Shown here: positions 1 to 64,000 of the stretch, piece after piece | How positions within the stretch are numbered: the stretch's first letter is position 1 | How the letters are laid out: every line of letters starts with the position of its first letter | Source of the DNA: Liolophura sinensis | Lineage: Eukaryota; Mollusca; Polyplacophora; Chitonida; Chitonidae | DNA: 64,000 nt | Reading direction: 5' to 3' | Assembly: GCF_032854445.1 (NCBI RefSeq) | Contig: NC_088295.1 | Span: 81,324,644 to 81,388,643 of the forward strand | Program-made: the position numbers and the translations under genes | The notes under the pieces: generated by a model | Seen by the model: the letters and a program-made list of their open reading frames with translations, nothing else | Told to the model about the DNA's origin: nothing | Databases searched by the model: none

Positions 1-391
1 CCTTTTTCAAAAAATATGTTTCCTGCCGCAGGCCTTAATAGTTAGTGACAACAACATTTGTGAGTTGTTTTTGAGGAAATACCAAATGGGTTTGGTTTTT
101 TTCACAATTTTCTTACAGGCCACACCAATTTAGATTGTTGTATTATGGGCAGAATAAATCTTTTTACAATGTCAGAGAGGAGGGTACAAAAATATATAGG
201 AAACTTAAAAATCGGCTAATTTGTGAGAAATCTGGACTTGGCCAGAAATTATAACAATCAAAAATGTTAGTGTTACCTGGAAGTAAAACAGCATTTTGTA
301 ATATACAGTGCATATATCAATGAAGAGAGCATATAAACAGGCATCAACTAGTCCATGACAGTAACCCCTTTTTGACATCCGCAATAACAAT
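1..391. other. No gene seen
   Basis: AT-rich sequence at the window edge. The only ORF (205-390, minus) has no family resemblance and no splice context. It lies downstream of the ZNF511-like gene. Confidence 0.4.
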
Positions 392-625
392 ATTTATTTA
401 TTATTTATTTAATTGGTGATTTACGCTGTAATCAAGAATATTTCATTTTTTAAAACTGTAACCAGCATGATAGTGGAAGGAAACCAGGCAGAGCCCGGGG
501 GAAGACCACAACCATCCGCAGGCTCTTGACAGACTTCCCCACGTACAGCCGCAGAGGAAGCCCGTATGAGCTGGACTTGAACTCACAGCGACCGCATAAG
601 TGAGAGGCTCCTGGGTCACTGAGCC
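392..625 (-). mobile_element. SINE-A copy, nearly full length
   Basis: This is a member of the commonest SINE in the window, read on the minus strand. The tail (TTATTTATTT, then a GGTGATTTACGC version of the usual GGTGTTTTACGC) is at the low end. The body word GGAAACCAGGCAGAGCCCGG and the head word TGGACTTGAACTCACAGCGA, which holds the B-box-like GAGTTCAAGTCC, are at the high end. No target duplication was found by eye. Confidence 0.8.
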
Positions 626-793
626 AACAACAATATTAAAACAGCATAATTTTTTAAATAATTCAAATTCTTCAAATGAAATTTTATTTGGATGTTTTCA
701 AACCTAAGAAAATTGAACAGACTAGCAGCATATTATAAATCAAATGGAATAAATTGTCTGCATTTACCACCAAACATTTCTTAAACTTCACAT

Positions 794-897
794 GTTCCCC
801 CGGGCTATGCCCGGTTTCCTCCCACCATAATGCTGGCTGCCGTCATATAAGTGAAACATTCTTGAGTCCGGCATAAAACACCAATCAAATAAAATAA
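794..897 (+). mobile_element. SINE-A 3' fragment
   Basis: It runs from GGTTTCCTCCCACCATAATG through AAGTGAAACATTCTTGAG to the tail AAAACACCAATCAAATAAAA. The head is missing, so it is 5'-truncated. Confidence 0.75.
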
Positions 898-1338
898 ACT
901 TCACATGTATTTCACGTTTTGTAAGCAGACAGGGAATTCATTTTAGTATGGATACATGTATGAATTTGAACAGTAAATCTCTCAAATTTATCATGTCTGT
1001 GGATATGAAAAGAAGCACCAAAAAGTGTCATTATTCCAGACTTCTGTGAACTCCAGACTCCTAGAAAAGCAGCACCAGAGAGCTTATTTCACGAAGGCCT
1101 TTCACATTCAGATTTAATACTCCCAAATGACTCTTGCCTTCAAGGTCTTCGTGAAAATAACACAGCAATAGTTTCATCACGTTTCAGATTTTCCCCACTG
1201 AATCTTCAAACACTAGATTATAAAGAAATATCTGGAAAAGATCTAGTATACATGTACTTCTGCATTCAAATCATCTACTCCAAGAATTTCCTGCAACTTT
1301 TTCTCCATTTAATTGTTCCCACTATCAGCATCCTGACA
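898..1338 (-). other. 3' flank of the ZNF511-like gene, with candidate poly(A) signal
   Basis: The sequence lies downstream of the ZNF511-like stop codon. A variant poly(A) signal ATTAAA is present on the minus strand at 1308-1313, about 26 bases past the stop, so the 3' UTR may be very short. No other gene is seen here. Confidence 0.4.
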
Positions 1339-1531
1339 TCACGTATTCAGTGCTGAGGCCAGATCACCCATATTGACTGCCTCTATGTCCACGGTTGTGT
1401 CCATCTCCATCACCTCTCCAGCTTTTTGGTGCCAGTGACTGGCCTTTGCGTGCGAACCCCTGACCCTGCCTCGGCCTCGGCGGTGAAACCCACGGGAAAC
1501 TCCTTGACCAAATGTGATGGATTTAGGAACA
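1339..1531 (-). CDS. ZNF511: ZNF511-like last coding exon
   Basis: The acceptor is TTGCTTGTTCTGCAG. The exon starts with the third base of a Ser codon (AG|T) from the previous exon and ends at TGA (1341-1339). It encodes 63 residues: a GQGVSRGF word, an Arg/Gly-rich stretch and an acidic end. Confidence 0.8.
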
Positions 1532-4500
1532 CTGCAGAACAAGCAAGATGATGAGTGTTTAATGACAACGTGCAGTCCACATCATTTTACAATGGAATCT
1601 TTTCATTACATGACTGAGATTTAAAACTGTACACAAAAATATTTCACTCATGACGACAGTCAGATTTATGGTACACAGAACAGAACATGTAATTGAAAAA
1701 GAACATTGAAAAACATTGTCCATAAAAATACCACACATGTGAACATTAACATATTCTTATTTATGGTTACAGCAAGCCCACTCACTTGCCAACATTAAAC
1801 AAACCACTTAGTAAATATCACAGCTAAAGACACTAGGTTGAGTTTTCCAAATGTTCATGTATGTAATAAACGTTTTCATGGAGTTTATTTATTTATCTGA
1901 TTGGTGTTTTAAGTCATTCTTAATTTCACATATATGACAGCATCCAGGAGGTGGGAGGAAACCACGCAGAAACCCACAGCCATCAGACAGCAGGTTGTTG
2001 GTCCTATGTCACTTGACTTAGTAATTTCAGAAGTAAAGGTTTACTTGATTGGAGTGAGTGTGGCTGACTGAGCTTACTTGTGGCTGAACACCCTCCTGGG
2101 CTGTCTGTCTTGACTCCCAGGCTGAGTTGTGAGTTGGGGTGCTCTGGCAAACCCTGGGTGGCATACGGACTCACTCTCCATGGGTTCTACACCATTTTCA
2201 GGGTCCTTTGCTGGCTGCATACACCTGTATCTGACAAACACCCACAGATCTACAAGCCCCGGGATCACAAAGATGTTAGACTTGAGTCAAAATATCAAAT
2301 GACTTTAAAATTGTCATTTCTTACTTAAGATCAAAATATTGCTTGAAAACTTAAAGTCTGGGTAAACTAATGTAAAACAAATTTCAGCTATAATAAAAGA
2401 CAGGAACATACCCAGATTAATTATCCAAATTTTGACTTAAGTCTAAGTTTGCCTTGTGATCCTGGGGCCAGGTTTACACACAAGCATCCAATACAGCTTA
2501 TAAATTCAAGTCATCAATAATCCCACAGGAGTCATTCAACTGTAAATTTTAAACTAGAATCTGGATGTCCAAAATACCACCATTCCATCCTCCAACATTT
2601 CCAAGAATAAAAGAAAGCAAACTGAAATAATAATCAGTCATTTTATTAAGCATGTAGATGTTTAGATGATACAAAGATATACACAAATCCATTACCATAA
2701 TGCATTAAGTGCCTGAATGGCAGTAATTACCCAATTAAAATTAGACTTAAATATGATAAGGAAGATGTACATTTCATGGATTTAAGTTTAGTACTTTTGC
2801 AAGAGTGGCATAGACAAGTTTCATAAAAATTGGCACAGTAGTTTGACCCCCTAACCCCACCTCAAGATATACTAGAAACAAAATTCTAAAGGATTTAAAA
2901 TATATCCTTCTACTAGTTAAAGTTTTAAGCCAAGAAGTAGAAAACTTAAATTCTGAAACTGAAAGTTGTTGAAGCTCATAATTTCTAAATGGAATTCTGC
3001 TGCTACTATCATGCAGTATGAACAGAGATCCTACGGACTAAACAAGAACTTAGAAGCTTACGGTGTACAGTATTTCACCTGAAGTTTGGTACGTAAAAAT
3101 CCTGAAGCAGCTAAAGCCTTAAAATGATACTTTTGATGCCAAAACTTAAAATTTTCTGTTAAGAAATAAACCAAACTTTACAATAAATTCTTTAAGATTT
3201 ATTTATTTATTTATCAGGGGCCTCCATGGCTCAGTTAGTTAGTGCGCTATCGCAGTGTAATGACCCAGGAGCCTCTCACCAATGCGGTCGCTGTGAGTTC
3301 AAGTCCAGCTCATGCTGGCTTCCTCTCCAGCCATAAGTGGGAAGGTCTGCCAGCAACCTGTGGATGGTCGTGGGTTTCCCCCATGTTCTGCCCAGGTTTC
3401 CTCCCACCATAATGCTGGCCACTTTCGTATAAGTGAAATATTCTTGAGTAGGGTGTAAAACACCAATCAAATAAATCATTAAATATTTATCTGATTGGGG
3501 TTTAATGCTGTACTCAACAGCGGCAATCATTATCATGGGAGGAAACTCCGCAGAGCCTGGGGAAACCCCATTACCAAGTTGGCTGACCTTCCCATATATG
3601 GGTGGAGAGGATACAATACTAGTTTATCTTTTAAAGCCAAGAGGAAGTAAGTAAAAAAACAAACAATCTGAAGTGAGACAAATAAATACATGGAATTCTG
3701 CTTAAAAGGTAAGAAAATTAAGACTGAATGCTTACCTTGAGTGTGCTTTCTTCTCCCTGTGGAAGCGGAAACTGGCTGGGTAATGATGAACTTTCACTAA
3801 GTGATCCTTTCTCAGCAGAGGTGAGGGAAACTTTTCATAACATTCCTCTACTAGGCACTGAAACTGTAAAAGTACCCTCATGTAAAATATTTCTCAAAAA
3901 ACAAATACAGAGCTGACACAAATTCATAAAGACAGATTTTGATGTACATGTATAAAAAGAGGCGGTGCATGTCATCGTCTTAACAATTTCTGATATTTAC
4001 CTAAGGCAGGTAGATATCAAAATTTGTATAAAATTATGAAAAGAAGCCGCTAAAAGAAGATGTCTCGCCAACTTTTCCCCTTCACCTGAGGCAGGTAAAT
4101 ATCAGGAATTCTTTAATACAGACCTTGAATTTAACTGAACTGGGTGATGATTTGATCCCAGTTTCTGATAGCAACCTTTTCATTCACCTGCTTTGACAGC
4201 ATTAGTATGAGCCATTCAGGTTGTCTTATAAGCAGTTCACTGGTTGTCAAAAGTCTTCCACCAAAACACCCAAGAGTGCTCTGCAGGAAAGAACCTGCAG
4301 TTACTTGCTAAAGGCCAGTAGTTTACTCACAGTCCTTTGGTTTCCTCCATCCATTAGCCTATAAACAACTTCTGTAAAAATGAAATATTTTTAGTATAGT
4401 GTTAAACACCAATCAATCAATCAAACAAAACAAAAGAAAACAAGGCAAATGAAGTCTATACTGCAGTTATTATGAAAAAGAGAATGTCACTGACCATGTT

Positions 4501-6547
4501 TTGTTTGGTAGAAAGCACTTCAAACATGCTGTCATGTGTTTCCAGGATGTGGAGCTCTAAGAGACGATTGGAAGGGAAAGACCTGCCACATGACCCACAA
4601 CTGTTCCTGTGGTTAGAGTTGTAGTGGGCTTCATAGCTGAAACATACATGTACACGATACACTTACTACACGGGGAGAAAGGAGCCATGATAAAGAAAAC
4701 AACAACAATCGCAATTAAAATTATAACCATTTGGAATTAACTGCGTCCTGAGAAATTGTAAGAAACCTGCAAGAAACCAACAATGGTAATAAAGAATTTG
4801 AAACATTTGGAATGAACCGTATCCAAACGATATTTTCAAATGGCTGTTTTCACCTTGCCACAGTTTGTCTACAGGAGCTTCACATATCCCCTGTTGACAT
4901 GGTCATGGCCAACAAAGTCACAGAACATTTACAATGTACATATTTCTGTGTAAGGACCACTAACCGCAGGCAGATTGGTCTCTGCCTGTCATTAGCCTTT
5001 ACGCCTTCTTCCAAACACTATGTTGTTCACAGGTGAAATGACATCAAAAATTATGTCACTGTATGCACATTTCTGGAGATAATCATACCCATTACCGTGT
5101 ATTCACAAACTTGGAAAGTTGTGTTCAAAAGTTTAAGCAGCTAGGGATAGAATAATGAAAAATAAGCTTTTTTCTAATAGAAGATACTTCACCAACTTTC
5201 AACAGTACACTGATAAAAACAAATCAAGCAGAAAGTAATGGCTTTACGACAGTAAATTATTGACTTCCATCTGATAATATCATGAAAGCAACAATTACAC
5301 ATAAAGCAACACGGGGCAATCAAAACCTCAGACAGTTTTTGCCAAAAATTCATATTTGGAAATCAAATCACATTTACCAATCAAATTATTGCCTTTACAG
5401 TAAATATCACTTGTTCATGTCCTATTTATAGTGTTAAAATGATTCTAAAGTTTGAAAAAGTTGCAACCTGCTTTACAAATTTTAGGAACTTTTCTACTGA
5501 TTTTAGACAGTAATATGTACAGTCTTGAAACTGATATACGTGGCAGGTAATTACTTGAGCTATTCTAAAATAAATAGCAAAAAATTTGAATGGATATGAG
5601 GTGACAGATTTTTGCCAAAAAATCTTGTTATAAATACCTTCCTGAAAGAAACAAAAAAAGCTTACCTTAAAATGTTATCAAAAGACTTACTGCAGCGAGC
5701 AATGGAGCAAACAAACTCTGGTAGCCTGTAAATAAAATAACAAATTTTAATTTTTAATAAATTTCAGATATACTTTGAGGACTTTTTGCTTATATTAAAA
5801 TAAATTGGTACTCTGACAAAATGAAAATTCCCTCTTCTTCGTATTCACTTACTGTGGATCACATTATTCATTCTTGTGAATACTATTCACGTGCACTTTT
5901 TCACTTTTTTAAAAAGAAAATAAACTTCATAAAGTGCAATAGTTCAGTAATGTGCTAAATCATATTCATGTGATAGCAGCACTCAACAAACTGTGGTTAC
6001 CAAACATTCCTACTGACACTATTTGAATTTGATGAGTTTATACATGTATGACTAACTGCATCATGTGTCCGTGGTTTCACAAGTACATGTATTTCCCAGA
6101 TGTTTTGTGCAGAACGAAAGTTATTTATTTGATTGGTATTCTATACACTGACAACCTGGCATTACATGAAAGCCTCCTACAAACTAAAGTGGATATGACA
6201 CAACATCCAAAATATTGTAAATGCATGTACATATAATATACCATCAATTCTGCATTACACCCAGCAATGTAGCATCACTGAACAACAGGACCAAATGGGC
6301 AAAGCAGGAAGTTTACCTGGGAGCCAATCTTGTCTTTTCACCTTAACAGTACCAGTCCATTTGATAATCCTCAGACCCACCTGTGACAGAAAAAATCCTC
6401 CTGCTCTGCAAAGGGAATCTGCTTACCGGCCAAACAACACACCAAATCCCCATCCTCAAAAAAAGGATCAGTTGGATGTCTTCTTCTTTTCTGTATCTGC
6501 CAGCTCCAGCTTAAGCCTTTTAACAACTTCTCACGAACAGCACCCAT
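1339..6547 (-). CDS. ZNF511: ZNF511-like C2H2 zinc-finger protein (multi-exon gene)
   Basis: Coding exons on the minus strand are 6547-6427, probably 6369-6342, 5725-5666, 4636-4495, 3863-3736 and 1531-1339. They join in phase to about 223 residues (human ZNF511 is about 250). The N-terminal exon carries PFFEDGD, a hallmark of ZNF511 proteins. Three C2H2 fingers follow: C-x4-C-x12-H-x4-H at about 56-76 (spanning two exons), C-x2-C-x12-H-x4-H at about 83-103, and C-x4-C-x12-H-x4-H at about 120-142. After them comes a basic C-terminal tail with FGQG and Arg/Gly-rich words. The finger block matches human ZNF511 in order, spacing and the words ELHILETHDS and RKDHLVKVH. The protein is presumed nuclear; its molecular role is poorly known. 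The start codon lies 100 bases after the stop of GTF2H5 on the same strand. The identity is firm; the second exon is the weak point. Confidence 0.85.
1883..1992 (-). mobile_element. SINE-A 3' fragment
   Basis: The tail TTTATTTATCTGATTGGTGTTTTAA is followed by the eroded body word GGGAGGAAACCACGCAGAAA. It is a truncated, diverged copy. Confidence 0.6.
3217..3476 (+). mobile_element. SINE-A copy, full length
   Basis: The tRNA-like head contains TGGCTCAGTTAGTTAG (A-box region) and GAGTTCAAGTCC (B-box region), followed by the shared body and the tail ACACCAATCAAATAAA. It faces the minus-strand copy that follows directly. Confidence 0.85.
3481..3611 (-). mobile_element. SINE-A 3' fragment, inverted to its neighbour
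   Basis: It reads tail-first as ATTTATCTGATTGGGGTTTAAT, then GGGAGGAAACTCCGCAGAG. It lies tail-to-tail with the plus-strand copy, only a few bases apart, forming an imperfect inverted repeat of roughly 130 bases per arm. Confidence 0.7.
3736..3863 (-). CDS. ZNF511: ZNF511-like exon, zinc finger 3
   Basis: The acceptor is CAGTGCCTAGTAGAG preceded by CTTTTACAG, and the donor is CACTCAAG|gtaagc. The exon encodes FQCLVEEC followed by the H-x4-H pair in KDHLVKVHHYP. It is 128 bases long, phase 0 in and phase 2 out. Confidence 0.85.
4311..4425 (+). mobile_element. SINE-C-like 3' fragment
   Basis: It begins AAGGCCAGTAGTTTACTC and continues through GGTTTCCTCCATCCATTA to the tail GTGTTAAACACCAATCAATC. 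The same family recurs near 54375. It lies within the intron before the finger-3 exon. Confidence 0.55.
4495..4636 (-). CDS. ZNF511: ZNF511-like exon, finger 1 end and finger 2
   Basis: The acceptor is TGTATGTTTCAG and the donor is CAAAACATG|gtcagt. It encodes YEAHYNSNH (the histidines of finger 1), then CGSC...HILETHD (finger 2). It is 142 bases long, phase 2 in and phase 0 out, ending in the word STKQNM where human ZNF511 has SERQDM. Confidence 0.85.
4637..5665 (-). other. Intron of ZNF511-like gene
   Basis: AT-rich intron between the exon with the cysteines of finger 1 and the exon with its histidines. The plus-strand ORF at 4812-5036 shows no family resemblance. Nothing else is seen. Confidence 0.5.
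5666..5725 (-). CDS. ZNF511: ZNF511-like exon, finger 1 start
   Basis: The acceptor is TTTTATTTACAG and the donor is ATTTTAAG|gtaagc. The 60-base exon encodes LPEFVCSIARCSKSFDNIL, with both cysteines of finger 1. It enters with one base completing a codon and leaves with AG, which joins the C of the next exon as Ser. Confidence 0.85.
6342..6369 (-). CDS. ZNF511: Candidate linking exon of ZNF511-like gene
   Basis: This 28-base segment between GGGTCTGAG and the donor TTAAG|gtgaaa is the only stretch I found here whose phase joins the first coding exon (1 base out) to the finger-1 exon (1 base in). It encodes LSNGLVLL. The acceptor is weak, with a poor pyrimidine tract. A stronger acceptor (TTCTGTCACAG) 13 bases upstream opens a different frame that does not fit. 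Treat this as provisional. Confidence 0.3.
6427..6547 (-). CDS. ZNF511: ZNF511-like first coding exon
   Basis: The ATG at 6547-6545 follows an in-frame TGA nine bases upstream. The exon ends at GGCCG|gtaagc. It encodes 40 residues with a basic run and then HPTDPFFEDGD, the conserved ZNF511 N-terminal signature. Acceptor-like sites with a long pyrimidine tract lie just upstream (exon edges at 6582 or 6577), so a 5' UTR exon probably lies upstream of or inside the GTF2H5 unit. Confidence 0.75.
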
Positions 6548-6646
6548 CTCAATTCACAGAGACACCTGCCTTAAGTTCTGGGCTCAGAAGAGAAAAAGGA
6601 GAGGGCTTGGTGAAATGTAAGATAACTTTTGTCACAGAATTGAGTA

Positions 6647-6652
6647 TTTATT
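6647..6652 (-). terminator. Poly(A) signal of GTF2H5 overlapping the stop codon
   Basis: AATAAA on the minus strand contains the TAA stop codon of GTF2H5 (6650-6648). No other AATAAA is seen between this and the ZNF511-like start, so a 3' UTR of only a few tens of bases is expected. Confidence 0.5.
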
Positions 6653-6863
6653 TTTCTGCCAAAGGAAAAGCCAGCTTGTCCATCATATCATCGATTTTGT
6701 CCTGGAGGACATCCAAAATATCAGCTGATATGAAGAGATGGGTCTCGTCCAAGTCCTGTATCACAAACTTGCGACCAAAAGCATTCGTATCATCCATGTG
6801 CAGCAGAAATTGTTTCATTGCTGGGTCACACTCAACCAGGATTCCTTTCATAACATTCACCAT
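6648..6863 (-). CDS. GTF2H5: General transcription factor IIH subunit 5 (TFB5/TTDA)
   Basis: The 71-residue ORF has the exact length of human GTF2H5 and matches it along its whole length: the start MVNVMKGILVECDPAMKQFL, then KFVIQDLDETHLFI and a C-terminal helix rich in Asp/Lys. GTF2H5 is the smallest TFIIH core subunit; it binds and stabilises p52 and supports XPB in nucleotide excision repair and transcription initiation in the nucleus. The reading frame is uninterrupted. The ATG has a good context (ACCATGG). A strong acceptor (TTTTTCTTTTTAG) ends 88 bases upstream of the ATG, with the exon edge at 6951, so a non-coding first exon is expected. This argues against a retrocopy, as does the absence of a poly(A) tail. 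The ZNF511-like start lies 100 bases downstream. Confidence 0.93.
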   Translation of the reverse strand: MVNVMKGILVECDPAMKQFLLHMDDTNAFGRKFVIQDLDETHLFISADILDVLQDKIDDMMDKLAFPLAEK

Positions 6864-6951
6864 GGTGACTTGTCATTGGGCTTCTTTGCAATCAACAACC
6901 TCAATCTGTGATGGATTCTGCTCCAACGTCCAACAAAACAGAATTTTATTT
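6864..6951 (-). other. GTF2H5 5' UTR part and splice acceptor
   Basis: The minus strand reads CTTTTTTCTTTTTAG and then AAATAAAATTC, a textbook acceptor with a long pyrimidine tract, 88 bases before the GTF2H5 ATG. The upstream non-coding exon was not located with confidence. Confidence 0.5.
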
Positions 6952-8974
6952 CTAAAAAGAAAAAAGAAAAAAACTGAAATTCAGCCTGATCAAGGACATG
7001 CTGTTGTCAAATAGCCAGCCATCACAATGACACAGCAGATGCATAATGCGAGCTCATGCACGTTCTAACAGGTGACACAAAGCGCAGTTCCTTGTAAACT
7101 ATCTTTGATAACTATGAGTTTACAGTAGCTGAGTGCTAATGGCACCGCTGATCCAACCCACAGTAAAATCATGCCTTTCAGTCACGTTTGTTTATAGCCC
7201 CCACTTTGTTTCTGCGTGAGCTCTCAGACTCTTGAAATGCTGAATCGGCTTAATTGCAGGGATGCATTCAATCTTGCTCTGACCAGTGATGAATGTGATG
7301 CAACAATACAAGGCTTTCAGTATGGTATTGTCCTCTTTCTGGTTTGTTGAATGAATAGGAAAATTGAGCAAAAGATTTGAATACTGTTCAAACTGTGGTA
7401 CTATAAATAATGCAAACCATTTTTAAAATGTGAAAATGATTACAGTGCAAAAAGGGGACTATCTGTCCTTCGAAAATCTTGTAAATCATGTTTTCTGAAA
7501 GTATTGCTTTTGCTACACATACATGATGATGATGTATCATACCAGTACAAGTCCAATACAGAACAATCAACTGACATAAGTTTGCTGAATAATCCCCTGT
7601 ATCAGCGTTTCAATGGTCTTGCGAGTTCTGGCAGATATCATCGAGACAGATGGAAGCTGCCGTAAACTACCGCAGCTAAGAGACGTGATTTTACGTTAGG
7701 TGCCAATGGCGCTGTTGAGTCGACGTACAGATCATACTCCTGACAGCGCATGCATCCCTCTCTACCTTTTGCTTTACATCACTGCCACCACTAGACAAGT
7801 TTCACCTTTGGAGCATGTGAGACGCACATTGACCTGTTTAGGATTAGCCTCATCACTTGCATCCTCCCGCGGACCTATTTAGCCAGCATTCATTATTAAA
7901 TTGTGTTAGCTGTTGGTTAGAATCATGCTGCACATTCTCCAGATAAAGAGAACACATGTGTATAATGTATTATTACAGATGAAGGTTGAGACAGATTGTT
8001 TGTGTTTTCTGACATCAATTCTTGCCTGATCACCAGGACACCAGTGACTTCAGCGTTGTTTAAGATTTCTGTCGAAAAATTTGCTATTGGTGGCAGTCAT
8101 GTAAAGTGAAAAATGGAGAGCGACCCATGTACTGTAGGAGGTATGCAGACAGATGTGTATTCAACATAACTACCGTAAAATAATTTTTCTTTCTACATTT
8201 GTTTGCGAGAGCTTCCAGCTGTCTCGCAAGTATCTGTATGAACTCGCAAGACCTCTGAATAGTGGCCTTGTATAGACAGAACAGCAAAAAAATGGAACAT
8301 GATCTGTAACCTTAATTTGCTGAAGCCTTGTTCCAAGGCTTCAGTATAATAAACTGTTTCGAAATAAGTTCAGATTTAAAAGATGAGGATCAAATAAAGC
8401 TGCTCAAAATTTTAAAGCTGTTTTCTCATGACTAAATAGGTCAATCGTTCAATTCATCATACTATCTTCTTGTACACCAAGATGACTCGGTCCTCTTTTA
8501 TAAACATTACCAAGGATTATTTAATGCCCAGCTTTCGAGATCCGGAGACTTAAATTGTAAGTGTATAAAATAAGTATGTCTTTCGTACTTTTATCTCACT
8601 AGCATTACATATCGATAAAGAGTTACTATATGTTACAAACACAAACTAATTTGTCTAATTTAAATATCCGTAAAATTCTTCGCCGTTGTATTACACGTTC
8701 GATCGTACCTGCCGCATATCAGAGAATCCGTCAACCAGCGCCCTCTGTCGACAATTCGTGTTATGAACTCCGCAGTCATTGTGGCGTACTTCATGATCGT
8801 CTCTTCTACGTTCGCGCCGGCGACATGTGAATCCCATTCGTTCGACCGCACGAGCCGTAAATTCCATAGTGCGGTTAATACACCTAGGACCGTAACTTAA
8901 ATAGTTGATACCAAGTAATAGCACATTTTAGGATATCAGTTTTCTTAGGATTATTTTATATGATCAGAACCGAC
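6952..8974. other. Upstream region of the GTF2H5/ZNF511-like pair
   Basis: The promoter and first exon of the minus-strand pair should lie here. A TATAAA on the minus strand at 7191-7196 and CpG-richer stretches near 7640-7760 and 8680-8870 are candidates; none can be chosen from sequence alone. ORFs in the CpG-rich part (8630-8924, both strands) overlap one another and look like nothing known. Confidence 0.35.
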
Positions 8975-8987
8975 TTCTGATATTATA
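8975..8987. repeat. Left target-site duplication of the outer SINE-A
   Basis: TTCTGATATTATA at 8975-8987 is repeated exactly at 12690-12702, on the far side of the split SINE and the transposon inside it. Confidence 0.8.
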
Positions 8988-9085
8988 GTTATTTATTTAT
9001 TTGATTGGTGTTTTACGCCGTATTGAAGAATATTTCACTTATGCGACGGCGGCCAGCATTATGGTGGGAGGAAACGGGGCAGAGC
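8988..9085 (-). mobile_element. SINE-A, 3' half, split by transposon
   Basis: The tail and body are read on the minus strand (TTTGATTGGTGTTTTACGCC ... GGGAGGAAACGGGGCAGAGC). It stops at the left end of the transposon. The 5' half resumes at 12627. Confidence 0.85.
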
Positions 9086-9115
9086 TGGGTCATTCTACCA
9101 CAACAGTATATTTTA
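9086..9115 (+). repeat. Left terminal inverted repeat
   Basis: It has 14 perfect bases, then 6 mostly mismatched, then 10 perfect bases against the right end. Confidence 0.85.
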
Positions 9116-9475
9116 TGTCCTAAGGCTCAGACAGCGCTAAACAAGACTATTTTCTTCAATATGAGATTGAAGATTTGCAGGAGTATGAAATACAAGACAA
9201 TAACTGCTAAAATGTACTAGTTTGGCTTTAAAAAAGAGGCAAATAACATGCTTTATGAATTGATTTAGTTTTGTGGTGTTGGTAAAATGGCATGTCCCAC
9301 AGTGAGTTTTGTATTAAAACATTACTTAAAATGTTCTTTTTTTGTGGAATTTCTATCTCCAGCCAAAATCAGTTGTTGCCGTTAGCATTGAATAATATAT
9401 GTAATAAGAAAACTACGTTGAAAATGTATAAATGCATTAAAAACAGCCTGTGAAAATGATGTCCCTTAGTGCTGT

Positions 9476-9893
9476 GTCAACTACGTTACCATGACACTTT
9501 CTGGTGAGCTTAACAAGAGTTACATGCCCTTGATGGCAACCAGATCCCCCGGGGCAAAGGCGGGAAATTGCTGATCTTCAAAGTCAGGTTTGGTAAGTTT
9601 CTATGCATTTTTCGCCAAAAACTGTTGATTAATGGCTCAACCTAAATGATCTGTCACTTAAATATGTCAACTATGTTACCGTGATATTTTGCCAGTCAAA
9701 GGTTTTACCTGAAAAAGTAATTAACAGTCTGATATATCTGATGTAATCAAATGCCTTTCACCTTAAGTAACTTCCATTGTCTGTGTACAGCACGGAGTTG
9801 TTGTTGTTTTTGTGCAGTTCTGTCAACAACGTTACTGTCAACTACGTTACCCTGTACCTGGTAACGTGAGTGACATTTGGTAACGTTGTTGAC
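9476..9893 (+). repeat. Left subterminal motif array (6 copies)
   Basis: Copies of GTCAAC(T/A)A(C/T)GTTACC lie at 9476-9490, 9666-9680, 9822-9836 and 9837-9851 on the plus strand, and at 9860-9874 and 9879-9893 as reverse complements. One copy has two mismatches (GGTAACGTGAGTGAC). Spacing is irregular, which suggests protein-binding sites rather than a tandem satellite. Confidence 0.8.
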
Positions 9894-9939
9894 ATTTTAG
9901 ATTAAAAGCTAAAGCGTAACCTAGTACTATTTATTCTTA

Positions 9940-11268
9940 TCAGAGCAGTGCGTCATAAAAGTCTGTTTTTGTTGCAGAAGAACTTTTCAAGAAGCATATA
10001 CGGCAGGAATATGCCCCTATCTGCTGCAGAAAAACAGTGTCGATATAGACAACGTCGAGATGCAGATCCTGAGCGCAGAAATAACTTCTTACAGAAGGAA
10101 AGACGGAGATGCCGCATGATAACAAAGGAAAGTCAGCATCCAGACTGAATGTTGATCAGTTGACTGACAGGGAGAGGCGAAATAGACGAAAGTACTGGAG
10201 AAAAAAACAACAAACTCATAGGGCAACGCAGAAGTCAGCACGAAATATTATGACCCCTCCATGCAGCCCTGACGATAATGGAAACGGCAGGTATGTGTAG
10301 CTGATTAAGTTGTATTGTCTTCCTGTGAGATAGGCCCAACGTGTGTATTACAAAAGCTGACAAATGGCAGATATGGCAATCCGAAATCAATTCTTGATTT
10401 TGTTACAGTTAGAGTTTTAGTATATATGTGCGCACAAAAGCTAAAGTATTATTTCTCATGGTTGTGTTTCAGAAGAGAAAGTGGACTTAGAAGGCGAAGG
10501 GCTAGGGCTAAACGCTCTAAGGACATGAAAGACTTGACAGAAGCATTACAGCAGGAGAAGAGGCGTGCAGAGCGCTACACAAAGCGATACAACCGTCTTC
10601 TCAATCGCACATCAGACAGCCCTAGAAGTAAAACTCGTCAGTTACTAAGGAACTTTCATGTTGGGAAATCTGTCAGACAAACACTAAATTTCCACTTTGC
10701 CCTAGTCAGCGACCTGAAAGCCAAATACAAGGCGTCGCATCATGAGAGGAGGAAACAAATGGTGGCACGACTTTTGACTGGGAAAATAGTCAAACAGTAT
10801 CGATTCCAGAAATTTGCGGAAGAAACTTTTGGCTTTTCCCAAAGAAGATGGAAACATCTAGTCACTGGCTCCACGTGTAATGCAGACCCTTTTGATTTTA
10901 AGAAACGGAAGATGGCAGCGTGGGCCTCAAAGTTGGCATCACGTGCTCGATCCTTTTACATCCGGGATGACGTATCACGTATAACAGCTGGGAAAAAGGA
11001 GACAAAAACCCGAAATAAGCAGAAAATGCAGAAACGCTTTCTATGCGACAGCTTGAAGGTGCTTCACATGAAATTTCTTTCAGAGAGCCCAAACATGAAG
11101 ATATCATATTCTCTCTTCTGTCGGTTGCGACCGTTTTGGGTAATTATACCGTCCTCAAAGGACAGAGAAACCTGTCTGTGTTAGTAAAGTTGCACAAGTC
11201 GTCTTTGGCCAGAAATAAAGTATGTGTCATCTACAGATTAAATGAAGACTCTCTTTTATTCTCTTCAA
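9940..11268 (+). pseudogene. Decayed transposon ORF, N-terminal part of a multi-copy animal protein family
   Basis: The first exon has MPLSAAEKQCRYRQRRDADP from about 10011, then a basic region. The frame is lost near 10145 (HPD then stop) and resumes in another frame at LNVDQLTDRERRNRRKYW. The donor GGCAG|gtatgt (10291) and acceptor TTGTGTTTCAG (10472) join in phase as NGNGR-RESGL. The second exon (10473-11184) continues with an Arg/Lys-rich region, a coiled-coil-like stretch, DDVSRITAGKKETKTRNK and RLRPFWVIIPSSKDRETCLC, then hits TAG. Remnant coding in another frame (KLHKSSLARNK) runs to about 11268. I recognise the DDVSR...AGKKET and RPFWV...DRETCLC words from a multi-copy family in invertebrates and fish. 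That it is a transposase is an inference from its position between TIRs. The C-terminal half is missing. Confidence 0.7.
10291..10472 (+). other. Intron within the transposon ORF
   Basis: It begins gtatgtg and ends tgtgtttcag after a pyrimidine tract. Removing it rejoins two halves of the same protein family in frame. Confidence 0.65.
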
Positions 11269-11280
11269 ATGAGTAAAACC

Positions 11281-11293
11281 TCAATGCAGAATT
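11281..11293. repeat. Left target-site duplication of SINE-B
   Basis: TCAATGCAGAATT is repeated exactly at 11655-11667. Confidence 0.85.
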
Positions 11294-11654
11294 ACCAACC
11301 CCGATAGCTCAGTTGGTAAGGGCGCTCGCTTCAGGTCCGGGAGATCCAGGATCAAACCTCTGTCAGGTCACACCTAAGACCTTAAAAGAGGTAGTTGCAG
11401 CTTCCTTGCCAAACGCCCGGCATTTAGGGGATAGTGAAACGCCTGGTTGGCCTTACCAGTATAATGGTTCGGATGAGAGGGTTTGTTGGGTGCCTTTGGC
11501 AAGTCATCTCGGTGACACAGCACCTTATAAAAGAGCGGTGGAAATCCGCCCTGCAACAAGGAGGTACATAACATGTGCACACACCCTAATGACTCCTCGT
11601 CGTCATGTGACTGAAATATTGTTGGTACGACTTTAACCCTAAGCATTCATTCAT
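11294..11654 (+). mobile_element. SINE-B, full length, tRNA-derived, flanked by 13-base duplications
   Basis: The head is tRNA-like, with TAGCTCAGTTGG (A-box region, 11305-11316) and GGATCAAACC (B-box region, 11349-11358). A body of about 250 bases follows. The 3' end is GAAATATTGTTGGTACGACT followed by ATTC repeats. Perfect 13-base duplications (TCAATGCAGAATT) flank it at 11281-11293 and 11655-11667. It interrupts the transposon after the decayed ORF. ORFs seen across it on both strands are not genes. Confidence 0.88.
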
Positions 11655-11667
11655 TCAATGCAGAATT
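11655..11667. repeat. Right target-site duplication of SINE-B
   Basis: TCAATGCAGAATT, identical to 11281-11293. Confidence 0.85.
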
Positions 11668-11890
11668 CTGCTATTTTTATATCGTTTCGATGTTAACCGG
11701 TGTTATAATGTTTGGAAGACTCCCACCATGAACAAGATCGCAGTGTCCAAAGTTCCTCTGCTTGAAATATTTTTTGGGCCTGAATCGCAATATACATGTA
11801 TGTGTTGGCGCTGCTCTGCATGTGGCTGTACGTGGAGTTGTACTTTAACAAGGTCCATTGCATATCACGTGTGGTTCATAACTCCACTTT

Positions 11891-11970
11891 CCAGATACAC
11901 TGGTCGCTATCATGTGAGACTCCGTGAAAAATTCTTGTTGTGGTGTAAAACAACAACCAATCAAATCAAT
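11891..11970 (+). mobile_element. Diverged SINE tail inside the transposon
   Basis: CGCTATCATGTGAGACTCCG, then AAAATTCTTGTTGTGGTGTA and CCAATCAAATCAAT, correspond to the last 80 or so bases of the SINE-A/C type tail. The copy is heavily diverged, so it is older than SINE-B. Confidence 0.5.
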
Positions 11971-12046
11971 AACCTGTTGTATGTTGAAATCTCTTGGGTA
12001 AGAAAAACAGATTTTGGTCTCCACACACAGGTACTGTGTTACTTTT

Positions 12047-12437
12047 GTCAACAACGTTACCGGTGTCAACTATGTTACCAGAGCTGTCCACTACGTTACC
12101 ACACATAAAACACTTATTCAATACTAATGCATAAGCGCACATTGAACGCTCTGGTGTCATTTACAGCGGCTCCGTACACTTCTTTGTTTGTATAAACATC
12201 TTTGTCAGAATTGACATTGTATGCCTTCTGAGTGCATTGACTGGGTGCATATATTGTGTTTGGGGTCCTGAATTGGGTATAAATAGTCAAAATATCAAAA
12301 CCATCCAAAATCCCGGTTACATTATCATATGTTATCGTGCTAAGGACACTTAATTATTAACATCATAGGGTATGTAAATATGCATTATCGACGTTTGGCA
12401 TTCTCTCAGGTAGAAGTTTGTCGGTAACGTTGTTGAC
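12047..12437 (+). repeat. Right subterminal motif array (4 copies)
   Basis: Plus-strand copies lie at 12047-12061 (GTCAACAACGTTACC), 12065-12079 (GTCAACTATGTTACC) and 12086-12100 (GTCCACTACGTTACC). One reverse copy is at 12423-12437 (GGTAACGTTGTTGAC). The first three are packed within 54 bases. Confidence 0.8.
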
Positions 12438-12596
12438 AGAGGTTTGATCTCAAGCGGAAGGAAAGTTTGTAAAAAATCACTAGATATGGAGTTTGATGTT
12501 GCACATTGTGGCATATGAACGAGTAAATATATACAAATCAGGGAAATGAAGTTCAATCAGTTCCTTCAGCTAAAAATTATGAACTATTGGCCAGAC

Positions 12597-12626
12597 TAAA
12601 ATATACCCTTACGGTAGAATGACCCA
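12597..12626 (+). repeat. Right terminal inverted repeat
   Basis: TAAAATATAC, six mostly unmatched bases, then GGTAGAATGACCCA: the reverse complement of the left end at about 26 of 30 positions. Confidence 0.85.
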
Positions 12627-12689
12627 GCTGCCGAAGGCAGGAGAGGAAGCCAGAATGAGCTGGACTTGAATTCACATCGACCGCATTGG
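12627..12689 (-). mobile_element. SINE-A, 5' half, split by transposon
   Basis: GAGAGGAAGCCAGAATGAGC and TGGACTTGAATTCACATCGA are the head part of SINE-A on the minus strand. It ends at CCGCATTGG, directly before the right 13-base duplication, so the outermost tRNA-like head was already missing when it inserted. Confidence 0.8.
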
Positions 12690-12702
12690 TTCTGATATTA
12701 TA
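12690..12702. repeat. Right target-site duplication of the outer SINE-A
   Basis: TTCTGATATTATA, identical to 8975-8987. Confidence 0.8.
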
Positions 12703-14478
12703 ATATGGCCTATTATCTAAATGAATCCATATAGGCCTACTTATATAGTTCAATCAATTCAATTACGTTGAGCTATATTTTCAACAATTTCTGATATTTA
12801 CCTGAGGCAGGTATAAATGACAAGGCCTATGTACATTAGGTACAGACCCTGGGCTTATGTGTATATACTGTAGTTTGTTGTGAAAAAAGGCTTTATTTTT
12901 ACACGCCATGTAAATAAGACATTTTTTTTCCTCTAGCTTATGCGTACCATGCAGATACCGACAGGCTACAGCAAACGCGATCAATTATATAACACATTGT
13001 TATATCTATACATATACCTTCACAACGCATCGAAAAAAGGTAAATAATAGGCCTCCCGAACCAGCCCACATGTACATGTCGATCGATATCCCGCGGAGGT
13101 AATTAAGTTGATTAGCCTGCCTCCACTTGGCGCAATTTTAGGGCTAACCTCCACTTCTTTTCTGTATTTTTAATTCTATGCATTGTCTCACTTAAAATAC
13201 TTTTCGGGAAAGGTACGTCGATGTAGACGTTTTCTACATCTCACGCAGGCTCTAATTCTTGTGTTTTTGGAAGTCAGTTTATTACCTCTTGTCATTCTCT
13301 TTGCATAAGGCACATGTGTACATGTTTATTATATAGGTCCGCATGCAGGCCTACATGTAGGCTATGTATAGGCCCTATGTGTTTCTACAACAATAATTTG
13401 GGGGTGATTTTCTTGCAAAAATCTGATTGAATAAAATACTATGGTTGAAATTACCACCGATGAAATACAATTGGAAAATGATAAGCCCGTGCAGAATGAC
13501 TAAAACAACTTCAAAGATAAGGTCCGGGATGGATAGGCCTATGTCAATCCACTGATGGCTTGGTTTAAAGCCGTCACGTTTGAGCAAGCTACTGTCACTG
13601 TACGGTTATACTTCATCGCAAAAGCATAGGTCCTTGCAATTGTGTTTTACAGGGACACAGTGACGTTTGCAGATCTACAAAATTTTCTTTGCCCGGCGTG
13701 TCAGACTGGGCTGAAAATAAAGCGAATGTTGGGTACACTTCTTTGTTCGTTGTTTCCTTCAATAAACATTTCAAAAATTTTTACTAGCTTCACAGAGACA
13801 CAGAACGAATAACTCGTTTGTCGTTTCTTCGAGAAAGAAACAGCTATATACTATCTTGTTATCTGTTGAGACAACTATATATGTAGGCCTATAATATAAA
13901 GCTGTACATTCCGCATGCGTTCCATCTTCAGTGAAGTATTTCATTGCTACATCATTTTAGGTGTCATTTTTGTATGTGTTCATTATTCGATTTCTGAGGG
14001 ACTATTCCGGTGCTTTCCTTCATATGACACGGGTAAGCGGTCTATATTTAGGATATACATGTATAGGGCCTTTAGATATCAACCGGATCTTGAAGCTGCT
14101 TGCGTACATGCGGCCCATAAACATGCACAGAACCCAACGCGCATGGGTGAGTGAATAACACTGGTTTCGTGACGTAAGGGTAGGTAGAACGAATCAAAAA
14201 CTGCCGTGTCTTAATTCCTGCTTGCTATAACAGCAAAGTATATTCAGTAGGAATACAGCGTTGGCCAATATACATGGATTGTATAAACACTAGCAGTCAT
14301 ATTAGAGTAATATATTATAGCCTGTGTTAACACGGCTCCAGTATGACTGAATAGTTTTGTTGTATATAGTGTGATTATGTCACGTAAAACCCCTTGTGTT
14401 GTTTAATTCTTAACCTTAAGCTTTAAAACATGCGACACTGTATATGGTTCGTGGGGAAAACAAAACACATTAACAATA
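12703..14478. other. Intergenic, no gene seen
   Basis: AT-rich sequence with several short ORFs. The one at 13915-14154 (plus) begins with a hydrophobic stretch but lacks splice or family support. Confidence 0.4.
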
Positions 14479-14660
14479 TTTATTTCATTTGACGCGTGAT
14501 TTTATGCCGTACTTAAGACTATATTCACTTATAGAATGGCGGACAGCTTTATTGTGAGAGGAAAGAGGACAGGGTCATGGAAACCCACGACCATCAGCTA
14601 GTGGCTGTCAGACCTGCTCATCAACTACGACCCGAGAGGAAATCCAAAAATGACCTGCAC
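14479..14660 (-). mobile_element. SINE-A copy, diverged
   Basis: The minus-strand tail TTTATGCCGTACTTAAGA and body GAAACCCACGACCATCAGC are recognisable. The head side is eroded. Confidence 0.6.
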
Positions 14661-14914
14661 GGAGATCCCCAACAATGAGAATTAATAAGATAACAAAAGT
14701 GAACACGTATATATGTTGTTGGGTTTTGTGCACATCTATATTTGTGATCCAAGCTAGGAAATGTTGAATTGAAATATAATGAACTGCAATTTTCATTTAG
14801 CGCATGTTAATCATAATTCGTATAAATAGACCTACCATATATATATAGTCATGATATGCCGCTGTATACGTTTATATAGGATTTCTTGTGTGGCATGATT
14901 CCGAGACGAGTTAA

Positions 14915-15216
14915 AGAAAAGGAAATGACAAAGAGCCTTTGTATTTGACAGGGAAGAGTTAAGGATTCAGTCGCATTAGTGATGTCATGCTACCTGAATA
15001 AATAAATCTAAAATATGCAGAAAGCTGAATACATGCTGCATGAATGTGGCAAAGGTACAGTGAAAGAAAAGGGAATGGTACAGTGGCTGTACATTCAACA
15101 GGGAAGAGCTAGTTAGGGATTCAGACACTTATATATACATAATGCTACAGAGTTCAAGAAAATTATAATGAAGAAAGTGCAGAAAGCTAAATATGCTGAA
15201 TATATGGCAAAGGTAT
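14915..15216 (+). repeat. Imperfect tandem duplication of about 150 bases
   Basis: Two neighbouring blocks share GAAAAGG(A/G)AATG, then ACAGGGAAGAG and GATTCAG, then GCAGAAAGCTAAATA-type words and ATG(T/C)GGCAAAGGTA. The first block begins near 14915 and the second near 15063. Confidence 0.5.
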
Positions 15217-15795
15217 AGAATCATCCATGGACAATAACTCAAAGTCTGACTGGAACAGTGTAAAGTATAAGCGAGAACAGAGTACATGGCTATGGTATTG
15301 CCGCACTTTAAAACTGGAAGTGAATGTGTGGCGTCATGTGAAGTTATTGTCGATCATTTGATTGTGCACTTTGCAAACGCATGGCTGACAGTGACAATTA
15401 CTCTGTAACAATACAAACTGAGGAAAAGCTATGTAATTCAAAAGACAAAGCAAAAAATCGTGTGACTTTATCGGTTGTTATTTCTGAATTGAGAAGGGTG
15501 GAAACCCCTGAAATGTCACATGCAGCCATTTTGTTGTGACGTGCTTGGTAACTTGGTAACTGTTAACCTGGGATTCTGACGATATCCTGGAATACGCCAC
15601 GTTATATATAGTGGGCTCCTGAAAATCTCATGTACAGGATGAGGAGCCTTCCAACAAAATTTCAAAGAATCACTCAGAATGTCTTAGCATGGCATTACAG
15701 CAATTTGTCAGAATCAACGTAAGTTCGTGTCCAACAGGTCTACAGCAAAAGAATTTTTTTAATGTTTTACGGATTTTATCAGTGAATGTTTTACC

Positions 15796-16170
15796 GATTG
15801 GGTGCAATTCGATGCAGTCTATATGGACTTTTCTAAGATGTTTGGCAAAGTTTCATACACTCTCTGCTACTGCTAAAATTTAAATCATTCTGAATCAATG
15901 GAAATGTGATAACATGATGTCAGTCCTTTCTCAGCTATTGAATACAGCGGGTTGTTATATATCAATGGTCAACATTGATGTGATGTGTTATCCGCATGGC
16001 GTTCCCCAGAGTTCGCTACATGGTCCACTGTTCTTTGTTTCGTATGTAAATAATTGGGGAATAATATAAGATAATGCTAAGATATACAAAACAACTGTGA
16101 CTCATAATGATTAGGAACTACTCCAGGGTGATACAGCGCATATCCAAAGAGTAAATACATTTAGGAGCAT
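15796..16170 (+). pseudogene. Decayed non-LTR retrotransposon reverse transcriptase fragment
   Basis: Conceptual reading gives DAVYMDFSKMFGKV at about 15811 (the usual VYLDFSKAFDKV motif), then in a shifted frame HGVPQSSLHGPLFFVSYVNN at about 15995 (the usual GVPQGSVLGPLLF motif). DNAKIYKT follows at about 16070, where ADDTKIY is expected. Stops and frame changes break it. The motif order is that of Jockey/CR1-type LINEs. It lies about 540 bases upstream of the HMBS start and is unrelated to it. Confidence 0.75.
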
Positions 16171-16706
16171 ATAGACCTATACGGTAAGTATGGATTAGAT
16201 TTTCAAATATAACGTCGTTACTGAGTCTAATTTATCGTTCTTAATTTTAGCGAGAGAAAATACCTCCTTGTAAATGTCAAGTCAAAGGTAGCTTCAAATA
16301 ACTGCGAATATCTGGCTTACAGGTGTGATTCTTTGAGTTTTACTCGTGACTCGTACTGCGCTTTCCATGGGCGAGAAAAATGAGCTATACAAAAGTTTAT
16401 ACGTACTTGTCTGTTGAAATAGATTATAGGAGCCTCGTTTTCACAACAGGAGCTGCTAAGCGTGTCAGAGCTTCCGACGTGAGCTTGTCAACTTTGGGGA
16501 AGGGACTGATTCAGGTGGGATAAGTCTGGTTACGTCACTTTAGTGGATTGACAACAGACAATACTTCTATTAGAAAGCTTGAGTATTGTTGAGAAAAAGA
16601 TTGATAGCTGTTCCTGTTTCCACAGCGGTTGAGGCCGGTAGGTGGAGTCCCGAAAACCCGAAGACGGCGATTTGATTTAGACAGCGTGAAGTCGAAGGTC
16701 CTGAAA
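16171..16706 (+). promoter_or_regulatory. Probable HMBS promoter and 5' UTR region
   Basis: The sequence precedes the HMBS start codon. A strong acceptor-like site (CTGTTCCTGTTTCCACAG, exon edge 16626) lies 81 bases before the ATG, so the start exon may have a spliced, non-coding leader. GTTACGTCACTTTAG near 16530 resembles half of a cAMP-response element. No TATA box was singled out. The transcription start is not determined. Confidence 0.35.
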
Positions 16707-16754
16707 ATGTCCTGTAATGAAAATCTTGTTCGGGTTGGTACGAGGAAAAGCCCG
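16707..16754 (+). CDS. HMBS: HMBS coding exon 1
   Basis: ATG to donor CCCG|gtaagt, 16 residues ending in RVGTRKSP, phase 0 out. The human gene has an intron at the matching place. Confidence 0.9.
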
Positions 16755-19700
16755 GTAAGTTACTGTCACTGTTTTGATCTATATGGATATTTGGCTCTCT
16801 GTTACATATCTGTCAATTTTTGTCTTGAAATAAGATCTACTGGTAAAGTTGTGGTAGTTTACCGTTAGATGTGTATGTACATGTAGGTAGGCCTTGACGG
16901 GCCTGATTTAATGTCCTTGAAAATGAGTATGTTTAACAAGAAAGTTGAAACATTTTTCTAAAAAATCCGAAATGAAAAAGTGGAAAAAGGATATTGATCG
17001 ACCTAATGGCTTCATTTTCTCACGATAAGGACACAGCGAAAATACCCATTATCCTATATCTAACCCTGCGCTATATAATGGAGCTAATTGAAAGAGGGAA
17101 AGGCTGATACCTTTTCAAGAACCTTTACTGACGTGACAGTTTGTGAGGTGATAAATGCATACTACACAGAGAATAGAGATGTCGACTCCGTATATCGAAC
17201 CGTATATATGCAGTGAATTTTTTCACGCGACCGAAAACTGTTGTCGAAGAGTAACATCATAGCGCTCAGCAGGGTTGTTTCAACTGCAAGCTCCTGTTTA
17301 TGATTGACCTTTGTTGTTCTGTTCTTAGTTTTATTTCCACAACTTAAAACTCCCCGACCGACTGAAACCTTTGCACCAAGACTTACTTTAGGGATTGTCT
17401 GAAACCTATCCAACAACCAGCGTAAAAGTATCAAGCGTGAAATGCAGTATTCTCATTGGTTCTCAATGTGTGGAATCTGTGATTATTTAGAGTGAACTCT
17501 TCCATGGAGCAATGTCGGAAGTGAAGTGTATTCAAAATGAAGGGTTGAATAGGCATCAGTCTGAAAATCGAAAGGAGTAAAAACTGAAAATTAGTGTAAA
17601 ATACAGATATTTGGGTGATGGGTTAGAATGGAAATAATGGCTTCATTCACTGTGCATATACTGTGATGACTGAAGTAAAAGGGGAGGTGTCCAGTTAAAA
17701 AACAGTGGACACTTCCGTTTTTTTAAGGTAGCTGACGTGACATGATACTCACACACATCGGGCTCCCATGTGCCAAATGTCAGTGACAGTTTCTTGTATA
17801 AACACAGATAATGTACAGTTGACCTCGCAAGGGCACTTTTTCTGCCATCACCTGATGTCGCTTAGTGGTGTTGGGTCACGATGACAAACTTCTGTTTGCG
17901 GAATTTTTTTGAAATGTATGATGTGGATTTATTATTTGTAAGTGGCCATTAAACATAGATGTATACATGGACAAAAGAGACTTGTTTTATGGAATGTCCC
18001 TTGGCCTGCTATATTTAACATTGTTCAATAAAACCATGGGTCAAATCTGAAATTACCTGCTACCTTTTTCATGCTTATTTCCTCTAAATTCCATTTGAAG
18101 ATGCCTTGAATTGATGCTTACTTCTTATTCTCAAACTCAAAGCTGTTCTGTTGAAATTTTTTCTTTTTTTTTGCAACACCAACACGTAAGACATATTACA
18201 CAAACAGATTTATGTCCTGCTGTTTTTTTTATGTTGTATTTTTTTAAGCAGATCATATCATCATTGGCCCGCTATATGTAATTTTTCACCTGGTTTAGCC
18301 ATTAGCAGGCTGTTAAATCCAACCGTACTTCTTGTTGTTGATTCTGTAAACTCATGTAAATATACGTAAACCTGCCATTGATCATGTGCATTGCATCATA
18401 AGACAAACTACTATTTTACATGCATATTCTTCACTGGTTAAATGGTTAATGACTGTGCTGATAATGGTCATTAACATGTGCCTTATTTTTCACATTATAG
18501 TCTCATTGATTAACTGCAGATAGTTGAAGGTACAACAGATATAATGTGATTTGCCTTAATTTTTTAATTAATAGAACTTGGGTATGAGTGAATGAGTAAT
18601 TTGACATATACTCGTCATAGGTTGTGTTATGGACACAAAATTATTTTATGATTTTAGCATTGCATCTTATTCATAAGTCTTGTGACAAGTAGTATTCTTG
18701 CAGACCTTATTAGAGTAAATCAAGGTTTTGTTATACTAGGTGCCCTATGACCAGAAGTTAACGTTCAAGAGCCAAACTCCGCTATTTATCATGAATCTAA
18801 CAAGTACTTCTGGGCAAGTGTGAGGTACATGTACATATCAGATGAAGACTGGTAACCATCTGGTTTACAGATCTTGCAGATCATAATCCAGTGTACTAAT
18901 GTGAACAGAACATTTTCACTGTTTTTGGGTGATGCGTGTTTAAGAATTTGAAAATTCTGTGTTCATGTATATTATTATAACAACCTTGTGGTATAATGTA
19001 CATACAGTGTAGAATCACTGTATCACTTGTACATTTTTTTAGTATAACCTGCAGCAATTGTCACACAGAGACTCACTCAGCCATATCACAGGGCTTTAAA
19101 GCATTGTCATCTGAACTCATTAGTCCATGCCAACACAGTTTTCTGTATGCTGACCTTTAGAAGTCAGCCTGAAAGAAAGGTGGATCTTCACACTGATGAA
19201 CTTGTTTCACTATGGACTCTTATGCAGCCTGTAGAGGTAAAATATGCAGCTAATTTTAGACGTACTTAGGCTGTTCATATTGATTGACTTTTTACACAAA
19301 CTCTGGTATGGATATCAAATCTCTTTACCTTAGGTAAGATTTCTGTAGTGTATATATTGTGAAACTTCATTCCATTGCTAAATGCAATCAGGTATAATCA
19401 CTACTATACATGTAATATATCAAAACAGTTAAAGCTGTAGACCTCTGTACATTTCCTAAGGCATACATTGAAATTCTTTTCAAAAACAGCTTAAATTTAC
19501 TGATGATGACTTTTTTAAACAATAAGGAAACTGAAATTTCTTTGACCTTATAATGACATGGCGGACTAATAATCTTCGGGAAAGACATTCTGCAGTTTTC
19601 AAAATATTGTCCAGCTGATTTGACTAAAGAAAAGACACCCCAGAATACACAGCCTTCAAATTACGCCTTCAAATGGAATGCCTGTTACAGCCATCAGGGA

Positions 19701-22675
19701 GAAACAGTGTGAAAGCCTTCATACAGAAAATCAGAAGAAAGATACAATGTAAATGTGCCCCTTAATCATAAAGTTAGACAGCTGCCTGTCCACTCGTTCA
19801 AGTGGACCTGTGAAAATTAAAACTGGTGCTATTTGGACACCCTGTTTTCAGCACTTTTAACATGGGAGAGACGAGAACATGAAATCTGGACACCCTGCTA
19901 TAACAAAATGGCCTCTGAAAGGGATATTTGTACACACTCTTTCACATTTCTGGTGAACCCTGGCTGCTAATTTAAGTAAGTCTTTTAAGCATCTGAATGT
20001 TTTCTGTGGCCGACCGGGTTAGCACGCCAGCGCGGTGTAATGGCCCAGGAGCCTCCCTCCAATGCAGTTGCTGTGAGTTCAAGTCCAGCTCATGCTGGCT
20101 TCCTCTCCGGTCGTACATGGAAAAATTCTGCAGCAACCTGTGGATGGTTATGGATTTTCCCCACCATTATGCTGGCCGCCATCGTGTAAGTGAAGTATTC
20201 TTTTTGTACAGTGTAAAACACCAATCAAATAAATAAATAAACTGAATGTTTTCCAGCTGAAAAAAAGGCCATGTTTACAAGTGAATTATAAGCATAAATA
20301 GGCTGTGTAATCTTGTGGCCGATCAGGCCACAAAAGGCTTGATCAGGTATAGGCTGTATATCTTGTGGCCCCTCACAGGCCACAAAAGGCCTTGATCAGG
20401 TATAGGCAGTATAATCTTGTGGCCAGCCACAGAAGGCTTGATCAGGTATAGGCTGTTATAATCTTGTGGCCCGGTCACAGGCCACAAAAGGTTTTGATCA
20501 CGTACAGGCTGTATAAATCTTGTGGCCCGTCACAGGCCGCAAAAGGCTTGATCAGGTATAGGCTGTATAATCTTGTGGCCCAGGTCACAGGCCACAGAAG
20601 GCTGATCACGTATAGGCTGTATAATCTTGTGGCCCGTCACAGGCCACAAAAGGCTTGATCAGGTATAGGCTGTATAATCTTGTGGCCCGTCACAGGCCAC
20701 AAAAGGCTTGATCAGGTATAAGGCTGTATAATCTTGTGGCCCGTACAGGCCACAAAAGGCTTGATCAGGTATAGGCTGTATAATCTTGTGGCCCGTCACA
20801 GGCACAAAAGGTTTGATCACGTATAGGCTGTATAATCTTGTGGCCCGTCACAGCACAAAAGGCTTGATCAGGTATAGGCTGTATAATCTTATGGCCAGTC
20901 ACAGGCCACAAAAGGCTTGATCAGGTCACCATTGTCCTCATTGCATACATGTACATGCTCGCACCACCCAAAACTGCCTGATCAGAACCTCTTGGGTGCT
21001 AAATATTGCAGCAAATTTCAACCTATGCCTTCCACATACATGTACAGTATGTGTTAATTAAGACAGAATTATATAGGGTTGCTACAGCTGTAAGTGGGAA
21101 TGTCTGCCAGCACCCTGGGAATGGTTGTTTGTTTCCTGCGTGCTCTGACCGGTTTTCCCTCCACCATAATGCTGGCCGGCCATCGTGTAGTTGTTGGAAG
21201 GACATTGGAGAGAACCGAAATGATGTTGAAAAGCTGTCTGTAAAGTGACCAGCAAACAAATACATGCTGTTTAGCTAGTATGAATTGGAGAGAGTGAATG
21301 GAAACGTGTGCAGGGTCTATGGTATATAGTTATGTGACATAGTAGTGCTATTTTAAACGTGTAGTACATTGTATGTGTACCTGATGTGCATGTGTAGTGA
21401 GAAAGACTGTGATATCATCATGTACCTGCACATACAATTGTGTTGTGGATTGTTCAGTCATGCAGCCCTCATCATTCTGGTTGAACAGCAGAGTTGTACA
21501 ACAACAGAAGAGTAGACATGCCTGTTTTCATTGTTTCCCTAGTACACTGCTGGTCATGTCATGATGTGGGCTCTAATCCATACAGTGCACAGTGAATGTC
21601 AGAGGCACCATATTGTATTTGTGTAGTGTGTTTTGGGAAAGAGGTCATACAGCATGAGGCTACCCACAAACCTATATATCTCTGCCTAACTACTAGAGTT
21701 ACTTCCAGAGCCTCAAGTGGGGCAGGGTAAACATGTGGGCCTGTCTGTATGTTACTCTGCTCTTGTTGACCTAGTGCGAGAAAATCTGCAATAGGACCCA
21801 TTGGAGATTTCCCTTACTGCTTGTATAACCATTATCAGTTATGTCTTTACACCAATCCATACTTGATGAAATTCCAGTGAGTTACATGTAATTGAGTTTT
21901 AGGAACTAGTGAATGATTAGTGGTTATAATTTGCAGCACATTGACTGTATTTCCGCCAGATTGTGACACACTTAACTAGAACCAAGAAACAGTTTTGACT
22001 TTCAACTTTGGAATGAAAACATCCAAAATGGAACAAATGGAGAAATAATTAATGATGTTACCTGTATATTTATCAGAGTGTTCACATGACCACGCCATTT
22101 TTTTTTTTTTTCACCGTTCATCTATTCACTTGAAAGTTACGTGTATGTAATTGTGATACAAAATGTTAAATGCCATTTTTGTAAATGTCTGTTGTAAATT
22201 AGTGTTGTTAGTAAAAGTTACAAGCTACCAGTTCTGTCTAGAGTTATTACTTCCAGAACAAGTACAGTGGGGGAGTTTCATGATTGAACTCTTCTGTATC
22301 TGTGAAGATAAATCATGTTCCCCTGTACTCTGCGGGCATTTTTTTTTTTTGATTATGTTCAATGCATGGAGGTGGATAAGAGTTTCACAGAAAGTTATTT
22401 AGGGTACATGTAGATGATTAGTGGAGAAAACGGACACAGATGGGTGTTTTGTGAATATTACCGAAGAAGTTCAAGGAAACTTTTTGTCTGAGGACATCCC
22501 AAGGCCAACAGATGAAATTTTATGTCGACAGATGTTGCCTAAGATTTTTAAACAAATCATATGGACAGGAAATAATTATTTAACTTTAGGGATAAAGGAA
22601 TTTGATCCCTAAATTCTAAACCATCCTAATATTGTGTACATGTACATGAAATGATCCACGTGGATTACATGTATG

Positions 22676-22733
<58 letters not shown>

Positions 22734-25700
22734 CATGGCCTTGATGATGGGTTGTTTGGACTGGTCTGTCTGATGATATTTGAGATGTATGTTATTGTTA
22801 TGATAACAAAGCAGAAAATTCTTGCCAAAACATTTAGTACTAAATTTTATACATAGGGTACATATCTGTTTGCCCATATCCTTCCAAGCAAGATTCTCTA
22901 TTTAGAGTACATTCAACAGGCAGACATGTAGTACATAGATGAGATTGATGTGGTATAAAGTTTAATAACCAGTGTTGATACAAGAAAACCTAACTTATTG
23001 TGTGCTGTTCTGCATCAGCGGTTTATAAATGTGATTATGGCAAGAAAATGGCCATAGGCTTTATACAAGAACATTTCATGTCAAAGTTATTATGAACGAG
23101 TGTATTTCCCTTTCTATACTTTATAGCAATTGGATGTCAAATATTATTTGACATGCCTGGGTGGTTTTTACTGAAACACATCTTGTGTTGTAAACATAAT
23201 ATGAAAATGCATGTATCAAGTATCTAACAGGTTATTTTCTGAGAACAAATACTGAATTGTAACACAAAAACCTTTGCAAAGAGTGAATATTTTATTGTAA
23301 TTCTTCAATGCTTAGTGCAGAAAGTTGGTGAGGACTTTCCCAGCTGTGAGCTTTTCCCATGTGTGTGTGAACATTGCTGATAACACAGCTGCGGTTCACT
23401 TTGTCACGTGTAAAAGTGATTGGCTATGTTTCCATGTCAGTTTAGGATGATTTCCTCAGGCTGGAGAACATGTTGAGAGCTGTCCTGTGTGATGCACGGA
23501 TCTGGATCCCGATCACCAACAAGGCTGATTGTACTGGACTACGGCCAAGCTGTTCACAAAATTTCATGCAAATCATAAAGTTACAGACAAACAAACACCG
23601 GCTATTAAAGCATAACCTCCTTGGCAGAAGTAATGAATCAGTTGTTTCAATAAAAAGTTAATATGTCCTACTGCACATGCACTCAGGTGTTCTTGTAAGA
23701 AGCCACTTCAGAAGTTTGAATAAGTGTACCTGTACATGTTGTGATGTATATAAGAAGTGGGTGTGAAATGGCAGTTATCAGATACGTGAAATCTTGCCTG
23801 GCATCTTGGAATGCAAAAATGGCCTGTATTAAATTGGTGTTTCTTTTCATTGGTATTTAATTGATACTTAAGTTTTCTTCTGTTTAAAAAAAGGCACTTG
23901 GTGCTCAGCACTGAGAGGTTACAGCAAGGGTATAGGACTGGGCTGGCTCAGTGTCAGTATTATGTGACTGGGTGGGGTGTTACAGTTGTGTGTCTGGTGT
24001 TTATTCATAGTATATATACACACACAAACCAAAATAACAGGTCATTGTCACACAAAACCTACATCTGTTTAGCCCAGCACTTTGTTATCTCACAATGAAG
24101 CAAACACTTCAGTGGTATATGATACATATAGTACATGGACACACATGTGCATGTAGCTATGTTTATCCTCAATTTAACTATACATGTGTATACTAATGAC
24201 TGACCATGCAGTGGCAATATGATCATAATTTTCTTTGGTAGTTGGTAGCTCTCAGAACTGCACACTTTCTTTTTATTGTACAGTGGTACATGGATATGTA
24301 AATTAATCACATATGAATTTGCTACATGATATATGTGACAATTGGATTATGCGTCTTTTTCGGTACATATATATTTACATATATTTGTATCAAATGTAAT
24401 TGTTGTTTCTGTCTGTTGTCACAGCTGGCCATGGTCCAGACCAACACAGTGGTCCAGCGACTTCAGGATATTTTCCCAGATAAAGAGTTTGAGATCAGTG
24501 AGTACTACAACAGCCTGGCTATCTCTTGGTGCATGTTGTCCACACACATGCCATGTAGGCCTGCCGTTTAGGCACAGTACTGCTGTTGTCGACCTGCTTA
24601 CTTTTCAATTTTGATTTGATTTTGCAGGTACAGTAGTATGGTTAAGAAGCATCCCCTAATCCCAGGACCACGAAGCTCTGTTAGACTTAAGTCAGACTTA
24701 GTCTCAGCTGCTTTTTACTGTAAACAGTTTTACTGCACTAAGCTAGTTAATTTAATTTTGGAATGTTTGCTGTTCAATAATGTATAGAGAGTTGCCTTAA
24801 ACTTTCATGACAAACCTGAATGTTAGTGCTTAAGTTCGAAAATATGTTCAGAAATTACATGTATACCACAAGTTGAGAATAAGTTTGACTTAAATGTAGG
24901 ACAACTTCATCATCCTGGCATGGGGCCTGGACAACTGCATGTACATGAACGTGTGCGTGTGGAGACTTTTGTCACATGATTGTATGTGAACATGTAATAT
25001 TTATACATGTACATGAACGTGTGTGTGTGGAGACTTTTGTCACATGATTGTATGTGAACATGTAATATTTATACATGTACATGAACGTGTGCGTGTGGAG
25101 ACTTTTGTCACGTGATTGTATGTGAACATGTAATATTTATACATGTACATGAACGTGTGTGTGTGGAGACTTTTGTCACATGATTGTATGTGAACATGTA
25201 ATATTTATACATGTACATGAACGTGTGCGTGTGGAGACTTTTGTCACATGATTGTATGTGAACATGTAATATTTATACATGTACATGAACGTGTGCGCGT
25301 GGAGACTTTTGTCACATGATTGTATGTGAACATGTAATATTTATACATGTACATGAACGTGTGCGTGTGGAGACTTTTGTCACATGATTGTATGTGAACA
25401 TGTAATATTTATACATGTACATGCTTCTGTACCAAAATTGCAGCTGCTACTGTTTTTTTTTTTGTTTGATGACTTTACATTTCCTAATCTGGGAACATGC
25501 ATTTGTTTTTATGTAAAGGTAATATTCTTATAAAGTTCTTTTCTGTCATAGAATATAAATAGCGTTTATACTTTTAAGAAATTTAATAAAGATTTAGATA
25601 TAAGTTACCAGTGGCTACAAGTTTGTTCTGTTTTAATGATGTATGGAGGATGCTCACACACGTATTGATGGCTCAGGCCTTTCTGTATTTCATTAAGTCA

Positions 25701-28700
25701 TATATTGAATACACAGGCATGATACACAGGTGTTAAGGTGTTACTTCGGCACTGCTGCCTTCTTTTCTACACCAGATTTATCAAGATCAGATGTCACAGG
25801 CTATTTAATAAGTAATATGTTAGAAAAGTTGGAAAGAAAATGAAATGCCTCCTAGTTATTCCGACCAGTTAGCAAGGCAGGGTTAGGTTTACTGCTCTAA
25901 TGGGTGTTATCAGCTGACCTGTTAGTCAGAGTATCTCACTGTAATGCCATCATATTTCTTGTAATTCCAATATCTTTTTCTTTCCAGTTCCCATGTCAAC
26001 TACTGGTGATAATATCTTGGACACTGCCCTAGCTAAGGTTTGTGTGTTTCAAGTCACTTGTTTCTGATTCTAGTTTCTTTATTCCCTATCATCAATTATG
26101 ACAACCTAACTCAAACTTACTCCCCATGACACAACTTTGAAAAAAAAAAAAAGGAAAAGTGGTTTAAAAGCGGAATAGATAATGTGGCATGAAGTGCATA
26201 CTTTTAATAGATTGTTCTCTTGCCTGAGTGAAACAGGCAGAGTCGGTGCTTGTTTCTGTGAAAGTGGTCTATAAAAATGGATCTTAAGTGTTGTTGAAAT
26301 GGGCTTCGTGATCATGAATTTTGTTCGTAAGTAAAAGTATAGTAAGTAAAATAGAATTTAATATGCACATGTATGTGAAGCTTCTAAAAAAAATGATATA
26401 CAGCAGGAATTTAGAAAAGCTATAAGAAAACATCCTTGGTCATTTTTCTTTGGCTGTTCTAGATGTGATACATCAGTCATCTGTTTGCTTTTTTACAACT
26501 GGCCCAGACATTGGCATATAGCTCTAAACCAAAATGACAACTGTACATCTAACATGCCTGAGCAGTCATTTCTGTGTATACCTGATGTAAATTAATGAAA
26601 TAAATGTTAACACAAAAGATGATAAAGCAGCCATAAACTTTGTACTTTAAAAGATCAAAAGTGAAGCTACTAGAAAGTCATTGAATTTGGCAAAGGATCA
26701 AACTTTTATTGTGATGTATTCACATTAAGACATTATTGATGGTGATAGGCACTGGATGACAGTTGTCATCTGCTGAGGATTTGGTTGTACACATGTTTAT
26801 GTTATTTTGTAAATACCTTTAAAATATTTATAGATTTCATAGACATTATCTAGAAGTTTCACCAGCTTATCCAAAAATGTTTGGTTTCCAGGACTTTTTT
26901 GAAATACATTCACATGTGGTATTTTCACTTTGTCAAGTTTGTGCAAAGCTTAAGTGCATTAGTATGAGGTGCATTTTGGGAGTCTGATTCAGTTAGTCAC
27001 TATAAATAGGCATGTACATCTAAACTGCCATTTCAGACCTTGGGATATCGATAAGAACACACCACCCATAGAAGTGCATAGAGATTAAAGTAAGCGAAAG
27101 CTGACATATGAAGTAAGGCTCATCATAAGAGACAACTGAAAACTATGCGTAAAAATACTTTCATTTATTTTTGGAATATTTGAATTCCATGGTGGACTTT
27201 ATGAGCCATACTGGCAGAATCTAAGAACTCTGATGTCATTTCACCTTTTTACCTGGTGTTGACTAAAGGGAAGGAATTTTTGTGAACATTATTTTTAGAA
27301 ATCTTTTAGTCAAGGGTAAAAAGGCTTATTCCAACACTCAGAGTCATGATTAGAGTTGGATAAACTTCCTATGACGTTAGAGTTCCTAATCTGATAGTAT
27401 GGTCCATAAAGCCCACCTTAGAATTCAAACGTTTGAATGGCTTTATCTCTCTTCAGAAAAATCTAAAAAAATAAATGAAAGTATATTTATGCATAGTTTT
27501 AAGTGGTCTGTTAAGTGTTGTCTACTTCTATTTTTAGAGGTCTTTTCCTAAAAACTAAATTCTTTCTGTTAAAATTTTCTGCTATATTTATCTCTATGAA
27601 ATTGGATGTAGGAATTTAGACAATGCACACGTGTTTTTCTCCAAAATTACTATGAAATGATCAGTGTGTGACAATTTTGAAATGTGGCCATGTCAGCCTC
27701 CAGTTATTTTACCTTAAATGTAAAACGTGATCTTGATATCCATTAATGCAGAACAGATACCTGTAACGCTGGTACAGTGTTCTGACCTGCTTCTCCCATT
27801 TCTAGTGGCAGGCCTACCAGCTGTGAAGATGCAAGGGGCTAGTCATGCGTAAACTACTGTAAATCTTCAATCTTTGTGACATCTGAAGCACTTTTTTCAG
27901 GGGAATTTATGCATCCAATTACCCTGAAACTGGGGCTGAAATGACTATTTTGTGTCACTAAGCATGCAAGCTTCAGAAAACTGCAGATTATTTTTCTACA
28001 CCAAATAGTTATCTCAGAACGGTTAAAAGTATTGGTAGCAGAAGAGGTGGAGAAAGTTGAAGAATTAGGGTACATGAATGTATGTAGGTACACATACCAG
28101 TGGCTCAGTGAGTTTTATTGTCAGGTTGTTGTTAGACTTGATCAGCTTAAGTGTGTTTTAAACTTAGCCAAGGCCATCTCTCAGTGGCATTTTATGGTAG
28201 AGTGCATTTTTCTCCCAAGTAGAAATGGCCAAAATTTGTTGGCAGCTAGGGGATCTGGAAGTCGTCATAAACACAATGGTGAAATGACAATAGTTTAGCA
28301 AATTTGAGGGATTAAAAACCACTTTGACATGTTATAAAATATATCAACTTCATTCAGTTTCAGTGCATTTGAATTAAATGTTATGAAAAATTTCACGCAT
28401 CTTAACGTTATGAGAAACATGGAGCTGATACAAAATTACATCAAGTATACATCTTATGATCCTCTGCTGTGATTTCGAACTTGGCATTTTAGACGTCCAC
28501 GGAACAGCCTCTATATGGTTTTGTATTTGAATATTTTCAGATTGGAGAGAAAAGCTTGTTTACTAAGGAATTAGAGCTTTGCTTACAAAAAGGAGAAGTT
28601 GACTTTGTTGTCCACTCATTTAAAGATCTGCCCACGACACTACCCCCTGGTCTGGTCATTGGAACAGTTTACAAGTAAGTTGTTCTTGACCTTTGTAAAT

Positions 28701-31700
28701 GTATCAACATTATTGGTGGCTACATTTGATGATGAAAGTTATCGATTTTTTAATATATTTAATATTAAGCTTGTCCACTGCAGAAGAACCTATGTAAAGT
28801 TACAAATAAAGTACAAATCTGAACTTCAGAAAAATTTATTTTTCCTCTCCCAACCATGTGTTGAGTAAAACTTCTGATTTTAAAGGTTGATACATGCAAT
28901 TCATACGTCTATGAATGCTGACAAACTATGTATTAAAATATAGGGCTGTGCATTTACCGTGAAAACTTATGTGGTAAATGCACTCCGTAGCCTCTCACCA
29001 ATGTGGTGGCTCTGAGTTCATGCTGGCTTCTTCTCTGGTCATACGTGGGAAGACCTGCCTGTAACCTGCAAATGATTGTGGGTTTCCACTGCTTGTTTTC
29101 CTCCCACCATACAGTACCTCTCACCTCCTGCCATCATATAAGCGGAGTATTTTGAGTACAGCATAAAGCAGAAATCAAAAAATAAGAATCAAATTGATGG
29201 TAAACACCTGCAGATGGTTTACTATATAATTAATGCTTCCAGGCGAGACGATGAACATGATGCTGTTGTCATGCACCCTAAGCACAAGGGTAAAACCTTG
29301 GAGACACTACCCAAGGGGAGGTAACTACCACATATTTCTTCTTCAGCATTCTACTGTTACAGTTGTTTTGATCTTGTTTAGCATTTGAGCTAACTGACTA
29401 TAGTCCAGAGATGAAGTTTCATTGAGTGGTTTATAGTTACAGCCTGTTTTGCGGCTGATATATATTACATGTGAGTATAGCTTAGCAGTAGTGTAGGGAG
29501 GCTTAATATACCAATATGATAAGTTTACTATGGAATGTTCTGAAATCTGTGGCTTGAATAATTTTAACTATACAAGTAAGCATTTTCTTTGGTGTACATG
29601 TAAGCACTTCTGTCTGTGTGGACCATTTATGTGTTAATCCCATTTTTCTGCTCTCTGCCTCAGTGTGGTAGGTACAAGCTCTCTTAGAAGGATTGCCCAG
29701 CTCCAGAGGAAATTCCCACATCTCATCTATTCAGACATTGTATCCTTAGGTGCTCTTCTAATATTTTGTAGTACAGTATTTCTTTGAGATAGTGAGGGTG
29801 GAGCTGAACAAATTGTTCGGATCCTAGTCCTCCTAATCATTGTTCAGAGACTAGTCCTCCTAATCATTGTTCGGATCCTAGTCCTCCTCACTTTCATGAG
29901 GTGTTAATTAAATCCCAACCTCGAACAGTGAATCCTGGAGACTGTCCTGCTCTCATTACTTTCAGAGTTAAGGACAAATAGTGGTGGACAGACCAGTTTG
30001 GTGGTCTTCCCTGCAATGTGTCAAAGATGTTTTTCTTCATCCAATATGAAATAAATCTATAATGTGTTTCAGTTACTTTCCAAAATGTGGTGAAACTATC
30101 ATCACCCAGTTAAATATATAGATATAACACATTTATTTCTTCTGAGTCCATATAAATATAAAAGTAAATTTTACAAAAATTTAAATTTTATAAATTTATA
30201 ATATTTTTGAGTACGGCGTAAAACATCAATCAAATAAATAAATAAATTTATAAATAGCATTTATATTTTAAGATACATAATAATATAACACTGGAAATTT
30301 CATTGCAATTTCCTAATGGACATTTTTTTTTATATATATGTTTTTTCATGTAAATTAATTGAAGCGGCCAGTTCAGTGGGATACAGTTTTCAGAGCGACT
30401 TATCCAGACATTAGTTTTGGTGTTAGCCATTATCCCCCGTTTACCTGCCATACGTTTACCTGTGTGAGATTCACCTTAACACTTGAACTTAGAGAGGAAA
30501 CCTGAACACACGTTTTAAGAAGCTGGACGAAGGAGATAAGTATGACTGTATAGTGCTGGCTGTGGCAGGGCTGGAGAGGATGGGCTGGAGCCACAGGATA
30601 GACCAGGTTAGTCTGCGGTGTGATTGTTATGAGAATGTTGTAGTATAAAACATAAAACCATGACATAAAAGGCTACATGTAAATTGCAGAAGTTATTTAA
30701 GTTTCACGCCAAAAAGAGGTTTTGTTTTGTTCGAACAAAACTCATGCATAGTTGAAGTTGAGCAATATTCTATTTTACTTGATTTTAAATCAGATAAGCT
30801 TAATGATCTCATGTTTAATATGTAAATGAGTTCTGCTTTTTGGTATTTAAAATTGGGGACCTGTGTAATTTATTATGACTAATCCTAACTTGAAATTTTA
30901 TTGCTTGCGTGTATGCATTTGTGTACTTTTCAGTTCACCATATTAAGCTTGCTTTTTACGTTGTTTTACATCCTTGTCAGAAATTACTGCCGAATACTTG
31001 CATGTATGCCGTGAGTCAAGGTGCCTTGGCCATTGAGTGTCGAGGGAATGATAAGGCTACCCTGCAGATGTTGTCCACATTGTCCGACTATGAGAGCAGT
31101 CTGCGCTGTGTGGCGGAGAGAGCCTTCCTCAAAACACTGGTGAGACACAAGATGGAGAAAATTATCTAGCAATGCTCATGTATGAATTTCAGTCATTAGT
31201 AAAAGGAACTTATTTTCAAGGAAAATGGTATATGCATATGTTGTGTTCATTACACAGCTGTTTTCATTTCTAATAAATAATAAAGGTTTCAAAAAAGATA
31301 AATAAATGAGTAGATCAATAATGACAAACTTGAGCGAGTCAAACATGAATACCTGGTGCCTAATGCAGAGTATATCATCCGTTGTGTTACAGGAAGGAGG
31401 ATGTAGTGTACCAGTGTGCGTTCACACAGAAATCTGGAAAAACCAGGTAAATTGAGAAAGCTAATTGATTCACCACATCTGTACTCAGTTAGACGAGTGT
31501 ATTGTTTACAGTCATCTGGAAGACTTATTAATCACTTAAATTTGTATGGCCTGACTTCTTATCATTTCACATATAACAAAAGCAACTGTGAATGGAAGTT
31601 ATTCAGCTTCTTAATGTATCTGCTTACTTTCATTTGATTGGCGTATTACGCCGTACTCAAGAATATTTCACTTCACGATGATGGATAACATTACGGTGAG

Positions 31701-34700
31701 AGAGGATACCAGGAAACCCATGTCCATCTGTAGGTGCAGTGAGCCGGATTTGAACTCACAGCAACTGATTTGGTGGGAGGCTTCTGAGTCATTGTGCTGC
31801 TCATTCACAGTTATCACACCAATGAATTTAGATTTGGAGATAAATTTGACTGGGGAGGTAGATGTAGGGATTTTCGTGTAGTTTGGTGTACAGTGTTTTC
31901 AGTAGAGGAATGGCCTGACTACTTGAACAGTTAGACAAAGTTAACAAAGATCCTGTACACATACAACATGTTCACATGCACAAATGTTGTAGCATTAAAT
32001 TGTGGGCTTGACCAGTTGAGAAGCATTGGCATCTAGTTTACTTATGTTGCATGCCAACGATATGAGATGATTATTATTTTTTTTCTTAGCAGTGTAACTA
32101 CTTCACAATAGGGGTAATTCTTCATCATATTGTGGCTTTCAAGCCATTAAACCAGAATTTTATATATACATGTACCTGTACATTTACTTATAACCTTAGT
32201 TTTTTACGTAGAAGTGCTCATGATCTGAGTTAAGTACGTACAAGTACTCATGATTTGAGTTTAGTATGTACAAGTACTCATAATCTGAGTTTAGTTTAGT
32301 ATGTACAAATACTCATGACCTGAGTTATGTTCATATAAGTACTCATGACCCTGAGTTATGTTCATACAAGTACTCATGACCCTGAGTTTTGTTCATACAA
32401 GTACTCATGACCCTGAGTTATGTTCATACAAGTACTCATGACCCTGGGTTATGTTTATACAAGTACTCATGACCCTGAGTTTTGTCCATACAAGTACTCA
32501 TGACCCTGAGTTATGTTCATACAAGTACTCATGACCCTGAGTTTTGTTCATACAAGTACTCATGACCCTGAGTTTTGTTCATACAAGTACTCATGACCTG
32601 AGTTTGCAGTTAAAAGTAGTCAGCCTGAGTTTTGTATGTAATGTGTACACGCAAGGAAGTCTTGGAAGTTTTGATACCTCATCAGTGTTTACCTTGATGA
32701 TCTTGTTAATTATGTAAATATAAAATAAGAGTATATATATATATATATATATACATACATACATACATACATACACATATATCCCAGAGATACTACTTAG
32801 TTAAGCATACAAGTACACATATATCATCAGCGGTGTGTAGACATGTTGTATTAGATTGTGAGTATATGATCGTATCAAAAATGTACATTTGCTAACTGCA
32901 TGGCAGTTTTTGTTATTTACTTGTATTTTTAGAGCACAGTAACAAGGGTTTAATATGTGGTGTTGGGCTAAACTTGGTGGCAAAGGAGGAAAACTTTGGC
33001 TGTTTACTGTTAAATATAAGAAGTAAATAATTGTGGGAGTTTTTTTTTTTATTGTATGGTTTGTGAATAGGCTTCATCTAACAAATCATGATACAAACCC
33101 CTCTTGTCATTCCTCATCTCTCAACTCATACAGGGGACAGAACTTAGTACAAGGGAGGTAACTCTGTCAGTCCTGTTGCACCAATCCCAGTCTCCTCACA
33201 GTAGCCATGATTGCTGGGTGAGTTGACTAACAGCTCCACAACATCTGAGCATTGAAATCTCTCCTATGTGTATGTGTAGATGTATGCATGCAGGTTTTAC
33301 AGAGAGAACCACTTTGTATTATTTTTCATTTCTGAAAAGTAAATGATATAGTTTTGTGGATTTGTCATACAAGCTAGGAAATAAGCTACATGTCAAAGAC
33401 AATGTCTTCCATCAAGTGGCATTTTGACAGGGCTCAACTGTTTGGTACAGGAATAAACTGTCATGTAAATAACATTGTAACCTTTTCAATAATGTGGATA
33501 GCTAGAAAAGCTTTCAGTTATGTCATGCACCTACTGAAGAAGTATTTCCGGGCTTGTCATACACTCCTCAATCATTTTAACTTCACTGCAACACACAATT
33601 TGATATAACAAAGTCACAAAAGTGTCCCCCAAACTCTCACAGATTTGTTGTCCTGCACCAAGATGATGTACAAATGTGTATGTCACATGTCGGAAATGCC
33701 TTCAGTGATCTGCCAAAGTTTGTTGTTTCCCCCTGGCACTGTTTTCTCCCCCGATACTGGTATGACTGACTGACTGCCATTGTAGGAGTGAAATATTCTT
33801 GAGCATGGGTTAAACAACATTCAAATAAATAATTAAGCACTTTCAAAATCTATCCTCTGTGCACGCAGATGACTGTTATTATTCAGTATATCCCTTCCCA
33901 TATTATAAAAGTCACAGGTTGTCAGAGGCTAACACCTGATACAGAGTGGTCCATTCTATACTGCGGGTATATACAAGTACGTCTTGGCAAGAGTAACCTC
34001 CCAACCGTTATATTGGTTATAGACTGTTCTAACGAATACCAACAGTAAACGGTTAAGAGCATGTGACCATATACTACATCATCAGTAACACATGTTATTA
34101 TCCCCTTGTTGTGGACCTTTATGTAATGGTTTACACTCAATGCATGTCTTTTACTAACATTAGTAACCAGTAATTGCTTGTTGAAGACCAGTTGATCAGC
34201 ACTAATAGTTGTGTACTGACCAGTGGTTTAACCATGATTTAGAATCTACCTCTGAATCACTGTGATGTCATGCAAGTACTTAAAAAACTTAAGCACCCCA
34301 AGCAGTCAATATATACATGATGACGTTTCATGACATTGAAATGTCTACAGCTCTGAATCATTTTTTAAATCTTTACATTTGCATTGATCATGAAGAACCC
34401 TGCCTCTAGATTAATGTAGACTAATCTGTATTTCATTACTTCAGATTTCTTGTCTGAGAGCAGCAGTGTGCAAAATTTGATGCATGTAACGTACTGTAAC
34501 ATTTACATGTACCTTTTATATGCATTATAGAACATGTAGAATATGATGTTAAAAACAACCTGGGATTTCTGTTCCCAACTTCCCAAGAATGCTAATGGAG
34601 GGACTATTAGTACATTACTTGTACTACATGTATGCCATTAGTAACTAAATATAAATGAAACAGAATGAATCAGATGTCATTTGCTGTACATATACATCCG

Positions 34701-36565
34701 TTTACAGGTTTTCTTTTCATACAGAAGCATTCAATGATGATGTCTGCTTGTCTCACTAACTTAAAATTTTAGGTTATTTGAGGCTGGGTGATCATGTTTT
34801 GACTGGCATGTATTCTGTTTTCCTTCAGTGGATTGTCGTCTGTGAAATATTATTTTAAGAAAAGAGATATTGAGAACGATTTTGTTTTGGCTACACTAAT
34901 ATCAAATAAACAAGGGTGTGGGTGGGTGAGCCATTTCAAAATTTTAAAATATTGTCCCACATACATGTTCATTTAGCAGCACATTGACTCTTATCAATGC
35001 GATTGCTGTGAGTCCATCTCTTGCAGGCTCCTCTCTTGTATGTGGGAAGGTTTGCCAGCAACCTGCAAATAGCCATAGGTTTCCCCACAGCTCTACTCGG
35101 TCTCGTGCAACCATTATACTGTCCACAGCAGTAAAATTGATATATTTTTGATTTTCCAAATCCATTTAAGGCGAGTGGTATCACAGTATTGTCTATCTCC
35201 ACCTGTGTTTTTTTATCTCTTGCCAAGATAATCTGATTGTCATTTTCCCTATATCTAATATATAAATATATGTAGGTGTATGAATAGAGCTAGAACTCAG
35301 TTGGCATGTTAAGTTTTGGTGGATACAGAGGTGACAGTGTAGTGCACCTTGTAAATGTCAATTTCTGCAGTTGCCATGCTTATTTCCATACACCTACTCT
35401 GTAAGTTTGGCAAGATTTCATATCCATCTCAAGTTTCAAATTTTGACAACTCAAGTTTTTTTGCACTTTCAGTTTTAATTTTGGTGGTTTCATAGATGGC
35501 ATGTTGATGGGTTCTGCCTTTTCAAATGCGCCAGGGTATACCGGATTACCAATTTTTCTGTGACCATTACATAGATAGGCATGACCCTGTGGAAGATATG
35601 CGTCTCCATGTGCAGTGTTAATTCTTAATGGAAGTGTGGATACAGAGGTGACGATGTGGTGTATCTTCGCAGTTGCTTGGTGCCCTGATTGCCAATTTTT
35701 CTTAATCTCGTACATAAATAGGAATGTATTTGTTGTAGTGTATCAAGTTCGTCTGAATTCTTGTTTTGTCTCTGATGAAAGTTAATTTCATTGGTTATCT
35801 TGAATCCACCACACCCTAAGCATGTGATGCAACTGCTTTAGGTAACACAGTTCTGACCATGATTGCATGCTGATGCTTGTTACAGATGTATATCCGTGGT
35901 GGAGTGTTCTCTCTTGACGGCAAGGAAGGTTACGTTGACTCCAACATGAAGGATCTTCCCAGTGATGATGAACCTCCAAGGAAAAAGGTAAGAAAGGAAT
36001 TTTTGATGTGCTAGGTTGTTCGCCTGAGTTTTCACCAACAATAAGTACACATTGTACATGATCATTTTCTATAATAGATGTCTGAGCAGCCTTATCATGA
36101 GGTAAATGTGAGTTGTGTCCTCACTCCAAGATCAAAAAAGATGTTTATGATGATGCTTTACATGGGGTATTACAGTTCATTTGAGTGTACAGAAATCAAA
36201 TGTTCAGATATCTTTATTGTTAACTATGTTCCATCTATAACTTAGGGATGTCTGATTTTGATAGGTGGACAGATATGTCTTAGAGCTAACTGTTGTATGG
36301 AATTATGTTGTAGCGGGCTAGCATGAGGGAGGATGGGTTTTTGTGTGTTGTTCCCACTGGCTATGACCCAGAAGCATTCGCACGTGCTGAAGAGGCAGGC
36401 ATTGAGCTGGCACAAAAAATCATCAAGGCTGGAGGAGGCGAGATGCTGCAACTAATTAAGGCCAAAATGGCTGCTGATATAATAGCTGAGAAGACGAGAA
36501 AAGAAGCCTTAAGGAAAGTGGCAGAAGCCAGCACTGTGAATGTCACTGCTGATGCGTGTTGTTAG
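16707..36565 (+). CDS. HMBS: Hydroxymethylbilane synthase (porphobilinogen deaminase), 11 coding exons
   Basis: The enzyme joins four porphobilinogen molecules into hydroxymethylbilane in the cytosol, the third step of heme synthesis. Exons at 16707-16754, 24425-24497, 25988-26037, 28541-28674, 29243-29320, 29664-29739, 30493-30606, 30981-31139, 31393-31446, 35886-35987 and 36314-36565 join in frame to 379 residues (human 361). Visible landmarks are RVGTRKSP (7-16 region), STTGD, HSFKDLP with catalytic Asp86, GTSSLRR (131-137) and RGNLNTR (154-160), which bind substrate and cofactor. EGGCSVPV carries Cys248, the attachment site of the dipyrromethane cofactor. Domain 3 has an acidic loop (PSDDEPP) where human HMBS carries an insertion. 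All key residues are present and no break is seen. Start: first in-frame ATG after a stop at 16605, with A at -3. Introns carry SINEs and tandem arrays. Confidence 0.95.
20005..20241 (+). mobile_element. SINE-A full length with 12-base target duplications
   Basis: The head TGTGGCCGACCGGGTTAGCA is followed by GAGTTCAAGTCC (B-box region, 20075-20086), the body, and the tail CACCAATCAAATAAATAAAT. CTGAATGTTTTC occurs directly before (19993-20004) and after (20242-20253), which fixes both ends of the family. Confidence 0.9.
20301..20925 (+). repeat. Tandem array, about 53-bp unit x about 12
   Basis: The unit reads GGCTGTATAATCTTGTGGCC, then CGTCACAGGCCACAAAAGGC, then TTGATCAGGTATA. Each complete unit holds the inverted repeat TTGTGGCC/GGCCACAA around a 7-base loop. 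Units differ by single-base gains and losses. ORFs across it are repeat artefacts. Confidence 0.9.
21089..21190 (+). mobile_element. SINE-A internal/3' fragment
   Basis: TGTAAGTGGGAATGTCTGCC through TCCACCATAATGCTGGCCGG corresponds to the SINE-A body. Tail and head are missing. Confidence 0.65.
22675..22732. repeat. AT dinucleotide microsatellite
   Basis: An almost pure run of AT repeats, starting with TGTATATATACATATATA. Minus-strand ORFs rich in Tyr/Ile here are read-through of this repeat. Confidence 0.9.
24425..24497 (+). CDS. HMBS: HMBS coding exon 2
   Basis: The acceptor is TGTTGTCACAG and the donor is GAGATCA|gtgagt. It encodes [20 protein letters not shown] and then EFEI plus one base. 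It aligns to the human exon starting LARIQTD. Confidence 0.92.
24938..25424 (+). repeat. Tandem array, 68-bp unit x about 7.2
   Basis: The unit starts CATGTACATGAACGTGTG at 24938, 25006, 25074, 25142, 25210, 25278 and 25346, so the period is exactly 68. Units differ at few positions (GTGTGTGT or GTGCGTGT), which indicates recent expansion. It lies in HMBS intron 2. Confidence 0.93.
25988..26037 (+). CDS. HMBS: HMBS coding exon 3
   Basis: The acceptor is CTTTTTCTTTCCAG and the donor is CTAAG|gtttgt. It encodes the rest of Ile41 and then [16 protein letters not shown]. The donor is less canonical (GTTTGT). Confidence 0.92.
26038..28540 (+). other. HMBS intron 3
   Basis: 2.5 kb of AT-rich sequence. 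No SINE or gene is recognised; ORFs such as 28032-28298 lack support. Confidence 0.5.
28541..28674 (+). CDS. HMBS: HMBS coding exon 4, catalytic Asp
   Basis: The acceptor is GAATATTTTCAG and the donor is TACAA|gtaagt. It encodes [10 protein letters not shown] onward and [15 protein letters not shown] with the catalytic aspartate. Phase 2 out. Confidence 0.95.
28976..29186 (+). mobile_element. SINE-A copy in HMBS intron 4
   Basis: TAGCCTCTCACCAATGTGGT (head side), CATACGTGGGAAGACCTGCC and CATAAGCAGAAATCAAAAAA-like tail words are present. It is diverged and ends 56 bases before exon 5. Confidence 0.65.
29243..29320 (+). CDS. HMBS: HMBS coding exon 5
   Basis: The acceptor is TAATGCTTCCAG and the donor is GGGGAG|gtaact. 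It completes Lys102, then encodes [20 protein letters not shown] and TLPKG. Phase 2 out. Confidence 0.92.
29664..29739 (+). CDS. HMBS: HMBS coding exon 6
   Basis: The acceptor is CTCTCTGCCTCAG and the donor is GACATT|gtatcc (weak). It encodes [20 protein letters not shown] and then IYSDI. The arginines of SSLRR bind the substrate chain in this family. Confidence 0.9.
29811..29893 (+). repeat. Short tandem repeat, about 28 bp x 3
   Basis: The word CTAGTCCTCCTAATCATTGT with TTCGGAT or TTCAGAGA between copies is repeated three times in HMBS intron 6. Confidence 0.8.
30207..30248 (+). mobile_element. SINE tail fragment
   Basis: TTTTTGAGTACGGCGTAAAA followed by CATCAATCAAATAAATAAAT is the last 40 or so bases of a SINE-A type element. 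Confidence 0.6.
30493..30606 (+). CDS. HMBS: HMBS coding exon 7
   Basis: The acceptor is ACTTGAACTTAG and the donor is GACCAG|gttagt. It encodes [20 protein letters not shown] and then the [10 protein letters not shown] word. Phase 0 at both ends. Confidence 0.93.
30981..31139 (+). CDS. HMBS: HMBS coding exon 8
   Basis: The acceptor is TTACATCCTTGTCAG and the donor is ACACTG|gtgaga. It encodes 53 residues with [14 protein letters not shown] and [13 protein letters not shown], which lead to the cofactor-binding region. Confidence 0.93.
31393..31446 (+). CDS. HMBS: HMBS coding exon 9, cofactor cysteine
   Basis: The acceptor is GTTGTGTTACAG and the donor is AACCAG|gtaaat. It encodes [18 protein letters not shown]. 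The cysteine of EGGCSVP is the covalent attachment site of the dipyrromethane cofactor. Confidence 0.93.
31631..31800 (-). mobile_element. SINE-A copy in HMBS intron 9
   Basis: The tail side CATTTGATTGGCGTATTACG and the head side GATTTGAACTCACAGCAACT are both present. The middle is shortened. Confidence 0.75.
32212..32612 (+). repeat. Tandem array, 31-bp unit x about 13
   Basis: The unit is AGTTATGTTCATACAAGTAC followed by TCATGACCCTG. Units at the left edge are diverged (AGTATGTACAAGTACTCAT). It lies in HMBS intron 9. Confidence 0.9.
32731..32781. repeat. Compound TA / CATA microsatellite
   Basis: A run of TA repeats passes into CATA repeats. The minus-strand ORF nearby reads through it. 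Confidence 0.9.
33134..33217 (+). CDS. HMBS: Candidate HMBS cassette exon (84 bases)
   Basis: A good acceptor (CATCTCTCAACTCATACAG) and a strong donor (TGCTGG|gtgagt) bound 28 open codons in the frame needed between exons 9 and 10, phase 0 at both ends. The peptide starts [13 protein letters not shown] and has no counterpart in known HMBS. Without it, exon 9 (KNQ) and exon 10 (MYIRGG) align seamlessly with human HMBS. It could be an alternative exon, exonised repeat sequence (it holds ACAAGGGAGGTAACTCT, which I have seen as a common mollusc repeat word), or chance. Confidence 0.3.
33690..33836 (+). mobile_element. SINE-like 3' fragment in HMBS intron 9
   Basis: GTGAAATATTCTTGAGCATG and AACAACATTCAAATAAATAA form a SINE-A type tail. 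The body upstream is diverged. Confidence 0.5.
34990..35155 (+). mobile_element. SINE-A copy, diverged
   Basis: CGATTGCTGTGAGTCCATCT, TGTGGGAAGGTTTGCCAGCA and GTTTCCCCACAGCTCTACTC follow the SINE-A order. The tail is degraded. Confidence 0.6.
35886..35987 (+). CDS. HMBS: HMBS coding exon 10
   Basis: The acceptor is GCTTGTTACAG and the donor is AAAAAG|gtaaga. It encodes [16 protein letters not shown] and then an acidic stretch ([10 protein letters not shown]) where mammalian HMBS has its domain 3 insertion. Phase 0 at both ends. Confidence 0.92.
36078..36101 (+). CDS. HMBS: Candidate HMBS microexon (24 bases)
   Basis: The acceptor-like ATTTTCTATAATAG and donor CATGAG|gtaaat bound eight codons (MSEQPYHE) in the frame between exons 10 and 11, phase 0 at both ends. 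Inclusion would lengthen the flexible domain 3 loop. It is too short to be judged without transcript data. Confidence 0.25.
36314..36565 (+). CDS. HMBS: HMBS coding exon 11 (last)
   Basis: The acceptor is GGAATTATGTTGTAG and the stop is TAG at 36563-36565. It encodes 83 residues: a beta strand ([12 protein letters not shown]), then helices ([19 protein letters not shown]) matching the end of domain 3. The final 30 residues extend past the usual end with a charged, Ala-rich helix. Confidence 0.92.
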   Translation, partial: RASMREDGFLCVVPTGYDPEAFARAEEAGIELAQKIIKAGGGEMLQLIKAKMAADIIAEKTRKEALRKVAEASTVNVTADACC

Positions 36566-37013
36566 GTAGGAGAGAAGACTGTTACAGGGGTAAACAGACT
36601 GTCAAGTCTTGTCACAGAATCCTGCCCATAGTGGAGAACTCTTAAAGAGACTGATGGACAATTCATCAAACTTGATACATGTGCCTTTGGGCAGGATCAT
36701 CCTTATTTTTGTTTTTATTTCCTGAAAGAAAATTCAATGCAATCAATTTAAAAAGAATATAAAGGAAAGTATCTATAGAAATTAATCTTTAGCTCAGATG
36801 TGAAGATGCGACTGAGCTTGTCATAGGATTTGTGTGGAATTTGTGGTGTCTAGGACAGACTTTTTTTTCAAGATTTGTACTTGGCATTGTCACGAAGTCA
36901 CAATCCTAAACCTCAAAAGAAGTGATCCTTTTATATTGCATAAACTCCAATCAAAAGTTAAACATAATGATTTAAATGTGTTGCAGCTATTGTGTAACAC
37001 ATGTTAACGACTG

Positions 37014-37165
37014 TATCATTGTTGTCTGTGTCACTAATGATATGTCATTGTTGTCTGTGTTACCAATGATATGTCATTGTTGTCTGTGTCACTAATGATA
37101 TGTCATTGTTGTCTGTGTTACCAATGATATGTCGTCGTTTGTGTTACAAATGATATGTCATTGGT
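37014..37165 (+). repeat. Tandem repeat, about 29 bp x 5
   Basis: The unit is CATTGTTGTCTGTGTCACTA followed by ATGATATGT, alternating with a TTACCA variant. It may lie in the HMBS 3' UTR. Confidence 0.85.
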
Positions 37166-38413
37166 GTCAGTGTTAATGACCGCATGTATATCATTAATAC
37201 CTGTGTTAATTACCAGATTGTCATTGGTAATGTTATGACTTTTTCCACGTTTGGGTTAGTATACATAAAAGTTTGAAGAGGCTCACGTTCACACAGTTTC
37301 CGTGGATAGTCTTTTGCCTTAAAGCCTACTTCAGACTATGCTTGATCATTGGTGGAAGAGTCAATAGACCAAGGATTGCTCACTTACATGCACATGTGTC
37401 AGTTGGCTGACATGCAGGGTCACAGTCGGTGGGATTTACTACAGTCAATACCTGTCATAATATTTCACAGCACAGATGTGAAGGGCATTGTTTTGTATTG
37501 ATTATTACATGTTTGTGTGTTGTTATACTGTATCAACTGTCATTGTAACAGTTAATCAGTTTGTTAAGTTTGTCCGTATTTTAGTTGTTAGCTGGGTCAT
37601 CACCATTTATCTAGTGGACCTGAAATATTTGATGGAAAGTTTTCAAGCTGATATTTACATAAAATTATGAAAAAAGCACCTTGTGAATTGCTTGATTATG
37701 GATAAACATAAACATGGATTTCACATGTGAACTTTGGTGTTAGCTGTAAATCTCAGTGCAGTCAAGCAGCTGGTAGACAGAGGTGTTATCTCATTTATTT
37801 ATTCGTTGACTTACATGACAACTGCCTTTAAATATGAGTTGTTCTTTGCCAAGTCTGTATGGATCAGCATTTGGCATGAATGTGTGAAAGAGGAGGTATG
37901 AAATACTCGGCCTATCCATCATAGAAAACAAACAATTTTTGCTAAGATCTGCACATGATGACCTTGTGACAAAATTATAATTTAGAGAATCTGTATATAT
38001 TTTATACGTATATTTTTATGTGCTTCCAGAATTATAGTCCATTTGCCTTGTGTCAAAAGCAGTTGGTGTTTCAGTACATAATCTGCATATTTCAGTCAGC
38101 AAGGTCGATACTTGCTACAGGCTTTGATGGTGGACATCACTAGCTTCATTAAATGAAGATGGTATTCTATGGACAGTTAGTTTTACAGTATTGGAGAGAT
38201 GTTGTCAATGGAATGTATAATTGTAGCCTTTTCTCAGGATTCATAAAATGTAAAGCCAGCAGTTATGACTAGCAAAAAGTAAATGTTGATAGCGTTGACA
38301 GTAATCAAATCCAAAAGTAGTCAGTTCAGAATTTCTCACAGCCATATATGAAAACTTACCTTACATCATATCTGCCTGTGTAATAAACTTGATATTAGTT
38401 CATCCTTTATCAG

Positions 38414-38417
<4 letters not shown>

Positions 38418-38447
<30 letters not shown>
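38418..38447. repeat. AT microsatellite
   Basis: A run of about 14 TA repeats. Confidence 0.85.
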
Positions 38448-38448
<1 letters not shown>

Positions 38449-39880
38449 TTTATCACAGTAACTCTGACAAGTTTGGTTGACATAAATTTGTAATCAAGAG
38501 ATATTGGCACTTACACATATATTTTCTTTAGAAACATTATCATTTTTGTATGTAAGCTAAACATCATTAAAGACATTATAGTCTAAGAGTTTTCTTGAAA
38601 TATCCTTTATTTTTAGCACATTGTACCAGGGCTGTTTTTAGTTGTCCTGTCATCTTTTTACTTCTCTAGTGCTGACAGTATAAGATCAGTTTTTGATGTC
38701 AGGTTTGTTATTCATGTGTTACATCTTTTGTTGTTGTATTTGTCATGCTTGCTCGCTATTGTTGGGAAGGTCTTACAAAACCATACTCTCAAAGAGCTGG
38801 TCACATGAAGTATGTCAGATATGTGGTACCCTGATGTGGGAGCTGTGGGAGGTTTTCCTACATGTATTTGTACTTGCAAGTCTGATCCAACATGTCCAAG
38901 AAATGAACTGCCAAATATAAACTACCATAGCACATATTGACACCCAGGTGGATACACAAGGAGTTATCATCTTCACAGTTCATGTCAATCTGATAGTGAA
39001 ACTTTTCAGTAACATTGCTTTGGCTGATTCACACTGATTGAGGTGCCACACTTGGTTTATGTATGCTGCTTCCTTTTATGCTTACGTTTGTTCTCTTATG
39101 CTTTTCTGTCCAGATATGATGTATGCTGATTCTTCACATTTTAAGCATTTTAAAATATCAGATCCTTATATTAATTCTTGTAGTTTTGTTTTACTGATCA
39201 CTGTGACTGGATACCTCTGGCTATGTACTAAGTACCAGGTCGTGTACTGTAGGAGGTGGTCATTGGTGCTAAAGTTTAGAGAGATTGTTAGTAAGAAAAC
39301 GCTTAAATGAAGTGCAAAACATGAGATATGTGTATGTTATATATGGGTACAATTGTTGTATATGGCGGTGTAAGTATTTGCATAATTCATACAGTACTTC
39401 ATTGTTTTTTCACATTAACAAGTAAAAGAAATTTCAGTGTGTATGACCTATATAATCAGTGTTTAGCATTTTGCATGGCTCGTCATTTTGTTAGAAGACA
39501 TGGTAAGGTAAAGGCCTCGGTAAACCAAATTCTTACATTTTTGAAAGCAATTATTTATATATTTTTACACATTGATTGATTAAGGTGATAAAGGGTACAT
39601 CCTGTAACGTTATCACTCCTAGAGACTCATCAGTAAGGCTGTTGTAAAGTTATGTTCTGTACCAGTTATAGCTATTTGTGTTAATTTTCTCAAGTTTTTC
39701 TTCATGTTATATATACATGTCATGATAGAACCCTCTCAGTTTTTATTGTGCATTTAACAGGTCTTCTTTTCAGCACTGTCAGAAATGTTCGTAGGAGGCT
39801 TTTTCCGTATTGGAGTTTTTTTTTCTTTCTTTTTCTGCGGTGCTCCTGTGCTGAATAGTATTCACTATTTACTTATTGCA

Positions 39881-41478
39881 ACAATGTGTGAGGTTGGCTT
39901 TGGGCTGATCTTCCTATTCAACAATCTATTGTTGGCATCTCATTGTGACAGTGTGTGAGGTTGGCCTTGGGCTGATCTTCCTATTCAACAATCTGTTGTT
40001 GGCATCTCATTGTGACAATGTGTGAGTTTGGCCTTGGGCTGATCTTCCTATTCAACAATCTGTTGTTGGCATCTCATTGTGACAATGTGTGAGGTTGGCC
40101 TTGGGCTGATTTTCCTATTTAACAATCTGTTGTTGGCATCTCATTGTGACATTGTGTGAGGTTGGCCTTGGGCTGATCTTCCTATTCAACAGTCTGTTGT
40201 TGGCATCTCATTGTGACAATGTGTGAGGTTGGCCTTGGGCTGATCTTCCTATTCAACAATCTGTTGTTGGCATCTCATTGTGACATTGTGTGAGGTTGGC
40301 CTTGGGCTGATCTTCCTATTCAACAATCTGTTGTTGGCATCTCATTGTGACAATGTGTGAGGTTGGCCTTGGGCTGATCTTCCTATTCAACAATCTGTTG
40401 TTGGCATCTCATTGTGACATTGTGTGAGGTTGACCTTGGGCTGATCTTCCTCTTCAACAATCTGTTGTTGGCATCTCATTGTGACAATGTGTGAGGTTGG
40501 CCTTGTGTTGATCTTCCTATTCAACAATCTGTTGTTGGCATCTCATTGCGACAATGTGTGAGGTTGGCCTTGGGCTGATCTTCCTATTCAACAATCTGTT
40601 GTTGGCATCTCATTGCGACAATGTGTGAGGTTGGCCTTGGGCTGATCTTCCTATTTAACAATCTGTTGTTGGCATCTCATTGCGACATTGTGTGAGGTTG
40701 GCCTTGGGCTGATCTTCCTATTTAACAATCTGTTGTTGGCATCTCATTGTGACATTGTGTGAGGTTGGCCTTGTGCTGATTTTCCTATTCAACAACCTGT
40801 TGTTGGCATCTCATTGTGACATTGTGTGAGGTTGGCCTTGTGCTGATCTTCCTATTCAACAATCTGCTGTTGGCATCTCATTGTGACAATGTGTGAGGTT
40901 GGCCTTGGGCTGATCTTCCTATTCAACAAACTATTGTTGGCATCTCATTGTGACAGTGTGTGAGGTTGGCCTTGGGCTGATTTTCCTATTCAACAATCTG
41001 TTGTTGGCATCTCATTGTGACATTGTGTGAGGTTGGCCTTGGGCTGATCTTCCTATTCAACAATCTGTTGTTGGCATCTCATTGTGACAATGTGTGAGGT
41101 TGGCCTTGGGCTGATCTTCTTATTCAACAATCTGTTGTTGGCATCTCATTGTGACATTGTGTGAGGTTGGCCTTGGGCTGATCTTCCTATTCAACAATCT
41201 GTTGTTGGCATCTCATTGTGACAATGTGTGAGGTTGGCCTTGGGCTGATCTTTCTATTCAACAATCTGTTGTTGGCATCTCATTGTGACATTGTGTGAGG
41301 TTGGCCTTGGGCTGATCTTCCTATTCAACAATCTGTTGTTGGCATCTCATTGTGACAATGTGTGAGGTTGGCCTTGTGCTGATCTTCCTATTCAACAATC
41401 TGTTGTTGGCATCTCATTGTGACATTGTGTGAGGTTGGCCTTGGGCTGATCTTCCTATACAGCAATCTGTTGTTAGCA
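39881..41478 (+). repeat. Satellite array, 67-bp unit x about 24
   Basis: The unit reads ACAATGTGTGAGGTTGGCCT, TGGGCTGATCTTCCTATTCA, ACAATCTGTTGTTGGCATCT, CATTGTG. The start alternates between ACAATG and ACATTG over long stretches, which points to a 134-bp dimer as the unit of expansion. Each unit holds CAACA/TGTTG around ATC. A unit with ACAGTG after CTATTGTTGG occurs at 39949 and again at 40952, 15 units later. Confidence 0.95.
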
Positions 41479-42109
41479 TCTCAAGTTACATCACTTGGCG
41501 ATAGTATTTATGACTGTTGAGTGAAACAGTTGTTATACAGTTTAGGATAAGAGTTAAACAAAACTCAGCAAGGCGTTCCTGGTGTCTTGTTGAGAATCAC
41601 ATGCAGTGTCAAACACCTTTTTATTACCGGGTGCTTGTAGTGCTCTTTTTGTTCATATGAGTATTAGTACCTTCGCCAGCAAGCTTCATGTCTGAGTTCT
41701 GAAGACCGCTATCAGTCTTCGTATGGATTTCCATCTATCCGCTCTGTTTTCCAGTTCAGTTTTTACTACCATTAGCTCATTCATTATATATACATGAAAT
41801 AGCGCAGGTACATAGCCATAGTTTTCCAGCATTTACATGACTGCTAAACAGTCATTTTAGGTTTACTGCCATTCCAAGCCATTAATGTAAGTGAACCGGT
41901 GTTAAACCACTTTAGTCGTACATAGGGTGGTAGACAAATCTGAATAAACACCTCAAAGCACATCATGCCAGTGTTATGTTGTTTCCGCCCTCCCCCTCAA
42001 GCGTTTCTCCCGCCCCCCCCCCCCCCCCTCAAGTGTGTGCAGATGTAGCAGTTTTAAGGCTAGTTGCAAGTGGCACGTAAATTACTAGATCTATCCAGAT
42101 CTTGAGTTC
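41479..42109. other. Spacer between the two satellites, with a C run
   Basis: No gene is seen. A homopolymer of 16 C lies at 42013-42028; assembly errors are likely there. Confidence 0.5.
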
Positions 42110-43190
42110 TGAATTCAGCTTGTGGCGAGATCTGACGTTGGCGTGGTAGGCAGTTCTACAGAGATCAGTTCGAGGCCAGATCTGACGTTCACCTCGTTGG
42201 TAGTTTTACCGGGATTAGTCCAAGGATAAATAGAGCGTTCGCCTCGTCGGCAGTTGTAACGAGATCTGCCTGATGTTAAATAGAACGCTCGCCTCATTGG
42301 CAGTTGTACCGAGATTAGTCCAAGGCCAGATTTGAATTTCGCCTCGTGGGCAGTTGTACCGTCATCTGCTTGACGTTAAATAGAACGTCCGCCTCGTTTG
42401 CAGGTGTACCGAGATCTGAATGATGTTAAGTAGAACGTTCGCCTCGTGGGAAGTTGTACCGAGATCTGCATGATGTTAAATAGAACGCTCGCCTCGTTGG
42501 CAGTTGTACCGAGATTTGCCTGATGTTAAATAAAACGCTCGCCTCGTTGGCAGTTGTACCGAGATTTGCCTGATGTTAAATAAAACGCTCGCCTTGTCGG
42601 CAGTTGTACCGAGATCTGCCTGATGTTAAATAGAACGCTCGCCTCATTGGCAGTTGTACCGAGATTTGCTTGATGTTAAATAGAACGCTCGCCTCGTTGG
42701 CAGTTGTACCGAGATTTGCCTGATGTTAAATAAAACGCTCGCCTCGTTGGCAGTTGTACCGAGATCTGCCTGATGTTAAATAGAACGCTCGCCTCGTTGG
42801 CAGTTGTACCGAGATTTGCCTGATGTTAAATAAAACGCTCGCCTTGTCGGCAGATGTACCGAGATTTTCCTGATGTTAAATAGAACGCTCGCCTCGTTGG
42901 CAGTTGTACCGAGATTTGCCTGATGTTAAATAGAACACTCGCCTCGTTGGCAGTTGTACCGAGATTTGCCTGATGTTAAATAGAACGCTCGCCTCGTTGG
43001 CAGTTGTACCGAGATTAGTCCTAGGTCAGATCTAACGTTCGAATCGTTAGCAGATGTACCGAGATTTGCCTGATGAAAAATAGAACGTTAACCCCATTGG
43101 CAGTTGTACCGGGATCAGCTCGAGGCCAGGTCTGACGTTCGACCCCTCTACAGTTGTACTGGAATCAGCCTAAAATCAGATCTGACGTTC
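42110..43190 (+). repeat. Satellite array, 50-bp unit x about 21
   Basis: The unit reads TAGAACGCTCGCCTCGTTGG, CAGTTGTACCGAGATTTGCC, TGATGTTAAA. The central units are nearly identical, and both ends are more diverged (ATCAGTCCGAGGCCAGATCT-type variants). It is CpG-rich compared with its surroundings. The ORF at 42115-42297 is an artefact of it. Confidence 0.93.
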
Positions 43191-43330
43191 GTCTTGTAGG
43201 CGGAATCAGGTGAATATAAGCGTCATGTCCGACATTCATATACCAATCGTAGTCCGTAAAGGGCGTTCCAAGTCGATAATCGCAAGATCCATTTACAAAA
43301 CAACGTTTAACACTAGCTGCCAAAGACAAA
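43191..43330 (-). repeat. Dispersed repeat D, copy 1
   Basis: The minus strand carries GGATCTTGCGATTATCGACT and then TGGAACGCCCTTTACGGACT. A related copy lies at 46575-46650. The open frame across it is treated as part of a repeat. Confidence 0.5.
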
Positions 43331-44998
43331 GGTATGTAAGGAATTATACAAATAAGAAATAAAGCCGGTAACACACAAGAGAGAAGCGGTCATCAGTTTT
43401 CAATGATGCCGGGCAGACAGTGGATATTCCAGGCATGAATTCCATATCTAGGTCAAACAGCAGTTAATTAAATAGAATAAGAATGACCGATCGAAGTACC
43501 TTCATAAAACTGTATAGCATCCGTCTTTTACAATTGCACCATACAGTCATTGCAAGTATATATCTGAGTGACGTGTGGACGCGATAGGCCTGACGCTTAC
43601 ATAAAGTTTGACCCTTATTGTAGGCTATCGGTATATATACGCAAAATGCAAAAGGGTTTATAGTTTCTCTTTGTGTCTGCTCCACTCCGGTTTTAGTTGT
43701 GGAAGTAGTACTTTGTGGATCAAAATACAGAAAAGGAATATTATATGACGTCAATTTGTGTAAGCAAAAAACTTTAATGGAAAATGTCGCCAAGCGACAA
43801 ACATCGCTACAATGCAGGCTCTATTTGACGTTGTAATTAACAAACGTTGCTGGACAACAGCTAGAATGAGTTACAATTTCAAACCATGCATGAACAACCA
43901 TTTCATTACACATTTTGTGGTCGGCTGACAAAATCTTTACCAAGGCCTCGCGCATTGCACGAACGCTTGTACCTGGTATAAGTGAGAAGTGTATGTGATT
44001 GGTTTGTGGAAGGTAGTACCCTAATCGATCCTAGACCCATACGGTGCTTACAACATGACACCCAAGTGTGCGTCACAATCTACCAACAAACCCTGGGGCC
44101 TGAGAGTGGCGTGATGCGAAGCAAATCTCGATGCCGTATGAACTACAAGGTGCGTCTGCCAGGCTTAATTCCCGTGCTTTCATGACTTTCACTCGCCACA
44201 GGCTCCTTAGAGAAACCTGAAAAAAAAAAATGAGCTCCAGTTCAAGAATTGTTCTCTGCCATTAGCGCTAATAATGTGCTACTACTGGAGATTCCGCCAC
44301 GTCCTTGTCCTGGCTTCAACAGCGGCCAATGTCATTTAAGAAAACAGTCTGCAAACAATACAAGTGCTCAACACCCGTCTCCTGGCTGAATAATTCACTT
44401 CGGCACACGTAAGTTCATCAGAAAGGATTCATGTGGAGAATTGGTAGGAGTCTGTAATACTACACACAGTCAAAGCAATTAAATATAGTTTGGCAAAATC
44501 TGTTGAACGAAGAAATCCCACTCAAACGATGCAATTTAGGATTACTGAAAAAAACTGCAAGGAAACCTCCGAGTCTTTACAAATGATTAGCGCTGATCTC
44601 ACCGGGTTCACTTGACAACAATGCTCTTCTCAGGGGCGTCTTATAGACAGATTTACGAAAAAAAAAAAAAACAGTTGTGCTCCCGCAAAAGTATCTTATA
44701 ACGTCGCTCTAATGAAGAACTTTCTTGCTGAATTTTCTTTTGTCAAATGACTCCCTCGAGAGCCATGGGATGAACCAATACTGACATCGCAGAACTGTTT
44801 AAAGAAAAAACCTAATTTTTTTGGTCTAGGCAATAATAATATTATAACATTAATACCAGATAACAGCACATGGAATTCTCAAGGAAAGTAGTTATTTTCA
44901 TGACTGTGCGAATATATATAACAACAATAGCTCGAGTGTATTTTCAAGCTGTGGGGACGGAAAGTCGTTTTCGGTGTTCAGCCTTGACAGAAGTTCAT
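43331..44998. other. Intergenic, no gene seen
   Basis: This lies between the satellite zone and the 3' end of the GPCR gene. ORFs at 43464-43793 and 43982-44185 show no resemblance or splice context. A run of A lies near 44660. Confidence 0.4.
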
Positions 44999-45004
44999 TT
45001 TATT
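44999..45004 (-). terminator. Poly(A) signal of the GPCR gene
   Basis: AATAAA on the minus strand, about 26 bases past the GPCR stop codon. Confidence 0.6.
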
Positions 45005-45029
45005 AAAGGAACCAATTTGTGCTCAAGGT

Positions 45030-46205
45030 TCAGTTCGTGGATACACTGAGGTGAGATGAGGACGGTGTCGTCACTGACAGTTGACTCACGTAGGTAGACT
45101 GGAATTTCTTCTGTTTCTGTGCTGTCCGGCGACAACAGATGACATCAATGAACATTTGCCTGAAGCGCTTGCCGCCGAGAAAGAAAAAGAAAAAATTGAG
45201 TGCGTGATTACAGTCAGCCAAGAAAAACATGAGCTGATTGATGAGCTGATACTGCGCCGTCTGATGAACAGATTGTTTGTAGTCCCAGTATGGTTTCACG
45301 ATGGAGAAGATGGACCCAGGCAACAGACAGCAGACGAATGCCACAGCCACTGTCACCAGCATGGCCGTCAGCTGCGTTTGGTGGTGGTAACGGCTTTGAG
45401 CCCCATTCTCTGTCCCAGACGTCATAGTTTTCTGTGCCGCAACGGCGCGCCGTAAACTGTAAATGATTAATCCATTAGGAACGATAAGCAGAACGCAGGG
45501 AGCGATTCCAAACACGAGACCATCTAGCCAGGGCCAAACTGTGGCCATGAACTTGGCATACTCGGGCTTAGGTCGACACCGAGGTTGACCTTGGAAGGTC
45601 CACAGGAAGTGAAGGTTGAAGGCAGTTAGGAGAAGCGCTGTCACAAACAATGTGACCTTGGCCTTGTTCATCGTGGAGATACGGTTGACTTTGAGTGGGA
45701 ACCAGACGGCCACAAAGCGTTCCAGGGTCATGATTACCAATACCCAGTTAGCATACTGGACCGTGAAGTTGCCGAAGAACAGCATAAATTTACATCCAGC
45801 ATCTCCCAGGGACAGTTTTCTTGTTAACTCTATATACAACAGCTTCGTTATCAGCGCCAAAGCGTCCACTACAGCGAGGAAGGACACGTAAAAGGAGGAT
45901 GTGGTGAAAGGCTTGATGGCGTACATTGTGAGGAATACAGCCACATTACACACAACACCCACTCCACACAGTATCCTCAAGTAGTACCTGTTCAGGTAGA
46001 AAGCCACCCAGAACTCTGTGTACAACTCCAGCTCCCCGTACCCCAAACGACCATGGAACTTGCCAGGTGTGGTGGACGTAAAGTTTTCTACGTCATCTGA
46101 AGCGTTCATATGTGTCAAGATATCCGTGACGTTGTAAAGAGACGCCATGTTGCTCGCAAAATGGCGAAATGTTGTCTTAATCCTTCTCACTTCAAGTAAT
46201 GACAT
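45030..46205 (-). CDS. Class A (rhodopsin-family) GPCR, peptide-receptor-like
   Basis: Uninterrupted ORF of 391 codons. There are three N-glycosylation sites before TM1 (N25, N34, N41). TM1 is about 74-97 (N87), TM2 about 102-124 (D114 in AVVDALAL) and TM3 about 138-165, with C138 and the ERF form of the DRY motif at 162-164. TM4 is about 183-204; C210 in the second extracellular loop pairs with C138. TM5 is about 225-250 (P243), TM6 about 279-303 (CCLLP instead of CWxP) and TM7 about 322-345. TM7 ends NHALNFFFFF rather than NPxxY, followed by GGKRFRQMF as in many neuropeptide receptors. Two Cys at 357-358 may be palmitoylated, and a Ser/Thr-rich tail follows. Met20 (46148) has the stronger start context and may be the real start. 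The closest look is to FMRFamide-type and related invertebrate peptide receptors; the ligand is unknown. Confidence 0.9.
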   Translation of the reverse strand: MSLLEVRRIKTTFRHFASNMASLYNVTDILTHMNASDDVENFTSTTPGKFHGRLGYGELELYTEFWVAFYLNRYYLRILCGVGVVCNVAVFLTMYAIKPFTTSSFYVSFLAVVDALALITKLLYIELTRKLSLGDAGCKFMLFFGNFTVQYANWVLVIMTLERFVAVWFPLKVNRISTMNKAKVTLFVTALLLTAFNLHFLWTFQGQPRCRPKPEYAKFMATVWPWLDGLVFGIAPCVLLIVPNGLIIYSLRRAVAAQKTMTSGTENGAQSRYHHQTQLTAMLVTVAVAFVCCLLPGSIFSIVKPYWDYKQSVHQTAQYQLINQLMFFLADCNHALNFFFFFLGGKRFRQMFIDVICCRRTAQKQKKFQSTYVSQLSVTTPSSSHLSVSTN

Positions 46206-46222
46206 CCATGACCCGATTCAAT
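46206..46222 (-). promoter_or_regulatory. GPCR 5' UTR piece with acceptor and overlapping uORF
   Basis: The acceptor GATTTATATCTTCAG gives an exon edge at 46222. A short upstream frame, ATGGATGTCATTACTTGA (MDVIT), starts four bases before the first GPCR ATG and overlaps it. Confidence 0.5.
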
Positions 46223-46339
46223 CTGAAGATATAAATCATAAACTCTAAATATTTTAATCATCAAACCAGCAAGTCATCTTTCATTCATGTTTCGCGGGCA
46301 CAGATGCGATTTTGGGCGACACAGCACAGACAAAAGGAA

Positions 46340-46405
46340 AAAAAGATGGGGGATTCCGGGAACAAACCCGTGTCGGGTCATACCAAAGACTTTAAAAATG
46401 ATACT
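46340..46405 (+). mobile_element. SINE-B fragment
   Basis: GGGAACAAACCCGTGTCGGG, then CATACCAAAGACTTTAAAAA, corresponds to bases 50-110 of the full SINE-B at 11294. Confidence 0.55.
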
Positions 46406-46574
46406 TGAGTAAATATCTACACTTTGCCTACATTGGTCAGTATTTATCTAATCCTCTCTAAATTAGTGAGAAATTATCTACATCCTGCCTACAGTGGTGA
46501 GAAATTATCCACATCCAGCCAACATTGGTGAATCATTATCAGCAGACTGGAGAATCCATGCGTCGAAACAGGCA

Positions 46575-46650
46575 ATCCTATATCATCCGTCAACAAAAAA
46601 AGACGTTCTAGGTCAATAATCGCAAGGCCAATTCCCAAAAATACAGACAC
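46575..46650 (-). repeat. Dispersed repeat D, copy 2
   Basis: Plus strand GACGTTCTAGGTCAATAATC then GCAAGGCCAATTCCCAAAAA parallels GGCGTTCCAAGTCGATAATC then GCAAGATCCATTTACAAAAC near 43261. Confidence 0.5.
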
Positions 46651-46784
46651 ACCCTAATCAGCTTAAGCTGGATAACGCTATTGATTTTCAAGCAGCTTAA
46701 AACAACCTCGTCTATATATGAATAGAATTGGAACTTTATTTGTTACACTTCACACACTTTACTCAATAATGTTTGTACGGCAAG

Positions 46785-46930
46785 GTGTATGGCTGGAGAA
46801 TACTCGAAAGCCCTCGGAGGAAACCACCATACCTAGCCATGTATACGTAACAAATCCCCTTATGTCAGGCCGCAGCCGAACAAATGAGGGCTGGATTTGA
46901 ACACCCAGGCTTTGTGGATGCCTTTGCAAT
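46785..46930 (-). mobile_element. SINE-C-like remnant
   Basis: CCTCGGAGGAAACCACCATA and GAGGGCTGGATTTGAACACC, a reversed B-box region, resemble the minus-strand element at 54048-54145. Confidence 0.45.
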
Positions 46931-49900
46931 CTTGTGACGTCTGAAAATCAGTATTTGCTAACATAATAGTTTATGGTCTCGTAGATATCGACAAAAAACG
47001 ATCCTGTGGGAATGGATTAATAACGAATAGCCTCTGCTCAGAGAATTTGCTTGTGAAATTTTGAAGAAAATTCACGTTATGAAGTAGGGTTTTACATTAT
47101 ATGAATTGTATCTCACCATTTAGTTGGTATGGAGAAATTTGGTATTGTGGAGATAGCCTCAATGCGAGCAAGAGGAACGTTTCACTGCTGCCGTACATTT
47201 CTGGTGCTGGAAAGCCTTGAAGTTGGCTTATAGAATGGCGCTTGCGTTATCGTTCAAATGTAAAACGTGGACTGTCTCAATTACCAAAGCATTCAGTGTT
47301 TACAAATTACTATATTCCTCAGTACTGTCTCTGTTAACACAGATCAAAAGATGACATACGTAATCATGTAATCCAAACACATATATATTTTTTCATCTAG
47401 CCAAGGGCGAGCAGGGGTTTATTGAATGGAATGTGTCCCAAAAGCCATTGCTTTTTAAACTTTTTGTTAATGGAACGTGTAGACACGCTATGGTTAAATT
47501 TATTCAGAATTGCAGCAAGACATGTTTTGTAGTATCTGGTATAAATCTTTCATGTACAAATATCTGAAAAGCATTGCTGTCCCACTCAAACACATGTATC
47601 ACATCACGATAAGTGTTCTCGTGATGGTTTAAGGGTATTAAATATCCATGAAAAAACCATCTAATCCTAACAATATTACCAAAGATCAATCCCAGGACAC
47701 ATTGCTGAAGGTCAGTGGTTGCATGTCATTTCCTCTATTATATGTGTATATATATATAACACAATCGAGATGAAGTCGTCCAAGATGGCAGCTTTTGTAC
47801 GAACGATCTCTCCAAAATATTTGTCTCCAAAATAATATGTTTTCTACAGTGACTGTTGAAAGGATTCAAGATGGACAACAAATTGAAATGAGTAGATTAG
47901 AAAGAATGGGTCACTCGAACAAAACATCACCCTTACGGAAACTGATGTTGTAGACTAGACAATGAAAGGTCCGCCGCCCTATTACTGGACGGTTATTTTA
48001 TGTTTATGTCTTTGACATGGTTTTCCACTGAGTTCAAACATGGTACACGGTGCGTGATTTAGATACTGATTTTCTTCATTCGCCTAGAACATCCCTTGCG
48101 TCTTTCCAGCGCCCTTGAAAACTGTTGACTCTTTCTCTTTGTATAACATCGTCTTAATTTCATGTTTTATGTAATTCCTTATTTCTTTGGTGGTATGTGT
48201 TGAACATTGTTATGGGAATTGTCCTTGCAATCATTGACCTTCAACGTCCACTATGGTTGACGGCTGCTATACGAATGTGTGTTTTAGATGTACCGTTAAA
48301 AATATAATGGCATTAGGAATCTCTTATGGGTAGGGACGGGTCTTGTCTAAAACATACAGAAGGTGGTTTATGTTACTTCCGCTTTGTCAGTGAACATGAT
48401 AGGATTTCTTGTGCCTTGAGGAAAGGGTGTGATGAATACTTGCAGTGATATTACATAACGGAATGAATGTTATCAAGAGATAAAGAGACTTGTAAATGTA
48501 GATAGGATTGTTAAAGTTTTTTCTCTTTCTCATATATCCGACAACCATAATGCTACCAATATATGTATGAAAGGCAATAATCGAAAGAATTTTAAGTATA
48601 AATTATGTATACATATTTCAAATATGAATGTAATGAAAGGTTCACATCAAGGGAATCATACGGATAAGCATTCAGCTTGTAATATATACCCGAGAGAAAC
48701 AACAACTGCGTGATGGTCCTGAAAATACAGTTCATGAAAAAATAATGTTTTGTTAACCTCAGTGCAGCAAATCAACGAAATGCCGAAGAAAAATAACAAA
48801 ACAGCTTATCTGCTTAAACTAGAACTTAAATCCCTATAAATAATTAAAATATATTGGCACAGAACATCCACACTTTGAACCTGTGACCGACGTCAACATT
48901 ACACGGTAAATGTCTTACACGTGATACCCCAACTTTTACGAAGTTATTACCATAATCTTTCAAAGGGCCTGATATGGTAGGGCGTGGAATCGGTCCCAGT
49001 GCATGAAATTGTGCACCTCAAAAAGCGAAACTGACAATAGCCGTGAATGATAGCCGTTGACACAGTCGTAAGGCCACTTCTTTTAGTTCTGTTTTTAGTC
49101 TTCTTTTCCTGTAATATGACAAGCATGCAACCAACTAAAACTCCAAACAAGCACTGAAGCAATGTTTTGGTAAAAAAAAAAATCCAATAATGGTATCCTA
49201 CTCCAGTAAGCACTGAAATACATTTTTTGGCATCAGACACTGTAGAGTGGGGATAATCACTGCACCACTGATAATGGTAACTTTCTGAAAAATTCTTTAG
49301 CTATGCACCGATCAATTAAAAACATATACAACAAATGTAACCTTCGGCCTTATAATTCCGCTTCGCACGTTCATAACCACATGTGCTCTCGTCCAGGATT
49401 CATGTATGATTTCTCTATTCGTTGCCACACGTTACGTAATACCATACAATACCTTAGCAATTATCCATTCTAATTCATGGTTACACTTATTTAACGCAAA
49501 ACGATCTATATCTTTACTCACACAAAAGTATGTTCCCAAAGAAAAAAAAGAAGAAGAACAAAGATTCGAACTCTTCCTAGAGGTACAACCTGTTCTCCAC
49601 ACTGAGTTCGTTAATTCACTGTGCTATGAAAGATGCCTTACAGTGTGTGACACAGATATAGATTTTCATCGAGCCAAAATATGGCAAAACTGATCACATT
49701 ATAAAGTTTGTTTTACAGATGAAGTCAAACGTTAACCAAAACGAAACTTTCACACCACCTAGAAATACACACTTGAAAGTTAACGTAAATATTTTTCTGA
49801 GTAACGTTGATCTTCATGCTGTAAATTAAGAACACAAGGCCATGATTGAACGAAAAGTTTGCGTTTATGATCGAGAGTGCATTTTTAGCGGGTTACTAAG

Positions 49901-50066
49901 CATCCATCTCTGTTATGGGCATACAAGGTAAATGAGTGATTCGACCAAGTTTTATACTTCTGATTTGTAAATTTACAGAATTGTGCTGTTATTTTGAAAT
50001 TTGCACTTCCTTATCGTACGTCTCTGGGGCTGATTCTCCGCCTTACCGTACTAGGTCCGTTGTTTG

Positions 50067-50139
50067 TTTCATTGGTGTTTTACGTCGTACTCAAGTATAT
50101 TTCACTTATACAACAGGGGTCAGCATTATGTTGGGAGGA
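50067..50139 (-). mobile_element. SINE-A 3' fragment
   Basis: CATTGGTGTTTTACGTCGTA, CTCAAGTATATTTCACTTAT and CAGCATTATGTTGGGAGGA are the tail and body of SINE-A on the minus strand. Confidence 0.75.
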
Positions 50140-51853
50140 TCTTCAAATTCAATTCCAATATTACTTGATACCACAAGGTTAAGACTTAACAGAAAAAGAA
50201 ATAGCAACGGAGGCCAGGTCAAAGCATTGTTACCACACGATAAAATGATGATTCCCAACTTGTTTCTCATAAAAATCCTTGACTGGTTACATATGCATCA
50301 TATGCCCATCACTGGTTACAGGTATTTCATATGACCCCTTATTTATTACACGTTTTTCATATGAATTCTTACACACTAGACAACAGTCCTGCAACATTTG
50401 CAACCTACAAACTTTAAAATTTGCACCCTACAAACTTTAAATAGCTTTTAAGGATATTGACCGGAAACAATAATCTCTTGACCTGAAGATAAAGGGCGGA
50501 TTATTGCTGAGTATTTAGTGCGAGAAAGTCCCTGCTGTTACCTAGCTGGATGGCGCGACGAACACAAAAATACGCTGCATGTTTCTAGGTCAAACCTGTT
50601 GGGAAGGGGGGAGTTTTGTAAAAATTGAAAATTGAGTTGGCAGCTGTCGCTCTGATATTTACACACATGTTTTCAATTTGGTGAAGACGCCACTGTGAAT
50701 AAATTTCCCGGTATTTGATTAGACAACATAAAGGGACATATCCCACATTCTCCCTAAATACAATTAAGCAAATATTTCTCAGATTTGTTGTAAAAAGTCG
50801 TTTAAACATATTTTCTCAATGTGGCCCACACTTGGTCAGAAACAGAACTAAATTATAGTTATTGTCAACCGAAATTGTAAACATAGTAAACTATAATGTC
50901 ATTGTCCTAAAAGCTCACCAACAAATCCGAACAGGATTATTTTTCTGCGTGGAAGACACAGCTCGTAAGAAGCATAGATGCTGACATTTTCGTCGTGATT
51001 TTGTTGACAAGATTGGATTTGTTTAAGTCATAATTTCCAAGGAATTTGGCTTCTCTATTCATATTTCTTAGTTCTACATAGACTTGAGTACAGCGATTAA
51101 AAACAACAGGTAAAAGACTATTGGAAGTGGTCTCATGCTATTACGTACAGTGTTTGTAGATAATCCCTTCCATTTGAAATGCGCCACTATCAGTGTATCG
51201 GGTCATCTGTATGAGGTTACACATCATTGCTCACGGTATACACACTGATCGTAATGTGTTACAATGGAGAACTGTAAAATGAAAGCATCAATACGAAGAA
51301 TATCGAAACATGGACTTTCAGTGGAACGTATCAAATGGAGGAAACAACGTCTCTAAATCCTTAAGCAATCCTTATGAAGTGAGATCTAATTCAAATAGAC
51401 TAAGTTGGAAAAAGCCAACCACAGAAAAATCTACAACTATACGCGAGAATTTCACGGTCCAGTGTACATGACGAAGAATTTAAATTTAGTTCAATCTACT
51501 TATGAAAATAGACCCCTGTGCAACAGCAATGCAAACTGAGCCACGTAGATGTACTCAAAAATAATGTGTTAATGTTGTTTGGGTGGTGCTAGAATGTATT
51601 CTGCTATAGCATAATATTGTGTCATATTCAATATAATATCGTGTTATTCCAATACGTGTGTTGTATTTCACCAAACAATCTGTTACAATGACAGGCTGCA
51701 TTAACAAAAATACATTCTAGCACCAGTCAGACTTTCTCAGTAACACACGTCATTCATTAACGAAACCCTTACTGAGATAGGTTTGTGCGTTATACCGCAT
51801 TTGTGTTTTGCCACATGCAGTAAAGGTAACATTACCCATAAGTTTGTACTTAC

Positions 51854-52005
51854 TTCAGATTATCGTCCAGCGACCTTTCCTGTCATGAAATCTTTGTCTT
51901 CACAAACTCCAAGTCACCCTGGGCAAATTCTCTGAAGATGATCTGGTGTAGCGTGTAAGCTTGCACGCCCTAGCTTCCGCCCCACGGCTGCACGAACTGT
52001 ATATG
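51854..52005 (-). other. Candidate 5' UTR exon of the GPCR gene
   Basis: A strong donor on the minus strand (AATCTGAA|gtaagt) closes a GC-richer stretch. A TATAAG box (52029-52034) lies about 25-30 bases before the assumed start near 52000. The next good minus-strand acceptor leading into coding sequence that I saw is at the GPCR. The link is inferred, not shown. Confidence 0.35.
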
Positions 52006-52028
52006 GGAATGTCCCCGCGGAGGGATCG

Positions 52029-52034
52029 CTTATA
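52029..52034 (-). promoter_or_regulatory. TATA-like box
   Basis: CATATAAGCGATC on the minus strand, upstream of the candidate 5' UTR exon. Confidence 0.35.
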
Positions 52035-53918
52035 TGATGCCCTATTGATGTTATTTCCGGAAACCGGACAATAGCTAGTTTTCACGTGGTGAATTGACGC
52101 AGTTTGTACGGGACAGAAATCCAACGCGGAATCTGTCGTTGATTGGTTGAGAGGTGTGTTTGTAGAATTATGAAACACTGGTATTATCGACTGGCTACTG
52201 GCTGTTCACTGATGGTGCCGGTATTGAAGGGTTTCATGCCGCAAACAGAATGACGTACACTGTGGTGTGAACGTGGATTGGCTTTTTGGGTGGGGAGCAG
52301 GGGTAGAGAGCACGGAGGTAGAGGTCACGCCCTACTGGTGACTGTCCACACCAGACTGTGATTACATGACCCTGTGTTCGACTGCCTGTTGGATAATGCC
52401 TACAGGTACCTTATGTTCTACCTTCTATCATGGTCCAGTGACGATCGACACACATTCTGTCTCACTTGTACAAATGCTGGCTTCATGGTTGACTGACCCA
52501 CATCTTACTTTTAGAGACTCCTCATTTTATATATGGGGAGATTTAGTTTTCTAAAGTCACAAAAACATTTAAGTTTTATTTCAAACATATGCATCTGGTG
52601 GCTTTTGTCATTGACGATTTTATATGCTTCGTGTACGGTTTACAACATAGCGATAACACAACCTTTCACAATAACTCCTTTCCTCTCCACGGCAGATTCT
52701 GTTAATCCTGTCAGTCAAATATGGTTAAATTTCAGAAGTTACTTGAAGTGACAGATGTTGCACCCATCTTCAAACCTGGTGATCACTTATGTAACAGGCG
52801 ATCCGTGTCATTGCTGAACTAATAACAAGGGGATATTCGAAGCAGTATGATTTCTGAATTTCACTTTTGTGTACTGACTCCTACTGATGCACAAGGGAAA
52901 GCAAATATCATGTGATTTAAATTATTGTCGTAGCACCCCTAAACTGTGTGTTAGTGTGAAATATAACGTGCTGTCTAGACAGTTTATCGGTTTTTTTTTC
53001 ACAAACCGACATGTCGTGTATGAAAGCGAAAATTTGTTATGTAGAGAAATTTTGAAGTCTGATCATTACTTGTTATTGCTTCGGTATTCACGTCATCTAT
53101 ACGTCATCAACACATACACTAGCCAGAGTTCTTACGTCTAGTAGTCAGCTCTGAAAGTGATGATTTTAAACCTCCCAGGGGGCATCCGTTACATGTGTTC
53201 TGTACAAATCTATAATGTCCAAGTCCCTATACTCTATAGGGCCTAATGAGCTTTCAAAGCAACTCACGTTGTTATGCATGGTTTGCGCAAGTGATAATTC
53301 CATGGCATCTGTTGTTATTTGCAAAATTAGCCGCATTCTTATCCACCCAGAATAAAACAATGAATTACTATGATGTTCATGGTTTTCTATGCTCTTTGCT
53401 TATATTTGTATAGTATGTTACGGATTACAAATATATAAATAAATAAACAAATGCATTATATGTAAAACGTGCTATTAAACTTGACCACAATGTAGATCAG
53501 TTTACGTACAGTTGTGAATTTCACTTGGAATGAAGACTGTATTGAGTCAGAATCGTTAGGGCCTATATCCTCTCGACCACAACATACCATACAAATATAT
53601 CAAATCATCAGTAAATCTTATTATATAAGCCTCTGCTAGAGACGAGCAGTGCTATAGGCACATATCCAAATGTTATGGCAGTACCTGGTGGAGCTGTTAG
53701 AAAAAAAAAACGTTGTATGGAATATATAATCAAAATCTAAAGCTCTCTCTCTGAATCACGCCATGTTACCAGATGCCTGTACAGGCGTGACGGCTTCCAT
53801 CCGAGTTCCTTCTACTAAATGTACTTTACCTTGACCAGCGTCAGGTAAACAAATCATTTTCTAACGGCGTAAAATACCAGTTGAATACATTAACTAATTT
53901 TAATGAAATATAATTGGT
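52035..53918. other. Intergenic, no gene seen
   Basis: Short ORFs only. A SINE-like tail remnant (AACGGCGTAAAATACCAGTT) lies near 53860-53885. Confidence 0.4.
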
Positions 53919-54040
53919 TGGTGAAGGTGACATGTTCGTGGAGGAAACTAGTTAGTGGAGGAAACCTGAATGTGGAGGAAATCGGTTTTGTGGATGAAAT
54001 CAGTTTGTGGAGAAAACCTGTTCGTGAAGGAAATCGGGGA
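53919..54040 (+). repeat. Degenerate minisatellite of GTGGAGGAAAC words
   Basis: About six copies of a 19-20-base unit containing GTGGAGGAAA or close variants. It runs straight into a minus-strand SINE-C remnant, which has the related word GGGGAGCCCTGAGTAAACCA. Confidence 0.65.
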
Positions 54041-54047
54041 GCCCTGA

Positions 54048-54145
54048 GTAAACCACCAAACTTTATCGGTTATAAGACAAACTTCCTAACTTAAAGCCGC
54101 TATCTGAACGGCGAGAGCTGGATTCGAAGACGCGGGTCAAGGGTC
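54048..54145 (-). mobile_element. SINE-C head fragment
   Basis: GGCGAGAGCTGGATTCGAAG is a reversed tRNA-like B-box region; the body extends to the minisatellite. Confidence 0.5.
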
Positions 54146-54374
54146 TGATAGTGACAACGAGACAGCACAATCCCCGCGTGTGTTAGTTCGAGAAACTTCC
54201 TCATTTCATGGTGGAAAAAGGTTTCAATGCAGAGAATAACGCCTTGTGGTTTGTTATATAGCTATGTATATAGTTATAACCTTACACGCGGGCCTTTGCT
54301 GCCACAGGAAGGTTAAAGCTCTGCACTGCGCGCTATAACTGCACCAATATACGATGGCACGCTCGATTCCAGTT

Positions 54375-54475
54375 ACTTTCTGAAGGCCAGTGGTTTATTC
54401 CGTGTGCTCCGTTTTCCTCCAGCCATATATCTGACCCGCCGTCATATCAGTGACGAATTCGGCGTTAACACCAAT
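54375..54475 (+). mobile_element. SINE-C 3' fragment
   Basis: TCTGAAGGCCAGTGGTTTAT, CCGTTTTCCTCCAGCCATAT and GAATTCGGCGTTAACACCAA match the fragment at 4311-4425 in order. Confidence 0.6.
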
Positions 54476-54661
54476 GAGATAACTAGAGAAGTATACTCAC
54501 GTCTATACAGCTATATTTTATTTGTTGAAAACATTTATTTAAAGGTTGTCTTGGATATGAGATTGTACAGGATTGTTGGTGAATAGTTCAACAGTATTAT
54601 TTAGTTTAAGTGGTAGGGGTAAGTACCATTATCAACAAACTTGTGCGAGTGAGATGAAGCT

Positions 54662-54667
54662 TTTATT
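54662..54667 (-). terminator. Possible poly(A) signal of the secreted-protein gene
   Basis: AATAAA on the minus strand, about 325 bases past the stop at 54991. Confidence 0.35.
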
Positions 54668-54990
54668 TCAGTTTGACGACGGAATAATCATGAGATGTCG
54701 ATCGAATCCTTCACGAAACAGGTTACTTAGAACTTTGCCATTTGAATAGATGGAATAATATGAATGCCCAAGTCATATACAGTATAAGACCTTTAGGAAA
54801 TATTACAATGGTCTATACAATATTTGTTTGAAATTAATTTTCTAGCAGAATTAACAGTCCATATCGACCAGATGAAAGAAGTACATTCTTTTTCTTGATA
54901 TTTCTCGCGATTTTTTTTTGTCTATTTCTTACGTTCTTTAGAACAACTTGAAATGCCCTCTGAAAAACTGCAGAAGACGGTTAAGCTTGC

Positions 54991-55301
54991 CTATTTGCCG
55001 TTCTGTTGATTCCAGGTGGCGACGTCCACGAAGCCACAGGCCATGTAGTTGACGGAGGCGGCATAGCAGTGGGACTTGATCATGCACATAAACATTATGG
55101 TTACTTCGGTGTTTGTAACTGTGATTTGTGTGTTGACGCGGGTGTTATCAACGTTACCCGTGTTCAGTTTGACGAAGCCATAGGTAACCTCGGGTGGCAT
55201 CAGAAAGTTGTTCCGGAATGTGGCTGATTTGGGCTTATTGAAACAAGTGTCCATGCTATTGCGATCCTGGCAAAAGTCAGTGTTGATTCGACCGGATTCA
55301 C
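54991..55301 (-). CDS. Secreted protein, exon 3
   Basis: The acceptor is ACACTGTTTTTTCAG and the stop is TAG at 54993-54991. It encodes 102 residues after completing Cys29, including the lectin-like domain. Confidence 0.8.
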
Positions 55302-55503
55302 CTGAAAAAACAGTGTACGAGAGTTGGACAGCAACCTACAAGACTTCTACCTCACCATCTGTCAAGGTTAACAAATTATCAAGGTTAATTAAAGCGTTAG
55401 GTAGCAAAATGCATAGATCAGAACTTCTTATCTCCAGCAGGTATCAGCTATATGGGTCTAGTTTCGGTCGACGCGCAAATATTTATGACGGTGCAAAAGC
55501 CAA

Positions 55504-55535
<32 letters not shown>

Positions 55536-56038
55536 CTAACATTTGTCTCAGATCAAGAAAACAAGCTAAAAAGTAGGTTGGAGCCATTTTTCTGGACTGT
55601 TGTAAATGGATTATGATGGAGCAATTATAAACAACAAACAAAAACTTACAAACAACCATGGCTCCTGGGGCGTCAGCGGCGACTGGAAGAGCAATACAAA
55701 CAACAAGACTGGTTAGTTTACAATTAACGTTTCAAGTTTCCACTCAGATCAAAGCCTTTTTCACCTTATTGAAATCAGAAAACTATGCACCCTGAAAGTG
55801 GAGAACTTTTGTGGCCGTTATTCATTTTCAGTTTTATATATAAGTATGTCTATACTTATATATTTTTGTCATGACAGCTACAGTATCTGTTAGACTTCAT
55901 TTATATGGTCCATGTTTTTACATGAGTATCAGTAGCTCCAAAAACGCGTAAAAACTTGTTTACTTATGACACAAAACATAACTTACATGACTGGCCGACG
56001 AAGTAAGCAACTACCAGAATAACAGAATATGCCCTCAT
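54991..56038 (-). CDS. Small secreted protein, H-type-lectin-like, 3 exons
   Basis: Exons 56038-55987, 55682-55650 and 55301-54991 join in phase (T|TC and T|GT) to 131 residues. Residues 1-18 are a signal peptide (MRAYSVILVVAYFVGQSF). The mature part has six cysteines (29, 39, 48, 101, 107, 117). From about 54 to 118 the pattern F..NF..PPEV.YGF..L......RVN..ITVTNTEVTI...C..KS.CY.A.VNYMACG resembles the H-type lectin (agglutinin) fold, known from snail agglutinin and discoidin, where it binds GalNAc-type sugars. Such proteins act outside the cell in defence or egg protection; the role here is inferred only. All three exons have strong splice sites. Other small beta-sandwich secreted families remain possible. 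Confidence 0.75.
55502..55534. repeat. AATA microsatellite
   Basis: AATAAATAAATAAATAAATA and on. It may be the tail of a degraded SINE (GGTGCAAAAGCCAATAAATA). Confidence 0.85.
55650..55682 (-). CDS. Secreted protein, exon 2 (33 bases)
   Basis: The acceptor is GTATTGCTCTTCCAG and the donor is GTTGTTT|gtaagt. It encodes AADAPGAMVV between two split codons. Confidence 0.75.
55987..56038 (-). CDS. Secreted protein, exon 1 (signal peptide)
   Basis: ATG AGG GCA ... CAG TCA T|gtaagt. It encodes a 17-residue hydrophobic leader. The ATG has GAAA directly before it, with A at -3. Confidence 0.75.
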
Positions 56039-59000
56039 TTTCTCTGGGGGAAAATCAAGAATAAAAACATACCATATACACTTGGTTGCCGTTTACAGTT
56101 AAATCTTACACAAATTGTGTACTGTGGATACACCTTATTGTGAATGTGTTACACATTTTGTGTACAGCTGGTAAACAAAATTGTGTTGATATACATTTCT
56201 GCCGTCCACAGACCTGCCTTACACTGCTCTGTTCATTGCATGATTGTTCTGTTTGAGAGTTTTCATACTGGCTTATTGTGCATGCTTTGTTTTTCTGTAT
56301 ACATGCACAGAAAGGAATAGTTGTTTGGCATCATTAAACATTGTAACTTTACAGATGGGAAAGAATGATTCTATTCTGTGTTCAAACATTCAACTATAAC
56401 TACTCTGAAGAGATTTTACTTAATTTACCGATAAAAGCAGTTTCATATTTAGATATGAAAGTCTTGCATATATACACTGTAAAAGTATCAATCGTGCAAT
56501 GTCAGTTTAATCTTCCTAATTCTAAAATCTTTCTTGTCATGATCTCAGGCTTGCGTGAGGCTAGTCTTCAGGCTAATCTTTAAAAAAGAAAAGTTTGCCT
56601 TCGTCATATTTCGGTGACACGGTTCCGGTATAGTTTTAGAGTTTGTGATCCGAATACCACACTCGGTCTTAAAAAGAACATTGTGAAAAGCAAAGTTTAC
56701 CGTAAATGTGTACAAATGTTAAGCAGACTGAAGAATTAAGCAGACTTACCCCTTTTTGTTCATGAGTTCAGGTGTCGAACCATGGCTGATACTCTTCTTT
56801 TATATTCAGGACAAACAGCAGCTGGCTAGAAGGCTCACAAAACCATATAATTCGTACAGATAATACGTGGCCGTGCGGTTTTCTGTTTAGGACTTTTTTT
56901 TAGAAAACAAAGTGACAAAGTGTTAACGGCTGTTCAATAGTCGTGCTGTGCGAAACAAAGGGCTTTGTTTCCCGTACCACATATTGCTTGGTTAGCATTT
57001 TTTACCAAACAGGCGGTGCCACTTAATACGATCAATACTGTCACCAGTATACCCATGTACGTAAAGCATAGTTCCACGTCAACAAATTTTCTGGAAATTG
57101 ACAAAATACGCCGAAAACAAATTGCCGGCTTGAGAACTCCAGCTCAATTTTTTTCTCTTTCACAGACGTGCATATACATCAAGTGCGAGTTAGAATGAAT
57201 TTAGTTATGCAGTAATTGGGGGGAAACAAACCTGCACTGCCCACAAGGTTTCAGGACTTTTCCTCTGTTAATTTTTAAGGTTGCCTATTTTTGTAGCCTT
57301 GTTTGGTTTCGAGGCATGTCGTTCTACATAGGTTTTACGTAAAGAGTTAATTGTGGCATAATTTTAGCTGTACGACATGGATTCATTTCACTTATCTAGT
57401 TTCACTGATGCGTCAAGATTTTGCTTTATCGACGAGAGTCTGGTGGATATTTGGCGCAAGCTAAACAGAATCTAGAAAACAAATTGCAATCTCTAGTAAT
57501 GTAGACGGCAACCCTGCAGACAAATATGGTGGAAAACTGCAGTCACTGTTGTTGAAATTTGGAAAGAAAACAAATGAATGACAAAAACAGTTACTCGTCA
57601 CAACATGTATCCAGGGTTATTAAGTCAGGACGTCCATTAGTGCTTCAAGAATGTCCTCGTATGGGCACGCTTATAACATCATTGATAGCGATTACAATAG
57701 TAATGGTATCAGATTATAAAGCGGGCAAGTCAAAAATGGACATTTCATTTCAGGTTGACTGCTTTTAATTGTGTAAACAAGACCACACAAAATCCTTTTT
57801 TCCAGCCAGCTTTTTTGGTCACCTTTCCAAAGTGCTTTGTCCTCGTTAATGATAACATTATTGTGTTACTGTCGTGAAGTCCAAAGCAAATACAGACTAG
57901 CAGTTGACACAGATATTTTTGTGTTACACAGGGATCAGGAAAGGTTCAGAAGACACATCAGTAGTGATATTTGCTGAGCAGCCATGCATCAAACATATAC
58001 TGACACCGGGAAAATCCGTGTATAGTAACCATAATCGCCCACTTCAGATAGCCATCATTATTCGTACAGAGCTAATGTTCAACTGTGGATAAAAGCCAGC
58101 TCACTCACAAACCAAGCTTCTGTCATAGGTTTTCCAGGAGAATCCCGCAGTATTAATATAGGCTTACAAAAATGTTTGCTAATTCCACACTACTTTCATG
58201 GAGTTACATGCTCTGTATCATTCCTACGACTTCATTTATCCACACCATGGTTAAAGAAACTCAAACAAAAATACCTGTACATTTACTAATGTATTGCATG
58301 ACAATTTTATAAAATTCCAACATAGTTTCCTTGTAAATACATAGAGGTGCCTAGGGTGAACAGAACCCATTACTGTGTGAAAGCCTACTAAATACGGCAT
58401 AAAATGGTTGTAACTTTATTAAACCAATCCAAATTTAATCCAAGATGAACTACCTATAAAGGACAATCACATAATCTCCTAATTAATGGAACATTGATGT
58501 GGTATGTATACATCCGTCTTCTCATTATGCCAACATACCAACATCAAGATGCTGCACACAACTGGTTCCGAAATTATATAGGATATGATGACTCAAAAGA
58601 TGAAAGGGGCAGGCAAGGTTTACTCATAAAAGATACAATTTGCTGTTTTAACCTAAGTAACAGTGCTGTCCTTATGGAATCTCACAAAGTGTTGATTTTG
58701 GTAAATGGAAAACTCCAGACCAAAGTGTATAAGTGTAGATAAGGAGTTATGATTGAATGGTAGGTCTATTATCGCACTGTAATGTGAGCCATTCACAACA
58801 CCGCAGAAATTGATGGAGGGTGTATAGCCCTTTCACAATCAGAACAAATTAAATGTTAGGTAAATGAGATGTACCAAGTACTTAGGAAGTGTGTACCAGT
58901 ACTCCAGGCGGAAAGCCAACCAGGGAGCTAATCAAGCGTTGACCAGCAAATCAAACAGAAACCCGATATGTGCCAATAGGTTTTCTGAGTGTTTCCCTTT

Positions 59001-62000
59001 CTGCTGAAAGACTTTAAAGCCGCGTGGATGTGCCAGTTGGCGTGTGGCTGCGCTGGACCCCACGACCAGTAATATCCTTGATGCATCACCACACCCTTGG
59101 CTTTTACCGCATATCTGACGAAACTCTAACATATTGAAATCAGAGAGCACTTATACTGGAAGACCAGGGACGAGGGTAGGCCGCAGTATCATCGAATGGC
59201 TCACAGAATTTGATATTGTCCAGTGTTTGGGACTGACTGTTTCTTCAGGCCCCTAATTTTTGAACCCAGTATAAATCAATAATAAATAGCAAGTTACTCT
59301 TCAGCTTTGATTAATATATTTCATTATTTTATCAGTCTATCGATGGATTAAAGAACATGATATATAATATGTTCAAATAAACACGAACATTGGATTACTG
59401 ACGAAATTAATAATATGCAAAGTTGTACATATATTTGTCAAAACATTTAAATTAAATAGAGAGCCGAGGATTACTGCAGTGTATAAATTAAAAAAAGCTT
59501 AATTTCATCACAATTTTCAGCTTTAAAAAATTAAAACAAAAATAATTTTGAGAGTTGAGAAAGAATTTAAAACGGAATTTCTCTCCCATTCGATGGTAAT
59601 CATTGTATGCCGCTGTAGGCCTATATGTGATCTTGCAGCTAAATCGTGCACTTTCCTTAAGTTCACATTTCTTCCAATTTTTGTAGCATAATTCTCTAAA
59701 TTTATGTATGACTTATATTACTTTTTAAAATATAATATCGATTACATATGGACAAAATTTTAATGTAACTATAACTTAATCATTCAATGTAATTTAATAT
59801 ATGTCTGATCTGTACAGTAAATGTTTAACATTAATGAGCCTCACTGGTTGTATGTTTATTGCATGCATGCATATAGGAGTTAAATTTTTTTCAATTTTGT
59901 AACAAAATTGATCTATGAATAATGTAAAACTCCACTCTGTAATTAGTGGATCATCAAAATTGGAAATTAAGCAAGTGTTTAACAAGTTAAATATAGTTGT
60001 ATACATCGACTTATTATGAAGGATATTATTTGTTCTTTTTAATAACAACTTATTGTAGACAGACATTACGTCATTGGGAGATCTATTGGTTACATTTTTG
60101 TCTGATTAAAAGCATTAAACCCGGTGCAAGAAATAGGTAAATTGCTGTATCATGATGTTATATACGGATCAATGCCCTAAGCGGGTGATTAACAACGTGT
60201 ATATTAGCGACTAACTAAGTAGTCTGCTCACAGGAGGTTGAAGTTAAGAAATAAATCACCGTATGTTGGCTATAATTATTATTGCATAAATAGAATATAC
60301 ATATAAAGAGCTGTAATGTCTGGAAACCAATCACCTTGATCTTTTACATATATATATATACTGTACAGAAATTGAGAGGCCTCATAATAGTTGTGATAAA
60401 AAAAAATGCATTAGGAGGTTTTGAAATGACACTTCTTCCATCGTCAAACTGCAACACATTAGCCAGTATAGGTTGTGTAAAACTTAAGCTGCCTCGTCGT
60501 TAAAAGAAATGAATTACTTGAATTGCAGGGTTCATCAAATTGTACACAACAAAATAGTATTAAATATTATACTGTGCGACTTGCTTCTGCATACGTGCTG
60601 GAATATCGTTGGTTTGGGATAAACATTTTGTACACTCTTGACAGCTTAAATCACATACGAGGAAAACACAGTTGTGTCCCCTGATACATACAGGACACAA
60701 TATATGTGTACTTGCTTTTATGTCGTACTTAACAATTTTTCATTCATTTGACGACAAGAAGTCAATATGTATGTGTACATATACTGTTGTCTGCGATTCC
60801 TTACCGCCAAAGTGCTACCGCCTTTGAAGTATCATGCGAAAACACCCCACTTAGTCCCATAATACTGACACCGGTATACCAGGGGCCGATTCCACAAAGA
60901 CATTTCTGACATAAGTCAAGATTTTGAGACAGGATAATAGAGCTTAATTTTGGATTCAATAAATGTAATACTTTTACCATCTTATTACTGTCACTCTATG
61001 ACGAAAGTGTTAACATCTAAATATTCAGTATAAAAAATTTAAATACTGTGATGAAATTTCTAATTTTGACTTCGGTCAGAAATGGTTTTGTGAAATCACT
61101 CTCTGTCCTGTTTCCTTACTCTAACCTCTGTCAGTACTACATGAGAACCAAGGCTGTTACAAGTAGGCTACCATTTTTAAACTCTTTAATTGATCTGACC
61201 GGGTTACATCCCGTGGTGTCCCGACATCGAGGCGGACACTCTAAGCAAAAGGCTTCCAAAGCGGTTCTGTAGAAACGAAGGTAGCCATGTATTTTTATTT
61301 TTAACTGAAGTCTGTAGATACAACGTAGTTTCTACTTATGTGTATCTCTAAGAAATCTCCAACTTACAACAGACAAGTCGACATCAAGGGATGAAGAAAC
61401 TTTGGATATTCCAGCATCAGAATTAGCTAATCGTCTATTAGTTTCTATAGACACACTCGTGTGAATAAGTAAATTTTCTTTTCATTTAACTTTCCTTTAG
61501 GTAAAATCTGCGTACAACTGCTTGCTTGCTGTCACGATTATACAGTGCTAAAACGGCTAGCTTTTTCCGTGTAAGAACATGCACACGTAACAACATCACT
61601 TTTAAATCAATAAAACATTATCGCCGTAGAATATGTACATATGTATATATATACTTCCTTGTTCAGAAACATTCCTAATTCACAGAGAGTCTAGTGAAAC
61701 TTCAACATTTAAAATAGCCTACAGATATCAAACTTTGCTGTCTTTGTCAGATGCAGAAATTGGTGACACCTAACAATAACAACGACATCTATTAACAGAA
61801 AAGCATTAATACGGAAAGCACGAAAGAAAAAAAAGAAGAAAAAAAAAGACAAACTTCAAAAACTTTATGTACAACGTGTTTATAGCAATTTATTTACGAA
61901 AACAACGAAAAGACTAGGAATCTCTCGATTATACATAGCTATCGATTTGTGACCCGCATAGTATGTCAAGTCAGTTGTGCTATAAAAAAAAACATCAAAC

Positions 62001-62720
62001 ACACCAGCCATTAGAAGGGCACTTCAAAGTGAACATCTGTTGATTTATGTAATACCCCAACGGCCCCCACTAATAATCGCTCTTTACACCAAGTAAGGCA
62101 CTGTCACCATTGAACCGGAGCCCCCACCCCTCATCCCCACCCCCACTCACGTCCGATCAAGAATAATGAAATATAGTATGTAGCTTTCGTGTTTAGATAC
62201 ATCTTCTTACAACCACTTCTTACAGAGTATATTTAGTGCATAAAACAATTAAATATGTATCCCGGGTAAATAATTATATTTCTCTTTGATAAAAAAAAGT
62301 TCAGTAAGAAAGATGTCGGACTGAACATCCCGGCACAGGTATCAGCTGTCACACCCATGTGTAACCTCGAAAATACCACATGATTCACGCTGGGTGGTAT
62401 AAGCTAAAAGCTGCATGCTTAACCAGTCTTGTAATTTTGCCTCTCACTCGTGATCACTTGATAACTGCAAGGTAGGATGATTTCTTTACATATATTTAAT
62501 ACACATTACAGCCAACAAAAGCAGAATCAGCGATGTTAAAAGTTTCATTGAAATGTTAAAATATCAAAATTAAATGCCACGCGTAAGATTCCTGTACTTG
62601 TTTTACGAGTGGATTTGCACATTTGTGAGAAAAATCCAAGGGATCACCAATTTTGTTCCTCAATGATATGACAAGTTAGTTTAAGCTAAATTATATATTT
62701 TTCTCATATTTATCCTACAG
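56039..62720. other. Intergenic, no gene seen
   Basis: 6.7 kb of AT-rich sequence. ORFs at 56365, 56965, 57559, 57904, 58494 and 58932 show no domain, signal or splice pattern I recognise. A degraded SINE tail (TTTTATGTCGTACTTAACAA) lies near 60717-60765, minus strand. Confidence 0.4.
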
Positions 62721-62778
62721 ATGTTCCTAAAGGCACTAGCTGGCTTTGGCATCCTCCTCGCTTTGGCAGGACAGACGT
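62721..62778 (+). CDS. Signal-peptide exon of a secreted or membrane protein (gene incomplete)
   Basis: It is preceded by an acceptor (ATTTATCCTACAG) and ended by a strong donor (CAGACGT|gtaagt). It encodes MFLKALAGFGILLALAGQT, a typical leader, phase 1 out. The upstream leader exon and the downstream exons were not identified; the gene probably continues past the window edge. Confidence 0.5.
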
Positions 62779-64000
62779 GTAAGTATACAAATACAAGGGG
62801 ATAGTCATTTCTTTTAGAGAGTCACCTATATTCAGCTCCCTGAAATTGCCTTTAATCAGTGACACGTAACAATACAAGCTCTACACATGAATATATCGTA
62901 AGTCTATATTCCTGCAAGAAAAATGAAGTTAGAACACTTTTTCCAAGTCATAATGTTAAACTCCATAAGATCGGTTTCGACGGCAAGAACCCATTGCCAT
63001 TGGGTGACGTCATAATCATTCAAAAACCAGTGGCAAACTGGATATTAGGAGGAGTTCAACGTGTTTTGACGGAGGGAAACACCAGTCACCTAAACTGCTA
63101 TCGACTTAACTTTAAACCCTTTTACTGACACTGCTATATTTGGAATTGTTTACATGTTTTAGTGTGATATAACCTCAAAGATTGGATTTTATTTTATATC
63201 TTGTAGTATATGATCTCACGGCGATGTTGATTAAAGATGGGTGTTTGGAAATTAAAGCGATGTAGCCTATTCGTAGAGACAGTGGTGTAGACTATGTTAC
63301 TGCGTGGAGTTTGTTCTAACCAGCAACTGTAAAACAAATTACTCTCTACGCCCATTGTGCAGCATGCAGCTTGCTTTTGAATAATCATGACGTCGCCCGA
63401 GACAATGAGTTCTTGGTGTTGAAACTAAGCTTATGGAGTTTAACATTCTGAATTAGAAAAAGTATTCTAACTGTATTTTCCTTGTAACAATATGAACGTT
63501 CAATATGTCAATGTGTGAAGCTTGGATTGTTACCTGTCACTAAAGGCAATATTAGTAGCGAGTATGATTGATTTTACAGACAGCTGAATATAGGCGGAGT
63601 TCTTGCTCAAATCACCATGACGAGTGAAATATCAGCTTGTCTAAGTACTAATATTAACCATAACCCTGTTAATGTGGAACTATCGTAATAATTCATTTAG
63701 TCTATATTTGTTTGGTTGTATTTCATGTTTTAACTCCGATAAGGAGGTTAATATGTTTTTGCCAGAATTTTTTTTATCTTTCTGCCAGCAGCTTAACGTG
63801 AAAAGTTATGCAGGCATGGGCCTTTGGCCAAATACCAATCCATTACACTTTGGTAGCGACACCTATCTGAATTTTTTTAAACGATTCTTAATCGCAGTTG
63901 GCAGATTAGAGAGAAATGCAGAGTATTGCCCCTTAGGCTGTATTGTGAAAATTTAGATATGGCGCCGGTTTTCGCTCTCAATGCAGTGTAAGCGGTCTAT
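62779..64000 (+). other. Probable first intron of the 62721 gene
   Basis: I tried acceptors at 62820, 63206, 63574 and 63780 in the required phase. Each runs into a stop within the exon or has a poor acceptor. ORFs at 62859 and 63672 are unsupported. Confidence 0.3.

Follow-up and report, generated by a model that had tools for sequence, protein, structure and literature searches.

The locus considered here raises the question of whether a protein family usually left uncharacterised is a transposase, and whether the DNA around one of its broken copies is the element that it moves. It lies in a window of 64,000 nt from Liolophura sinensis (GCF_032854445.1, NC_088295.1:81,324,644-81,388,643, forward strand), the whole stretch of DNA that was analysed; positions below are window positions. 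Positions 9087-12625 (+ strand) make up a DNA transposon of 3539 bp with 13-bp terminal inverted repeats (TIRs; left GGGTCATTCTACC, 9087-9099, + strand; right GGTAGAATGACCC, 12613-12625, − strand), flanked by a 4-bp target-site duplication (TSD), AGCT, at 9083-9086 and 12626-12629; homology with four sister copies ends at these limits. The first-pass annotation had given matching ends of 14 bases; the inverted ends are real, but the leading T of the 14-mer belongs to the AGCT duplication, and the repeat seemed one base longer because that duplication is palindromic. The further paired bases placed deeper in the element (TATATTTTA) are present, giving an inverted repeat of 33 nt that is 88% complementary when the flank is counted in.

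Inside these ends, all ten internal motif copies that had been noticed near both termini were recovered; scored here as a 16-bp motif, the element holds ten sites at ≤3 mismatches, where 200 first-order Markov shuffles averaged 0.06 and never held more than one; outside the element, the 64-kb window has a single further site, at 55143. Six sites lie on the left, at 9475-9490 (TGTCAACWACGTTACC), 9665-9680, 9821-9836 and 9836-9851 on the + strand and at 9860-9875 and 9879-9894 on the − strand (orientations + + + + − −); four lie on the right, at 12046-12061, 12064-12079 and 12085-12100 on the + strand and at 12423-12438 on the − strand (+ + + −).

Between the two sets of sites lies a gene remnant on the + strand. 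Exon 1 (10011-10290, with its end assigned visually to a GT donor) encodes the basic N-terminal part of the protein, beginning MPLSAAEKQ; it is frameshifted into two frames in the window copy and forms a single open frame in the sister copy L013. Exon 2 survives as a remnant of 236 codons (10473-11184, with its start assigned visually, behind an AG acceptor) that ends in RPFWVIIPSSKDRETCLC and a stop, and is 97-98% identical across all 236 residues at three other loci in genome G000. The spliced ORF described earlier was thus correct in part: its two pairs of words, DDVSR..AGKKET and RPFWV..DRETCLC, do share one frame (10309-11184), but the gene is not intact. A deletion has removed the 3′ portion of the gene, which is why the frame runs into a stop directly after CLC; with exon 1 split as well, the window copy therefore holds no intact gene. 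The junction of this internal deletion of ~1.5 kb, which took out the D-D-D region described below, lies at a short microhomology (11177-11181), where the alignment blocks between L013 and the window overlap by 5 bp. A tRNA-like, SINE-type insert occupies the 3′ non-coding part (11298-11660, + strand; limits and identity by eye); a matching frame is also found in L013, and ARAGORN scored no tRNA in the insert. The element in the window is a non-autonomous deletion derivative.

The four sister copies have the ends and sites of the window element, and one retains an open frame of 751 aa. All four are near-identical and complete, with the same TIRs, and the 4-bp duplication is exact in three of them (4/5 with the window copy). 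A genome-wide search with the outermost 200 bp of the family (fam1) gave six left and five right ends, of which five pairs flank the ORF and the sixth left end is solitary (C4:3168497). The 14-mer TGGGTCATTCTACC has ten exact matches in the genome, six of them outside fam1 copies (one match for a reversed-pattern control). Uninterrupted insertion sites are also present: that of the window element is best matched at C9:32401046 (89% over 116 nt) and that of L013 at C1:12072833 (80% over 107 nt), and L018 is inserted in a satellite whose adjacent unit equals the joined flanks apart from two extra bases.

More diverged relatives (21-40% protein identity) fall into additional families, which have TIRs and 4-bp duplications of their own and, mostly, a subterminal array as well. 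The expected constant-length duplication was borne out: its 4 bp match exactly in 14/16 elements whose ends were set independently of it, by homology breaks or a known TIR (fam1 4/5, fam2 3/3, fam4 2/2, fam5 4/4, fam9 1/2; in both misses the repeats differ by one base). The sample was part of 50 and of 70 matching stretches, mainly long open frames and duplicated copies. Two elements for which a 4-bp repeat was a selection requirement, L022 and the fam7 copy that surrounds L026, were counted apart from the 16; also outside the count are stretches with one end missing (L019 and L021, left absent; L023, right absent; L027, right only), those with no convincing ends (the L007 stretch, L044, L046, L028, L029+L047 and L010), L008, L006 (part of L041) and L031 (foreign, with tentative ends). 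TIRs range from about 11 to 27 bp and elements from 2.8 to 7.1 kb, with full-length fam1, fam2, fam3 and fam9 at 4.8-5.1 kb; the termini fall into two classes, GGGT/GAGT and CAYG. Among genome contigs the one match outside G000 was L031, a contig of 4 kb that had been assigned to a bacterial bin and that we infer to be host contamination; it has a 12-bp inverted repeat, GGGCAATTCCAT (206 and 3741), and no 4-bp duplication. Viral contigs (four queries), plasmids and phages gave no relatives in searches by short exact patterns or single-sequence tblastn, which do not demonstrate absence.

The protein family is unnamed in Pfam and NCBIfam: Pfam gave nothing at E≤0.001 for 10/10 members (best 0.0066), NCBIfam nothing near cut-off for 6/6 members (best E 0.013), and PDB no match below E 0.09. 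Three aspartates, D408, D491 and D533 in L013 numbering, are conserved in 9, 10 and 10 of 10 aligned proteins and constitute a putatively catalytic D-D-D triad. A crude propensity profile places strands ahead of the first two and no clear helix at the third; a single-sequence AlphaFold2 model of the L031 core alone (292 residues) had a mean pLDDT of 35.6 and was uninformative as to an RNase H-like fold. Among near-identical copies, which differ by few changes, dN/dS is 0.36-0.58 in fam1, 0.48 in fam3 and 0.56 in fam4, and 0.67-1.42 in fam2, fam5 and fam9.

It is very probable that this family supplies the transposase. A transposase role for the ORF family, with this stretch as its element, had been put forward in the first-pass annotation, and the results support both; neither ORF copies at odds with such TIRs nor TIR-bounded copies carrying an unrelated transposase were encountered as far as tested, and the diverged families differ in their TIRs yet keep the 4-bp duplication and the D-D-D triad. 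The protein could instead be a passenger gene in an element mobilised by some other, unrelated transposase, with the array serving as a promoter or regulatory region, a reading that draws on the lack of a sequence match with any modelled transposase and on the fact that the arrays adjoin the gene as well as the ends. We regard it as highly unlikely: the ORF is the sole frame of at least 200 aa inside the listed stretches of fam1, fam2, fam3, fam4, fam5 and fam7 (fam5 and fam7 partly covered), and the arrays stand on either side of the gene at fixed distances from the ends. We are confident in reading the feature as a deletion derivative of a cut-and-paste transposon whose full form of ~5 kb encodes a probable DDD transposase in at least two exons, a probable binder of the motif array. 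A role of the motif as its binding site is suggested by the occurrence of motifs on either side of the gene and by their layout. Under the transposition pathway envisaged from these features, the basic N-terminal region would bind the ten 16-bp motif copies at fixed distances inside both ends; the transposase would then pair the ends, cleave at the GGG...CCC termini and insert the element at cuts staggered by 4 bp. The window element retains both TIRs and all ten sites and, since it is without the catalytic part, could move only with protein from an intact relative.

Several known superfamilies differ from this one in their target sites. TTAA, the duplication of piggyBac and Kolobok, occurs in 1/18 two-ended elements; the duplication is 4 bp, thus not the 8 bp of hAT and P elements, nor is it a TA. 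As to layout, the ends of Tn7 carry asymmetric sets of transposase sites, spaced at one end and packed at the other; Tn7 differs in being bacterial and multi-protein and in its 5-bp TSD. As outlined in part of one account (PMC10368747), Hermes and other hAT elements resemble the present element in that an N-terminal domain binds several short repeats near the termini and in that left and right ends behave differently, but they use an 8-bp target, a BED zinc finger and ends of ~450 bp; here, the TSD is 4 bp, no BED match was found at E≤0.1, and the sites lie some 200-800 bp in from the ends. P elements likewise have internal transposase sites spaced differently on the two ends, and internally deleted copies, but differ in an 8-bp TSD, a 31-bp TIR, a 10-bp site near each end and a THAP domain (excerpts of PMC7776569); no THAP match at E≤0.1 was found here.

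The superfamily most in keeping with these elements is Sola or a close unnamed sister; placement in Sola, judged by published description and not by sequence, is favoured with some reserve. In the excerpts consulted, Sola has a DDD transposase, a 4-bp TSD, a length of 2-9 kb and short, variable TIRs, and Tc1/mariner has a TA dinucleotide TSD (PMC10741241); Sola2 has AT-rich 4-bp TSDs, TIRs of 12-21 bp and an 888-aa transposase (PMC3627910), and Sola1 in bivalves averages 5445 bp (PMC10294476), near the size of the full-length elements here. The present families agree in the 4-bp TSD (14/16 exact), the D-D-D triad, TIRs of at least 11 bp and a length within 2-9 kb, and may already stand in transposon databases as Sola. 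A distinct, unnamed superfamily that also makes 4-bp duplications is a lesser but appreciable possibility: other superfamilies with such duplications exist, as the TTAA of Kolobok illustrates (PMC9587614, in part), the comparison with Sola is by description, and the termini are of two classes; the agreement with the Sola description and with bivalve Sola1 length stands against it. A motif array of fixed spacing, present here, goes unmentioned in the available parts of the Sola descriptions (PMC10741241, PMC3627910, PMC10294476).

That array recurs across families. Arrays on both flanks of the gene stand above every shuffle in fam1, fam2, fam3, fam4, fam5B and the foreign contig L031, and likewise in fam9 and its close relative L043; an initial test that lacked low-complexity filtering did not separate fam2 (10, with up to 10 in shuffles) or L031 (8, with up to 9) from the shuffles. 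The fam7 array is weak (6 against at most 5 in shuffles), with a left side that departs from the fam1 spacing; the de novo test gave no array in fam5A, nor was one found in L044, L046, L028 or L029+L047. The left sites of fam1 lie at about 389+, 579+, 735+, 750+, 774− and 793− from the end, and the left arrays of fam2, fam5 and fam9 each have 6/6 sites at these positions within 5-17 bp, as good a fit arising in 0/20,000 random placements for each; matching preserved the order of sites (for fam9, greedy matching gives 4/6). The L007 family has a left array that fits fam1 after sliding (0/20,000 random placements); a search for its TIR, also at the position that this ruler predicts, gave none. 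The left array of fam4 shares 2/6 positions with fam1, and the right arrays of fam2 (1/4) and fam4 (0/4) are unlike that of fam1. Most of the motifs have an NCGT core; it is absent from the fam9 motif (GTGTTACC), which rules it out as a universal core.

We interpret the ruler of left sites as a scaffold of fixed dimensions on which the transposase would assemble, with nucleosomes as a possible cause of the spacing. The spacers measure 168-170 and 130-135 bp across families whose proteins are 34-40% identical to that of fam1. Shared ancestry alone, with too little time for indels to shift the sites, might also account for this; the motifs of different families look related, and the arrays are therefore probably homologous. 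Spacer DNA hardly aligns between families, but z is positive in 15/18 comparisons (mean 0.8; 60 mononucleotide shuffles each), and relaxed blastn matched fam1 with fam5A at the site cluster (63% over 76 nt, E 0.029), so that faint leftover similarity is possible. No spacer comparison rises above z 2.1, yet the lengths hold at this protein divergence, at which neutral spacers would be expected to change length, and we consider ancestry alone unlikely. The scaffold might be dictated by chromatin, with sites in linker DNA on both flanks of positioned nucleosomes and the transposase assembling over a folded nucleosomal end, as an old rule of the superfamily that perhaps crosses phyla, given L031; this is a speculative proposal, to which we give a fairly low probability. 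The outer sites are ~190 bp apart, close to the nucleosome repeat, and from there to the inner cluster the distance is ~147-157 bp, a range picked after the data were seen and close to the nucleosome core length.

With no Pfam or NCBIfam model, copies of this family are readily annotated as ordinary genes; their position between TIRs, flanked by a duplication of constant 4-bp length, gives the family a function and supplies a test for it. More surprising is the conserved ruler, which predicts the sites and spacings that the transposase would need. If the spacing is tied to nucleosomes, these elements would have, unusually for transposons, ends adapted to chromatin.

The window lies at G000:C1:81324644-81388643 in a 609-Mb genome (G000), and alignment with four near-identical loci elsewhere in that genome (L013, L014, L015, and L016; with the window copy, fam1) sets the limits of the window element at 9087-12625. 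Pairwise DNA identity among the five copies is 94.6-99.5% (aligned blocks of at least 400 bp), and similarity ends at identical bases on both sides, where the target duplications are AGCT in the window and GTAT, TTAT, CACA, and CCGG/CCGT in L013-L016, respectively. The inverted ends and repeated motifs described in the first-pass annotation were seen in the sequence and its repeats; the terminal inverted repeat (TIR), however, had been drawn too long, because the flanking AGCT is a palindrome. The ten internal motif copies it listed were borne out: the window element holds ten sites of the 16-bp motif TGTCAACWACGTTACC (at most three mismatches; 0.06 expected on average from 200 first-order Markov shuffles), with one further site in the remainder of the window, and all five copies have the same ten sites. 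A genome search with the outer 200 bp of fam1 returned six left ends and five right ends, which are those of the five copies plus a left end standing alone at C4:3168497. The genome contains ten exact matches to the 14-mer TGGGTCATTCTACC (reversed control, one), four inside fam1 copies and six elsewhere. A tRNA-like SINE-type sequence is present inside fam1 copies (window 11298-11660) and is resembled by the left flank of L016 (blocks of ~80%).

Uninterrupted counterparts are present for the three insertions covered by the empty-site comparison (the window element, L013, and L018, a copy of the related family fam2). The window insertion is in a high-copy repeat, and its best empty site among 40 places scored of 3661 candidates is C9:32401046-32401160 (89% over 116 nt); that of L013 is C1:12072833-12072942 (80% over 107 nt), and L018 lies within a satellite in which the adjacent unit matches the joined flanks except for two extra bases. 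This satellite array (unit of ~65 bp) surrounds the fam2 copy at 1-883 and 6035-6341 of L018 (reverse complement). Matches spaced ~34-70 kb apart at C4:11767582-11874445, C1:47691051-47869213 (empty-site search), and C12:14544611-14631125 (protein search) suggest large tandem duplications.

The L013 copy has a 751-aa open frame downstream of a separate first exon. The window copy lacks ~1.5 kb relative to L013 (alignment blocks overlap by 5 bp at the junction), so its frame stops just past CLC and none of the DDD region remains; the remaining 236 codons, used as query, gave 50 matching stretches in G000. Across ten aligned family members, the blocks DF[AS][EK]N, [ST]D(G/S)...Q[YF], and HGKG..D....K are invariant or nearly so, and three aspartates (L013 numbering) are found in nine (D408) or all ten (D491, D533) members; in L029 the first is replaced by N. 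We infer that they form a putative DDD triad of an RNase H-like core, a reading held at that strength because the single structure model was unusable and a crude propensity profile agrees with such a core only in part. Pfam gave no match at E ≤ 0.001 for any of ten members (best 0.0066, one member), NCBIfam none near the cut-off for six of six (best E 0.013), and PDB searches with family proteins none below E 0.09. Between near-identical copies, dN/dS is 0.36-0.58 in fam1 and 0.67-1.42 in families fam2, fam5, and fam9 (few changes). An 878-aa frame of the same protein family at L029+L047 (G000:C583:6500-14400; ORF L029:1414-4050, minus strand), where recognizable TIRs or an array were not found, is either decayed or turned to another use.

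Proteins with 21-40% identity to that of L013 reside in other elements. In fam2 (L017, L018, and L020 complete; L019 and L021 without the left end), the TIR is GGGTGGATTTTTC and the duplications are ATAT, TTAT, and TTAT; its five copies are 98.6-99.6% identical over long blocks, thus this family moved recently. TIRs and duplications are CACGCA(A/G)ACTC and TTAA in fam3 (L022; L023 without the right end), CATGAATTCCA and CTTT, ATAG in fam4 (L024, L025; 2790 bp), GGGT(C/T)ATTCCA and AGCA, GTAT, TAAT, AAAA in fam5 (L009+L035, L030+L036, L042, L045), GGGTG(G/C)TTATA and ATAT in fam7 (L039+L026+L040), and GAGTCATTCTACAGT and AGAA, AGTT/GGTT in fam9 (L041, L043; proteins ~38% identical to L013). The 4-bp duplication is exact in 14 of 16 elements and off by one base in the other two, excluding L022 and the fam7 copy, whose duplications are not independent evidence because the scripts choosing their ends required a 4-bp repeat. 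The left flanks of L023 and L024 are the same kind of repeat, with insertion after ...CTTT in both. A transposon of the same protein family also occurs on L031 (JAAEPJ010000558.1), a contig from another genome binned as a bacterium (MAG Cli_8), probably through host contamination of the bin.

Subterminal arrays were sought de novo as 11-mers overrepresented both upstream and downstream of the gene, with low-complexity words excluded and sites counted at one mismatch. Family-specific motifs were recovered in fam1 (9 sites vs. ≤4 in shuffles), fam2 (10 vs. ≤5), fam3 (11 vs. ≤5), fam4 (8 vs. 0), fam5B (6 vs. ≤4), the 4-kb contig L031 (8 vs. ≤6) and, weakly, fam7 (6 vs. ≤5). Arrays were likewise found in fam9 (9 vs. 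≤4) and its close relative L043 (11 vs. ≤5), and on the left side only in the L007 family (7 vs. ≤4). An earlier 10-mer test without the complexity filter did not place fam2 (10 vs. maximum 10) or L031 (8 vs. maximum 9) above shuffles. The de novo test detected no array in fam5A, where sites do appear with the fam5 motif, or in loci L044, L046, L028, and L029+L047. By eye, the motifs of the families appear related (CAACTACGTTACC, CCACTCCGTTACC, CATTTCCGTAAC, AAATGTTCGTTAC, GTGATTCCGTCACG, TGTACGTCCAACAC, TCAGTGGTGTTACC).

In several families, sites occupy nearly the same positions from the element ends (the ruler), with an uncertainty of a few bases per motif anchor. Left sites, counted from the left end, are at 389+, 579+, 735+, 750+, 774-, and 793- in fam1; 387, 577, 734, 747, 769-, and 789- in fam2; 389, 580, 735, 750, 774-, and 794- in fam5A; 391, 723, 738, 762-, and 782- in fam5B (second site missing); and 375, 567, 719, 735, 757-, and 777- in fam9. 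Right sites, counted from the right end, are at 579+, 561+, 540+, and 202- in fam1; 587, 568, 549, and 200- in fam5A; 580, 562, 542, and 204- in fam9; and, in fam2, a triplet at 414, 394, and 374 with the last at 194-. When layouts were matched with order and orientation kept (tolerance 20 bp; 20,000 random placements), fam2, fam5, and fam9 each matched all six left sites of fam1 (0 random placements each), as did the L007 family after sliding (0), while fam3 matched four (13) and fam4 an insignificant two (1279). All four right sites matched in fam5 and fam9 (0), two in fam3 (130), one in fam2 (6642), and none in fam4. The right sites of fam4 and L031 matched each other at four of four (1 of 20,000) and the left sites unconvincingly at three of four (1436); the left side of fam7 departs from the ruler.

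Spacer DNA between matched sites, 168-170 and 130-135 bp long, gave no clear alignment (z -0.5 to 2.1; 18 comparisons among four families, 60 shuffles). Faint residual similarity is possible, since z is above zero in 15 of the 18 comparisons (mean 0.8), and relaxed blastn gives a match of 63% over 76 nt between fam1 and fam5A where the sites cluster. We still think that the spacing itself is under selection, as its lengths are preserved whereas the sequence has almost reached saturation. Gaps of ~190 and ~155 bp between sites invite the reading that nucleosomes set the ruler, which we consider improbable.

In the probable mechanism, the basic N-terminal region of the protein would bind the subterminal sites, several molecules would gather on the arrays of both ends, and the two ends would then be paired, whereupon the DDD core would cut at GGG...CCC and insert with a 4-bp stagger. 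Hermes likewise has unequal ends, and its N-terminal domains bind several subterminal sites (PMC10368747); the P element has internal binding sites whose spacing differs between its two ends (PMC7776569). In the present families, sites extend 800 bp inward.

The families fit, in a comparison by description only, the published features of Sola (DDD, 4-bp target duplication, 2-9 kb, TIR of 11-1124 bp; PMC10741241) and Sola2 (AT-rich 4-bp duplication, 888-aa protein; PMC3627910) and the element lengths of bivalve Sola1 (PMC10294476). Six peptide words of the protein family were not found in the literature searched by full text, and, among the papers listed, titles, abstract openings, and word counts revealed no Sola-type subterminal arrays with fixed spacing. 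The ruler is the one feature for which this literature yielded no description, and the element itself is, with good support, a variant inside an already known kind of system.
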